This document shows, one piece after another, positions 1-50,238 of a stretch of 50,238 nt of DNA; the stretch's first letter is position 1; every line of letters begins with the position of its first letter. The DNA lies in NCBI GenBank assembly GCA_017503005.1, contig JAFVTW010000010.1:1-50238 (forward strand), written 5' to 3'. Made by a program: the position numbers and the translations under genes. The DNA is from Clostridia bacterium (GTDB taxonomy: Bacteria > Bacillota > Clostridia > Christensenellales > UBA1242). Below the pieces are notes generated by a model that worked only from the letters and a program-made list of their open reading frames with translations, was not told the DNA's origin and made no database searches.

Positions 1-43
1 CCTGCTTGTAAGGCAGATGCTCTCCCAACTGAGCTAAACTCCC
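1..43 (-). tRNA. tRNA-Val(UAC), 5' part, cut by window edge
   Basis: Read on the minus strand this begins GGGAGTT (acceptor strand), then a D-arm GCTC...GAGC, then an anticodon stem TCTGC/GCAGG around the loop CTTACAA, giving anticodon TAC (valine). The T-arm and 3' acceptor strand lie beyond position 1. The anticodon loop has the expected T before and A after the anticodon. UAC-valine tRNA is a known substrate of the 5-methoxyuridine pathway whose enzymes appear at 35973-37840. The promoter is at 196-224. Confidence 0.93.
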
Positions 44-100
44 ACATTATCTATGTTTTGGTGCATTGAATTAACTGTTGATTAGCCTTGCGATTCTCTA

Positions 101-134
101 AAGGCAGATGCTCTCCCAACTGAGCTAAACTCCC
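101..134 (-). pseudogene. truncated copy of the tRNA-Val 5' half
   Basis: A 37-bp stretch (101-137) is identical to 10-46, which covers the acceptor strand, D-arm and first half of the anticodon stem of the adjacent tRNA-Val. Identity stops inside the anticodon loop. The following bases form a short GCCTT/AAGGC hairpin and show no T-arm or matching acceptor strand, so this is not a functional tRNA. It lies between the promoter and the intact gene, so it should be co-transcribed as a tRNA-like 5' leader. Confidence 0.85.
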
Positions 135-195
135 ACACCAAATTAAATATTCAGTTGCGATATGAAAAACTTAATGTTTAACTTAACGCTCTTAT

Positions 196-224
196 AATAT
201 ACCAAACCTTGAGGAAAAATGCAA
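196..224 (-). promoter_or_regulatory. promoter of the tRNA-Val unit
   Basis: On the minus strand a -35 TTGCAT (219-224) and a -10 TATATT (196-201) are separated by exactly 17 bp. Transcription would start near 190 and run through the truncated tRNA copy into tRNA-Val. The rest of 140-335 is AT-rich with no supported gene. Confidence 0.65.
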
Positions 225-334
225 CACTTTTTAGCAAATTTTTATAATTTTTTTTAAAAAATTTTTTATATAAAAATATATGCGAAATAAAGCCATTTTT
301 GTGACATAATATTTTTTTAAATTTTGTTAAAATC

Positions 335-367
335 AAAAAAACTTGGCATATTTTTACCAAGTTTTTT
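335..367 (-). terminator. terminator of fakA
   Basis: Perfect 11-bp stem AAAAAACTTGG/CCAAGTTTTTT (336-346 with 357-367) just after the fakA stop. The minus-strand arm ends in a run of six T. Confidence 0.85.
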
Positions 368-380
368 GAATTTACAATGA

Positions 381-2039
381 TTATTCTAAACTAATTATAT
401 AGTAGTATACTGGTTGACCACCAGAAAGTAGTGTAATATCGCAATCAGGATATTTTTCTTCCAGCTTAGCTTGTAGAGCTTCTGCTTCTTCTTGTTTGAT
501 ATCTTTACCATAGAATAGTGTAATATTAACCACATCATCTTTCTTAACTTTTTCGATAAGGTCTAATGTTGTGTCATTTACTAGTAATCCTTTGGCTAAG
601 ATATTACTATCATCTAGTCCTATTATATCGCCTTGATTTAGGTCAAATCCGTCCATATGAGTAGTTCTAACTGCATATGTAACAGAAGCTGCTGTAACAT
701 TTTGTTTGCTACTTGTCATATTTTCTACATTTTCTTCTGCTGTAGCATCTGGGTTGAATGCTAAAGCTGCACTAACACCTTCTGGAACAGATTTTGTAGG
801 AATAACATGAATTTTCTTGCTAGTAAGTTCTTTAGCTTGCTCAGCTGCAAAAATAATGTTCTTGTTGTTTGGTAATACAAATACTTCTTTAGCTTGTACT
901 TTGTCACATGCTTTTGCAATATCATCAGCACTAGGGTTCATTGTTTGGCCACCTTCGATGATTCCGTCAACCAAAATATCACTAAACACTCCAGCAATAC
1001 CATCTCCAGGAGCAACTGCAACCATACCAAATTGTTTTAGGTTAGCTTGTTGTTGTGTTCTCATTCTCTTAAGCTCACGGTTTTGCTCTACCATATTCTC
1101 AATTTTAATATTGATAATCTCACCCATATCTAATGCATAGCCTAAAGCGATGTTTGGTTCGTTTGTGTGTACATGCACTTTTACAAGCTCTAAATCACCG
1201 ATACAAACTACAGAGTCGCCTAATTGCATTAGGTTTTCACGAAGTTTGTCGATATCAGAAACTGTGGTTTTCTTCTTCATATGTGTAACCATAAATTCTG
1301 TACAATATGCAAACTCAATATCACCTAAGTTATCTAGATTGATAACAAAGTCATTACTATCGCTACTAGCTTGTATATTTGCTGCTGCAGGAGCTAATTC
1401 TTCTACAGAAATATCGATATCTTCGCCTAATAGCATTTTTTGCATACCAGTAAAGATAACCATAAGTCCACGACCACCAGCATCTACTACATTTGCTTTT
1501 TTAAGTACAGGAAGCATTTCTGGTGTTTGTTGTAGAATAGCCTCACCATCAGCTAAGATGATTTCGAAGAATTGTTCAAAATCACTTACCTTTTTAGCTG
1601 CTTTAACTGCTGTTTCACCGATAATACGAATAACAGTAAGAATAGTTCCTTCTTTAGGAACAGTAACAGCTTTGTATGCTACTTGAGCACCCTCATTAAG
1701 AGCTTTAGCTAATTGTTTAGTAGTAAGCTCTCCTTCACACTTTGCAACTTCAGTAGCAATACCCTTTAAGATTTGTGAAAGAATAACACCAGAGTTACCT
1801 CTAGCACCTCTTAAAGCACCCTTAGAAAGTGCATTAGATACTGCTGCGAAAGAGTTGTCTGGACAGCTATTAATTTCCTTAACTGCACTATTGAATGTTA
1901 AGCTCATATTTGTACCAGTATCACCATCTGGAACTGGGAAAACATTCAATGAATCTACAAATTTTTTATTATTTTCTAAAACCTTAGCACCTGCAATAAT
2001 CATTTTGCGAAACAGTGTGCTATTGATAGTCTTTTGCAT
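381..2039 (-). CDS. fakA: DhaL-domain fatty acid kinase FakA (DAK2 protein)
   Basis: A 552-residue cytoplasmic protein of the FakA/YloV family, which phosphorylates fatty acids held by FakB carriers to give acyl-phosphate for phospholipid synthesis. The N-terminal DhaL (DAK2) nucleotide-binding domain covers about residues 8-200, with the metal-binding motif PVPDGDTGTN at 35-44. A central segment and a C-terminal DhaK-like/EDD half follow, so the length is normal. AAAGGAG lies at good distance from the ATG. It follows asp23 on the same strand with a gap of about 46 bp, the conserved Firmicutes pair. No FakB gene lies in the window. Family membership is clear; the substrate is inferred from the family. 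Confidence 0.93.
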   Translation of the reverse strand: MQKTINSTLFRKMIIAGAKVLENNKKFVDSLNVFPVPDGDTGTNMSLTFNSAVKEINSCPDNSFAAVSNALSKGALRGARGNSGVILSQILKGIATEVAKCEGELTTKQLAKALNEGAQVAYKAVTVPKEGTILTVIRIIGETAVKAAKKVSDFEQFFEIILADGEAILQQTPEMLPVLKKANVVDAGGRGLMVIFTGMQKMLLGEDIDISVEELAPAAANIQASSDSNDFVINLDNLGDIEFAYCTEFMVTHMKKKTTVSDIDKLRENLMQLGDSVVCIGDLELVKVHVHTNEPNIALGYALDMGEIINIKIENMVEQNRELKRMRTQQQANLKQFGMVAVAPGDGIAGVFSDILVDGIIEGGQTMNPSADDIAKACDKVQAKEVFVLPNNKNIIFAAEQAKELTSKKIHVIPTKSVPEGVSAALAFNPDATAEENVENMTSSKQNVTAASVTYAVRTTHMDGFDLNQGDIIGLDDSNILAKGLLVNDTTLDLIEKVKKDDVVNITLFYGKDIKQEEAEALQAKLEEKYPDCDITLLSGGQPVYYYIISLE

Positions 2040-2085
2040 TTAATACTCCTTTAATTAAGACACGAAAAAAACACAGGAAAAAAGA

Positions 2086-2436
2086 TTATACTCTAACACC
2101 AACTACATTGACATTAACAGAGTCTATAATCATGCCTGTGAACTGCTCTAATCCATATTTTACTGATTTCTTTAAACTATCGGCTACTGCACCGATGGAA
2201 ACACCATATTTTAGTACAACATAAAGGTCTACATAAATACGGTTATTAACTGTAATAATTTTAATACCTTTACTTAAAGGCTCTTTTCTAAAAAGGCCAG
2301 AAAAACTATCAGTCAACTTTTGGTTAACCAAATCAACAACACCATAACAATCTCTAGCAATATAACCTGTAACTACAGCAATCGCTTCGTTTGAAATAGT
2401 AATATTACCATAAGAGTTACTAGTTTTAACTGACAT
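2086..2436 (-). CDS. Asp23/Gls24 family envelope-stress protein
   Basis: A 116-residue Asp23/Gls24-family (YloU-like) protein. It has the family pattern of a GNITISNEAI start, a central AVVTGYIARDCYGVVDLV stretch, a basic segment and a C-terminal IDSVNVNVVGVRV strand. Members are small alpha/beta proteins found near the membrane and linked to envelope homeostasis; the molecular function is not settled. The start is supported by AAAGGAG just upstream of the ATG. It is transcribed with fakA, divergently from rpmB, as in Bacillus. The upstream spacer also holds a small GTGAG/CTCAC dyad at 2469-2486 in its 5' leader. Confidence 0.9.
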   Translation of the reverse strand: MSVKTSNSYGNITISNEAIAVVTGYIARDCYGVVDLVNQKLTDSFSGLFRKEPLSKGIKIITVNNRIYVDLYVVLKYGVSIGAVADSLKKSVKYGLEQFTGMIIDSVNVNVVGVRV

Positions 2437-2526
2437 ATTTTCTCCTTTAATATTTTAATCTAAGTATAGTGAGCAATAGTACTCACCTAAAAAGTATATG
2501 CCGACAATTTTCAACATACACATTAT

Positions 2527-2555
2527 ATATTACATTATAGAAGAAAAAAAGTAAA
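2527..2555 (-). promoter_or_regulatory. possible asp23-fakA promoter
   Basis: Minus-strand TTTACT (2550-2555), a 17-bp spacer and TAATAT (2527-2532). The -35 is weak and the region is AT-rich, so other placements are possible. Confidence 0.4.
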
Positions 2556-2669
2556 CACTTTTTAATTGAAATTTAATTTTATAATTAATATAATTATATA
2601 TATTCTAGTTAATAAAAAGCCAGTATATAGAGTATTTTAGCAAATATAAAAAAATTTAGAAAAATATTG

Positions 2670-2698
2670 TTGCACATTACAACTTTATTTGTTATAAT
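2670..2698 (+). promoter_or_regulatory. rpmB promoter
   Basis: TTGCAC (2670-2675), 17-bp spacer, TATAAT (2693-2698), about 33 bp before the rpmB start. A strong housekeeping sigma-A type match. Confidence 0.85.
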
Positions 2699-2731
2699 AC
2701 AATGCAGTGAAAATATGTTAAGGAGATTATT

Positions 2732-2917
2732 ATGCCAAGAGTATGTTATATTTGTGGAAAAGGTAAAGTTTCAGGCAATCAAGTAAGCCATTCTCATATT
2801 GCTACAAAACGCACTTGGAGTGCTAACTTACAAAAGAAAGCTATCGAAGTTGATGGCAAACCAGAAAAACAATATGTTTGCACAAGATGCCTAAAAACAT
2901 TAAAGAAGGAAGACTAA
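2732..2917 (+). CDS. rpmB: 50S ribosomal protein L28 (zinc-ribbon form)
   Basis: A 61-residue ribosomal protein L28 of the large subunit, at the usual length. The sequence keeps the MPRVCYICGK start, the GNQVSHSH segment and the basic KRTW motif. Four cysteines (C5, C8, C50, C53) make this the zinc-binding (C+) form. AAGGAGATTATT precedes the ATG and a strong promoter sits at 2670-2698. It is the only plus-strand gene in the first 16 kb and is monocistronic, converging on spoVM with a shared terminator between them. Confidence 0.97.
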   Translation: MPRVCYICGKGKVSGNQVSHSHIATKRTWSANLQKKAIEVDGKPEKQYVCTRCLKTLKKED

Positions 2918-2941
2918 TTTCCATATAAAAAGATAAAAAAT

Positions 2942-2966
2942 AAGGAGAAAATATCTCCTTTTTTTT
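2942..2966. terminator. bidirectional terminator between rpmB and spoVM
   Basis: Stem AAGGAGA/TCTCCTT (2942-2948 with 2954-2960), followed by eight T on the plus strand and preceded by A-rich sequence (ATTTTTT on the minus strand). It can end rpmB and the convergent spoVM transcript. Confidence 0.85.
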
Positions 2967-2969
2967 ATT

Positions 2970-3062
2970 TCAAAAATTACCCTGTTCATCTAAGGATTTC
3001 TTGAATATTAACTTAAATATAGGCTTAAGAAACTTGGGACATTTAAAGCAGTATATCTTCAT
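2970..3062 (-). CDS. spoVM: SpoVM-like spore coat anchoring peptide (30 aa)
   Basis: A short minus-strand ORF (ATG 3062-3060, TGA 2972-2970) with SD GAGGTG five to six bases upstream. It begins MKIYCFKCPKFLKPIFKLIF, matching the Bacillus SpoVM pattern MKFY-x-x-K-x-PKFL followed by an amphipathic basic/hydrophobic helix. SpoVM is the tiny peptide that recognises the convex forespore membrane and anchors SpoIVA at the start of coat assembly. The location fits exactly: between rpe and rpmB, where Bacillus has thiN-spoVM-rpmB (thiN is missing here). Terminators flank it on both sides, so it is an independent unit. Two cysteines (C5, C8) and a C-terminal tail a few residues longer than in Bacillus are unusual. 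The call rests on similarity by eye, synteny and the RBS. Confidence 0.82.
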   Translation of the reverse strand: MKIYCFKCPKFLKPIFKLIFKKSLDEQGNF

Positions 3063-3076
3063 AAAATCACCTCAAT

Positions 3077-3099
3077 ATCATATTACAATAATATATGAT
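3077..3099 (-). promoter_or_regulatory. inverted repeat in the spoVM upstream region
   Basis: Perfect dyad ATCATAT-N9-ATATGAT, 15 bp before the spoVM start. It overlaps a CATATATT hexamer resembling a sigma-E -10 element, but no convincing -35 was found. It could be an operator or a 5'-leader hairpin; the function is unknown. Confidence 0.4.
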
Positions 3100-3117
3100 T
3101 TTCTTGCTTTTATGGTT

Positions 3118-3148
3118 AAAAAAACACCTAAAAATAGGTGCTTTTTTT
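3118..3148 (-). terminator. terminator of the priA-rpe operon
   Basis: Stem CACCTA/TAGGTG (3125-3130 with 3135-3140) flanked by a run of seven A and seven T, just after rpe. It separates the housekeeping operon from spoVM. Confidence 0.88.
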
Positions 3149-3818
3149 ATTTTGAATTAGTAACTAAATGTTTAATTTTGTTTATAAATACTTTTTTGTT
3201 TTCAGCTTTATATACAGCACTACCCATCACAACAATGTCAGCACCAGCTTGATAAATTTTTTGGACATTAGTGTGGTCCACACCACCGTCTACTTCTATA
3301 AGAAAATTATACTTGTTTTGTAATCTGATACCATTTAATTCAGCAATTTTTACCAAACTATTTTCTATAAACTTTTGACCACTCTTGCCTGGCTCAACAC
3401 TCATAACTAGTACTAAGTCACATAGTGGCAAAAATGGCTCAATTTCTTCAATTTTTGTATCTGGCTTAAAACTAATTCCTGCCAAAATACCTTTGTTTTT
3501 GATTTGAGATAACATATAAAATAAATTGTTTTTACTCTCAAAACTTTCGTAATGAACAGTCAAAATAGTAGGCTTAGACTTATAATATTCTTCCCAAATT
3601 TGTAGTGGGTTTGATACCATTAGGTGCACATCTAGAGCTATAGTAGAGTTTTGACTAACCTCAAACAATTTCTCACTAGACAAACATTTAGCTGGTACGA
3701 ATGAGCCGTCCATTACATCACAGTGCATATAGTCAGCACCAGATTCTTCTAATAACTTAACATATTGAACTAAATCTTCTTCTTTTTCTGGATTAGTGCT
3801 TGGAGCAATTTTAATCAT
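3147..3818 (-). CDS. rpe: ribulose-phosphate 3-epimerase
   Basis: A 223-residue TIM-barrel enzyme interconverting ribulose-5-phosphate and xylulose-5-phosphate in the pentose phosphate pathway. Family motifs are visible: IAPSTNPEK near the start (family IAPSIL), DYMHCDVMDGSFVP with the metal-binding His and catalytic Asp, VHLMVSNP, MSVEPGKSGQKF, and VDGGVDHTN with the second catalytic Asp, followed by GADIVVMGSAVY. GGGAG precedes the ATG. It overlaps rsgA by 8 bp and ends the operon. Length is typical. Confidence 0.96.
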   Translation of the reverse strand: MIKIAPSTNPEKEEDLVQYVKLLEESGADYMHCDVMDGSFVPAKCLSSEKLFEVSQNSTIALDVHLMVSNPLQIWEEYYKSKPTILTVHYESFESKNNLFYMLSQIKNKGILAGISFKPDTKIEEIEPFLPLCDLVLVMSVEPGKSGQKFIENSLVKIAELNGIRLQNKYNFLIEVDGGVDHTNVQKIYQAGADIVVMGSAVYKAENKKVFINKIKHLVTNSK

Positions 3819-4674
3819 ACTCTCTCTCCCACTTTGTTTTTAATTGCTTAAATATTTCTAAATATCTATCGTATCTAGATTTGTTGATTTCACCAGCATT
3901 TACCTTAGACTTGATTACACAACCAGTCTCTGTAGTGTGTGTACAATTATTATACCTACATTTAGCATCTTCAAACTCTGGATAATAGTCCTTTAACTCA
4001 TTATATTTTACATCAAGTTCTAACATACTAAATCCTGGAGTATCGGCTATCATAATATTGTCGTCAAGTACAAAAATGGTGCATTCTCTAGTAGTATGTT
4101 TGCCTCTTTCAACCTTTTTGCTAAGAATATTTGTGGCTTGATTTAAGTTTGGTGAAATACAGTTTATTAGACTACTCTTACCAACAGCACTTTGACCAGC
4201 AAATACACTTGTTTTGTTTTTAAGCACTTCTTTTAGAGTTTGGACATTGTTGTTTACAGCACTAGTAAGAACTATAGAATCTACCACATTTTCGTACATT
4301 GTCACATATTCATCTAGCTCCTCTTTACCAATCAAATCAATCTTGTTTATAACCAAAACTGGACTAATATTGTTGATATGAGCATTTACAATAAGTTTGT
4401 CAACTAAGTACAAATCAGGCTTTGGAACTGCAGAAATAACAATTAAAATTTGGTCAATATTAGTTACTTTTGGTCTAATAATTTCGTTGAAACGACCAAA
4501 AACCTTAGTAATAACATAATTATCACTAAATTCATCTTTTTTTAGCTCAACATTGTCACCTACTAGCAATCTACCTTGTTTTTTTAGATTGCCCAGTGGC
4601 ACTGCATTAACATAATTATTTTCGGTGTAAACTAAAAATTGATTTGATACACCTTTTACAATTTTACCCTTAAT
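3811..4674 (-). CDS. rsgA: small ribosomal subunit biogenesis GTPase RsgA, probable AUU start
   Basis: A circularly permuted GTPase that acts late in 30S assembly. It has an N-terminal OB fold, then permuted G motifs NKID (G4), TSA (G5), GQSAVGKSS (P-loop), a GKHTT switch and DTPG (G3), then a zinc-binding domain with the C/C-x-H-x5-C pattern CRYNNCTHTTETGC. The first ATG/GTG/TTG is GTG at 4602, which would delete the first OB strands. Coding sequence homologous to the family (KGKIVKGVSNQFLVYTENN) continues upstream to the in-frame TAG that ends rlmN at 4684-4686. The only plausible start there is ATT at 4672-4674, seven bases after AGGA. I annotate 287 residues from that ATT. The prpC-prkC genes that sit upstream in Bacillus are missing, and rsgA directly follows rlmN in the same frame. 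Confidence 0.88.
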   Translation of the reverse strand: MKGKIVKGVSNQFLVYTENNYVNAVPLGNLKKQGRLLVGDNVELKKDEFSDNYVITKVFGRFNEIIRPKVTNIDQILIVISAVPKPDLYLVDKLIVNAHINNISPVLVINKIDLIGKEELDEYVTMYENVVDSIVLTSAVNNNVQTLKEVLKNKTSVFAGQSAVGKSSLINCISPNLNQATNILSKKVERGKHTTRECTIFVLDDNIMIADTPGFSMLELDVKYNELKDYYPEFEDAKCRYNNCTHTTETGCVIKSKVNAGEINKSRYDRYLEIFKQLKTKWEREYD

Positions 4675-4683
4675 AACCTTATC

Positions 4684-5982
4684 CTACCTATATTGCTTTT
4701 TTGAAATATATTTTGATGAGCTAGCCTTCTTACTAGGTCTAGATTGTTTTTTTGTAGCATCTAGTTTTCTAGTGCTTCTAGAGTTTTCTCTAGAACTTTT
4801 TTTGTCGAATGATGACTTTTTGTCTGCTTTAAATTTTGAGTTGTCACTAGAGTGTTTTCTATCATTTCTAGAATCAGTATTTGAAGCTTTATTTCTAGGT
4901 TTTTTGTCAAATTTTATGCTATCAGCTTTTACCTCAAAGCTAGATTTTTCGCCACTTAATTCTTTGTTTCTAAGTTGGCCACAAGCACCATCGACATCAT
5001 CACCTAAGCTTCTTCTAATAGTAGCTGTAATACCACATTTTAGTAGTTCTCTCATAAATGAATTTGTCTTAGAAGCATTCACACCCTTTAAACCCCTTTC
5101 CTTGACATCATTTAAAGTAATTAAGTTAACTCTACAATTTAAATCTCTAAGTAAATCTGCCAATTCTCTAGCTTGAGAAATGTCTGAATTTACACCATCA
5201 ATTAGGGTATATTCGATGTAGATTTTGCGATTTGTCATCATATAGTAATGGTTAGCAGCTTCTATAATACTCTTGATAGGAAAACTCTTTGCAACTGGCA
5301 TAATAGTTCTTCTAACAGCATCGTTTGGTGCATGTAAAGAGATAGCTAAGTTTATGCTTAAGCCTAAATCAGCTAATTTTTCGATCTTTGATGGTATACC
5401 ACAGGTGCTTAGAGTAATATTTCTAACACTGAAATTAAAACCATCTTCCGCTGTAACATATCTTAAGAATTTTACAACATTGTCAAAGTTGTCTAAAGGT
5501 TCACCAGAGCCCATTAGAACAATATTTGTAATTTCCCTTTCGCTTACAGTTCCACCAACAAAAGCATTTGCAGCTACAATTTGACCTAAAATTTCGCCAG
5601 CAGACAAGTTTCTAACAAACTTTAAGCCACTAGCACAAAAAGCACAGTTCATTTTGCAACCTACTTGAGTACTTACACAAAGAGTTCTGCCATAGTTGTG
5701 ATTCATCAAAACTCCCTCAATAAGGTTGTCATCGTTTAACTTAAACAAAAATTTGATTGTTTTGTCTTTTGATTTAAATGTTTTGTAAATCTTAACAGCT
5801 TGCATTTGATATCCATTTTCTTGCAATTTTGCAAGCATAGACTTTGGCAATACTGTATTGTCATTGTATCCTTTACCATTCAAAATGGCATTGTGTAGTT
5901 GCTTGCCTCTAAATTTAGGCTCTCCTAAACTAACTACAATATTATTAAGTTCTTCTAAAGTATAATCTAATAAATTAATCAT
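4684..5982 (-). CDS. rlmN: dual-specificity 23S/tRNA adenine C2-methyltransferase RlmN with a basic tail
   Basis: A radical-SAM enzyme that methylates A2503 of 23S rRNA and A37 of certain tRNAs. The cluster motif CKMNCAFCASG is present, with SGEPLDNFDNV and STCGIPSKI (SAM site). The LLKCGITATIRRSLGDDVDGACGQLR ending contains the catalytic C-terminal cysteine. The family normally ends shortly after this GQL motif (about 345 residues). Here about 90 more residues follow, almost entirely Lys, Ser, Asp, Arg and Asn, predicted disordered and RNA-binding-like in composition. The start overlaps rsmB by 8 bp. The TAG stop is followed in frame by rsgA. Confidence 0.95.
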   Translation of the reverse strand: MINLLDYTLEELNNIVVSLGEPKFRGKQLHNAILNGKGYNDNTVLPKSMLAKLQENGYQMQAVKIYKTFKSKDKTIKFLFKLNDDNLIEGVLMNHNYGRTLCVSTQVGCKMNCAFCASGLKFVRNLSAGEILGQIVAANAFVGGTVSEREITNIVLMGSGEPLDNFDNVVKFLRYVTAEDGFNFSVRNITLSTCGIPSKIEKLADLGLSINLAISLHAPNDAVRRTIMPVAKSFPIKSIIEAANHYYMMTNRKIYIEYTLIDGVNSDISQARELADLLRDLNCRVNLITLNDVKERGLKGVNASKTNSFMRELLKCGITATIRRSLGDDVDGACGQLRNKELSGEKSSFEVKADSIKFDKKPRNKASNTDSRNDRKHSSDNSKFKADKKSSFDKKSSRENSRSTRKLDATKKQSRPSKKASSSKYISKKQYR

Positions 5983-7252
5983 TTCGTACCAACTTTCCTA
6001 TAAAAAATCCTTCTGTTTTGCTTATATGTGGATAGAAGGTTTTTAGTCCACCTTTATCATCGCACAAAACACCAAAAGTGTCTACTGTGTCAAGCCTAAA
6101 ATTAGGGTGTTTTTGCAAAAATTTAGTAATAATGTCTTCATTTTCGGTAGGCAAAATTGTACAAGTACTATATACAATTGAGCCACCAGATTTTACATAT
6201 TTTGAGTTGTTTTCTAGTATTTTAAGTTGTAAATCAGGTAATGATAAGAAATCCAAATCATTGTTAATAAGCAAATCTGGTTTTTTATCTATTACACCTA
6301 GACCAGAACACGGTACATCAAGTAATACACAATCAAATTTACCTTCAAATTCAGGTACAAAATTGGTAGCATCTAGTACCTTAGTAGTTACATTCTCTAC
6401 ACTCATTCTAGAACTATAATCATTGATTAACTGTGCTCTATGCTCATAGTAATCACATGCAATTACTTTGCTATTGGGATTTAGAGTAGCTATATACACA
6501 GCTTTGCCTCCAGGAGCAGAACAAGCATCCAAAATAGTATTTCCTACCACATTTCTAGACACTATCATACTAGGAATACCCTGTGGAGTATATAAGCCAT
6601 TTAAACTCTCTTCCCTAACAATTTTGGAATACTCTACAAACAATGCATCATCTAAAGTAGATGTAGTATAATCGATATCTAATTCTTTTAGCTTAGAAAC
6701 AAAATCGGAATATTTAATCTTTAGTGTATTTACTCTAATATGTGTCAAATTTGTAAGTTCTGCTTCAAAAAATTCCACAACAAAATCATCGCTAAAGTTT
6801 TTTAACATCAAGTCTATAAACCATAGTGGCTTAGAATACTTAATAGATAAATATAATCTTTTGTCTTTTGTATCTGGAAGCACAAACTCAGCATTAACAA
6901 TCTTTTTGAGTACTGCATTTATAAAAGATACATAAGGTTTTAATTTTGAATGTTTAGCAATCTCAACCAACTCATTGACTACAGCAAATTTAGGTATACT
7001 ATTTATATTTTGACTAAGATATGCTGCAAGTTTAAATATAAGTGTAACCTCCTTCTTTGGAGCCTTTTTGTAAAACTGCTTCACAAAATAGTCTAATTTA
7101 ACATCATCATCTATTACACCATAAGTAATCTTTGTAACTAAGTTAAAATTTAGATTTGAAATATAACTTTTATTAAGTTCGATTGAGGCATAAGCACCCT
7201 TAAAATAAACATTATTTAGTACTTTATATGCCAAATTCAATTCTTTATTCAT
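5975..7252 (-). CDS. rsmB: 16S rRNA (cytosine-967-C5)-methyltransferase RsmB
   Basis: A 425-residue enzyme of the RsmB/Nop2 family. The N-terminal NusB-like RNA-binding domain covers about residues 1-130. A catalytic domain follows with the SAM site LDACSAPGGKA, the PCSG catalytic motif in LLDVPCSGLGVI, and the second cysteine in VYSTCTILPTENE. It overlaps both neighbours (rlmN and fmt) by 8 bp, so translation is likely coupled within the operon. Length is normal for the family. Confidence 0.95.
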   Translation of the reverse strand: MNKELNLAYKVLNNVYFKGAYASIELNKSYISNLNFNLVTKITYGVIDDDVKLDYFVKQFYKKAPKKEVTLIFKLAAYLSQNINSIPKFAVVNELVEIAKHSKLKPYVSFINAVLKKIVNAEFVLPDTKDKRLYLSIKYSKPLWFIDLMLKNFSDDFVVEFFEAELTNLTHIRVNTLKIKYSDFVSKLKELDIDYTTSTLDDALFVEYSKIVREESLNGLYTPQGIPSMIVSRNVVGNTILDACSAPGGKAVYIATLNPNSKVIACDYYEHRAQLINDYSSRMSVENVTTKVLDATNFVPEFEGKFDCVLLDVPCSGLGVIDKKPDLLINNDLDFLSLPDLQLKILENNSKYVKSGGSIVYSTCTILPTENEDIITKFLQKHPNFRLDTVDTFGVLCDDKGGLKTFYPHISKTEGFFIGKLVRND

Positions 7253-8201
7253 TAGCTATTTGTCCAACTAAAATTTGTTTACCATTTAGCATACTCTTAG
7301 CAGGCATTACCTTACTATTTTCTGCTTGAATTTCTGTTATTTCTATAAAACCATCTTGACATTTTATAACAAGACCATGCTTATTAGAAGCCAACACAAC
7401 TTCGCCAACACTGGCATTTTGATTTAGGTTCAAACTGTCTACTTTTTGACCTGAAACTATTTCGGCTCTATACACCTTAAACCTACCTTCTTTTAGTGTC
7501 ATTTCAGCCACAGGCCATGGATTTAGACCTAAAATAAGGCTTTTAACCTTAGCTACAGGCATATCAAAGTTTAGTTTGTTTTGCTCTTTTTTAAGCATTC
7601 TACAAATGGTAGCTTCTTCATGATTTTGAGGAGTAAATGTAATTGTTCCATTTTCTAATTGTTCTAAAGCTTCTGCCATACAATCGGCACCTATTACAGC
7701 TAGCCTATCAAATAATTCACCAGCAGTTTCGTTCTCGCCAATTTCCACTTCTCTTTTCAAAATCATATTGCCATCATCCATGCCAACATCACTTTTTAGT
7801 ATAGTAATACCTGTAACTTTGTCGCCATTGATTACTGACCACTGAATAGGAGCAGCACCTCTATATTTTGGTAGCAAACTGCCATGAACATTGTACACAC
7901 CATAGGTACTAGCTTCTAGTATATCTTTACTTAAAATTTGACCATAAGCTGCTGTAACAAACAAATCAGCTTTTAAATTTTGCAATTCTTCTACACCTTG
8001 TAGTCTAATCTTTTCGTATTGAAGTACTGGAATGTTGTGCTCCATAGCTAATTGCTTAACTGGACTAAAAACAACCTTACCATTTCTGCCTACAGGTTTG
8101 TCTGGTTGAGTAACAACAGCTATTACTTCGTGCTTAGAATCGATAAGCATTTGTAGTGTAGGAATAGAAAAATCTGGAGTTCCAAAAAATACTATTTTCA
8201 T
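7245..8201 (-). CDS. fmt: methionyl-tRNA formyltransferase
   Basis: A 318-residue enzyme that formylates initiator Met-tRNA using 10-formyl-THF. The N-terminal Rossmann domain starts KIVFFGTPDFSIPTL. The catalytic motif is VHGSLLPKYRGAAPIQW, with the folate-site Asn and His in YNVHGS and GMDDGNMI downstream. A C-terminal OB-like tRNA-binding domain covers about residues 205-318. The start codon overlaps the def stop (TAATG-type junction), so the formylase and the deformylase that removes the formyl group are translationally coupled, as in many bacteria. Confidence 0.97.
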   Translation of the reverse strand: MKIVFFGTPDFSIPTLQMLIDSKHEVIAVVTQPDKPVGRNGKVVFSPVKQLAMEHNIPVLQYEKIRLQGVEELQNLKADLFVTAAYGQILSKDILEASTYGVYNVHGSLLPKYRGAAPIQWSVINGDKVTGITILKSDVGMDDGNMILKREVEIGENETAGELFDRLAVIGADCMAEALEQLENGTITFTPQNHEEATICRMLKKEQNKLNFDMPVAKVKSLILGLNPWPVAEMTLKEGRFKVYRAEIVSGQKVDSLNLNQNASVGEVVLASNKHGLVIKCQDGFIEITEIQAENSKVMPAKSMLNGKQILVGQIANE

Positions 8202-8677
8202 TAATTATTTTCCTTTTTAGATTTTTTAGGCTTGTATTCTTCTTCCATTTTGTCTATAAACAAAACACCTAAAGTATGGTCTATTTCGTGACACAATGCA
8301 CAAGCTAAATAACCTGTACCTGTGATTACAAATTCGTTACCATATCTGTCACAAGCCTTAACTGTAACTTGCTCAGGTCTTTTTACATAACCAGAAACAT
8401 TCTTTACACTTAGACAACCTTCTACTTCGCATTGTTCGCCATAAGTTTCGATAATTTCTGGGTTTACTAGTTCCAAAAATAGATTGTTTACTTCCACAAT
8501 AACAACTCTCTTTAGAACACCTACTTGTATAGCAGCAAGACCACAACCATTATTTTTGTGCATTGTCTCTTTCATATCGTCTAATAGGTCCCACAAACTT
8601 TCGTTGAATTGTGTAACTGTTTTACTTGTTTTTCTAATAAATTCATTGTCAGAAAAAACTATATTTCTAATAGCCAT
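8201..8677 (-). CDS. def: peptide deformylase
   Basis: A 158-residue metallopeptidase that removes the N-formyl group from nascent proteins. All three family motifs are intact: GCGLAAIQVG (44-53), EGCLS with the metal-ligand Cys (86-90), and HEIDH with both metal His and the catalytic Glu (130-134). A short lysine-rich tail ends the protein. AAAGGAG lies upstream of the ATG, 11 bp after priA. Confidence 0.97.
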   Translation of the reverse strand: MAIRNIVFSDNEFIRKTSKTVTQFNESLWDLLDDMKETMHKNNGCGLAAIQVGVLKRVVIVEVNNLFLELVNPEIIETYGEQCEVEGCLSVKNVSGYVKRPEQVTVKACDRYGNEFVITGTGYLACALCHEIDHTLGVLFIDKMEEEYKPKKSKKENN

Positions 8678-8688
8678 TATTTCTCCTT

Positions 8689-10884
8689 TTAGCTAAGGTT
8701 TTGAGGATTTACTTCCACAAAAACTGTAGCTTTGTTATTTATAACATTTGAAATTTCAAAAATTTCTTCAATTAATTTTTCGTTGTTTTCACTAACTCTC
8801 ATTAGTACTTGATATCTATATTTTCGTTTAATTTTTGCATGAGGAGACCTCATTGCTTCCAAAAATATAAAATCATTTGGATATTTAACCCTTAAATCCT
8901 TGAATTTAAGGAATAATTCGTGTGTAAGTAATTTAGCAGGATCATCTTCTTCTGCTGTAACTAAAACTCTAATAATCTTAGAGAATGGTGGGAATTGAGC
9001 AGTTTGGCGAAGGTTGATTTCCTTGTTATAAAATCTAAGATAGTCGTAATTAGTACAAAAATTATATACATAATGCTTAGGGAAAAAGGTTTGCAATACA
9101 ACCTTACCTTCTTTCTCCGCTCTACCTGCTCGACCAGCCACTTGGGTAACTAATTGATAGGTCTTTTCATTCGCCTTAAAATCACAATAGAATAAGCTTA
9201 AGTCTGCATCTAACAATCCAACTAGTGTAACCATAGGAAAATCGTGACCCTTAGCTATCATTTGAGTCCCAACCAAAATTGCTGGTTTTGTTTTTTCAAA
9301 TTCACTCAAAATCTTAGCATGTGAACTTTTGGTTGTAGTAGTATCGTTGTCCATTCTAAACACTTTGGTTTGTGGGAATAGATTTTGCAATTCTTCTTCA
9401 ATTTTTTCAGTACCAGTATTGCCTAGTTTTATAGTAGTTTTGCCGCAACTAGGACACTTGGTCAATGGTTTGAATTTTTTACCACAATAATGACACTTTA
9501 ACAAATTGTCTTCTTTGTGATATACAAGCGAAACATCACAATCTGTACATTTGGCTACATAGCCACATTCCCTACACATTTGGTAACTAGAAAAACCTCT
9601 TCTGTTTAAAAACAACATAATCTGTTCGTTGTTATTTACAGCTTTACTCATTTCATTTAGAAGCTGGCCTGAAAATATAGATGTATTTCCTGACCTAAAT
9701 TCCTGGCACATATCTACTATGTCCATCTTTGGCAATGGCATCTTGTTAATTCGTTTGTCTAAAGTGATAAGATTGTAATTACCCATTTGAGCATTATAGA
9801 ATGTTTCGATAGTAGGAGTGGCACTACCCAAAACCAAAGGACAATCATTATACTTAGCTCTAGCCTTTGCAACAGTAATTGTTTCGTATCTAGGATTACT
9901 CTCAGATTGATAAGAGCCATCGTGCTCCTCGTCTATAATGATAGCACCTAAATTCTTTAGCGGTGCAAATATAGCACTCCTAGCACCAACTGCAATTTTG
10001 GCTGTGCCATTGTACAATCTAAACCACTCGTCAAACTTTTCGCCATCAGATAGCCCAGAATGTAATACAGCTACTAAATCGCCAAATCTAGATCTAAACT
10101 GTTTAACAGTCTTAGGAGTTAGTGATATTTCTGGCACTAACATAATAGCAGTTTGATTGTTCTTGAGTGCTTCTCTAATTACTTGCATATAGACTTCGGT
10201 CTTGCCACTACCAGTTACACCAAATAGCAAATTAAATAAATTTTGTTTGCTAAGAATAGTATCAACTGCTTTTTGTTGCAAATCAGTTAGAGTTAGGTCT
10301 GCTTCTATCTCTGGAGATATGTCCTGCATAGGAGCTCTAAAACTTTTGGTTTCGTTAAAAGCAATATAACCTTTGCTTATAAGTGTATTGATAGTTTGAT
10401 TACCAAATTTAGTAGCAAGTTTAGTAAAGTCACAATTTGGTATGGTTCTCAAATATGCACATGCTTGAATTTGATTTTTGGCATTAGACTTTATTTGGTC
10501 TAAATTTTCTAGCCCATACTCGGTCAAAAAACAATTTTTGACAACTTGTTGTTTTACTTTGCCATTGCGAATTTGACTAGGTACAATCAAATGTAAGATA
10601 TCTATAATTCTAAGTTTATATTCTTGTTTTAGTTCTCTAATTACATCAAACATTTCTGGTAGTATCAAAGAAAAGTCATCTAATGGTTTGATTATTTGTT
10701 TGACTTGATTTGGTTGAAGTTCGGTAGTTTCTTTTAGATTTAAAACATAACCTTCTATGGTCTGTCTGCCAAAAGGCACTAAAACCCTTTGCCCTAAAAG
10801 AATTTCAATATTTTTAGGACACTCATAATCAAAGATTTTATCTAATGAATTTGTTGAAACATCAACTACAACTTCTGCAAACAT
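8689..10884 (-). CDS. priA: primosomal replication-restart helicase PriA
   Basis: A 731-residue 3'-5' helicase that reloads the replisome at stalled forks. Order: N-terminal 3'-DNA-binding domain (starts FAEVVVDVSTNSLDKIFDYECP), winged helix, Walker A GVTGSGKTEVY, Walker B IIIDEEHDGSY, zinc-binding cysteine cluster (CRECGYVAKCTDCD and CHYCGK...CPSCGK, two CxxC pairs each), and a C-terminal helicase half with QVAGRAGRAEKEG. AAAGGTAG lies close before the ATG. The gene starts just after a terminator-like hairpin following rpoZ. The coaBC gene usually between rpoZ and priA is absent. Confidence 0.97.
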   Translation of the reverse strand: MFAEVVVDVSTNSLDKIFDYECPKNIEILLGQRVLVPFGRQTIEGYVLNLKETTELQPNQVKQIIKPLDDFSLILPEMFDVIRELKQEYKLRIIDILHLIVPSQIRNGKVKQQVVKNCFLTEYGLENLDQIKSNAKNQIQACAYLRTIPNCDFTKLATKFGNQTINTLISKGYIAFNETKSFRAPMQDISPEIEADLTLTDLQQKAVDTILSKQNLFNLLFGVTGSGKTEVYMQVIREALKNNQTAIMLVPEISLTPKTVKQFRSRFGDLVAVLHSGLSDGEKFDEWFRLYNGTAKIAVGARSAIFAPLKNLGAIIIDEEHDGSYQSESNPRYETITVAKARAKYNDCPLVLGSATPTIETFYNAQMGNYNLITLDKRINKMPLPKMDIVDMCQEFRSGNTSIFSGQLLNEMSKAVNNNEQIMLFLNRRGFSSYQMCRECGYVAKCTDCDVSLVYHKEDNLLKCHYCGKKFKPLTKCPSCGKTTIKLGNTGTEKIEEELQNLFPQTKVFRMDNDTTTTKSSHAKILSEFEKTKPAILVGTQMIAKGHDFPMVTLVGLLDADLSLFYCDFKANEKTYQLVTQVAGRAGRAEKEGKVVLQTFFPKHYVYNFCTNYDYLRFYNKEINLRQTAQFPPFSKIIRVLVTAEEDDPAKLLTHELFLKFKDLRVKYPNDFIFLEAMRSPHAKIKRKYRYQVLMRVSENNEKLIEEIFEISNVINNKATVFVEVNPQNLS

Positions 10885-10898
10885 AACTACCTTTTAAA

Positions 10899-10941
10899 AC
10901 AAGAAAAATTCTATTGCTAGAAAATAGAAGCAATAGAATTT
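10899..10941 (-). terminator. hairpin terminator at the end of rpoZ
   Basis: 12-bp stem AAATTCTATTGC/GCAATAGAATTT (10906-10917 with 10930-10941) followed on the minus strand by TTTTCTTGTTTT. It overlaps the rpoZ stop codon and lies before priA, so priA depends on readthrough or on an unrecognised promoter. Confidence 0.75.
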
Positions 10942-11125
10942 ATTTACTAATGATTTTGCCTGTATAAACTTCATTCACTGCACGAGTAACTTCTGGAATC
11001 TCTTCTCTTTCTTGTTCGGTTAAAGCTTGTTGAAGAGTTTTAGCTCGCTTGCTTACTATAACAGCTAATTTATATGGGTTGCCCACTTTTTTAACTAAGG
11101 CATCAATAGGTGGTTCTAATAACAT
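10940..11125 (-). CDS. rpoZ: DNA-directed RNA polymerase omega subunit
   Basis: A 61-residue omega subunit that helps assemble the beta' subunit. It shows the family pattern MLLEPPIDALVKKVGNPYKLAVIVSKRA followed by a glutamate/arginine-rich helix and NEVYTGKI. An upstream in-frame ATG would add 14 residues that do not fit the family. The ATG chosen here has AAAGGAAGTGG just upstream. It lies ahead of priA, as in Bacillus. The gmk gene that normally precedes it is not next to it; ligA is upstream instead. Confidence 0.9.
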   Translation of the reverse strand: MLLEPPIDALVKKVGNPYKLAVIVSKRAKTLQQALTEQEREEIPEVTRAVNEVYTGKIISK

Positions 11126-11213
11126 ATTTCCACTTCCTTTATTTTTATTACTCATATAGTATAGCAATAATAATAATATAAATAAAGAGTTTTTTGAAAA
11201 TTAAATAAATTTT

Positions 11214-13211
<1,998 letters not shown>

Positions 13212-13275
13212 TCAACATAACATCTATTCGTTATAAAAATATAAAAATAATAGTTATAATGATATAATCGTTTTG

Positions 13276-15606
13276 TTATTTGTTTGATTTCAAAATTTGT
13301 AATGGTGCCATTGAAAGCGATAGTGTTCTATTTCCAAATTTACCAAAATTAATCGTAACATCTGGTGTTTGACCGGTCAAATTTGCATTTATAATAGTTC
13401 CTATACCAAATTTTGGATGCAAAACTTGTGTGCCTACAGTATAATTTTGATAATTTGATTTTTGAGTATTTAATTTTTTAACCATCAAATCTTGCAAGTT
13501 AGTAGACACAGATTCTGTGGTTGAAGATTGTGTATAATTATTAGTGTTATTTGTATATTTATTCATTTGTGAATTATAGCTGTTGCCATAAAAATTTGTT
13601 CCATAAGATTTGACTCCCCCATTATAGCCAGAACCATAACTACTAGAAGATCCACTAGAGTATCCCCTATTATATCCACTAGAATAATTACCGGAAGAAG
13701 AATAACTTGAACCGTATTCTGTTGACTTAGGAACTAAGTCCATTTCTTTTATAAATCTAGATACCACAGTATAACTTCTATCATGATATAAAAATCTAGA
13801 CTTTGTAGAAGTAAGATAAACTTTTTGTTTTGCTCTAGTAATAGCCACATACATTAGTCTTCTTTCTTCTTCTACATCATTTTCGGAATTTACAGCCCTA
13901 CTCACTGGAAACAACCCTTCTTCAGCACCTACAATAAACACATAGTCAAACTCTAACCCCTTTGAAGCATGTACAGTACTTACACTAACCGCATTTTTTT
14001 CATCATCAGTTTCGTCCACACTACTTTGTAATGTAATACTTTCTAGATAGTCAGAAAGTTCTGCATTTGGATTTTGAGCCTCGAAAGACTTGATAGACTG
14101 CATTAATTGCGAAATGTTAAGTAATCTATCACTATCTTCTGTATCTAATTTGTTGTAAGCAGAATTTATATCTGTATTTTTTACAATTTGTTCTGCAAAA
14201 GTAGCAATACTCTTGTCATCAGGAAGATTTGTATATACTTCTTTTAAACTTGTTAATTTTTCTCTAAGAGCTTTAGGCAACTCATACTTATCGTTTAGAA
14301 CAATTTCTAGCATAGAAACACCATTTTCTTTTGCTAAATTTTCAATCTTTTCAATACTAGCATTGCCTATGCCTCGTTTAGGGAAATTAATAATTCTCTT
14401 TAGGCTCTCATTATCTCTAGAATTAACTGTAAGTCTAAGATAAGCAAGCACATTTTTTATCTCTGCTCTTTCAAAAAACTTGAAAATACCTGAAACAACA
14501 TACGGTAAATTGTAACTAAGTAGTTTTTCTTCGATAAGTCTACTAAGTGCACTCATTCTAAACAATACTGCAATATTGCTAGGCTCTACACCTCTATTTA
14601 TAAGATTGTAAATAGTACTAGCTACATATTCAGCTTCTTTCACCTCATCATAGGCAGAAAAATACACCGGACTATCTCCTTGCTCATTTTCTGTCCATAA
14701 CACTTTTTCAATTCTAGAAGTATTGTTTTTAATTAAAGTATTTGCAATCTTTAAAATATTTTTTGTACTACGATAATTTCTCTCCAATTTGTAGCATTTT
14801 ACATTAGGAAAATCTAGAGTAAAGTTTCTAATATTTTCGATATTAGCACCTCTCCAACCATATATACACTGGTCTTCATCGCCTACTACAAATATATTTT
14901 TGTGTTCATATGCTAAATATCTAGCAATTTTGTATTGTACTAAGTTTGTATCTTGAAATTCGTCAATATGTATATATCTAAATCTGTGCTGATAGTTTTT
15001 TAGCACATTTGGACAATTTTTGAACAACTCTAAAGTTTTGACAAGTAAATCATCAAAATCTAAGGCATTGTTTTCTTTAAGTTGTTGTTGGTATGCAGTA
15101 TAAACTTTTCTAATATCATCAGCTTCACCTTTAAACTGTATGATTTGATAATATTCTTCTGGATCTGCCCCCATATTTTTTGCTTTGTCAATCTCAGCGG
15201 CAAAATCTTTAACTCTGTCTGTTTCAAAGCCTAAATCTGTCACAATTTTTTTGATAATCTTATCTTTATCAGATGTGTCATATATAGTAAAAAACCTATT
15301 AAAACCTTCCAGATTTGAAATATTTTCTCTTAAAATTCTAGCACACATACTATGAAATGTAGATATCCAGATATCATTAGCATCAGGACAAAACTTTAGT
15401 ATTCTTTCTTTCATTTCATTTGTAGCTTTATTCGTAAAAGTAATAGCCAAAATGTTGTAAGGATCTACACCTTTACCTTTAATCAAATAGCTAATCCTTT
15501 CGGTCAAAAGTCGAGTCTTTCCACTACCAGCACCAGCAGTAACAAGTATGGCACCATCGGTATCCATAGCAGGTTTAATTTGTTCTTCGTTAAGTGATTC
15601 TAGCAT
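13276..15606 (-). CDS. pcrA: ATP-dependent DNA helicase PcrA/UvrD with a Tyr-Gly-Ser-rich linker
   Basis: A 776-residue superfamily-1 helicase for repair and rolling-circle replication. Motifs: Q motif LNEEQ, Walker A AGAGSGKTR, Walker B HIDEFQDTN, GDEDQCIYGWRGA (III), YRSTKNI, VSTVHASKGLEFDYVF (V) and RRLMYVAITRAK (VI). Residues about 631-703 form a low-complexity stretch almost solely of Tyr, Gly, Ser, Asn and Thr, like prion-like linkers. A C-terminal Tudor-like domain follows (GTQVLHPKFGIGTI, about 722-773), which in this family contacts RNA polymerase. The SD AGGAG lies in the 3' arm of a terminator-like hairpin. Confidence 0.96.
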   Translation of the reverse strand: MLESLNEEQIKPAMDTDGAILVTAGAGSGKTRLLTERISYLIKGKGVDPYNILAITFTNKATNEMKERILKFCPDANDIWISTFHSMCARILRENISNLEGFNRFFTIYDTSDKDKIIKKIVTDLGFETDRVKDFAAEIDKAKNMGADPEEYYQIIQFKGEADDIRKVYTAYQQQLKENNALDFDDLLVKTLELFKNCPNVLKNYQHRFRYIHIDEFQDTNLVQYKIARYLAYEHKNIFVVGDEDQCIYGWRGANIENIRNFTLDFPNVKCYKLERNYRSTKNILKIANTLIKNNTSRIEKVLWTENEQGDSPVYFSAYDEVKEAEYVASTIYNLINRGVEPSNIAVLFRMSALSRLIEEKLLSYNLPYVVSGIFKFFERAEIKNVLAYLRLTVNSRDNESLKRIINFPKRGIGNASIEKIENLAKENGVSMLEIVLNDKYELPKALREKLTSLKEVYTNLPDDKSIATFAEQIVKNTDINSAYNKLDTEDSDRLLNISQLMQSIKSFEAQNPNAELSDYLESITLQSSVDETDDEKNAVSVSTVHASKGLEFDYVFIVGAEEGLFPVSRAVNSENDVEEERRLMYVAITRAKQKVYLTSTKSRFLYHDRSYTVVSRFIKEMDLVPKSTEYGSSYSSSGNYSSGYNRGYSSGSSSSYGSGYNGGVKSYGTNFYGNSYNSQMNKYTNNTNNYTQSSTTESVSTNLQDLMVKKLNTQKSNYQNYTVGTQVLHPKFGIGTIINANLTGQTPDVTINFGKFGNRTLSLSMAPLQILKSNK

Positions 15607-15609
15607 AAA

Positions 15610-15664
15610 AAAACTCCTAATTTTTAATACAATAAATTATATCAAAATTGGGAGTTTTAATCAA
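15610..15664 (-). promoter_or_regulatory. pcrA promoter nested inside a terminator hairpin
   Basis: A 15-bp stem (15644-15658 with 15610-15624, one G-T wobble) is followed on the minus strand by seven T and then the pcrA ATG; its 3' arm holds the SD AGGAG. A promoter TTGATT (15659-15664)-17 bp-TATAAT (15636-15641) overlaps the 5' arm and loop. Transcripts from the upstream gene would form the full hairpin and terminate. Transcripts from the nested promoter start in the loop and carry only the 3' arm, leaving the SD free. Confidence 0.7.
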
Positions 15665-15692
15665 TTTATACAACTATGTAAATTGGTACAAA

Positions 15693-16073
15693 TTAACTAA
15701 TTTTGCTTAGCTCAAAATTGTACATATTTTTAATTTTGTTGTACTTATCTGCTAGTGTCAAAATATATGATTGTTTCTCTATATCATTTAGAGTATTATA
15801 CACTTTAGTATCAACTAGCCTGCCTATAGGATTGTACACATCATAACCACACTCTAATATTTTATACACCTTACTAACAAATTCAGGCTCAAATTCATCA
15901 CTAATAGTTTTGAACTCAGCTTGACAATTCATCTTCTTTAAGGCTGACAAATTTTTAATAAAATAGCTATTTACATTCATAGCATTTTTTGCTTTAATTT
16001 TTTCGGCATTAGTATATATTCCTCTCTTTAATCGTTCTTTAGCAATACTTGCCATACTTTTTAAATTACTCAT
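15693..16073 (-). CDS. hypothetical protein, 126 aa
   Basis: I do not recognise this family. It is a soluble, mostly helical, lysine-rich protein without signal peptide or membrane segment. The C-terminal half contains NPIGRLVDTKVYNTLNDIEKQSYILTLADKYNKI, which looks like a conserved helical motif. AGGAGT precedes the ATG. It lies upstream of pcrA on the same strand and is separated from it by a terminator. Base composition matches its neighbours. Confidence 0.7.
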   Translation of the reverse strand: MSNLKSMASIAKERLKRGIYTNAEKIKAKNAMNVNSYFIKNLSALKKMNCQAEFKTISDEFEPEFVSKVYKILECGYDVYNPIGRLVDTKVYNTLNDIEKQSYILTLADKYNKIKNMYNFELSKIS

Positions 16074-16180
16074 AAAGTTTACTCCTAAATTAAAATTAAG
16101 TATATTTTAGCAGTAAACAATACAAATCCAAAACAGAAAAATGTAGCAATTTGTCGTATTACAAAACAAGTCTAAAATGG

Positions 16181-16828
16181 CTATATTTCGACATTTTTAA
16201 ACATCATTTCATATACAATTTTCCAATCAGAATCATCATCAAAAACAGCAAATAAATTATTGTTTATCAAACTGTAATTATCCTTAACTTTTGGTATCTC
16301 AAAAACAACAATAAAATTTTTTGAAAAATTTGGTTGAAGATTAAATGTTTCACTAGAATTAACAATGTTTGAATTAGAATCTAAAATCATACTTTCATCA
16401 TAATAACAATACTCGCTATTAGATATCAAATCAAATCCACCAGGCGAAAAAGTCAAAACCCTATTACTAATTGTATTAGTAACACTAAACTCAATCATCA
16501 AAAATAAATTATCTGTGTTTTCTGTCTCGTATTGAGCTAGACCAGTAATTTGATTAGTACCTACTTTATATCTAATACTAGTTGCACTACTATGATTTAA
16601 ACATTTAACAGTAAATTTACTATTAACTATCTCAAAATCTTCATCAACTTTAATAGTAACTGTTTTTAGTGTATTATCTATATTTGTATTTTCAGCAACA
16701 TATTGCTTCCCAGCATAAGACTCTTTTAATTTGTTATCCATTTTAACATAAACAACAATATCAACAACTATAAGTGCCAACATAATCACAAATAATATAG
16801 CAATCATAATCTTATTTGTTTTACCCAT
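16181..16828 (-). CDS. membrane-anchored protein with DUF4352-like extracytoplasmic domain
   Basis: A 215-residue protein with an N-terminal transmembrane segment (IMIAILFVIMLALIVVDIVVYV) and a beta-rich extracytoplasmic part. The pattern LFLMIEFSVTNTISNRVLTFSPGGFDLISN, then LQPNFSKNFIVVFEIP, resembles telokin-like DUF4352 domains often found on Gram-positive surface proteins. GAGG seven bases before the ATG at 16828 favours that start over an in-frame GTG six bases upstream. A strong promoter with a dyad between -35 and -10 and the divergent XRE gene indicate direct repression by that regulator. The function is unknown. Confidence 0.8.
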   Translation of the reverse strand: MGKTNKIMIAILFVIMLALIVVDIVVYVKMDNKLKESYAGKQYVAENTNIDNTLKTVTIKVDEDFEIVNSKFTVKCLNHSSATSIRYKVGTNQITGLAQYETENTDNLFLMIEFSVTNTISNRVLTFSPGGFDLISNSEYCYYDESMILDSNSNIVNSSETFNLQPNFSKNFIVVFEIPKVKDNYSLINNNLFAVFDDDSDWKIVYEMMFKNVEI

Positions 16829-16858
16829 ATACACACCTCATTTATATATTTATTAATT

Positions 16859-16910
16859 ATAATATTCTCTATTTTTGAGAGTGTCAAGTATATATTCTCA
16901 CAATTTGAGA
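16859..16910. promoter_or_regulatory. divergent control region with two TCTC-N7-GAGA operators
   Basis: Minus-strand promoter TTGACA (16882-16887)-17 bp-TATTAT (16859-16864) drives the DUF4352-like gene. Two dyads of identical arms, TCTC-N7-GAGA at 16866-16880 and 16896-16910, lie 30 bp centre to centre (about three helical turns). The first sits exactly between -35 and -10. The second lies just before the XRE gene start and overlaps its likely promoter, suggesting co-repression and autoregulation. Confidence 0.78.
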
Positions 16911-16932
16911 TAATAATTGTGGAGACAATTTT

Positions 16933-17121
16933 ATGTTTAAAGAAAATTTAAAACAATTAAGAATAGAAATGAAATTTACACAAACCCAACTTGCAAAGCT
17001 TTTAAATGTAAGTTTTAAAACCATCAGCCACTGGGAAAACGGATACTCCGAACCAAACATACAACAAATTATTTTATTAAAAAATTTATTTAAAGTATCC
17101 TATGAAGAAATTTTAGAATAA
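16933..17121 (+). CDS. minimal XRE-family transcriptional regulator
   Basis: A 62-residue protein that is nearly all a Cro/C1 helix-turn-helix domain: FKENLKQLRIEMKFTQTQLAKLLNVSFKTISHWENGYSEP with the classic recognition helix, followed by a short helix and no effector domain. Probably a dimeric repressor. GTGGAG precedes the ATG. It is transcribed divergently from the membrane-anchored protein, with two dyads between them. It ends in a strong bidirectional terminator. Confidence 0.9.
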   Translation: MFKENLKQLRIEMKFTQTQLAKLLNVSFKTISHWENGYSEPNIQQIILLKNLFKVSYEEILE

Positions 17122-17149
17122 AAAAAGACTTGCAATTGCAAGTCTTTTT
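17122..17149. terminator. bidirectional terminator between the XRE gene and rpsU unit
   Basis: Perfect 28-bp palindrome: AAAAAGACTTGCAA paired with TTGCAAGTCTTTTT. It serves the XRE gene (plus) and rpsU (minus). Confidence 0.9.
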
Positions 17150-17155
17150 ATTTAA

Positions 17156-17344
17156 CTAAATTTTGCTGTTTTTCTTGTTTCTTTTGATAGCAGCTTTTGT
17201 TTTCTTTTTTCTTTTTACACTTGGCTTTTCGTAAGCTTCATGTTTTCTAAGATCGCCGATGATACCATCTTTTTGGCATTTTCTTTTGAAACGCTTGATA
17301 GCACTTTCAACATTTTCGTTTTCACCAACTCTAACTGTTGACAT
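17156..17344 (-). CDS. rpsU: 30S ribosomal protein S21
   Basis: A 62-residue small-subunit protein with the S21 pattern [26 protein letters not shown] and a strongly basic C-terminal tail ([15 protein letters not shown]). An in-frame GTG would add MKKR, but the ATG at 17344 has a GGTGA SD eight bases upstream and the standard S21 N-terminus. A strong promoter lies at 17382-17410, so rpsU is transcribed from its own start. The upstream HIT-mtaB-rsmE genes may read through. Confidence 0.95.
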
Positions 17345-17381
17345 TCTTTTTTTCACCCACTTATAATAAAATTCTTGAATA

Positions 17382-17410
17382 TTATATGTAATTTACCGAC
17401 TAATGTCAAG
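17382..17410 (-). promoter_or_regulatory. rpsU promoter
   Basis: Minus-strand TTGACA (17405-17410), 17-bp spacer, TATAAT (17382-17387): a consensus sigma-A promoter in the HIT-rpsU spacer. Confidence 0.9.
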
Positions 17411-17440
17411 TAAAAACTTGAAATTTAAGCCAAGAAATAA

Positions 17441-17845
17441 TTAGTCAAGCTTAAGTTGCTTAGCAATTTTTTCTAAGTCAAAATTTTGGTCGTCATGATT
17501 TGGATATGTATGGAATCCATCATTACTTTTACGAGGAATAATATGGAAATGCAAATGGAACACACTTTGTTCTGCTGACTCACCGTTTGCATTCAAAACA
17601 TTTACACCACTAAAATGTAAGTTGTCTACAAAATGATTTGAAATAAGTTTTACAGCTTTTGTAACTTCAGCCAAATCTTCATATGAGCAATCCAAAATGT
17701 TTGTACAATGATTTTTAGGAATTACCAATGTATGACCATAGTAATCACCAGAAATATCTAAAAATGCTAAAACTTTATCATTCTCATAAATTTTGTAGCT
17801 AGGAAGTTCTCCTTTAATAATTTTACAAAATACACAATCGTCCAT
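17441..17845 (-). CDS. HIT-family nucleotide hydrolase
   Basis: A 134-residue histidine-triad protein (Hint branch). It starts DDCVFCKIIKGELPS, contains GHTLVIPKNH and ends in the catalytic motif FHLHFHIIPRK (H-x-H-x-H). Hint-type enzymes hydrolyse nucleoside phosphoramidates and aminoacyl-AMP. C4 and C7 could be a partial zinc site. It lies 2 bp after mtaB and is probably co-transcribed. The physiological substrate is unknown. Confidence 0.93.
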   Translation of the reverse strand: MDDCVFCKIIKGELPSYKIYENDKVLAFLDISGDYYGHTLVIPKNHCTNILDCSYEDLAEVTKAVKLISNHFVDNLHFSGVNVLNANGESAEQSVFHLHFHIIPRKSNDGFHTYPNHDDQNFDLEKIAKQLKLD

Positions 17846-17847
17846 AA

Positions 17848-19140
17848 TTATTCTCCTTTGTTAATTAATTTAGCAAGCATTCCTGCTTTGTGTGGACCTA
17901 ATAGCATTATATCATAAATTTTGTCTACTTGTACAACATCATTTATGTATACTTTAATATAATTTTCAGTATAGCCTACATAGTATTCATCTTCTTTTTC
18001 TTCTATCAAAACCTTAAAAGTCTTGTTTGTCATACTACTGTAATAGTTATTAGCCAGTTCTTTTTTAATCTCTACAAGCCTATTCACCCTATCTTTAGCA
18101 ACCTTACCATCTGGACAATCCCAAACATAAGCTCTGGTACCAGCTCTTTTTGAATATGGGAAAATATGAATGTTGCCAAACTGAGCTTTTCTGCAAGTTT
18201 CACAAGTTTCTTCAAACTCATCTTCTGTTTCACCACAGAATCCAACTATGACATCAGTGGTAATATTTGCATCTGGAAAATACTTCTTAATTAGCTCAAT
18301 TTTGGACAAATACTCTGTAGTGGTATAATGTCTATTCATTCGCTTTAAGACACCATTTGAGCCACTTTGCAAGCTTAGATGAAATTGTGGACAGAAGTTT
18401 GGAGTTTTGGCCAACCACTCCATAAACTCCTCTGTAATTACATTTACTTCTAGACTACCTATTCTAACTCTGCAAGGCAAATCTTTAAGTGCATACACCA
18501 CTTTACCCAAACTAGGCACACCATCAATTTTGTAACTACTTAAATCTATACCAGTGATTACTAGTTCATTGTGAGTTTTGGCTAGTTCGGTAGCTTCTTT
18601 GATAACATCATCGAAATTTCTAGATCTACTTCTGCCTCTAACATAAGGAATTAAACAATAGGAACAAAAATTGTTACAACCATCTTGAATTTTTATATAT
18701 GCTCTGGTTTTTGACTTGATAGGATTAGCAACCTCATGATTGTATGCAACATCAAAATCATACTTTTTGAACCTAGAATTTTCTAACAACTCTAATATAT
18801 GTTGTTTACCCTCATTACCTATAATAGAAACAACATTTGGCTTTAGAAACTGCTCCACATTGTTTTCACTAGCACAGCCACATACAACTATCTTTGCATT
18901 AGGATTTAGACTAGACAATTTAGAGATATATTGTCTGGACTTTTTTTCACCCTCGTTTGTAACAGCACAAGTATTTACAATATAGATATCAGCAGGCTCA
19001 TGTTCTAGAGTAATTTCGTATCCAGCTTGTTTTAGCATATTTGCCATACAATCTATCTCGTATTTATTTACTTTACAACCCAAACTAATCAAACAGGCTT
19101 TTTTAGGTGTATTTTTAATACTTTGCATAATACCTAACAA
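17848..19140 (-). CDS. mtaB: tRNA ms2t6A37 methylthiotransferase MtaB
   Basis: A radical-SAM enzyme that converts t6A37 to ms2t6A in ANN-decoding tRNAs. The N-terminal UPF0004 domain has the three auxiliary-cluster cysteines (about C22, C58, C88). The radical-SAM motif CNNFCSYC is at 155-162 and a TRAM-like C-terminal domain covers about 365-430. Start choice is ambiguous: TTG at 19140 overlaps the rsmE end but its SD is very close, while ATG four codons later (19128) is possible. It is followed at 2 bp by the HIT gene. Confidence 0.93.
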   Translation of the reverse strand: MLGIMQSIKNTPKKACLISLGCKVNKYEIDCMANMLKQAGYEITLEHEPADIYIVNTCAVTNEGEKKSRQYISKLSSLNPNAKIVVCGCASENNVEQFLKPNVVSIIGNEGKQHILELLENSRFKKYDFDVAYNHEVANPIKSKTRAYIKIQDGCNNFCSYCLIPYVRGRSRSRNFDDVIKEATELAKTHNELVITGIDLSSYKIDGVPSLGKVVYALKDLPCRVRIGSLEVNVITEEFMEWLAKTPNFCPQFHLSLQSGSNGVLKRMNRHYTTTEYLSKIELIKKYFPDANITTDVIVGFCGETEDEFEETCETCRKAQFGNIHIFPYSKRAGTRAYVWDCPDGKVAKDRVNRLVEIKKELANNYYSSMTNKTFKVLIEEKEDEYYVGYTENYIKVYINDVVQVDKIYDIMLLGPHKAGMLAKLINKGE

Positions 19141-19856
19141 TACTCCTTAAAATGATTTAAAACAATGGCAGTAAGCATAATACTAGCAGTTTCAGCTCTA
19201 AGTATACGATTACCTAGTCCTACACTGATAGCACCTTTCTCAATCAAGTAATCAATCTCTGATTGCTCAAACCCACCTTCACAACCTACAATGATTGCAA
19301 TATTTTTGGCATTTGAATTATTAGACAGAACTTCGTTTAATTCTTGAGACTTCTCAGTTTCGTTTGCAAAAATAATTAAATCGTGTTGTTCTAGCATTTT
19401 ATCAAGATTTTTTAGATGCATAGTAGGATAAACTTGCATAGGAATACTTCTACCACATTGTTTTAGACTTTGCTTAGAAACGGTAGATAATTTATCGGCT
19501 TTAGCACCCTTATCCTTATTCACTGTATATCTACTCTCAAAAGGCACAAAATTTTTACAACCTAATTCTGTAAGTTTTTGGACTACCAAACACAAATTAT
19601 CATTTTTGATAAGAGCCATATAACAAGTAAATTCCACTTTAGGATTAGCAGTATTTAACTCCTTAGAATCAACCACTAGTACAGAATTATTTTTGTTTAT
19701 TTGAGAGATGGTACAAAAATAATCATACTCATCGCCACAAACAACTTTAACTTTATCTCCTATATTAAGTCGCATCACATTCTTTAGATGATTATGCTCT
19801 TCATTATTAAGTTCTACGATATTATTTACAATTTTTTCTACATAAAATGTTTTCAT
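19134..19856 (-). CDS. rsmE: 16S rRNA (uracil-1498-N3)-methyltransferase RsmE
   Basis: A 240-residue SPOUT-class enzyme methylating U1498. The N-terminal PUA-like domain (NNEEHNHLKNVMRLNIGDKVKVV) is followed by the SPOUT knot, with KLTELGCKNFVPFESRYTV, VGCEGGFEQSEID and GLGNRILRAETASI (SAM-binding knot). It lies after the dnaJ terminator and opens the rsmE-mtaB-HIT unit. No strong SD is visible before the ATG. The position after dnaJ is conserved in Firmicutes, where prmA often lies between; prmA is absent here. Confidence 0.95.
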   Translation of the reverse strand: MKTFYVEKIVNNIVELNNEEHNHLKNVMRLNIGDKVKVVCGDEYDYFCTISQINKNNSVLVVDSKELNTANPKVEFTCYMALIKNDNLCLVVQKLTELGCKNFVPFESRYTVNKDKGAKADKLSTVSKQSLKQCGRSIPMQVYPTMHLKNLDKMLEQHDLIIFANETEKSQELNEVLSNNSNAKNIAIIVGCEGGFEQSEIDYLIEKGAISVGLGNRILRAETASIMLTAIVLNHFKEYC

Positions 19857-19922
19857 AACACATTTATTTTAACACACCAGATAAATTTATTAAAATAAAT
19901 TTAATAAATTAGCAAAATAATC

Positions 19923-19948
19923 AAAAAAAGGTAGCTTAATTGCTACCC
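19923..19948 (-). terminator. terminator of the heat-shock operon
   Basis: Stem GGTAGC/GCTACC (19930-19935 with 19942-19947) followed on the minus strand by seven T, directly after dnaJ. Confidence 0.85.
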
Positions 19949-19953
19949 TTTAT

Positions 19954-21084
19954 TTATTCTATACTTTTTAAATCTTTCACATAAGATTTGTATCTACTAA
20001 AATCACCATCTTCTAATTCTTCATTTAGTTTAGCTAAAAGCTGTTTAACACTCTTTGACATAGACTTTGGAGCTTCACCAACAACAGTGATATTAATATT
20101 TCCATAGCTATTTCCATTAACACTCTTGATACCCTTACCTTTAAGCTTGAAAACAGTGTTACTTTGTGTAAGCTCAGGAATCTTAAGTGTAGTAGTACCT
20201 TTTGTTAGTGGTACTTCAATCTCACCGCCAGCAAGCAAGGTTTGGAATGGAACATAAACCTTTAGATTTAAGTCAGTACCATCTCTTTTAAATAACTTAT
20301 GTTCTTTAACTGTTACATCAATATGCAAGCTACCTGGTCTACCACCCCTAATACCTGCATTGCCACCATTTGTCATAGTAAGAGTTTGACCATCATCAAT
20401 ACCAGCAGGAACTTTGATTGAAATGGTTTTGTTTGCTTTTAGATAGCCATCACCATTACAATGCTCACACTTTTCTATTATTTTCTTGCCAGTACCATTA
20501 CATGATTTACATATACCAGTACGAACCACTCTGCCAAACATAGAATTTTCTTGATATGTAACAGTGCCAGCACCATTACAGTCTGGACAAGTAGTATACT
20601 TTGTGCCATTTTTTGCACCAGTACCTTGACAGTGTTCGCAATTCTCTATTCTGGTAATAGGAATATCCTTAGAACATCCAAACACAGCTTCTTCAAATGT
20701 TAAATTAAGTTTAACATCGATATCTCTACCGTTTACAGCAGAATTAGCTCTAGTACTACCACCAAAACCACCACTAAACATATTAAACAAATCGTCTAAA
20801 CCACCAAAGCCAAAACCACCAGAACCAAATCCGCCGCCACCGCCACCAAAGAAGTCACCAGGGTTTGGACCACTAGCACTACCATAATTGTCGTAATTAC
20901 TCTTTTTTGTAGGGTCACTAAGCACTTCGTATGCTTCGTTTACTTCCTTAAATTTTTCAGCAGCATCTGGAGCTTTGTTAATATCTGGATGATATTTCTT
21001 TGCCATACTTCTATAAGCATTTTTGATTTCATCTTGAGAAGCTTCTTTTGAAACTCCTAAAATATCATAATAATTTTTTGCCAC
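19954..21084 (-). CDS. dnaJ: molecular chaperone DnaJ (class I)
   Basis: A 376-residue Hsp40. The J domain at 1-70 contains the HPD motif (KKYHPDIN) that stimulates DnaK. A Gly/Phe-rich linker covers about 75-110. A zinc domain with four CxxCxGxG-type repeats follows ([41 protein letters not shown]), then C-terminal substrate-binding and dimerisation domains. It is the last gene of hrcA-grpE-dnaK-dnaJ; the spacer after dnaK carries a stable hairpin that may tune its expression. Confidence 0.97.
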
Positions 21085-21112
21085 TTTTATTTCCTTTATT
21101 TTACACTTAAGA

Positions 21113-21139
21113 CGAAAACAACATTTTGTATTGTTTTCG
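21113..21139 (-). promoter_or_regulatory. intercistronic hairpin between dnaK and dnaJ
   Basis: Perfect 9-bp stem CGAAAACAA/TTGTTTTCG (21113-21121 with 21131-21139) without a following T run. More likely an mRNA-stabilising or partial-attenuation structure at the dnaK 3' end than a full terminator. Confidence 0.55.
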
Positions 21140-21162
21140 CCTAAATGAAAGTATTAAATTAA

Positions 21163-22989
21163 TTATTTTTTGTCTTCTTCTACTATGATTTCGTCTGAAT
21201 TACCATTGTTAGCTTGAGCTTGGTCACCTTGTTGAGCTTGAGCTTTTTCTTGAGCTGCTTGATACAATTTTGTAACAATAGGCTCATTTTCTTTGCTTAG
21301 ATTTTCCATTGCTTTTCTAATAGTATCAGCATCGTCAGACTTAAATTCTTCTTTAGCTTTTTCGATAGACTTTTCTAGTTTTTCTTTATCTTCGCTAGAA
21401 ATCTTGTCACCATTTTCTTTCAACATTTTTTCTAGAGCAAATACTAGATTGTCTGCATCATTCTTAAGATTTACAAGTTCTTTTCTCTTTTTGTCTTCTT
21501 CAGCATGAGCTTCAGCTTCTTTTACAGCTTTGTCGATTTCTTCATCTTTTAGATTTGAAGAAGCTGTGATTGTGATACTTTGTTGTTTGTTAGTACCCAA
21601 ATCTTTTGCACTTACAGATACGATACCGTTTGCATCAATATCAAATGTAACTTCGATTTGAGGAATACCACGAGGTGCTGGAGGAATATCGTTAAGTTGG
21701 AAGCGACCTAATGTTTTGTTGTCACTAGCAAATTCTCTTTCACCTTGTAGTACATGAATGTCAACACCTGGTTGATTGTCTACAGCTGTACTGAATACTT
21801 GAGATTTCTTAGTAGGAATAGTTGTATTTCTTTCGATTAATTTTGTAAATACTCCACCTAAAGTTTCGATACCTAATGATAATGGAGTAACATCAAGCAA
21901 TAATACATCTTTTACATCACCAGCAAGTACACCACCTTGAATAGCAGCACCCATAGCTACACATTCATCTGGGTTGATACCTTTGAATGGTTCTTTTCCA
22001 GTAAGAGCTTTAACAGCTTCTATAACAGCAGGAATTCTTGTAGAACCACCTACCATTAAAACTTTTGAAATATCACTAAATCCTAATTTAGCATCTTTCA
22101 TAACTTGTTTAACTTTATCAGTTGTCTTAGTTACAAGATATTCTGTAATTTGATCAAATTTAGCTCGAGACAAATCATATTCTAAATGTTTTGGACCAGT
22201 TTCGTTTGATGTAATAAATGGTAAGCTAACTGTTGTTTTGTTTACAGCACTCAAATCAATTTTTGCTTTTTCACTAGCTTCTTTTAGTCTTTGCATTGCA
22301 AGTTTGTCTTTAGATAGATCAATACCTTCTGTCTTCTTGAATTCTTCCACTAATAAATTCATAATTTCTTGGTCAAAATCGTCGCCACCTAAACGGTTGT
22401 CACCAGCAGTAGCTAATACTTCGAATACACCATCACCGATTTCTAGTAATGAAATATCAAATGTACCACCACCCAAATCGTATACTAAGATTTTTTGGTT
22501 TTTGTTTTCGCCTTTGTCTAAGCCATAAGCTAGAGCTGCAGCTGTAGGTTCGTTGATAATTCTAAGAACTTCTAGACCTGCAATTTTACCAGCATCTTTT
22601 GTAGCTTGTCTTTGGCTATCTGTAAAGTAAGCAGGAACTGTAATTACTGCTTGAGTAACTTTTTCGCCTAGATATGCTTCTGCATCATTTTTTAATTTTG
22701 TAAGTACCATAGCAGAAATTTCTTGTGGAGAATATTTCTTATCCATAATATTTACTCTATAATCACTACCCATTTCTCTTTTGATAGAAATAACTGTATT
22801 GTCAGGGTTTGCTACAGCTTGTCTTTTAGCTACTTGACCAACTAATCTTTCGCCATCTTTTTTGAATGCTACAACACTAGGTGTAGTTCTGTCGCCTTCT
22901 GCATTTACAATTACACTAGGTTCGCCACCTTCCATAACTGCCACACATGAGTTTGTAGTACCTAAATCGATTCCTATAATTTTTGCCAT
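21163..22989 (-). CDS. dnaK: molecular chaperone DnaK (Hsp70)
   Basis: A 608-residue Hsp70. The N-terminal ATPase domain starts [18 protein letters not shown], with the phosphate motif [15 protein letters not shown] and [10 protein letters not shown]. The linker [19 protein letters not shown] leads to the substrate-binding domain and a helical lid. The tail is Gln/Ala-rich and ends EEDKK rather than the typical EEVKDDD. It sits between grpE and dnaJ in the CIRCE-regulated operon. Confidence 0.98.
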
Positions 22990-23070
22990 AATTTTATATA
23001 TCTCCTTAAATTTAAAAAATTCCTTTATTTATTGATAATTTATATTTTTGCATAATAGTTTGCATAGTAG

Positions 23071-23745
23071 TTATAGTTTGTTGATTTTAACTACACTATG
23101 TCTAATTACTCTACTTTCAGATTTGAAACCTTCTTGTAGTTCTTCTAGAATAATTTCATCTTCTTTTGTTTCGTCACAATCTGTCAAAACTGCATTGTGG
23201 AAATTAGGATCAAACTTTTGACCTACACATTCAATTTTATATATGCCAAAGCTAGACAATGCTTTGATTAATTGATTGTGTATAATATTTAATCCAGCCA
23301 AAGCAGATTCGTCTGTAATAGTTTCTCTAGCTTGTTTGAAGCTATCTAACACTGGTAACAACTTTGTAACACAAGCATATATACCATTGTTAAAACTATT
23401 CTTTTCGATATCAGCATTTCTTCTTTTGTAGTTTTCAAAATCAGCTTGAATTCTTTGAGCTAGTTCTAGATAACCTAGAGCATCTGCACTTATATCATCT
23501 TCTTCATTACAGTGGCAACCACAAGTACATTCATCGTCACATTGACAATCATCACTACAAGTACACTCATCACCATCTAAGCAACCACAGTTTTTTGAAT
23601 GGTCATGGCAATGACACTCCTTACCTTCGTGACAACCACATTTACATTCGTCATCGTGGCAAGTACATTCTTTACCTTCTTGGCAACCACAAGTACAATC
23701 TGGACCACAGCCACAAGTTGTTTTTTTCTTTTTGTCTTTCATCAC
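23071..23745 (-). CDS. grpE: nucleotide exchange factor GrpE with Cys-rich N-terminal domain
   Basis: A 224-residue protein. Residues about 90-224 are ordinary GrpE: a coiled-coil start LAQRIQADFENYKRRN, then LLPVLDSFKQA and the beta-wing domain GQKFDPNFHNAVL...VIRHSVVKI. The first 80 residues are unlike canonical GrpE. After a KDKKKKTT start, residues 11-79 contain 22 cysteines and six histidines in repeats such as CGC-x3-CTCGC and CQCDDECTCGCHC, separated by short acidic linkers. This is metallothionein-like and suggests a multi-metal site. It replaces the disordered N-terminus of usual GrpE. Metal binding and redox or metal control of DnaK cycling are inferences. Position in the operon is canonical. 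Confidence 0.95.
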   Translation of the reverse strand: MMKDKKKKTTCGCGPDCTCGCQEGKECTCHDDECKCGCHEGKECHCHDHSKNCGCLDGDECTCSDDCQCDDECTCGCHCNEEDDISADALGYLELAQRIQADFENYKRRNADIEKNSFNNGIYACVTKLLPVLDSFKQARETITDESALAGLNIIHNQLIKALSSFGIYKIECVGQKFDPNFHNAVLTDCDETKEDEIILEELQEGFKSESRVIRHSVVKINKL

Positions 23746-24792
23746 TTACTCCTTGTTATACTTATTTATCTCGTCTGAAATATATTTTAAAGCTGAAGCA
23801 ATTTTTGCATAATCCATTCTTTCTGGACCCAACACACTGACATTTGCAACAACCCCATTTCCTATATGATAGTTGGTGTTTATAATAGAATAATCTGAGT
23901 ATTGTTCATTCAAATTCTCTTCCCCTATTGTAAACACAACATCATTTGAAGAATTGTCATCGATATTATCAATAATTGTTTTGATTTCTTTTTCATTTTC
24001 AATAATCTTTAACAATTTCTTAGCTTCATTGATATCTTTATACTCTGGCTCATTTAATAACTTAGTAGTATTTGTGTGAACCAACTTAGCCGACCTTTCC
24101 TCAGCAAATTGTTTAAGTACCCCGGTAATAGCTACAAACAATTCTTGATAGAAGCTGATTTGTTTTTTAAACAACTCATTGTAATAATCAATGTTTTGCA
24201 TAATATCGGTAATTGTTTTACCATAGAAATTTGTTGTTAAGAACTTAGAAGCATCTTTACAAATATCTTCGGTAACATCTCTAGATAGCTCGATAGTATT
24301 GTTAATGATACCAGCATTTGTCTGGAACAATATAAGCCCTTGACCTGTAATCAATGGAATAATATTGATACCTTGCACAATAAGATTATCTACACCTTTG
24401 ATTTGAACATAAGTAGGAAAATTTGTGATTTGATTTATGCTCTTAGCAATATCATTTAACATATCGCTCAAGAATGCAGATCTTAGTACAAACTTATCTT
24501 TTATATCATTAATCACATCGGGATTTAATTCGTTGTTATTGATAATATTGTTCACATAATATCTATAAGCTTTTGTAGTAGGAACTCTACCACTAGAAGT
24601 ATGCAGTTGTTTTAGAAAACCCATTTCTTCTAATGTGCTTAGTTCGTTTCGAAGTGTTGCACTACTCAAGTTTTGAAATAAAGTGTTGTGTACTTTCTCA
24701 CTTGTAATAGGGCTAGCATTTTCGATATAACTTTCTACAGCACTTATTAATAAATCATGCTTCCTTTCAGAAATTTTAATTTCGTTCTTCAT
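23746..24792 (-). CDS. hrcA: heat-inducible transcription repressor HrcA
   Basis: A 348-residue repressor that binds CIRCE and is kept active by GroE in model Firmicutes. The N-terminal winged helix (ISERKHDLLISAVESYIENASPITSEKV, then SSATLRNELSTLEEMGFL and HTSSGRVPTTKAYRYYV) is conserved. A GAF-like dimerisation and inserted domain follow. The start has AAGGA upstream. It is the first gene of the operon and is preceded by a CIRCE element, so it represses itself and grpE-dnaK-dnaJ. Confidence 0.96.
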   Translation of the reverse strand: MKNEIKISERKHDLLISAVESYIENASPITSEKVHNTLFQNLSSATLRNELSTLEEMGFLKQLHTSSGRVPTTKAYRYYVNNIINNNELNPDVINDIKDKFVLRSAFLSDMLNDIAKSINQITNFPTYVQIKGVDNLIVQGINIIPLITGQGLILFQTNAGIINNTIELSRDVTEDICKDASKFLTTNFYGKTITDIMQNIDYYNELFKKQISFYQELFVAITGVLKQFAEERSAKLVHTNTTKLLNEPEYKDINEAKKLLKIIENEKEIKTIIDNIDDNSSNDVVFTIGEENLNEQYSDYSIINTNYHIGNGVVANVSVLGPERMDYAKIASALKYISDEINKYNKE

Positions 24793-24826
24793 TTATTTCC
24801 TTTTTAGCAGACAATTATTTTAATTG

Positions 24827-24853
24827 TTAGCACTCTCACCTCTTGACTGCTAA
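24827..24853 (-). promoter_or_regulatory. CIRCE operator with an extra half-site
   Basis: TTAGCACTC-N9-GACTGCTAA matches the CIRCE consensus TTAGCACTC-N9-GAGTGCTAA with one mismatch in the right arm. A third half-site-like TTAGCAGAC lies at 24804-24812. A 17-bp palindrome ACAATTA-TTT-TAATTGT (24811-24827) lies between CIRCE and the hrcA SD and would form a 5'-leader hairpin. Confidence 0.93.
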
Positions 24854-24857
24854 TTGT

Positions 24858-24886
24858 ATTGTACTATTATTATATTACTGGGTCAA
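24858..24886 (-). promoter_or_regulatory. promoter of hrcA-grpE-dnaK-dnaJ
   Basis: Minus-strand TTGACC (24881-24886), 17-bp spacer, TACAAT (24858-24863). The CIRCE starts 5 bp downstream, covering the expected +1, the usual arrangement for HrcA repression. Confidence 0.88.
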
Positions 24887-24948
24887 TCATTTATGCTAAC
24901 ATTTTTAAAAAAAATTTATTCACAACCAAAAAATTAGACAAAATAAAA

Positions 24949-24981
24949 CAAAAAAATAATCACAGCACTGCCATGATTATT
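24949..24981 (-). terminator. terminator of lepA-hemW
   Basis: Stem AATAATCA/TGATTATT (24955-24962 with 24974-24981) followed on the minus strand by six T. It separates hemW from the heat-shock promoter. Confidence 0.8.
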
Positions 24982-25028
24982 TTATATAAATATATTATAT
25001 TAAATATAAACCTTATAAATAAAGCCAT

Positions 25029-26159
25029 TTATTCGACTAAATCTACAATTATTTGATTAAGAACATAAAACCCTTGAGTTGTAGCAAACAGATAATCATC
25101 TTTAATATTTATCAAACCTAAATTTGTAAGATTCTCAATTTGTTTTTGCTTAGATTTAAGCAAATCTACCTTAAATTTTTCTTTAAACAAAGTCAAATTT
25201 ATGCCCCTAGTAGTTCTCAATCCTAGCATAATAGTTTCTTCTATAAGCTCATTTTTCTCAATTTGTTCCTCAAACTCAAGCACTGATTTTGAAGAAGAAA
25301 TATTAGCAATATATTCTTGAACATTAGATATATTTGCAAATCTGCGACCAGCCACAAAACTATGACTTGCACAACCAAAACCCACATAATCACACATATT
25401 CCAGCAATTAAGATTGTGCTTACATTCGTAATTTGGCAATGAAAAATTAGAAACCTCATATCTATTGTATCCACACAATCCAGTCTGCTTTAGCAAGTAA
25501 TTAAACATATTCAATGTTTTGCCTTCGCTAGGCAATTTTAACTTACCTTCTTTTACTAAATCATACAAAGGTGTTTCTTCTTCTAAAATCAAAGTATAAG
25601 CACTAAGATGTGTAAGCCCCAATCTAAAACAATGCTTTAGAGTACTTCTAAGGTCTCCTTGTTTTTGAGTAGGAAGACCCAACATAATATCTGCATTGAT
25701 ATTTTTAAAACCAACTTTTTTCAAATTATCTATAGCCAAAACAAAATCATTAAATGTATGTGCTCTACCTATTTTCTTTAATAATCTATCACTGGTTGAT
25801 TGTAATCCCACAGATACCCTATTTACACCCGCATTTTGCCATTCTAAGGCATTTGTGTAAGAAATTGTATTTGGATTAGACTCTATGGTAATTTCGCAAT
25901 TTGGGGCGATTTTGTAGTGCTTTTTAATTGTATTTATAATAGAACTTATACTACCAGTAGGCAAAACACTTGGTGTGCCGCCACCAATAAAGATTGTATC
26001 TATTGTATAATCTTTATACTTATCACTTTCCCTCTTAATTTCTTTAACAAGTGCTAGTACATAATCGTTTACCAAATCAAGTTTGGTCACTGAGTAAAAA
26101 TTACAGTATAAGCACTTTGAAACACAAAATGGAATGTGAACATATATACCTAAATTCAT
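25029..26159 (-). CDS. hemW: radical SAM heme chaperone HemW
   Basis: A 376-residue HemW/YggW-type protein. The radical-SAM cluster motif CVSKCLYC (C12, C16, C19) is followed by Asn and Phe as in HemW rather than the HemN pattern. TIFIGGGTPSVL, NRVSVGLQS and NADIMLGLPTQ follow. The C-terminal HemN_C domain contains the family pattern E-E-TIMLGLRTTRGIN. HemW proteins bind and deliver heme and are not coproporphyrinogen oxidases. The ATG overlaps the lepA stop by one base. Pairing with lepA is common in Firmicutes. Confidence 0.93.
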   Translation of the reverse strand: MNLGIYVHIPFCVSKCLYCNFYSVTKLDLVNDYVLALVKEIKRESDKYKDYTIDTIFIGGGTPSVLPTGSISSIINTIKKHYKIAPNCEITIESNPNTISYTNALEWQNAGVNRVSVGLQSTSDRLLKKIGRAHTFNDFVLAIDNLKKVGFKNINADIMLGLPTQKQGDLRSTLKHCFRLGLTHLSAYTLILEEETPLYDLVKEGKLKLPSEGKTLNMFNYLLKQTGLCGYNRYEVSNFSLPNYECKHNLNCWNMCDYVGFGCASHSFVAGRRFANISNVQEYIANISSSKSVLEFEEQIEKNELIEETIMLGLRTTRGINLTLFKEKFKVDLLKSKQKQIENLTNLGLINIKDDYLFATTQGFYVLNQIIVDLVE

Positions 26160-27955
26160 TAATCAATTTTAAGTATGCTCATAAATGCTTCGGAAGGAAT
26201 TTCTACCGAACCTATTTTTCGCATTCTCTTTTTACCTTTCTTTTGTTTTTCTAATAATTTTCTCTTACGGCTAATATCACCACCATAACATTTAGCCAAC
26301 ACATCTTTTCTCAAAGCTTTTACGGTTTCTCTAGCAATAACTTTTGAACCGATAGCTGCCTGAATAGGAATTTCAAATAACTGTCTAGGAATAACTTCTT
26401 TTAGTTTCTCAACTATAGATCTTGCTTTGTAATAAGCTCTTTCCTTGTGAACTATCATAGATAAAGCATCACATATTTCGCCATTTAATAAAATATCGAC
26501 TTTTACCAAATCACTTAGTTTATAATCAAGTATCTCATAATCTAAACTAGCATAGCCTCTAGAGCAAGATTTTAGCTTATCAAAGAAATCATAAATTATT
26601 TCGTTTAAAGGAATATCGTACACTAACTGACAACGATTTTTGTCTAGGTACTGCAAATCCTTATGTTCGCCTCTTTTCTCTTGAGCTAATTCCATCAAAT
26701 TACCCACATATTGAGGTGGTGTAAATATATTAACTCTAGTCATAGGCTCTTCCATAAATTCAATTTCTTGAGGTTTAGGAAGATCTGCTGGATTGCTTAC
26801 ATTCAACACTTCTCCACTAGAAGTATGCACTTTGTAACATACAGATGGAGCTGTAGTAATAAGGTCTAGTCCAAATTCTCTCTCTAACCTTTCTTGAATA
26901 ATCTCCATATGCAATAGTCCTAAGAATCCACATCTAAAACCAAAACCTAATGCTTGGCTTACTTCTGGCTCATACTCCAATGATGCATCATTTAGTTTCA
27001 ATTTTTCAAGAGCATCTTTCAATGTATCATAGTCAGCACCATCTACACAGAATATACCACTAAACACTACAGGTTTTACTTCTTTGTAACCTGGTAGTGG
27101 ATTAGTTGTAGGATTGTTAGCTAAAGTGATAGTGTCACCAACCTTGGTCTCTGCAACATTTTTGATACTAGCACAAATATATCCTACATCTCCAGCACAT
27201 AACTCTCCTTTTGCTACTGGCTTAGGTTCAAACACACCAACTTCTGTAACATCATACTCCTTGCCTGTAATATAGAATTTAATTTTGTCACCTTGTTTCA
27301 CTTTACCATCAAAAATTCTAACTAAACAAACAGCACCTTTAAAATTGTCATAATAGCTATCAAATATAAGTGCTCTTAGTGTACCATTTTCATCACCCTT
27401 AGGAGCAGGAACATATTTTACAATTTGCTCTAAAACCTGATTAATATTTGTACCATCTTTGGCACTAACAGCAGGAGCAATGCTAGAGTCTAGACCTATA
27501 ATATCTTCTATCTCTTGTCTAGCAGAATCGATATCTGCACTAGGCAAATCAATTTTGTTTATAACAGGTAGAATTTCCAAATTGTTGTCAATTGCCAAAT
27601 AGGCATTAGCAAGTGTTTGAGCCTCTACACCCTGGGTAGCATCTACAATCAAAATAGCCCCTTCACAAGCTGCTAAGGATCTAGATACCTCGTAAGTAAA
27701 GTCCACATGACCTGGTGTATCTATTAAATTAAGTTCATAATTTTCGCCATTGTAAGTATAGTTCATTTTGGTAGGAGTAAGCTTGATAGTAATACCCCTT
27801 TCTCTCTCTATATCCATAGAGTCTAGCACTTGTTCACTTAGTTCTCTTTTAGAAAGTGTGCCAGTGTATTCTATAAGTCTGTCAGCCAAAGTACTCTTAC
27901 CATGGTCGATATGAGCTACTATACAAAAGTTACGAATTTTACTTAGTCTATCCAC
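26159..27955 (-). CDS. lepA: elongation factor 4 (LepA)
   Basis: A 598-residue translational GTPase that acts on stalled or assembling ribosomes. G motifs are clear: AHIDHGKST (G1), RGITIK (G2), DTPGHVDF (G3), NKIDLP (G4) and SAKDG (G5). Domains II and III and the unique LepA C-terminal domain ([44 protein letters not shown]) follow. The start is GTG, with GGAG seven bases upstream. Confidence 0.97.
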
Positions 27956-28167
27956 AAATTTTCTCCAAATATTATTTATAAAATTACTAATATATTATAT
28001 ATAAAATCAATATAAAAAACAAATTTATTGTAAAAGATTTACATCTTAAAAATGGATAAAAATAAATAATTTATGAAACAAATAAGTTTCACAGCCGATT
28101 TTCTTGCCAAAAAAGATATAAATCAGGCTAAAAAACTAGTCAAAATTACTAAAATACACTAATCGGT

Positions 28168-28196
28168 TTGCAAAAATGAAAAATTTTTGATAAAAT
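28168..28196 (+). promoter_or_regulatory. promoter of the GDPD-like gene
   Basis: TTGCAA (28168-28173), 17-bp spacer, TAAAAT (28191-28196). The transcript should start near 28203, giving a 5' leader of about 65 nt. Confidence 0.75.
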
Positions 28197-28222
28197 ACGG
28201 TTGTTATAATTTAATAAGTTTA

Positions 28223-28243
28223 ACGGATTAGTCCGTATTTTTT
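28223..28243 (+). promoter_or_regulatory. terminator-like hairpin in the 5' leader
   Basis: ACGGA/TCCGT stem with TTAG loop (28223-28236), followed by A and a run of six T, 18 bp before the SD of the GDPD-like gene. It resembles a short intrinsic terminator. An upstream AATACGG (28194-28200) can pair with CCGTATT, but only in transcripts starting upstream of the assigned promoter. Confidence 0.5.
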
Positions 28244-28267
28244 ATAAATGAATTAAGGAAATATTTA

Positions 28268-28993
28268 ATGGATATATTTGAAAGTTGGATTGTAAATAAT
28301 ACAATCACAAGATTTGGAATGGTTACTGAAACAGAGCCAGAAAATACTACAGGTGCTTACGAAAATGCTATCAAAATGAATGCACCAATTATGCTATGTG
28401 TACAAAGTTTAGATGATGAAAATTTAATTTGCTTTTCTTACAAAAATATCGCTAGACTAACTGACGGCACTGGTTATGTTCAAACACTAACCCTAAACGA
28501 CATCAAGGATTTAAAAATTAAAAATAGCGAATATAAAATTTTAACTTTTGATAAAGCACTAAGCTGCATCAATGGTCAAGTACCAATTCTAGTAAATATA
28601 ATGAACGATGGTGTAGTTGGAAAAACAGAAGCTAATATATACAAACACCTTAAAGCATATAACGGCGAATATGCCGTATCTTCTGCAAATCCTTATGTAT
28701 TACAATGGTTTAAAGAAAATGCTCCTGATGTATGGAGAGGAATCAAAAGCTGCAAATTTACAGACAAGTACTTTGGCAGTATAAAAGCCAAGAAGTTAAC
28801 TAAGTTAAAATTCAATAAACTTTGTGAACCAGACTTCATCTTATACAATGCATGCGACCTACCAAACAAGTATGTTAGAAAATATGCAACCCTGCCTATT
28901 ATTGCATACGATGTACTAAACGAGCACGATTACCTAAATGTAGTAAAACATTGTGACAATGTAGTAAGCAACGGCTTTACACCAGAAATTTAA
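28268..28993 (+). CDS. catalytically degenerate GDPD-fold protein
   Basis: A 241-residue protein that aligns by eye to bacterial glycerophosphodiester phosphodiesterases. It keeps the scaffold patterns PENTTGAYENAI, DGTGYVQTLTLNDIKDLKI, LTFDKALSCINGQVPILVNI, LKAYNGEYAVSSANPYVLQWFKENAPDVWRG and a closing barrel strand with VVSNGFTPE. The active-site positions are all replaced: the IAHRG motif reads ITRFG, the E-x-D metal pair is lost (LCVQ), the HD motif is SY, and the E-x-K strand is NIM. It is therefore probably a pseudoenzyme, perhaps a binding or regulatory protein. The reading frame is intact and has its own promoter, SD (AAGGAA) and terminator, which argues against simple decay. No signal peptide. 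Confidence 0.8.
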   Translation: MDIFESWIVNNTITRFGMVTETEPENTTGAYENAIKMNAPIMLCVQSLDDENLICFSYKNIARLTDGTGYVQTLTLNDIKDLKIKNSEYKILTFDKALSCINGQVPILVNIMNDGVVGKTEANIYKHLKAYNGEYAVSSANPYVLQWFKENAPDVWRGIKSCKFTDKYFGSIKAKKLTKLKFNKLCEPDFILYNACDLPNKYVRKYATLPIIAYDVLNEHDYLNVVKHCDNVVSNGFTPEI

Positions 28994-28999
28994 TAAACA

Positions 29000-29028
29000 A
29001 AAAGACTGACGATATGTCAGTCTTTTTT
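29000..29028. terminator. bidirectional terminator between the GDPD-like and ABC genes
   Basis: Stem GACTGAC/GTCAGTC with four flanking A and six flanking T; it works in both directions for the convergent genes. Confidence 0.9.
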
Positions 29029-29029
29029 A

Positions 29030-30853
29030 TTAAATATTTTCTGCTAAGAACATATTTTTGAATTTCTCATTGTTTTCGAATAAGTAATCAAAAGTACCAG
29101 AATCAATAATCTTACCCTCATCTAAGAAGAAGATTTTGTCTACATTTTTGATTGTTGATAGTCTATGAGCAACTATAACAACTGTACTTTTACCCTTAAG
29201 ACCATCAATACTTCTCTTAATATTTTCTTGAGCGAAGTTGTCTAAGCTACTAGTACTTTCGTCAAAGATTATTATAGAAGAATTTCTAAGCAATGCTCTA
29301 GCTATAGCCAGTCTTTGTTTTTGACCACCCGACAATTTTACTCCACTTTCGCCAACCTTAGTATTTACACCTTTTTTAAGTGTTGTAATAAAGTCATCGA
29401 AAGATGCATCTTTAATCGCTTTCTCTATCTCTTCGTTGGTAGCATCAGGCTTAGCAAGCAACATATTTTCTTTGATAGTCATATCGAAAATATATGGGAA
29501 TTGGTTTACAAGTGAAATTGAACCTCTAAGGGTTTCCTTAGACAAATCATTAATATTTACACCATCAATCAAAACTTCTCCGCCATCAACCTCAAACATT
29601 TTGCTCATTAGGTTTAGAATAGTAGACTTACCACTACCAGACTTGCCTACAAATGCAACTGTTGTATTCGGTTGAATTTTGAAGTTTAAATCTGTAAAAA
29701 TTTGATTTGTAGAAATAATCTTTCTATGTTGTTTTTTCTTATTTTTAGATTTCTTATTTGTATCGGCTAATTCATCTTCTTCATTTTCTTTTTCGTAATC
29801 ATTATAGCAATATGATACATTTTTAAATTCAATTTTACCTTTGATATTATCAAGTGTAACATTGCCAAACTTTTCACAAACAAAGTCCACACCATTAAAC
29901 AGTGCAAACATTCTATCAGAGCTAATTTTGATTTCTGAAAATTTAGATGCAATATTACCTAACTGCCAAATAAGACCGTACAATTCGTTATTGTTTGAAT
30001 ATACAATCATAAATGCTGCAAATGTAAGTAAACCAGTATCAATTAAGTATACACCTAAAATAAGAATCAATATAGACACTGTTTCAATAATAAAGTTTCT
30101 AGTAGACCAGAAGCTCATATCTTTGACATTTGTTCTATAACTAACATCTTTGTAATCATCATAGTATTTTTTTGAAACTTCACTAAGTTTCTCTTCCAAA
30201 CCTATAGCTTTGATATCTTTTTCACTTCTAACAATCTCTGTAGTAAGTGAATTGATTTTATCACTAGCTTTGCGGGTTTTTCTACGATTAATCTTATAAG
30301 TTTTGACCCTCTTTGCTTCTAAAATCATACATGCAATCAATACGGCTATAAGTACTAATCCTATATAAATATTCAATGAAATAATGTATACTATAACAAC
30401 CATTGCAGATATAATTTCTGTAATCATATCAACAATATCAGCCAAGTTGTTTACTAGTCTTTCTGGGTCATTTACAATTCGTTGAACAAATGTACCAGTT
30501 TCGTAGTCGGCATAAGTTTGTGAATTCAACTTAAATGCCTGCTTAGCCAAATCTAAATTTAAGTCTGCCATAATTTTTGATGAGTATTTGTAATAAAGTA
30601 CATTACCTAAAACCCAACAAATTCGTCTAGACAAACTACAAATAAGTGTAATAATAAATATTTGGATAGCTGCAAAAAATTCTTGACTAGTTTTTGCAAT
30701 AGTAACAGCTTCGATAGCTCTAGCCATTGTCAAAATAATGGCAATACTAAATGTAGCAGCTAGTAAACAAACTAAAATATAAGCAGCAATCGGTAATTTG
30801 TATTTTGCAAGATATTTTGCAATTGAAATATTTTCTGTTTTATTCTTTTTCAT
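29030..30853 (-). CDS. ABC exporter (fused membrane and ATPase domains)
   Basis: A 607-residue half-transporter of the MsbA/LmrA-like exporter group, expected to act as a homodimer in the cytoplasmic membrane. A six-helix membrane domain covers about residues 15-310 and the ATPase about 340-605. Motifs: A-loop Tyr350, Walker A GKSGSGKST (403-411), Q-loop NQFPYIF, signature LSGGQ (507-511), Walker B IIIFDE (528-532) and H-loop H563; all intact. A charged insertion (about 352-380, alternating acidic then lysine-rich) lies between the A-loop and Walker A, which is unusual. The SD GGAGG is inside a hairpin of an upstream leader-peptide attenuator, so I infer inducible drug or antibiotic export. 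The substrate cannot be read from sequence. Confidence 0.93.
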   Translation of the reverse strand: MKKNKTENISIAKYLAKYKLPIAAYILVCLLAATFSIAIILTMARAIEAVTIAKTSQEFFAAIQIFIITLICSLSRRICWVLGNVLYYKYSSKIMADLNLDLAKQAFKLNSQTYADYETGTFVQRIVNDPERLVNNLADIVDMITEIISAMVVIVYIISLNIYIGLVLIAVLIACMILEAKRVKTYKINRRKTRKASDKINSLTTEIVRSEKDIKAIGLEEKLSEVSKKYYDDYKDVSYRTNVKDMSFWSTRNFIIETVSILILILGVYLIDTGLLTFAAFMIVYSNNNELYGLIWQLGNIASKFSEIKISSDRMFALFNGVDFVCEKFGNVTLDNIKGKIEFKNVSYCYNDYEKENEEDELADTNKKSKNKKKQHRKIISTNQIFTDLNFKIQPNTTVAFVGKSGSGKSTILNLMSKMFEVDGGEVLIDGVNINDLSKETLRGSISLVNQFPYIFDMTIKENMLLAKPDATNEEIEKAIKDASFDDFITTLKKGVNTKVGESGVKLSGGQKQRLAIARALLRNSSIIIFDESTSSLDNFAQENIKRSIDGLKGKSTVVIVAHRLSTIKNVDKIFFLDEGKIIDSGTFDYLFENNEKFKNMFLAENI

Positions 30854-30855
30854 AT

Positions 30856-31016
30856 AAAAAAACCTCCGTAAAATTTTTGCATACGAAGGTTTAAAATACT
30901 CATAAAATATTTGTGATTAGATTTAATCACATTAAAAAGAACCATTCGTATGGCATATAGAATTATTAAAAGTTGCTACAAATTTAAAAACATTGTTAAA
31001 TACGCTCATGCGAATG
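30856..31016 (-). promoter_or_regulatory. four-segment attenuator controlling the ABC exporter
   Basis: In transcript order: segment 1 CATTCGCATG (31016-31007, holds the leader ATG), segment 2 CATACGAATG (30952-30943, end of the leader ORF), segment 3 CCTTCGTATG (30889-30880) and segment 4 TACGGAGG (30870-30863, holds the exporter SD), then seven U (30862-30856). Pairings: 1:2 has 9 of 10 pairs; 2:3 has 8 perfect pairs (CATACGAA/TTCGTATG) plus GG/CC after a bulge; 3:4 has 8 pairs with one G-U. The 1:2 plus 3:4 state hides the SD and looks like a terminator. A ribosome stalled in the leader would free segment 2 to pair with 3 and release the SD. An independent 7-bp hairpin (30913-30930) lies between segments 2 and 3. 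Confidence 0.82.
30932..31009 (-). CDS. leader peptide of the ABC exporter (25 aa)
   Basis: ATG at 31009-31007, TAA at 30934-30932, with the perfect SD AGGAGG (31018-31023) eight bases upstream. The peptide begins MSVFNNVFKFVATFNN and ends CHTNGSF; it is rich in Phe, Asn and Val, with hydrophobic residues early in the peptide as in short stalling leaders of macrolide-resistance genes (M-x-x-F...F-V). The ORF overlaps segments 1 and 2 of the attenuator. No function as a free peptide is implied; its role is most likely to position or stall the ribosome. Assignment rests on the SD, the overlap with the RNA segments and the promoter. Confidence 0.8.
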   Translation of the reverse strand: MSVFNNVFKFVATFNNSICHTNGSF

Positions 31017-31062
31017 TCCTCCTTTTTATTATTTTGCTTCGTAAATCTTTTACAACAACTCT

Positions 31063-31091
31063 AAAATACACTTTTAAAATTAAGTTGTCAA
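31063..31091 (-). promoter_or_regulatory. promoter of the leader/ABC exporter transcript
   Basis: Minus-strand consensus -35 TTGACA (31086-31091), 17-bp spacer, TATTTT (31063-31068). Start near 31056, about 33 nt before the leader SD. The 5' end also has TACGAAGC (31043-31036), whose TACGAAG could pair with CTTCGTA of segment 3. Confidence 0.85.
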
Positions 31092-31116
31092 TACTTTTTC
31101 ACAAAAAAATTTAAAA

Positions 31117-31136
31117 AATGGCTAAATAATGCCATT
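31117..31136 (-). terminator. second terminator between rarA and the ABC unit
   Basis: AATGGC/GCCATT stem followed on the minus strand by TTTTAAATTTTTTT. It lies upstream of the exporter promoter and insulates it from rarA readthrough. Confidence 0.6.
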
Positions 31137-31181
31137 ATTTAATACCATATATATTTATATATAATATAAAACAAAATAAAA

Positions 31182-31211
31182 AACACAACTTGAAAAAAAT
31201 CAAATTGTGTT
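31182..31211 (-). terminator. terminator of rarA
   Basis: AACACAACTTG/CAAATTGTGTT stem (one mismatch) followed on the minus strand by TTTTATTTTG. Confidence 0.8.
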
Positions 31212-31220
31212 ATTTTTTAT

Positions 31221-32507
31221 TTATTTATTTCTTTCAATTTTGCGAACCATTCCCTTTTCTCTACCATTGTTTAAAGGAATATAGTACACATGATTTTTGA
31301 CTTGAGCTGGCAAATATTGCTGTTTTACATAACCACCATAAGCATGTGGGTATTTATAAGAACCCGTTTTGTCGTTATATCCTGTAGGATGGTTTTTTAG
31401 ATTATTAGGAACAGGAGCATCTATATATTTCTTAGCATCTTCCCTAGCCAAATCTCTAGCTATAAGAACAGAATTACTTTTCTCAGCTTCACAAATATAG
31501 ATAATTGCATGAGTAAGTGCTAGCTCGCATTCTGGTGGTCCTAACTCTTTCACTGCAGTAAGTGCACTAATAGCCATCAGCAGTGCATTACTATCAGCCA
31601 TACCTATATCTTCACTAGCATGAGCTATCATTCTTCTAGCAATAATCTTAGGATCGCAACCACTAAGCAATAATTTTTGGCTATAGAAAAGTGCAGCATC
31701 AGTATCACTACCTCTTAAACTTTTACAAAAAGCACTAAGTACATCGTAAAAAGATGTTTCATCAAGTGCAACAGCTTTTTGCTGCATACATTCTTCTGCA
31801 GTTTGTTTGTCAATAACTATGACACCATCAGCATTTGCTGGAGTAGTACGAACTGCAAGCTCTAAAGCATTATATGCACTTCTTACATCACCACAACAGG
31901 TCCAAGATATATGCTCCATAGCCTCTTTAGTAAGTTCAACCTTAAGCTCGCCATAGCCATTCACCTTGTCTTCTATAGCTCTAAGTAGTGCTTTTTCGAT
32001 ATTCTTTGTAGTAAGTGCCTTAAATTCAAATATTCTACAACGACTAACTATAGCTCTAGTCATATTGATATATGGATTTTCGGTGGTACTACCTATAAAA
32101 ATAATACTTCCTTCTTCTACAGCTTGAAGCACACAATCAGATTGAGCTTTGTTCCATCTATGACATTCATCTAAAAGTAGAAAGGTTCTAACTCCGTATA
32201 GCTTCAAATTAGACTTTGCTTCTTCTATAATCGCTTTAGCATCGCCAACACCAGAACTGACAGCATTAAGTTTGCAAAATCTACCTTTGCAGGTATTTGC
32301 AATAATATTAGCTATAGTAGTTTTACCAGTTCCAGGTGGACCATAAAAAATACAACTACCTATACTACCACTGGTAATAGCTCTAACTAAAAAACTATTT
32401 TTGTATATTAAATGCTCTTGACCTAAGAATTCGTCTAATGTAGCAGGTCTCATTCTATCAGCCAAAGGAGCAAATTGTTTAATATTTTCACTAAATAAAT
32501 CTTCCAT
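31221..32507 (-). CDS. rarA: replication-associated recombination protein A (RarA/MgsA)
   Basis: A 428-residue AAA+ ATPase related to clamp loaders and RuvB that acts at stalled forks. It begins MEDLFSENIKQFAPLADRMRP, followed by LDEFLGQEHL, Walker A YGPPGTGKTT, Walker B LLLDECHRWNKAQ, sensor 1 IGSTTENPY, and a C-terminal tetramerisation region ending YKYPHAYGGYVKQQYLP. An upstream in-frame TTG would add five residues, but GGGAG lies six bases before this ATG. It is transcribed after the 340-residue protein gene with a short gap. Length is typical. Confidence 0.95.
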   Translation of the reverse strand: MEDLFSENIKQFAPLADRMRPATLDEFLGQEHLIYKNSFLVRAITSGSIGSCIFYGPPGTGKTTIANIIANTCKGRFCKLNAVSSGVGDAKAIIEEAKSNLKLYGVRTFLLLDECHRWNKAQSDCVLQAVEEGSIIFIGSTTENPYINMTRAIVSRCRIFEFKALTTKNIEKALLRAIEDKVNGYGELKVELTKEAMEHISWTCCGDVRSAYNALELAVRTTPANADGVIVIDKQTAEECMQQKAVALDETSFYDVLSAFCKSLRGSDTDAALFYSQKLLLSGCDPKIIARRMIAHASEDIGMADSNALLMAISALTAVKELGPPECELALTHAIIYICEAEKSNSVLIARDLAREDAKKYIDAPVPNNLKNHPTGYNDKTGSYKYPHAYGGYVKQQYLPAQVKNHVYYIPLNNGREKGMVRKIERNK

Positions 32508-32543
32508 AGTATCTCCCAACAAAATAATTCTAACACATTACAA

Positions 32544-33566
32544 TCATTTTATCAAATTTTGTTTTGAAGATTTAAAAATATTAATGTGCTCTATATTGTT
32601 AAATACAATACCGTTATACATTACCGAAACATATTCACCATTGTTTATATAAAACAAATCATCATTGTACTCCAATTTAAAATTAAATCGATAAAATCTT
32701 TCTTTTAAAAATATAATTTTATCATTACGAACTACTACCCCTAAGTAGTATTTCAAAATATAAATATACAACTCAATATATTTCTTATTTTCATACAAAC
32801 ATTTACACACATAACCAAAATTGTAACAACTTTCAATTTCAACCAAATTCAATAATTCTAATAAATTTTTTGTTAGATTTTTTCGCCTTAAAATACTAGT
32901 AAGTTGTTCATTAAAAAACTTGTTTAAAACTTTATTTTTTGTAGTAATTTTGATTGTAAAATCATTACAAAACAAACAATTATTTTTTGATTTGTTTTTG
33001 GTACTATACAAATTCTTATAATTTCTAATAATATAGGCATTTTTACAAGATTGCACAGCACTTTGCATAGTATCAAATTTATGAATAATTTTGATTTTAT
33101 TTTTGGCATCAAAACTTACAATATCTACCACCTTAAAAATAGAGTGTTTTGTATATACTTTACTAATAAGTTTGTAGTTCTTTTTATAAATATTTTTTGT
33201 AGCACTTACCTTGTCTAAAAAAGATATAAATACTACTGTTATTTTACAATCAAAACTAGTAGAATTGTTTACAATTTCTACACTTCTATTTTTGAATTTC
33301 AAATACAAATATTTATCAAATACTTTATACAAATACACTACACCGCCATCAACATAGCAATATCTAAATTCCTTAATTAATTTGTTTTCAATATATACTT
33401 TGAAAGAATGTTTGTACGAAACAGTATTACTACTAATACTTAAACACTTTTTAACAGCTTTTGGTTTACCATCTAATAGCACGATCTTTGAAGATTTGGT
33501 CGGATTACACCTAAACACTAGTATTAAACTCAAAAAATACAACAACCACAAAACAATCAATATCAT
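32544..33566 (-). CDS. hypothetical membrane-anchored protein, 340 aa
   Basis: I do not recognise this protein. It has one N-terminal hydrophobic helix (MILIVLWLLYFLSLILVF) and a long Lys/Asn/Tyr/Phe/Ile-rich remainder with alternating beta-strand character. A helical stretch (about 215-275) is followed by IELYIYILKYYLGVVVRNDKIIF and further strands. The C-terminal part is faintly reminiscent of the end of GH94-type glycan phosphorylase domains, but no catalytic signature is visible, so I do not assign it. Composition is more AT-rich than its neighbours. It lies between rnpB and rarA on the same strand. SD support at the ATG is weak. Confidence 0.65.
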   Translation of the reverse strand: MILIVLWLLYFLSLILVFRCNPTKSSKIVLLDGKPKAVKKCLSISSNTVSYKHSFKVYIENKLIKEFRYCYVDGGVVYLYKVFDKYLYLKFKNRSVEIVNNSTSFDCKITVVFISFLDKVSATKNIYKKNYKLISKVYTKHSIFKVVDIVSFDAKNKIKIIHKFDTMQSAVQSCKNAYIIRNYKNLYSTKNKSKNNCLFCNDFTIKITTKNKVLNKFFNEQLTSILRRKNLTKNLLELLNLVEIESCYNFGYVCKCLYENKKYIELYIYILKYYLGVVVRNDKIIFLKERFYRFNFKLEYNDDLFYINNGEYVSVMYNGIVFNNIEHINIFKSSKQNLIK

Positions 33567-33606
33567 TAGTAAAGTATTTACCTATACACACAATTAAAAC
33601 AAAAAA

Positions 33607-33638
33607 AAATAAACACATAACTAAGTATGTGTTTATTT
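33607..33638 (-). terminator. terminator of rnpB
   Basis: 13-bp stem AAATAAACACATA/TATGTGTTTATTT (33607-33619 with 33626-33638) followed on the minus strand by six or more T. Confidence 0.9.
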
Positions 33639-33974
33639 AGTTAGATATTAAATAAGCCGAGTTCTGTATTAAGTGGTCATCTATCTAGACACGGTATTGC
33701 TAGCGTGTTCAAGCGATGTATCGAAAAACGAAGCGAGCAACTTTTAAATGTTTTTCTTATCTTGCACCGAGTAGTGTTTACAGCAAATGTTAGTTACCTA
33801 ACAAGTTTGTGAGCTCTTACCTCACACTTTCACCCTTACTCTAGTAAACTAAAGCGGTTTATTTCTGTTGCACTTTACCTTAGGTCACCCTAGCCAGACG
33901 TTATCTGGTACCCTTGCTCTGTGGTGCTCGGACTTTCCTCATGATATTCATGCGACCACATAAATATCTAACTG
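33639..33974 (-). ncRNA. rnpB: RNase P RNA
   Basis: The catalytic RNA that matures tRNA 5' ends. On the minus strand the conserved 5' core GAGGAAAGTCCGAGC is present, and the 3' core ACAGAACTCGGCTTA lies near 33650. The universally conserved ACAGAA element, the GGGTGAAAG-type internal segment and a 10-bp P1 helix (AGTTAGATATT near the 5' end with AATATCTAACT at the 3' end) are all visible. Length is about 335 nt. A consensus promoter is just upstream and a strong terminator follows. Ends are set by P1 and are approximate by a few bases. Confidence 0.95.
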
Positions 33975-33979
33975 AGTAT

Positions 33980-34008
33980 ATTATACTACATCATTACCAA
34001 ATTTGCAA
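33980..34008 (-). promoter_or_regulatory. rnpB promoter
   Basis: Minus-strand TTGCAA (34003-34008), 17-bp spacer, TATAAT (33980-33985), with the RNA starting about 6-8 bases downstream. The remaining spacer to sigK (34009-34146) holds only an AT palindrome at about 34050-34075. Confidence 0.88.
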
Positions 34009-34146
34009 TAGGAAAATGCAATTTTTTTTGGCAAGCCAATAGTCTTAATTATATATATAAATATATATAATTAAAAATGAAGCAATCTCCATCAAACATA
34101 CTCATACTTATATATATGTAATCTAGCCTAAATATGTTACAACAAT

Positions 34147-34842
34147 CTAAAAATATTCTTCTTTAGATATATTTTCTTTCATGGTTTCTATGGCTTTTTT
34201 CTCTAGTCTAGATATATAACTTCTACTTATTTTAAGTTTAGAAGCAACCTCTCGCTGAGTAAGTGCTGGACAACCATTAAGCCCATACCGCAAGCAAATA
34301 ATCATATACTCTCTCTTAGTAAGTACTTGTTTAAGTTTTGCATTTAGTTTCTCCGACACCACATTATTATTTACCTTTTCTTCAATATCATCACTTTCAA
34401 ACATTATATCAATAAGAGCTAATTCGTTATCTTCACTATCAGTACCTAAAGCATCTTCTATAGATATAGTGTTTTTGTGTTTTTTATTTACTCGCAGCAA
34501 CATCAAAATTTCATTCTCAATACATTTAGCTGCATATGTAGAAAATTGAGTACCATGATTTAATTGATAAGTTTTGATAGCCTTAATTAGACCCAAACTA
34601 CCTACTGATATCAAATCGTCAGCTTCTTCGGCACCATTATATTTTTTGACTATATGAGCAACCAACCTCAAATTATGCTCTATCAAAATCTTATAAGCTT
34701 CCTGGTCACCATTTTTATATTTAGTTAGATATTCATTTTCTTGTTTGGTTGTCAGTGGTTTTGCAAATGAAGTATTGTTTTTTACATAAGACGAAAACAA
34801 CATTATCTTTTGAATAAAGTTTATGTAGCTTTCAAAAATCAT
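34147..34842 (-). CDS. sigK: sporulation sigma factor sigma-K (pro-form)
   Basis: A 231-residue sigma-70 factor for late mother-cell gene expression. It matches sigma-K: SSYVKNNTSFAKPL, then LIEHNLRLVAHIVKKYNGAEEADDLISVGSLGLIKAI (region 2), TQFSTYAAKCIENEIL, and TQREVASKLKISRSYISRLEKKA (region 4.2 helix-turn-helix). The first 18 residues form a hydrophobic pro-sequence ahead of YVKNN, matching the SpoIVFB cleavage site in Bacillus pro-sigma-K. The gene is intact, with no intervening element. GAGGTTAAA precedes the ATG, and the same GAGGTTAAAA occurs about 25 bp upstream as a direct repeat. A GTCAAAT...CATATATAT arrangement upstream is a weak sigma-E-like candidate. Confidence 0.92.
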   Translation of the reverse strand: MIFESYINFIQKIMLFSSYVKNNTSFAKPLTTKQENEYLTKYKNGDQEAYKILIEHNLRLVAHIVKKYNGAEEADDLISVGSLGLIKAIKTYQLNHGTQFSTYAAKCIENEILMLLRVNKKHKNTISIEDALGTDSEDNELALIDIMFESDDIEEKVNNNVVSEKLNAKLKQVLTKREYMIICLRYGLNGCPALTQREVASKLKISRSYISRLEKKAIETMKENISKEEYF

Positions 34843-34967
34843 TTTAACCTCTATTCAATTTTATTTTTTAACCTCCTAAAATTATATATATGTAGCTTTT
34901 TGTCGAAATTTGACCTAAAGAATTAAAAATAGAAAAAATATAAAAACTCTTTTTTATTGTACCTATA

Positions 34968-34996
34968 TTGACAATAGTTGCTAATACTGATACTAT
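34968..34996 (+). promoter_or_regulatory. promoter of the HAD hydrolase
   Basis: TTGACA (34968-34973), 17-bp spacer, TACTAT (34991-34996), 24 bp before the start codon. Confidence 0.85.
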
Positions 34997-35019
34997 ATTA
35001 AAAAATTGTTGGAGAAATT

Positions 35020-35856
35020 ATGAATAAAATAAAAGTTGCAATTTGTTACGATTTTGACAAAACACTTTCAGTAGACGATATGCAAAGCTACAGTTTTATA
35101 GACGATATAGGTATGGATATAAATAATTTTTGGGCAGAATGTGCTGAGTTTTCAAAAAAACAAGGTGCAGACAATATCTCATCTTATCTATATATGGGTT
35201 TAAAAAAATGCCGTGAAAAAGGAATTAAACCAACTAGAGAATTTTTCTATTCTTGTGGAAAAGATATAGAGTATTTCAAAGGAATTGAAACTTGGTTTGA
35301 TAGAATAAATGCTTTTGCAGAATCTAAAGGTGTAGAATTAGAACACTACATAATATCTTCTGGTGTAAAAGAAATAATAGAAGGTTCTAACCTAGCAAAA
35401 TATTTCAAAGAAATTTATGCTTGTACTTACTGCTACGACGAAAACGGAGAAGCTATATGGCCTGCAATTATGTTGAATTACACCAACAAAACACAGTTCC
35501 TGTATAGAATCAACAAAGGGATATTCCGTCCTAACGACAATTCTGTAAACAACTATATGCCTTATGATGACCGTCACATACCTTTTGAAAATATTATATA
35601 CATAGGCGACAGCGAAACAGATATACCTTCAATGAAACTTGTTAAATCAAAACATGGTTATTCTATAGGTGTATACAATGCGGAAGAGTTACCCCAAACC
35701 CATCAAAACCTACTAAACCTAGATAGAGTTGATTATATAGCAAGAGCTGACTATTCGGAAAATAGTGAATTAAATAAAATTATTCAAGAGATCATTGAAA
35801 CAATTTATCACAAAACAATACTAAAAGAAATTAACAAAAAACAACGAAAACAATAA
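35020..35856 (+). CDS. HAD-superfamily phosphatase
   Basis: A 278-residue hydrolase. The N-terminal nucleophile motif is CYDFDKTLS (D11 and D13 in DxDxT form). Motif II is IISSGVKE and the acidic motif IV is IYIGDSETDIPSM. A helical cap lies between motifs I and II (about 20-100), as in phosphoserine-phosphatase-like C1 members. The substrate is unknown. GGAGAAATT precedes the ATG. It is monocistronic, with its own consensus promoter and a terminator, divergent from sigK. Confidence 0.88.
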   Translation: MNKIKVAICYDFDKTLSVDDMQSYSFIDDIGMDINNFWAECAEFSKKQGADNISSYLYMGLKKCREKGIKPTREFFYSCGKDIEYFKGIETWFDRINAFAESKGVELEHYIISSGVKEIIEGSNLAKYFKEIYACTYCYDENGEAIWPAIMLNYTNKTQFLYRINKGIFRPNDNSVNNYMPYDDRHIPFENIIYIGDSETDIPSMKLVKSKHGYSIGVYNAEELPQTHQNLLNLDRVDYIARADYSENSELNKIIQEIIETIYHKTILKEINKKQRKQ

Positions 35857-35862
35857 TAAAAA

Positions 35863-35895
35863 AAAAGAGTTGAATTTATTTTTCAACTCTTTTTT
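35863..35895. terminator. bidirectional terminator after the HAD gene
   Basis: 12-bp stem AAAAGAGTTGAA/TTCAACTCTTTT with flanking A and T runs. The reverse direction could also serve the trmR-trhP unit. The rest of 35896-35972 holds nothing recognisable. Confidence 0.85.
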
Positions 35896-35972
35896 GTTAT
35901 ATACAAATATAGCATTAATTATTTATCTAAAATATAGCAAAATTTAGCCATTTTTACATAGTTTGCATAATA

Positions 35973-37172
35973 CTAGATTTTCTTTCTAAGTATATCGCCA
36001 GCTTGCAATTTTAATTTTGTTTTTAGATACAATTTTTGTTGTACACCCAAAGCATCAACTACTTCTTCACCTTTTTCGTTTAACATAGGTGTAACCTCTA
36101 TTTGTTTATTGAATGTGTCTGTAGGGCTAAGAACTTCTAATACATCTCCAACCTTAAATCTGTTTCTTTGTTCAATCAATACTCTACCATCTTTACCTGG
36201 ACCCAAAACTACAGCCATAAACTCATGGGTTTGTACAGGAGTAGACGATTCTAAGCATTCTTTATTGTTACTACCATAGTAGAAACCTGTAGTGTAATTA
36301 CGATGGCTAGTCTTATTCAATTCTTCTAAGAGTGGAGCAACCGACTTGTTGGTTCCCAACATATCGATGGCACGACGATAAGCATTTACAACAGTAGCTA
36401 CATAATAAACACTCTTCATTCTACCCTCAATTTTTAGACTAGTAACACCTGCATCGTAAAGCTCTTGAATATGTGCTAACATATTTAGGTCTTTACTATT
36501 AAGGATATATGTACCACGACTATCTTCGTATATAGGATATTCTTCGTTATCTCTGCTCTTTTCGTGAATAGTATATTCCCAACGACAAGCTTGCACACAA
36601 GCTCCTTTGTTAGAATCTCTATTACACAAATAGTTAGAAAGCAAACAACGACCAGAATAAGAAATACACATAGCCCCATGTACAAATGCTTCGATTTCTA
36701 CATCTTGAGGTATATATTCTCTAATTTCCTTGATTTCTGCTACACTTAATTCTCTAGCCAGAACCAGTCTTTTTACACCCATATCACAGAAAAATTTAGC
36801 AGAATATTTGTTTGTAATATTTGCTTGAGTACTTACATGCACATCAAGCTCTGGACATACTCTTCTAATCAAACTAATAATACCAACATCTGCAACGATT
36901 ACAGCATCTACTTTGATTTTGTGTAAAAACTTGATATATTCTTCCATTTCAGCAAAGTCTACATTGTGAGCAATAATATTTACTGTAACATAAGCTTTTT
37001 TACCTAATGAATGTGCATAGTCTACACTTTCGATTAAGTCTTCATCAGTAAAATTGCCCGCATATGCTCTAAGTCCATACTTAGTACCAGCAAAATAGCA
37101 AGCATCTGCACCGTAATAGATTGCAGTTTTTAATTTATCCATATTCCCAGCAGGGGCTAATAATTCTAACAT
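35973..37172 (-). CDS. peptidase U32-family protein, probable tRNA U34 hydroxylase (TrhP-like)
   Basis: A 399-residue U32-family protein. The conserved segments are LLAPAGNMDKLKTAIYYGADACYFAG, HVSTQANITN, RLVLARELS, EAFVHGAMCISYSGRCLLSNYLCNRDSNKGACVQACRW (with the conserved cysteines) and NSKDLNMLAHIQELYDAGVTSLKIEGRMKS. Despite the peptidase name, Bacillus relatives (TrhP1/TrhP2) make 5-hydroxyuridine at tRNA position 34. It lies 2 bp after the trmR-like gene, which supports that role. Bacillus has two such genes; only one is here, and its size is closer to TrhP2. Role inferred from family and context. Confidence 0.88.
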   Translation of the reverse strand: MLELLAPAGNMDKLKTAIYYGADACYFAGTKYGLRAYAGNFTDEDLIESVDYAHSLGKKAYVTVNIIAHNVDFAEMEEYIKFLHKIKVDAVIVADVGIISLIRRVCPELDVHVSTQANITNKYSAKFFCDMGVKRLVLARELSVAEIKEIREYIPQDVEIEAFVHGAMCISYSGRCLLSNYLCNRDSNKGACVQACRWEYTIHEKSRDNEEYPIYEDSRGTYILNSKDLNMLAHIQELYDAGVTSLKIEGRMKSVYYVATVVNAYRRAIDMLGTNKSVAPLLEELNKTSHRNYTTGFYYGSNNKECLESSTPVQTHEFMAVVLGPGKDGRVLIEQRNRFKVGDVLEVLSPTDTFNKQIEVTPMLNEKGEEVVDALGVQQKLYLKTKLKLQAGDILRKKI

Positions 37173-37174
37173 AT

Positions 37175-37840
37175 TTAATCCTTTCTATTTATTTTTGATA
37201 ACATTACACCGTCTCCCAACTTAAGTTCTTTCCATTCAAACTCTGGGTCTTCTTTGACAGCATCTAAAAATTTTCTTAAATTTACAACAATAGTTCTCTT
37301 TTTGTGTGGAATAGTGCCTTCCATAAAAACCATACCCTTAAAGTGTACATTGTCAGACACCAACAATCCGCCATCACTAAGCAAATTTTTTAATATAGGC
37401 AGATATTTGATATATTGTCCCTTAGGTCCATCTAAAAATATAAAATCATACTTTTTGTTTTGACTAGCCAAATCATTCAACACATCAAAAGCATCACCAA
37501 ACAACATATTTACATTTTCACTAATGCCAGCACTATCAAAATGTTTTTTAGCTAAATCATAATTACTCTCAAAATTTTCGATAGTAGTTAAACTTGTCTT
37601 ACTAGCACTAAGTAATAAAGTACCACTATAACCTATAGCTGTACCTATCTCCAACATATTTTTAGGTTGAAGTTTGTATGCTAAATTAAACAGCAATTTA
37701 GCAGTATCTTCTAATAACACTGGTATATGGTTTTCTCTAGCATAAGCCAAAATTTCTTTCATTTCTTGGTCTAATGTACTATTATATTTTTTTATTGCAT
37801 TTTCATCTAATTCTATAAGATTGTCTAAATAATTTTCCAT
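37175..37840 (-). CDS. trmR: tRNA 5-hydroxyuridine methyltransferase (TrmR-like O-methyltransferase)
   Basis: A 221-residue class I SAM O-methyltransferase of the YrrM/TrmR type. SAM site NMLEIGTAIGYSGTLLL; acidic strand TTIENFESNYD; metal-binding DFIFLDGPKGQYIKYLP and LLVSDNVHFKG. TrmR converts 5-hydroxyuridine-34 to 5-methoxyuridine in tRNAs reading four-codon boxes, including valine. It is the first gene of a two-gene unit with the U32 protein, matching the Bacillus yrrMNO arrangement. The alternative is a small-molecule O-methyltransferase, but the neighbour argues for tRNA. Confidence 0.87.
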   Translation of the reverse strand: MENYLDNLIELDENAIKKYNSTLDQEMKEILAYARENHIPVLLEDTAKLLFNLAYKLQPKNMLEIGTAIGYSGTLLLSASKTSLTTIENFESNYDLAKKHFDSAGISENVNMLFGDAFDVLNDLASQNKKYDFIFLDGPKGQYIKYLPILKNLLSDGGLLVSDNVHFKGMVFMEGTIPHKKRTIVVNLRKFLDAVKEDPEFEWKELKLGDGVMLSKINRKD

Positions 37841-37865
37841 AACTATTTTATTATATCAAATTTTT

Positions 37866-37897
37866 AAAAAAAGTGTAAGGTTTAACTCACACTTTTT
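37866..37897 (-). terminator. terminator of rnjA
   Basis: AAAAAGTGT/ACACTTTTT stem followed on the minus strand by T-rich sequence, between rnjA and trmR. Confidence 0.82.
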
Positions 37898-37902
37898 AAT
37901 TT

Positions 37903-39657
37903 TTATTTTGTTTCTAATATTACGGGTATTACCATAGGACGGCACTTGATTTCTCTAGCAAAGAAACCTGTTAAGTTCTTTCTAATATTTGACTTAATCA
38001 AGCTCCAGTCTTGAGATTTGAAATCTGATTGACTAATAGTATTGATTACAATATTTTTTGCATCTTCTATAGTATTTACTTCGTTACTATTGTTGTATAT
38101 AAATCCACGAGTAATAATGTCTGGCTTGCTAGTAAGAGCTCCAGTAGCACTACTAATTGAAATAACTACTACACAAACACCTTCTTCACTTAGTTGCATT
38201 CTATCTCTAAGTACTGTACTACCCATTTCTGATACACCGATACCATCAATTAACAATGAGCCAAATGGAACAACACCAGTTTTCTTAATAGTATTTTTGG
38301 TAATAGTAATTTGATCCCCTAAATCTGGTACTACAATATTTTGTTTAGGTACACCCATAGACTCAGCTAGATTAGCATGAGCTTTTAAATGTCTGTACTC
38401 ACCATGACATGGTATAAAGAATTTAGGTTTAAGTAATGCATGAAGTGTTTTTAGTTCTTCTTGGTAAGCATGACCTGATGTATGAACTTCAGCTAATGAT
38501 TCGTATATAACCTCTGCACCTTTCTTGTATAGCAAGTTTATAACATTATTTATAGCTTTTTCATTACCAGGAATAGCAGAAGAAGACAATATAATTAAGT
38601 CATTTTCGCCGATTTCAATCTTATTGAAATCACCTTCAGCCATTCTTGTAAGAGCACTTCTAGCTTCGCCTTGAGTACCAGTAGATAATATGCAAATTTC
38701 TCCATCAGGATATTTATCTACTCTAGTGATATCGATTACATTTTCTTTGTTAAATTTCAAATCGCCTAATTTGCTAGCAGTTTCACATACATTTATCATA
38801 CTTCTACCACTAAATGCGATTTTTCTACCATATTTCTCTGCAATATTTAGTAATTGTTGTACACGGTAGATGTTACTTGCGAAAGTAGCTACTATAATTC
38901 TCTTTTGTTTATGTTGTGAGAAAATAGCATCTATAGTCTTGCCCACTTTAGCTTCACTAATACTAAATCCAGGTCTCTCAGCATTTGTAGAGTCTGCTGT
39001 CAAAAGCAATACACCTTTCTTGTTAATTTCACTCAGTCTAGCTAGATCCATACCTTCGCCATCAATTGGAGTATAGTCTACCTTAAAGTCACCTGTATGG
39101 AAGTATACTCCGGCTGGAGTAGTTATAGCAAAACCAACAGCACCACCGATAGAGTGTGTAACCTTTACAAACTCAATACTAAATACACCTAGTTTGATAG
39201 TTTGTTTTGGTTTTATAGATACAAGTTTTGCTTTAATTTTTTTGTGTTCTTTCAATTTGTTTTCTATAAGTGCACAAGACAATCTTGTTGCATAAATAGG
39301 AACATTTATATTTTGCAATAAATAAGGTATTGCACCTATGTGGTCTTCGTGACCATGAGTTACAAGTAGACCTTTGATACGGTCTTTGTTTTGTAACAAG
39401 TAGTTTGAGTCAGGAATAATCATATCAATTCCTGGCATATCTTCCGATGGAAATGTAAGACCAGCATCGATAATAATCATATCGTTACCGTATTCTAAAG
39501 CCATCATATTTTTACCAATTTCACCTACACCACCCAAAAATGATATTTTCAAAGCAGGAGCAGTTTTTTGACCACTGAATCTAGGTGTTCTTCTAACTGG
39601 TTTAGATGTAGTTTTTGATGTTGTCTTTTCTACATCTTTGGTAATCTTCTTATCCAT
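37903..39657 (-). CDS. rnj: ribonuclease J
   Basis: A 584-residue metallo-beta-lactamase RNase with 5'-exonuclease and endonuclease activity in mRNA turnover and rRNA maturation. The first 33 residues are a Thr/Lys/Ser-rich extension before the canonical KISFLGGVGEIGKNM. The zinc motif HGHEDH is at 101-106. HSIGGAVGF, HTGDFKVD and HTSGHA...HGEYRHL follow, with a beta-CASP domain and a C-terminal domain. RNase J1 versus J2 cannot be settled by eye, but the intact active site suggests the active form. GGAG precedes the ATG. Confidence 0.95.
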   Translation of the reverse strand: MDKKITKDVEKTTSKTTSKPVRRTPRFSGQKTAPALKISFLGGVGEIGKNMMALEYGNDMIIIDAGLTFPSEDMPGIDMIIPDSNYLLQNKDRIKGLLVTHGHEDHIGAIPYLLQNINVPIYATRLSCALIENKLKEHKKIKAKLVSIKPKQTIKLGVFSIEFVKVTHSIGGAVGFAITTPAGVYFHTGDFKVDYTPIDGEGMDLARLSEINKKGVLLLTADSTNAERPGFSISEAKVGKTIDAIFSQHKQKRIIVATFASNIYRVQQLLNIAEKYGRKIAFSGRSMINVCETASKLGDLKFNKENVIDITRVDKYPDGEICILSTGTQGEARSALTRMAEGDFNKIEIGENDLIILSSSAIPGNEKAINNVINLLYKKGAEVIYESLAEVHTSGHAYQEELKTLHALLKPKFFIPCHGEYRHLKAHANLAESMGVPKQNIVVPDLGDQITITKNTIKKTGVVPFGSLLIDGIGVSEMGSTVLRDRMQLSEEGVCVVVISISSATGALTSKPDIITRGFIYNNSNEVNTIEDAKNIVINTISQSDFKSQDWSLIKSNIRKNLTGFFAREIKCRPMVIPVILETK

Positions 39658-39846
39658 AATTCTCTCCTTTATAATATTTTTACTTAATTTTTATGATAAA
39701 TTACACACAAAAAATCCTAAGGACTCTTTGCCTTATATCTAATAAAAAATATATAGTTTTATATATACAATGCAATCTCATTGCATTTAAGTAACAAAAG
39801 TAGTTCTATTTTAAACTAAAAAAAATGTTTTGTAAATAGAAAAATA
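39658..39846 (-). promoter_or_regulatory. rnj leader region with hairpins
   Basis: The spacer contains a perfect hairpin AATGCAAT-CTC-ATTGCATT (39769-39787). Nearer rnj, a small stem AGTCC-TTA-GGATT is followed by five T on the minus strand (about 39710-39728). The latter resembles a weak attenuator. RNase J mRNAs can be autoregulated in other bacteria, but nothing here proves it. Confidence 0.35.
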
Positions 39847-40797
39847 TTAAATAATATACTTTAAACTGCTCAAAACATCGGTTTCTTCCATTTTTTGAGG
39901 AGTTACGACAGTTTCTCCATCTACATAAAATCTCATACCTTGGCTTGAATAGAAAGCAACCATATCAAAGATTAATATAGCCAAAAGTGCTAATGGGAAT
40001 GTAACAAACAATGCTGCACCAAAAGTACAAACAGCACTTACTACATTTACTATAAAAGCAGTCATAAGAACTAAAATTGATGTAGAAAAAGTACGAGTAA
40101 ATCTTCTCAACACAGCTTTTGCACCACGGAATAGACCTTGCCATACACCACAATCAAAAGTAACGATTGCAGGAATCCAACCAGCAAAAATAGTCACCTT
40201 AAGTGCTACAAGTAGACACCATAATGCAATTAAAATAATAGGAGCAATTATAATAAGACCACTAGAAGCAATCAACCATTTAGCAACCAAATAAAATATT
40301 GCTATTAATCCTAAATCAATAGGAAATTGAAGTGCAATAGAACATAACATATATTTTATATTTTTGCCAAAACAAGAAAATAAACTAGTAGTAAATCCCA
40401 TTTTGATATTACTACTCATATAGTTATATAGTTCATTACATGCAGCAAATTTATAAATGCCACACAAAAAAGGTCTAACAAATGCAATTATTACCAAAAG
40501 CAAAGTTACATAAACCCACAAGTTTGAAATATTTGACACAATTACATCTAAAAATGTTTCAATAGTAACAACTGCACCGACAATAAGTTGATATATATTT
40601 AGTGAAGAACCAAATTCACTAAACATTACAGAAATATTGATAAACACATCGTTAGCTTTTAATACATTTACAATGGGCAAACTACAAGCATACACCAAAC
40701 CCAACACACAAAGTGAAGAAAGAATTAGGTATGCTAAAATTTTCCATACCAAATTAAAATTAGTTAAGATTAATTTTATAGTATTTTTGTACATCAT
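39847..40797 (-). CDS. polytopic membrane protein, about 6 TM
   Basis: A 316-residue integral membrane protein without a family I can name. Hydrophobic helices lie at about 15-45, 60-75, 90-115, 150-180, 180-210, 235-260 and 260-285. A polar loop before helix 3 and the stretch WQGLFRGAKAVLRRFTRTF look amphipathic. The C-terminus is cytoplasmic by charge. It lies 14 bp after a second polytopic protein, so the two probably form one complex or transporter. No ATPase or substrate-binding partner is nearby. Confidence 0.75.
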   Translation of the reverse strand: MMYKNTIKLILTNFNLVWKILAYLILSSLCVLGLVYACSLPIVNVLKANDVFINISVMFSEFGSSLNIYQLIVGAVVTIETFLDVIVSNISNLWVYVTLLLVIIAFVRPFLCGIYKFAACNELYNYMSSNIKMGFTTSLFSCFGKNIKYMLCSIALQFPIDLGLIAIFYLVAKWLIASSGLIIIAPIILIALWCLLVALKVTIFAGWIPAIVTFDCGVWQGLFRGAKAVLRRFTRTFSTSILVLMTAFIVNVVSAVCTFGAALFVTFPLALLAILIFDMVAFYSSQGMRFYVDGETVVTPQKMEETDVLSSLKYII

Positions 40798-40811
40798 AAG
40801 ATTATGCCCTA

Positions 40812-41630
40812 TTAATAATAATATCTTTTAATATTGTCGTGTCTAGTTATTCTAGAAAAATCATAATACATTGTATAAGCTAATACCGGATAATAAGAAT
40901 ATAAAATAATCAAACTGATAATGTTTAATACAACGGACAATCCAAATAAATGTCCTACAATAACCAAAGGAACAATAATTACAAATGGTAGAACTACCAA
41001 CAAGATTACTTGCCAAACTTTTTTACCTATAAGGTCTGTAGCATCTGACATACTAGTAAGTATAGAATATCCACAAGTACAGGTATCAACTACAGCGATT
41101 AATACCATACCAAATAGATAAGCTACTAGTAACAGTGACAAAGCGAATATTATAACAAATATAATATATGCTGGCAGAGATATTACTGTATTTAGACAGC
41201 CAAAAACAATATGCAATATAAAGCATACCAACCCTAACAAAAACTTGTATAATACATAACTAGCAATAAAAATCAATGAATATGTAGCAACAATTAGAGA
41301 GTTGTTATTTATAAAATTTAAAGTTGGAGAAACATTAAGTTTACCAGTTTTGAAATGATTATCTACAACACCTAATACTGCAGAAATCAAAACAACAAAC
41401 AAAATAATAGCTAGCAACCAGTTAAATGCTGCTACCCAAGAAATACCGTAAATTGCTTTTAAAATATCACCAAATCCTGACACAACTAAATTTTTGTAAT
41501 CCACAACAAAAGTTATTGTAGAAAAAGGCTTTAGTAGTCCACCCATAAAGCAAGCTGGTAATACAACAAAACCAAGTACAAATATTAAATTTTTGCAAAG
41601 ATATTTTATTGTTTGAGTTAAATTTTTCAT
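40812..41630 (-). CDS. polytopic membrane protein, about 6 TM
   Basis: A 272-residue integral membrane protein with about six hydrophobic helices and a conserved-looking ending SYYPVLAYTMYYDFSRITRHDN. The family is not recognised. It is the first gene of a two-gene unit with the 316-residue membrane protein, with similar size and topology, which suggests paralogous or heteromeric subunits. The SD is weak (GGGAAAAT before the ATG). The upstream spacer (41631-41715) is AT-rich with nothing recognisable. Confidence 0.75.
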   Translation of the reverse strand: MKNLTQTIKYLCKNLIFVLGFVVLPACFMGGLLKPFSTITFVVDYKNLVVSGFGDILKAIYGISWVAAFNWLLAIILFVVLISAVLGVVDNHFKTGKLNVSPTLNFINNNSLIVATYSLIFIASYVLYKFLLGLVCFILHIVFGCLNTVISLPAYIIFVIIFALSLLLVAYLFGMVLIAVVDTCTCGYSILTSMSDATDLIGKKVWQVILLVVLPFVIIVPLVIVGHLFGLSVVLNIISLIILYSYYPVLAYTMYYDFSRITRHDNIKRYYY

Positions 41631-41715
41631 ATTTTCCCGATATTATTTATTATATTATATATTAAAAATATATTAAATTCAAATGATTTAAGTTAGATAT
41701 ATCATTCAAAAAAGC

Positions 41716-41744
41716 AAAAAGACGAGCAAAAATACTGCCCGTCT
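41716..41744 (-). terminator. terminator of the phage-derived module
   Basis: AGACG/CGTCT stem with an inner GC/GC pairing, followed on the minus strand by five T, directly after the holin-like gene. Confidence 0.8.
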
Positions 41745-41762
41745 ATTACAAAATATTAAATT

Positions 41763-42008
41763 TTATTCGACATCGTCTATATTCAAATCACTATTACCTG
41801 TATGTTCTTCTACATCATCTTCTTTGCTTTTCTTGGTAGGAATGAGCACTCCAACCACAACAAGCACACCACATATAGAAGTTACAATTTCATTGAAATA
41901 TTGAACATTTACTGCAAACCCAACTATATTTCCTATAGTTTGCACCAGTATAAGAATAGCACCACTTAAACTAAGCCAAAATCCTGTAGTTTTAATCTTC
42001 ATTTTCAT
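41763..42008 (-). CDS. holin-like small membrane protein
   Basis: An 81-residue protein with two hydrophobic helices (about 10-35 and 42-57), a short turn and a charged hydrophilic tail rich in Asp and Glu. The pattern TTGFWLSLSGAILILVQTIGNIVG resembles phage holins of low-GC Gram-positive phages (phiLC3/LL-H type). It overlaps the upstream BhlA/UviB-like gene by 17 bp and is the last gene of the phage module. Its function would be membrane permeabilisation for lysis, but no endolysin lies next to it. Confidence 0.72.
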   Translation of the reverse strand: MKMKIKTTGFWLSLSGAILILVQTIGNIVGFAVNVQYFNEIVTSICGVLVVVGVLIPTKKSKEDDVEEHTGNSDLNIDDVE

Positions 42009-42288
42009 TATTCCTTTTGTTTGATAATTTTGATACAGTATTTTCTATTTTAATTATGTTTTCTTTAACTTCATCAAATCCATCAGCCAACATAGAAACA
42101 TTTTCATCAATCACATTTACTTTGTTTAGAGTCTTATTTAATTCACAAATTGTCTCTTGATATTTTTGTTCTCTATTCCTAGAATCTCTAAGTTGATATA
42201 TCAATAAACCCAAAAACAATACGGCCCATAGTCCATTATTAAGAGCTAGATTTAGAATTTCTTCCCACATATTATTTGGTATATTCAT
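41992..42288 (-). CDS. BhlA/UviB-like holin-related protein
   Basis: A 98-residue protein: one N-terminal membrane helix (NNGLWAVLFLGLLIYQL), then a charged coiled-coil region (REQKYQETICELNKTLNKVN...KLSNKRN). This matches the BhlA/UviB family of phage and bacteriocin-associated holin-like proteins. It overlaps both neighbours, the coiled-coil phage protein and the holin-like gene, so translation is coupled. Two holin-type proteins in tandem are common at the end of phage lysis cassettes. Confidence 0.78.
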   Translation of the reverse strand: MNIPNNMWEEILNLALNNGLWAVLFLGLLIYQLRDSRNREQKYQETICELNKTLNKVNVIDENVSMLADGFDEVKENIIKIENTVSKLSNKRNNENED

Positions 42289-43288
42289 TTACTAATTTTG
42301 TATAGTTGTCACCTAATTTCTTTTTAAAATCGGCATCTGACATAATATACAAAATTTCTTCTCTAGTTAAATTTTTAAAATAGTCTTTTACACTATTGTA
42401 TATTTCATCACTCTTAACCCTATTTACAACATTTGGACCATATTCACCATATAGTTTAACCATATCAATAGCATCTTCCCAGCTAGCAGAACCCAACTTG
42501 TTTTTCAATTCGTCAACTTCTTTGTTGAAATTAGCTTCTTTTAATGCTATTTCATTGTTATACTTGATAACTTCTGCTTCCCTTTCACTCAATTCTTGAT
42601 TTAGAGAATTGATTTTTTCTTGCAATTTCACAGCATAGGTTACATCAAAATTATTTAAAGCTGTTTGCTTTTGACTATTCAAAGCACTCAACTCGAAATT
42701 TATAGCATTAATTTGATTTGATAATTGAGCATCAAGGTTTTTATATTCATTTATTTTATCTTTCTCAAAAGCATCAATTTGATTAATTACAATGCTACTT
42801 CTACTAAGCCCTCTTTTTAGAGCTTGATTTTCGATAGAAGTAATTGCATCAGCATAGTAATTATCCAACTTTTGTTTGGCTTGATTGTTTGACTCTAGGA
42901 TATCATCCTTATTCGAATTTAGATTATCTTCTTTTAGTTTAAATTCATCTTCAATATTTTGCAATCCAGCACTTCTGTAATCTCTCAAAGAGTCTTCACT
43001 CTGTCTAACAATCTCACTTTGACTTGGTTTACTAAACTCCATCTTTTCAAGCGAAATTTTGTCTGGCACAGAAGTTTGATTTGAGCCACCATACTTTACA
43101 GTAATAGAATCAATTTTTGAATTGATGTCACTCAAATTCTTTTTCTTTTTTTCTTCGTCAACAAGCTTAGTTACCTGTCCTACAACCATATCTGGCAAAT
43201 TATAATTCATCATCTGTAATCCTCCTAAAAATAATTGTCCATAATTAAATCTTTTAATTTTGTTTAATACTTTTTTATTTACTTTCAT
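42272..43288 (-). CDS. coiled-coil phage structural protein (candidate)
   Basis: A 338-residue, mostly helical protein. About residues 95-270 are heptad-rich coiled coil (IEDEFKLKEDNLNSNKDD... and LNSQKQTALNNFDVTYAVKLQEKINSLNQELSE). The ATG at 43288 overlaps the upstream stop as TAATG. A second ATG at 43213 has a much better SD (AGGAGG, 7 bp) and would remove 25 basic residues, so the protein may be 313 residues. No known family is recognised. Position between tail-fibre/propeller-type genes and holins suggests a virion internal or ejection protein. Confidence 0.6.
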   Translation of the reverse strand: MKVNKKVLNKIKRFNYGQLFLGGLQMMNYNLPDMVVGQVTKLVDEEKKKKNLSDINSKIDSITVKYGGSNQTSVPDKISLEKMEFSKPSQSEIVRQSEDSLRDYRSAGLQNIEDEFKLKEDNLNSNKDDILESNNQAKQKLDNYYADAITSIENQALKRGLSRSSIVINQIDAFEKDKINEYKNLDAQLSNQINAINFELSALNSQKQTALNNFDVTYAVKLQEKINSLNQELSEREAEVIKYNNEIALKEANFNKEVDELKNKLGSASWEDAIDMVKLYGEYGPNVVNRVKSDEIYNSVKDYFKNLTREEILYIMSDADFKKKLGDNYTKLVNEYTK

Positions 43289-44406
43289 TAACTCAAATCA
43301 ACCTCAATAATAGAGTCATCATATCTGACTACAATTCTTTCTGCATCTATCAAACAAACATCATTAGCATTGTTATACTGTCTAGAGTCTACTAAGTTTA
43401 CTTGACCATTTTCAAAATAAATATTAGCATCCAAAACTTTGAACCCCTCTGCATTTTTATAAGAAATCAAATAATTGTTTGATGTAGTTTTTAATACTCT
43501 GCATTCTTCACTTTTACACAAATATATAGGGTTAGAAAATGTCGTATTTAAGCCATTATTTTCGATATTGCATAGTAGTATAAAATTATTTGAATTTTTG
43601 TCAGTGCAAACAAAATATATCCTATCATCTACAATATTTGATACCCTACAAATTTTATAAACTTTCAAATTATTACCAGCACTAATATTATAAAAACCGT
43701 TTATTATTTGACCTAAAGAATCTAGATATACAATATTTAAAAAACCATCGATTATATATGCAATCAAATATTTCGAACTAGAATTATTCAACTCTACAAT
43801 TTGTGCAAAGCTTACGATTGGCAAATTAGTTTTTATATTCTTGCTACCATTGTAGATATAAATACCATCAGATAATTTATACAAAATATTACTACCGAAC
43901 AAATCAAAAAATTCGCCGCCATATATACCACCTGTAGCAGAATAAAACTTAGCTATTGAATCACTAACACTATCTCCTTTACTAACCAAAAACATACCAT
44001 CATATTTAAAAATTGAACGAAAATTAGACGGAATAGAAACTAAAGTAACATCCTCATCTTTCAAATTAAAATTACCCATTATAGTCAAGTTGCAATCAAA
44101 GGCAACATCTGTGTCAAATTCAAATTTTACACTTTCGTTACCATTTATATTTAATCTTATAGATGCAAAGTCAAAATTGTATTTGTAATATTGAAGCTGA
44201 GAATTTATATATACCCTACAATTCACTTTACTAGATGTAGACATATTAAAATATATAAATCCTTGACCATTTACATCTATCACAAAGTATTTTTGTGAAG
44301 TTTTGACACTATATTGTACACACTTATTTATATAACTTTTTTCTTTTTGATTATTAGTTTTGTATAGTCTATCAATTTTGGTTAATGCAATTTTGCCATA
44401 ATCCAT
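43288..44406 (-). CDS. phage-module beta-rich protein, 372 aa
   Basis: A beta-rich protein with no transmembrane helix. Short repeated strands and Asp/Asn/Gly turns (SNILYKLSDGIYIYNGSKNIKTN, YLIAYIIDGFLNIVYLDSLGQIINGFYNIS, VCRVSNIVDDRIYFVCTDKN) suggest a beta-propeller or fibre-like fold. It is joined to both neighbours by TAATG overlaps and follows the nozzle-like gene, so a tail-tip or receptor-binding role is plausible. I cannot name a family. Confidence 0.65.
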   Translation of the reverse strand: MDYGKIALTKIDRLYKTNNQKEKSYINKCVQYSVKTSQKYFVIDVNGQGFIYFNMSTSSKVNCRVYINSQLQYYKYNFDFASIRLNINGNESVKFEFDTDVAFDCNLTIMGNFNLKDEDVTLVSIPSNFRSIFKYDGMFLVSKGDSVSDSIAKFYSATGGIYGGEFFDLFGSNILYKLSDGIYIYNGSKNIKTNLPIVSFAQIVELNNSSSKYLIAYIIDGFLNIVYLDSLGQIINGFYNISAGNNLKVYKICRVSNIVDDRIYFVCTDKNSNNFILLCNIENNGLNTTFSNPIYLCKSEECRVLKTTSNNYLISYKNAEGFKVLDANIYFENGQVNLVDSRQYNNANDVCLIDAERIVVRYDDSIIEVDLS

Positions 44407-45917
44407 TACACTAACCCCACCAGTATATTGGGATTTGAAATTTCACAATCAGCACTATCTGTCTCAAAATCTACAGCTATCAACTTACCTTTAACAAATG
44501 TACTTATATGAATCAAGTCGTTTTTTGGTATCCCATAATATGATTTTTTCAACCTTTCTGTTCTAATTGTAACTAGCACAGGAACATTGGATTTTAGATA
44601 AATATCTTTGACAACTTTCAATTTTTCGGGATACCCAAAATCTCCCAATGGAGACTGCCAACATTTAGGTAAATTAGTATCTTTAACAAGCCCAGTTTTT
44701 GAAACCTCACCACACCTATAAACCCCATTATCTAAATAACAAGCAAGTACTTTATTAACCTTATCATCAGCCAAGGAATTTAAGTTTCGAATATCAACAC
44801 CACGAAGTATATTTAGAGTGTTAGTTTGAAGATCTAGCTCTAATAAGGCATTATTATAGTAATCAAAATTTTCACACAAAATCTTTTTGTCATCTTTGAA
44901 GTTTAGATTGCAAGCCACATAATATTTCCCATTTGAATAACAGCTACAAGCAAAATGATTCATTGTATTTTCTAACAAACTATCTATATTTAGGTTTATT
45001 TTAGTAGTCGAATAACCATCAAATACATAAATACCATTTTGTGTGAGCATCAAAATCCTATCTCCACACTCACATACTGTATTTCCAAAAATCTTACCAC
45101 TAGAAACAAACAATGTAGACACATCAAATTCTGTTTGATCAGCAAATGCTGTAATTTTTGAAATTCCATACTCTCTAAATACATACACATAGTCATTAAA
45201 GCTAACAACCTTGTTTACAATACCATAGTTGTCATTAAATTTAATAAAACCACCTTCAGTAAGCGATACATTCCAGTTTGTTGGATTTAAGTCATCTGAA
45301 AAGCATACTTCGTATCTATCATCCGAAACAGTAGCAAACAACCTTTCGTAATGTAAACACATACTCTTAATTTTAGGTGCATTTTCAACTTTTATTGCTG
45401 TCATATCTTTACTATTAAATACCCACATACCATCTACAGAACAAATAAGAATAGAATCTTCACCATTAAGGTTGTAATTTACTAAAGTAGCTTCGCCTGG
45501 TATATTTATGTTTAAAATTTTAACATAGACATCATAAGTGTTACATATATCAAAATAGTAAAAATCGCCTAAGTAATCTTGAAATATAATATAGTTTTCG
45601 TAAGAATAATCTTCTAAGCCAAACATATTGTGATTTTCTTTTTTGTATAACCAACTAGCTTTAAATTTAAAACCAGCAGAAGAAACCCTTCTTTGAGTCC
45701 TACTAGTAATATCATAAGAATTAGGCAAATATATTGTTGATACACCCAAACCAGTCTTGAGAGCACCATTATCAAAACTAAAATTGTATGTATTTGTAGA
45801 ATAGCTTATGGGTAAAATATTTTGATTACAATCAGCATTTATGCCATTAAAAAAATGTGCATAATTCACCCTTTTATAGTTGACTTTTTTACCAGTCAAT
45901 AACTCCTTCTTTACCAT
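44406..45917 (-). CDS. podovirus tail-nozzle-like protein (T7 gp12 / tail tubular B type, candidate)
   Basis: A 503-residue beta-rich protein. The N-terminus FFNGINADCNQNILPISYSTNTYNFSFDNGALKTGLG fits the G-G/I-N...N-x-D/F-G-x-L-x-x-R/G-x-G signature of podovirus nozzle/collar proteins. Propeller-like repeats follow, such as GDRILMLTQNGIYVFDGYSTTKINLNI. An in-frame GTG nine bases upstream has its SD too close; the ATG at 45917 overlaps the upstream stop as TAATG and is preferred. The order neck, TTPA-like, TTPB-like matches T7-like and related podoviruses. Confidence 0.7.
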   Translation of the reverse strand: MVKKELLTGKKVNYKRVNYAHFFNGINADCNQNILPISYSTNTYNFSFDNGALKTGLGVSTIYLPNSYDITSRTQRRVSSAGFKFKASWLYKKENHNMFGLEDYSYENYIIFQDYLGDFYYFDICNTYDVYVKILNINIPGEATLVNYNLNGEDSILICSVDGMWVFNSKDMTAIKVENAPKIKSMCLHYERLFATVSDDRYEVCFSDDLNPTNWNVSLTEGGFIKFNDNYGIVNKVVSFNDYVYVFREYGISKITAFADQTEFDVSTLFVSSGKIFGNTVCECGDRILMLTQNGIYVFDGYSTTKINLNIDSLLENTMNHFACSCYSNGKYYVACNLNFKDDKKILCENFDYYNNALLELDLQTNTLNILRGVDIRNLNSLADDKVNKVLACYLDNGVYRCGEVSKTGLVKDTNLPKCWQSPLGDFGYPEKLKVVKDIYLKSNVPVLVTIRTERLKKSYYGIPKNDLIHISTFVKGKLIAVDFETDSADCEISNPNILVGLV

Positions 45918-46483
45918 TAAATCCACAACCTTTTCTTGATTTTTAATTCTCTACGAGGTCTATTTATATTAATTAGAGATGTTTTGAATCTGTTGTCCCA
46001 AATTGTAGCATCGTCATATCTACCACCTATATAACAATATTCTGCAACTACACCATAACTAAGAACTCTTTCGCTCAGTTTAAAGTTGTTAAAATCTATT
46101 GTAGAATTAATATTAGACACAAGTGGTTGATAGGCAAATACAATTTCTAAATCCCCTGGAGAAGTTTCAAGTCTGTTTGGTTTACAACTAAATTCAACCT
46201 CCACACCGTTTTGTTTAACTTTCAATATATCAACAATAGTTTTAGACGAAATTGAGGGATACGAAATCATACCCGTAGTAGAAGTCAAACTTTTGGTATC
46301 AGTAAGTGTTATATATTCACTAGCTACCTGATTGCACACTAAATTACAACAAGCAACTAAGAAATTAATTTCTTCTGTTTGCACATCATCTGCAGTTTTA
46401 GACCCTCCTAACAATGTGGTCTCTAACAAATCATTTAAATTTAAAAACATTGCTGCATTTTTAACTATATTTTTTACTATCAT
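45917..46483 (-). CDS. podovirus tail adaptor-like protein (tail tubular A type, candidate)
   Basis: A 188-residue protein. The helical N-terminus (MFLNLNDLLETTLLG...INFLVACCNLVCNQVASEYITL) and the ending VVAEYCYIGGRYDDATIWDNRFKTSLININRPRRELKIKKRLWI match the head-tail adaptor/tail tubular A pattern, with an amphipathic helix and a basic RRW-type end. An in-frame ATG 21 bases upstream exists, but AGGAGGGG lies directly before this ATG. It is coupled by TAATG to the nozzle-like gene. In podoviruses this pair forms the short tail. Confidence 0.72.
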   Translation of the reverse strand: MIVKNIVKNAAMFLNLNDLLETTLLGGSKTADDVQTEEINFLVACCNLVCNQVASEYITLTDTKSLTSTTGMISYPSISSKTIVDILKVKQNGVEVEFSCKPNRLETSPGDLEIVFAYQPLVSNINSTIDFNNFKLSERVLSYGVVAEYCYIGGRYDDATIWDNRFKTSLININRPRRELKIKKRLWI

Positions 46484-46494
46484 AACCCCTCCTT

Positions 46495-46863
46495 TTAACA
46501 CCATTTGTATTTATAAGCATCAGCATCTACACCGACAACTTTCTTAGATGAATAATCATAAATTTCTTTGAGTTGATACTTAACTCTATCTTCTATGATT
46601 TGATTGTTTGATTTTTCTATTTTAAAATTGTTTGACTCAATTGCTTCTATCATTTCATCTACTTTTTGAGATTTAAGCACATAATCAATTGCCCTACTAT
46701 CTAAAGAATTAAACGGCAATGTTAAACAATATGTATTAGTAAAACAACTATTGTGAACTTCATACTTTTGATTTTTTGTATTAAACAAAACAAAATAATC
46801 TTTATCTATATGCTTTAGGCGATTTGTAATATTAAACACATCGTGTGTTATCTTAATTTTCAT
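46495..46863 (-). CDS. phage neck-region protein, 122 aa
   Basis: A small alpha/beta protein. Segments NRLKHIDKDYFVLFNTKNQKYEVHNS and TLPFNSLDSRAIDYVLKSQKVDEMIEAI resemble a small protein typically placed between capsid and tail genes in Firmicutes podovirus-like clusters. AAAAGGTG precedes the ATG. It is the first intact gene after the capsid-like remnant and its terminator. The biochemical function is unknown. Confidence 0.65.
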   Translation of the reverse strand: MKIKITHDVFNITNRLKHIDKDYFVLFNTKNQKYEVHNSCFTNTYCLTLPFNSLDSRAIDYVLKSQKVDEMIEAIESNNFKIEKSNNQIIEDRVKYQLKEIYDYSSKKVVGVDADAYKYKWC

Positions 46864-46882
46864 AATTTCACCTTTTATAAAA

Positions 46883-46922
46883 AAGTATTAAGGTGCAACT
46901 AATTGTCACACCTTAACTACTT
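46883..46922 (-). terminator. terminator downstream of the capsid-like remnant
   Basis: AAGTA+TTAAGGTG paired with CACCTTAA+TACTT (46883-46895 with 46909-46922), followed on the minus strand by T-rich sequence. Strong hairpins of this kind commonly follow phage capsid genes. Confidence 0.75.
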
Positions 46923-46939
46923 AAAAAATTTAATTTAGA

Positions 46940-47035
46940 CTATGCTACAGTGATACCACTTAATTTAGCTTGTCCACCTGTATCTTCACTGCACGAAGTC
47001 TAGTGTTAATTATTTGTATTTCTACACTGCTATTT
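46940..47035 (-). pseudogene. frameshifted C-terminal remnant, probably of a phage major capsid gene
   Basis: On the minus strand one frame reads NSSVEIQIINTRLRA, then an overlapping frame reads SEDTGGQAKLSGITVA followed by TAG (46942-46940). Together these look like the last 30-odd residues of a phage coat-type protein whose frame has shifted near 46990. In-frame stops lie just upstream in every frame, and no start codon/SD precedes it. It is followed by a strong terminator and then the neck gene, the typical place for the major capsid gene. The rest of the gene is missing. Confidence 0.55.
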
Positions 47036-47059
47036 GTCTAATGTTTTGACAAATGAAAA

Positions 47060-47081
47060 ACCACTAGGTTTCCCTAGCGGT
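47060..47081 (-). terminator. terminator of the accessory cluster
   Basis: ACCACTAGG/CCTAGCGGT stem (one mismatch) followed on the minus strand by TTTTTCATTTG, directly after the zinc-ribbon protein gene. It lies immediately beside the capsid-like remnant and marks a module boundary. Confidence 0.85.
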
Positions 47082-47097
47082 CTATTATAATCTATTA

Positions 47098-47364
47098 TTA
47101 TTTACCAAACCATTTCTTTGACATAGCATCTAGAAGTGCCTTTGTAATTTCATAACCACTTGCATTTCCTATAACAGAATCTACTGTGCAATATGGACAT
47201 CGTGCTGTTGGTTCTTTATTTTGAATCCAACTCTTTATCTCTGTTGGTACAAATAACTCTTTACAGTAGAAGCAACCACAAGTATCACTCTTCTCAATTT
47301 CCATTTTATTGTTATTACTATGCTTATGAACTTCTTCTAATAATTCATTTGTTATTTTTTCCAT
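47098..47364 (-). CDS. zinc-ribbon cytoplasmic protein, 88 aa
   Basis: A small protein with two CxxC knuckles: GCFYCKELF (about residues 31-34) and ARCPYCTVDSVIG (about 56-59). A helical C-terminus GYEITKALLDAMSKKWFGK follows. This resembles a widespread small cytoplasmic protein family often seen in accessory regions near toxin/immunity-type genes. TAGGAG precedes the ATG. It is the last gene of a same-strand cluster. The function is unknown. Confidence 0.75.
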   Translation of the reverse strand: MEKITNELLEEVHKHSNNNKMEIEKSDTCGCFYCKELFVPTEIKSWIQNKEPTARCPYCTVDSVIGNASGYEITKALLDAMSKKWFGK

Positions 47365-47373
47365 TCTATGCTC

Positions 47374-48093
47374 CTATAATTTTCTTATAACACTTTTTAA
47401 ATTGCCTCCAAAAGGCAATGGTTCTCCAGGTTGATAAATTTTTCTAAAGACAACAGTGCCAATCTGATCTCCATTATTTCCTGTTGGTACAACAACTCTA
47501 TCACCTAAATTATAAATCGAATTGTCCCCATAATAACTATAGTACCCAGAAGATTGATTTAGAAATCTTACACCAACAATATGTATTCCATTAATTTTAG
47601 GTCTTTCAACCTCTTTCAATTCAAAATGATAACCATTAAATACAAATTCTTGGTTTTCTAAATAAATCTTGTTTTTAAATAAACAATCAAACACTTCTTT
47701 GCTTTCATAATATTTTTTACGAACATTTTGGAGTTGGGGTTCAAGAAATTTCATAGAACTCAAAACATAGTCATTTGCAACCATATTATACAAAGGTTTT
47801 TCATTATAAAATGTTTCAGGAATGAAACATAAAGGTTTATCAGAAACATCAAATTTATTATATCGTGATTGCATATAAAAGTCTTGTCCATCTTTGTTCC
47901 CAGCAATAGTAAACCATATTGACTCATTCTCTAGCACATTACAAATAAAATTTTCAAGATTCTTTTTTTGGACAATTTCATCATAGAATTGATTTTTGTA
48001 TCTATCAGAAAAATGAATTTCAACATCATTAATCAATAACGAAATCCACCCCTTTTCTTCAATAATCTCAAAAACCTTATTTTTTTCAAGCAT
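47374..48093 (-). CDS. unassigned two-domain protein, 239 aa
   Basis: The N-terminal part (about 1-165) is alpha/beta and not recognised. The C-terminal 65 residues (GVRFLNQSSGYYSYYGDNSIYNLGDRVVVPTGNNGDQIGTVVFRKIYQPGEPLPFGGNLKSVIRK) form a small beta-barrel pattern, (Y)(Y/H)Y..D.SI..GD.VVVP.G..., that recurs as a C-terminal module on varied accessory proteins. AGAGG precedes the ATG. It lies between the zinc-ribbon and ankyrin genes, consistent with one transcription unit. Confidence 0.65.
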   Translation of the reverse strand: MLEKNKVFEIIEEKGWISLLINDVEIHFSDRYKNQFYDEIVQKKNLENFICNVLENESIWFTIAGNKDGQDFYMQSRYNKFDVSDKPLCFIPETFYNEKPLYNMVANDYVLSSMKFLEPQLQNVRKKYYESKEVFDCLFKNKIYLENQEFVFNGYHFELKEVERPKINGIHIVGVRFLNQSSGYYSYYGDNSIYNLGDRVVVPTGNNGDQIGTVVFRKIYQPGEPLPFGGNLKSVIRKL

Positions 48094-48104
48094 TGTTAAA
48101 CCTC

Positions 48105-49436
48105 TTATTTTCTATATTTATTTATGATTGAATACAATGTTTCATCGCCTTTTTCGTTAAGAACCCTATCAACACTTACAGGATTAAAATCTGTATCCTC
48201 TTTCCAATATGGATCTGCTCCATTTTTAAGCAATGTTTCAAGAACTTCATACTTATCTCCATCTATATCTGTTATCATTACATAAACCAAAGGAGAATAA
48301 GTGCCTTCTACAATATTATTTACATCCGAACCTTTGTCTTTTAGCATAACCTCTAGAGCATGATTGTTCAACCAGCTTGCCGCCCATTGAATAGAATTTT
48401 TTGTTAATTTCTTTTCTATTTGATTGTCCTCATATTCAAACATGACTGGCTCTTTTTTAAATTCTTTATTCAATCCTGGCAAATTATAAACATAATCAAA
48501 TACTTCATCATCTTTGCGTTCTATGGCATCGTGGATTAATGTTTTACTAGAAAAGTCAATTGCATTGATGTTTGCTCCTGCTTTAAGCAACTTATCTATC
48601 AAGTATTTATAATGATCTGAATAAACCGCATATTGCAATGCTACTCCACCATATTTAAGATCAACTATGTTCACATCACATTTTGACTTAATTAAATAAT
48701 CAAATATTTTAACCGCATTTACCCTAATTGCCGCATGCAACAAAGGTTCTCCCCCGATATAGATGTTTGGATCAAGGTTTAGTTTTTTAAAAGCTTCTAC
48801 ATCATCATTATTTAAACAATCATCAAAATCTTCAGCATTTGCCATATTCTCCGCAAATGGATAATATTTTAAATATTTTGCATACTCATTCATATGCTCT
48901 TTAAATTCTGCAAATAATTTTGAATATTTTTTAAGCAAATCTGGATTATAAGCAACATCTGTATGTGCAGACATGCCATATAAAGCACCCTCTTGAGAAA
49001 TTGCAGTTTTTAAATTAGCCTGTCTGTTTGTTTTCATTAAAATCAATTTATTAATATCACTTATAACCCCTTCCTTGAAATTATACTCGTAATCTTCAGA
49101 CCACGCATAATGATTTCTAACATCAAATGGTTTACCTGTTGAACCATTAATTGATACAAATGAAGAAATTGATCTTGAAAAGCCAAATGAAAACTCATAT
49201 ACAACATAAATATCACATTTTGCAATGTAAATACAAATCGTGTCAGTACTTCCACGACGATCTAATATATCAACACCATCTGTATTATAATATTGTGTAT
49301 ATTTCCATATAAAATAACCAAATTCCGTATATATCATTGTAGAATCGCCAATATCATAACCAGGTGCAGATGTTAAAACTCCAGGTTCTTTATATTTTAA
49401 ATTATCTTTTTTTAACAACTCTAAAACTTCTTTCAT
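48105..49436 (-). CDS. ankyrin-repeat protein, 443 aa
   Basis: Residues about 215-435 contain ankyrin repeats: ...GEPLLHAAIRVNAVKIFDYLIKSKCDVNI, GGVALQYAVYSDHYKYLIDKLLKAGANINA, SSKTLIHDAIERKDDEVFDYVYNLPGL, and SPLVYVMITDIDGDKYEVLETLLKNGADPYWK. The N-terminal 200 residues are an unrecognised alpha/beta domain rich in Tyr and Phe. No signal peptide or membrane helix. The domain layout (variable N-terminal domain plus ankyrins) suits protein-protein recognition, for example an immunity or effector protein. AAAGGGG precedes the ATG. Confidence 0.85.
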   Translation of the reverse strand: MKEVLELLKKDNLKYKEPGVLTSAPGYDIGDSTMIYTEFGYFIWKYTQYYNTDGVDILDRRGSTDTICIYIAKCDIYVVYEFSFGFSRSISSFVSINGSTGKPFDVRNHYAWSEDYEYNFKEGVISDINKLILMKTNRQANLKTAISQEGALYGMSAHTDVAYNPDLLKKYSKLFAEFKEHMNEYAKYLKYYPFAENMANAEDFDDCLNNDDVEAFKKLNLDPNIYIGGEPLLHAAIRVNAVKIFDYLIKSKCDVNIVDLKYGGVALQYAVYSDHYKYLIDKLLKAGANINAIDFSSKTLIHDAIERKDDEVFDYVYNLPGLNKEFKKEPVMFEYEDNQIEKKLTKNSIQWAASWLNNHALEVMLKDKGSDVNNIVEGTYSPLVYVMITDIDGDKYEVLETLLKNGADPYWKEDTDFNPVSVDRVLNEKGDETLYSIINKYRK

Positions 49437-49451
49437 AAATATTCCCCTTTT

Positions 49452-50000
49452 CTAAACAATCATCAATATTAGAATCACAATGACAGCAAATCCAAATGCA
49501 GTTCCAAATCCTAATGCCATTTTCTTTATTGTAGAGATTTCTTTATTTATATTTTCTAATTTTTCTGCAATGCTTTTGTTCTCTGCTTTCAAGTCTTTTG
49601 TTGCCTTATCTATTCTTGTTTCAAGACTCTCATTCACTTCATTAGCTTTGTTTACAATGTTTGTGGCTGTATTCTTGATCTCTAGGTTTATTGCATCTAG
49701 GTTTTTTTGTATGGTCTTAAAGTCGCCTTCAACAAGTTCAATGGCTGTTGATACTTTGTGATAATCATTCCTAATATCTTGCAACTTTTCTGTTAATGCC
49801 TTTGTTTGCTCAATCAAGTCATGTGTCTTTTTATCATACTTTTCTATCTCGGCCAATACTTTATTTGCTTGTACAATAGCATCATCGAAAGTTTTTATTG
49901 ATTTTTCCATTGAAACACTTATGTTGGCAGCATTTTTCATTTCTTTTGAAACACTTTCCAACTCATCAATAATCCCATTAATTCTTTCTATATTTATCAT
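49452..50000 (-). CDS. coiled-coil protein with C-terminal membrane helix, 182 aa
   Basis: Almost the whole chain (about 5-160) is predicted long coiled coil (ELESVSKEMKNAANISVSMEKSIK..., IDKATKDLKAENKSIAEKLENINKEISTIKKM). A single C-terminal transmembrane segment follows (ALGFGTAFGFAVIVILILMIV). This is a tail-anchored protein with a cytoplasmic or surface coiled coil, like short MukB/tropomyosin-type membrane tethers. GGAGG lies about 8-13 bp before the ATG. It overlaps the upstream 84-residue gene by 23 bp. The function is unknown. Confidence 0.75.
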   Translation of the reverse strand: MINIERINGIIDELESVSKEMKNAANISVSMEKSIKTFDDAIVQANKVLAEIEKYDKKTHDLIEQTKALTEKLQDIRNDYHKVSTAIELVEGDFKTIQKNLDAINLEIKNTATNIVNKANEVNESLETRIDKATKDLKAENKSIAEKLENINKEISTIKKMALGFGTAFGFAVIVILILMIV

Positions 50001-50232
50001 TTATTTTTCCTCCAACATCTCGAATCTTTGATGCTATATTATAAATAATATGACTCTCAATTTCTTCGTTTTGATATTCTTTATAAAGGTGTTCAGCAAA
50101 GTTTTCATCCACCTCTAATATTGATTTCACTACAACATCCTTGTATTTATCTTTTGGAATAACATTAAACATTTCTCTTACGATTTCTGTAATTTCATTT
50201 GTTGCAAATCTTGAAATTTCTTCGAATGCCAT
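49978..50232 (-). CDS. hypothetical helical protein, 84 aa or 5'-truncated
   Basis: A small acidic, helical protein (FEEISRFATNEITEIVREMFNVIPKDKYKD... EIESHIIYNIASKIRDVGGKIN). No family is recognised. The first ATG visible is at 50232; the frame is open to the window edge, so the protein could start upstream. It overlaps the coiled-coil gene by 23 bp, suggesting co-expression. It begins the cluster seen here, but the cluster may continue beyond the window. Confidence 0.6.
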   Translation of the reverse strand: MAFEEISRFATNEITEIVREMFNVIPKDKYKDVVVKSILEVDENFAEHLYKEYQNEEIESHIIYNIASKIRDVGGKINDKYRKN

Positions 50233-50238
50233 TTTTAG

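Follow-up and report, generated by a model that had tools for sequence, protein, structure and literature searches.

A ribosome-mediated transcription attenuator with three mutually exclusive helices very probably controls the gene of an ABC exporter in a 50,238-nt stretch of DNA from a Clostridia bacterium. This stretch, here called the window, is one contig of a 24-contig, 1.23-Mb genome, and both the attenuator and the exporter are located on its minus strand. The arrangement reported in a preliminary description of this DNA is confirmed as a real observation in the window, and the interpretation given there is supported in part. A promoter, a Shine-Dalgarno sequence (SD), a short leader ORF and four segments that can pair as 1:2, 2:3 and 3:4 precede the exporter (Table 1). 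These parts, their pairings, their conservation, the link to the exporter and the dependence of the pairing on the position of the ribosome were computed; the leader is presumed to be translated.

The leader region and the exporter in the window

Table 1. Features of the attenuator and the exporter in the window.
Feature	Position	Strand	Remarks
Promoter	31063-31091	-	-35 TTGACA 31091-31086, 17-nt spacer, -10 TATTTT 31068-31063
Leader SD	31018-31024	-	AAGGAGG; paired within helix 1:2
Leader ORF	30932-31009	-	25 codons + stop; MSVFNNVFKFVATFNNSICHTNGSF
Segment 1	31000-31024	-	leader SD, start codon and first three codons; putative anti-antiterminator with segment 2
Segment 2	30934-30958	-	last codons of the leader, core CATACGAATGGTTCTTTTT; partner is segment 1, or segment 3 via 30955-30940
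Small hairpin	30912-30931	-	TGTGATTAAATCTAATCACA; separates segments 2 and 3
Segment 3	30878-30892	-	AAACCTTCGTATGCA; antiterminator 3' half; its initial 11 nt serve as the terminator 5' arm
Segment 4	30860-30870	-	TACGGAGGTTT; 3' arm of the terminator, includes the exporter SD GGAGG
U7 run	30856-30862	-	completes the intrinsic terminator; first three U also paired in the stem
ABC exporter	29030-30853	-	607 aa, ATG at 30853
Terminator-like hairpin	28999-29027	-	immediately 3' of the exporter

The leader SD, the 25-codon ORF and the union of exporter SD and seven U in segment 4 were found as the preliminary description had given them. The 3' arm of the 3:4 hairpin (AAACCTTCGTA with TACGGAGGTTT, -12.2 kcal/mol) contains GGAGG, and the seven U start at the end of this arm. 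The other two pairings described are likewise present in the window. The 1:2 duplex has an energy of -22.0 kcal/mol (shuffled mean -12.1) and the 2:3 duplex one of -15.2 kcal/mol (shuffled mean -6.3), with P<=0.005 in both cases from 200 dinucleotide shuffles of one strand only. Folding of the 213-nt leader gave -44 kcal/mol (z=-3.25), and 1 of 200 shuffles folds equally well. A finder for the full architecture passed one of the 41 window ORFs of at least 120 aa, namely the exporter; it asked for an SD-leader, a terminator <=-8.5, 1:2 <=-13 and 2:3 <=-10, thresholds that were chosen after the helix energies were known.

The promoter matches 10 of 12 consensus positions. The earlier term 'consensus promoter' is appropriate for the -35 hexamer TTGACA and not for the -10 hexamer, which is weak with 4 of 6 matches. 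By itself, a promoter match occurs in the region about as often as chance predicts (41 found, 41.7 expected). Upstream of the leader, TTGACA with a fitting -10 is present in 39 of the 43 loci (see below) with sufficient upstream DNA, where shuffles expect 0.16. Normal and permissive scans of the element against Rfam 15 identified no credible family at the gathering score. The best matches below the threshold were SpF39_sRNA (29.9, gathering 60 bits) and Phe_leader (19.5, gathering 55).

Judged by its sequence, the exporter is a half-size protein of the ABCB/MsbA/Sav1866 type, with one transmembrane and one nucleotide-binding domain in a single chain. It matches the Pfam families PF00664 (ABC_membrane, 82.9 bits, cut-off 28) and PF00005 (ABC_tran, 108.5 bits, cut-off 25), as well as Sav1866 (7e-68) and MsbA (3e-59). 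None of the 25 NCBIfam matches listed for the exporter reaches its cut-off, so that no substrate is assigned; the exporter is presumably of the drug type.

Because a terminator-like hairpin and a convergent ORF come next, the exporter is probably a one-gene transcript unit. The convergent ORF (28268-28993, plus strand, 241 aa) has a weak match of the phospholipase D type (24.6 bits, cut-off 450). A 340-aa ORF without NCBIfam matches at E<=0.001 (32544-33566, minus strand) lies between a rarA-like gene and the class A RNase P RNA (33637-33971, minus strand, 263 bits). A SigK-like sigma factor (34147-34842, minus strand; PRK05803, above cut-off) is encoded in this genome of only 1.23 Mb.

Distribution and conservation of the element

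In a sample of 197 genomes from the family, 67 encode homologs of the exporter at E<=1e-100, in 75 places altogether. Upstream regions were taken from 69 of these places; excluded were the partial matches G009 and G070:C16 and the weakest ones, G002, G086:C15, G023 and G104. L090, whose start was not found, was also excluded and L094 and L095 were added, which gave 70 readable upstream regions (68 places plus the two additions). A further contig scan provided 12 loci, among which only L093, L094 and L095 are close. By script, 40 of the 70 regions contain an SD-leader candidate. Six of the 40 were dropped: L022 and L023, where the script gave no terminator, and L019, L028, L031 and L079, by judgement, as no terminator fitted. 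All three helices are present in the remaining 34 loci, with the terminator placed by hand in four of them (L014, L020, L026, L095).

A covariance model of helices 1:2 and 3:4 was then used; it has no ORF requirement, but its training loci all have a leader ORF. A filtered search of 309 family genomes located the element in 54, of which 28 are loci of the 34 set (with G252 and G279 counted as L094 and L095) and 26 are new. Six loci of the set were missed (L017, L024, L038, L064, L066, L071), and the total is 60 of 309 genomes as a lower bound. Conservation of the leader, a check suggested earlier, was found throughout: an SD-leader of 15-36 codons is present in all 60 loci, and the 26 new loci have one of 18-27 codons each. 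The same exporter lineage is next in 58 of the 60. Among the new loci, 24 are followed by the same exporter (51-68% identity) and none by a gene of another kind. The two remaining elements are one at a contig end (L139) and one decayed copy (L141, G054:C3:29558-29678). The latter retains the leader and segment 2, but the first long ORF after them encodes just a C-terminal part of the exporter (79% identity in 150 aa).

An order-wide covariance search of 396 genomes, a sample of a larger group and with the same family included, gave nothing credible outside the family. Matches were obtained in 13 genomes, 12 of them from the same family; the match in G566 (E=5.8e-4) precedes an unrelated 125-aa ORF and was taken as chance. 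A search with the leader DNA in 59 genomes yielded two matches outside the family, G214 (3.9e-4) and G210 (6.5e-4), which were rejected as SD-like stretches before unrelated genes.

In a quickly computed tree of 56 exporters, of which 46 have the element and 10 lack it (L139 and L141 omitted), the distribution of the element needs seven changes, and 7 of 500 shuffles are as low. The element is read as old and lost several times, on a tree where gains and losses are indistinguishable because the root is a midpoint. In L023 (G008:C1), from the genus of the window, the exporter directly follows a rarA-like gene as in the window, with neither leader nor attenuator, which looks like a loss.

The locus-by-locus tests of the helices refer to the 34 loci and not to the 26 covariance additions. 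Helix 1:2 is better than shuffles at P<=0.05 in 30 of the 34, and helix 2:3 in 31. Swapping partners among 16 loci, hand-picked as the most divergent, gave for each of the three helices a native sum that none of 20,000 permutations equaled (P=5e-5 per helix). In individual rows, the native partner alone ranks first among the 16 only five times each for 1:2 and 2:3, and 11 times for 3:4. The best upstream partner of segment 2, searched from 60 nt before the leader AUG, covers at least 2 nt of this AUG in 32 of 34 loci, as the preliminary description had it for the start codon in the window. In 28 of 34 loci, this partner also covers 60% or more of the leader SD (41% with shuffled segment 2; this control exists for the SD figure and not for the AUG).

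Covariation across related loci had been named as a check. Column covariation supports 3:4 well, 2:3 partly and 1:2 not. Neither this check nor that of leader conservation refuted the model, the exception being the absent column covariation of 1:2. In 3:4, double changes are present in 8 of 11 pairs; 0 of 500 shuffles are as high, and every slid control is lower. In 2:3, 77% of the cells are paired (30-48% when slid), 32 cells are double-changed (0 of 500 shuffles as high) and the covariation score is reached by 1 of 500 shuffles. The numbers of double-changed pairs (8, shuffled 8.4) and of pair types (23, shuffled 23.6) are ordinary in this helix, and sliding it by -2 scores more (11 double-changed pairs, 27 pair types). 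In 1:2, column covariation is absent: 64 of 500 shuffles attain the score, and sliding the helix by -1 raises it. The locus-by-locus tests were used for 1:2 because segment 1 aligns poorly; the negative column result stands. The stretch of segment 2 is replaced with the pairing retained in L024, L038 and L066. In L024 the segment is replaced wholesale with its partners kept (GTGAGGTCA with GGCCTCAC), and L149 resembles it by reading.

The core pattern of segment 2 is matched in 39 of the 60 leaders. It is read as an HTNG/HANG-like sequence in 34 of these, as TYEWF (L059) or TYEYP (L056) in two, and as AIRMV or AMRLA in three (L135, L137, L062); L016, which is outside the pattern, reads HIRMVLFK. 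Segment 2 is thus used in different codon frames between species, which indicates conservation of the RNA and not of the peptide. By inspection of the 60 leaders, the rest of the peptide is highly variable and a shared arrest motif was not seen; nor was a codon run common to them. The Phe/Asn/Val-rich stretch in which stalling had been placed lacks conservation. In the middle of the leaders, Asn, Lys, Ile, Leu and Thr are abundant and G is scarce (6.6%, versus 19.5% in six CDS of the window), and the G-poor middle fits an unstructured spacer. The pN/pS of the leader middles is 0.52 (11 pairs; 15.3 synonymous and 34.7 other changes), compared to 0.18 for the exporter in 8 of the 11 pairs. These observations argue for selection on the RNA and on an ORF end close to segment 2, to a greater extent than on any one peptide sequence.

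The proposed switch and its alternatives

In the proposed switch, the ribosome-binding site (RBS) of the leader would be the first part transcribed by RNA polymerase. Without a ribosome, segment 1 with the SD and the AUG would pair with segment 2, 3:4 would form, and transcription would stop at the U run; in a message read through from this state, the exporter SD would be concealed. In normal translation, a ribosome at the leader stop would sit on segment 2, again giving 3:4. A ribosome held at the start or in the first six or so codons would cover segment 1 and leave segment 2 free. Segment 2 could then pair with segment 3 before segment 4 exists, by which the terminator would be lost, the exporter SD opened and the exporter made. 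The likely signal would be any condition by which ribosomes are slowed near the beginning of the leader, especially antibiotics that inhibit translation, and less likely one peptide-specific drug or one amino acid; the inducer is probably a translation inhibitor.

A folding model was computed with a ribosome-sized block at each codon and with pairing evaluated before segment 4 exists. The empty RNA of the window has 23.6 pairs of 1:2 and 0.4 pairs of 2:3. With the P site at codons 1-6, helix 2:3 has 13.3-13.6 pairs, as anticipated by the earlier proposal that early stalling favors 2:3, and at codon 7 it has 6.9. At codons 8-12, 2:3 has at most 0.3 pairs, because 1:2 re-forms behind the ribosome in the model. 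Counter to the simple logic, 2:3 is possible again at codons 14 and 15, with 11.7 and 9.5 pairs, before it drops to 0.2-1.1 pairs at codons 16-26, the last of which is the stop. The mean relative 2:3 of the 34 loci is at least 0.8 at 18-26 codons before the stop, approximately 0.2 at seven codons or fewer from the stop; on ribosome-free RNA it is 0.54. Within the model, this position dependence points to a ribosome held early as the on state. More than 70% of the maximal 2:3 is predicted already without a ribosome in 12 of the 34 loci, and in L014, L032, L037, L054, L055 and L095 the last position with more than 70% is at most two codons from the stop. As modeled, the three-state logic appears clean in the window and not in every relative. 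Equilibrium folding was rejected as a predictor of the on state: with segment 4 included, the terminator wins at all positions in the window (at least 10.1 pairs). Since the terminator is preferred at equilibrium, the decision would have to be kinetic, by trapping.

A tentative suggestion is that the leader may act as a one-shot sensor, independent of the peptide, for ribosomes that are arrested at initiation or shortly thereafter. As the SD and the start codon of the leader are inside the putative anti-antiterminator, a ribosome could be read only if it had loaded by the time segment 2 is transcribed, and one pioneer ribosome would be polled per transcript. If this is the case, the switch would answer blocks of initiation and early elongation generally, regardless of the drug, and would be a family-wide gauge of proper translation start that is wired to an exporter.

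A dual block by 3:4, of transcription and of translation, had been proposed. The terminator step is common to the relatives. Hiding of the SD holds for the window and for 29 of the 34 loci, in which no more than 7 nt separate the end of the terminator from the exporter start and the SD is inside or beside the 3' arm. It fails in L014, L017, L021, L054 and L060, where this distance is 30-105 nt and the terminator cannot conceal the SD. By reading, hairpin and U run are apparently apart from the last SD in L127-L129, L132, L136, L140, L145, L146 and L148. The distant terminators in some loci suggest termination as the common step, with hiding of the SD as an additional layer that vmlR also has. 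For these reasons the earlier label 'erm-type' is not the best analogy. Attenuators of the ermC type act on translation only, have a methyltransferase as their target and encode a specific macrolide arrest peptide; here, the terminator is a common part, the target is an exporter and no shared arrest motif was seen. Pure ermC-type translational attenuation, with 3:4 only concealing the exporter SD and with peptide-specific drug arrest, is considered unlikely. It agrees with the placement of the SD, which the 3' arm contains or adjoins in the window and 29 of 34 loci, and with the hairpin of L020, which has no U run. Against this, almost every locus has a U run at or after the end of the hairpin (a frequency that is not independent, because the finder demanded a U run except in the four hand-set loci), five loci have a distant terminator, and no common arrest motif was seen in the 60 leaders.

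A peptide-specific arrest, in which the C-terminal HTNGSF-like sequence would sense a particular drug or exporter substrate, is very unlikely. The HTNG/HANG-like C-terminus of 34 leaders and some constraint on the leader middles (pN/pS 0.52) could be explained in this way, but the same RNA is read in other frames in L016, L056, L059, L062, L135 and L137, and pairing is retained in L024, L038 and L066 where the stretch is replaced. In the window model, moreover, a ribosome at the C-terminus covers segment 2 and would favor termination over induction. Attenuation of the trp or his kind, with leader codons sensing the shortage of an amino acid, is highly improbable, even though the three-helix logic is identical and Asn makes up 18.2% of the mid-leader residues (5.8% in six proteins of the window). 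The excess of Asn, Lys and Thr accompanies the depletion of G, as expected for an unstructured linker, a shared codon run was not seen in the 60 leaders, and the target is an exporter and not a biosynthesis gene. The least probable explanation is a metabolite-binding riboswitch or a protein-binding leader with an incidental ORF. Coverage of Rfam is incomplete, and the translation of the leader is a prediction; on the other side, Rfam gave no match at the gathering score and weak ones far below it, inspection of the alignment gave no conserved unpaired block, and SD and ORF are present at 26 of 26 loci found by the RNA model. Ribosome-mediated transcription attenuation is the reading retained here.

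Known systems and natural variants

The kind of control is already known from bmrB-bmrCD, vmlR, yxjB and msrD. In bmrB-bmrCD of Bacillus subtilis, reported in 2014, a multidrug ABC exporter is under ribosome-mediated transcription attenuation, is induced by lincomycin, erythromycin and chloramphenicol, and needs translation of the leader (PMC4191407). Control of an exporter in place of a methyltransferase, which the preliminary description had emphasized, is therefore not new. As here, a leader ORF precedes the exporter, together with a terminator, an antiterminator and a predicted anti-antiterminator (PMC4191407). In contrast, bmrB has 53 codons and the terminator inside its coding region, whereas the leader described here has about 25 codons and the terminator after the leader stop; bmrCD is a heterodimeric exporter of two genes under AbrB, in contrast to one exporter gene here; and the window terminator, unlike that of bmrB, holds the exporter SD, in a comparison by published description (PMC4191407).

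Induction of the vmlR gene of B. subtilis results from ribosome stalling on a very short uORF, in which several amino-acid changes are tolerated (PMC9226507). The antiterminator, the terminator and SD hiding as a second layer are shared with vmlR, and probably so is the anti-antiterminator. The uORF of vmlR is a tripeptide with a single-stranded SD ahead of SL-1, whereas SD and AUG are within 1:2 here; VmlR is an ABC-F ribosome-protection factor and not an exporter, and its SD hairpin is separate from the terminator (PMC9226507). In msrD/MsrDL (PMC10314930) and yxjB (PMC6851288), a stalled ribosome on the leader also blocks intrinsic termination, and yxjB, like the window, has an SD-hiding hairpin (PMC6851288). 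Stalling is drug-specific in both, for cladinose macrolides and for tylosin, respectively, and the targets, an ABC-F factor (msrD) and an rRNA methyltransferase (yxjB), differ from the exporter controlled here (PMC10314930, PMC6851288). No overlapping antiterminator was identified for yxjB (PMC6851288), whereas the window has 2:3. The likeness to ermC consists of pairing segments and a target SD in the last hairpin that is freed by ribosome stalling (PMC4191407). Premature terminators predicted upstream of ABC transporter genes were named 'ABC-leaders' in 2010 (PMC2965389). One of them was predicted before a multidrug export operon in two lactobacilli; the predictions concern other bacteria, and in the excerpted text the export case has no leader-ORF mechanism (PMC2965389).

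No paper on this element was recognized among the matches listed, which is weak evidence of absence because most subscription literature was outside the scope. What is distinctive here is that the leader's own RBS appears to be the anti-antiterminator strand. The element has no match in Rfam 15 and is available in dozens of natural variants. As the same antiterminator RNA is read in different frames, constraints on RNA and on peptide can be separated without mutagenesis. Peptide-independent drug sensing also becomes accessible to a reporter test. The findings suggest that, in these uncultured bacteria of the Clostridia type, translation stress governs a drug-type exporter.

Several loci differ in the region downstream of the leader. 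Tandem hairpins of the CCTTCG type were observed in L014 (G141), L127 (G221), L128 (G248), L129 (G265), L132 (G258), L139 (G241) and L136 (G236). The first hairpin stretch joins 2:3/3:4, and the second sits toward the exporter SD. The tandem is less clear in L129 and L132, and the contig of L139 ends inside the second hairpin. A long insert separates segments 2 and 3 in L150 (G250:C13:38956-39322) and L151 (G255:C6), and the covariance model matches two times in G250.
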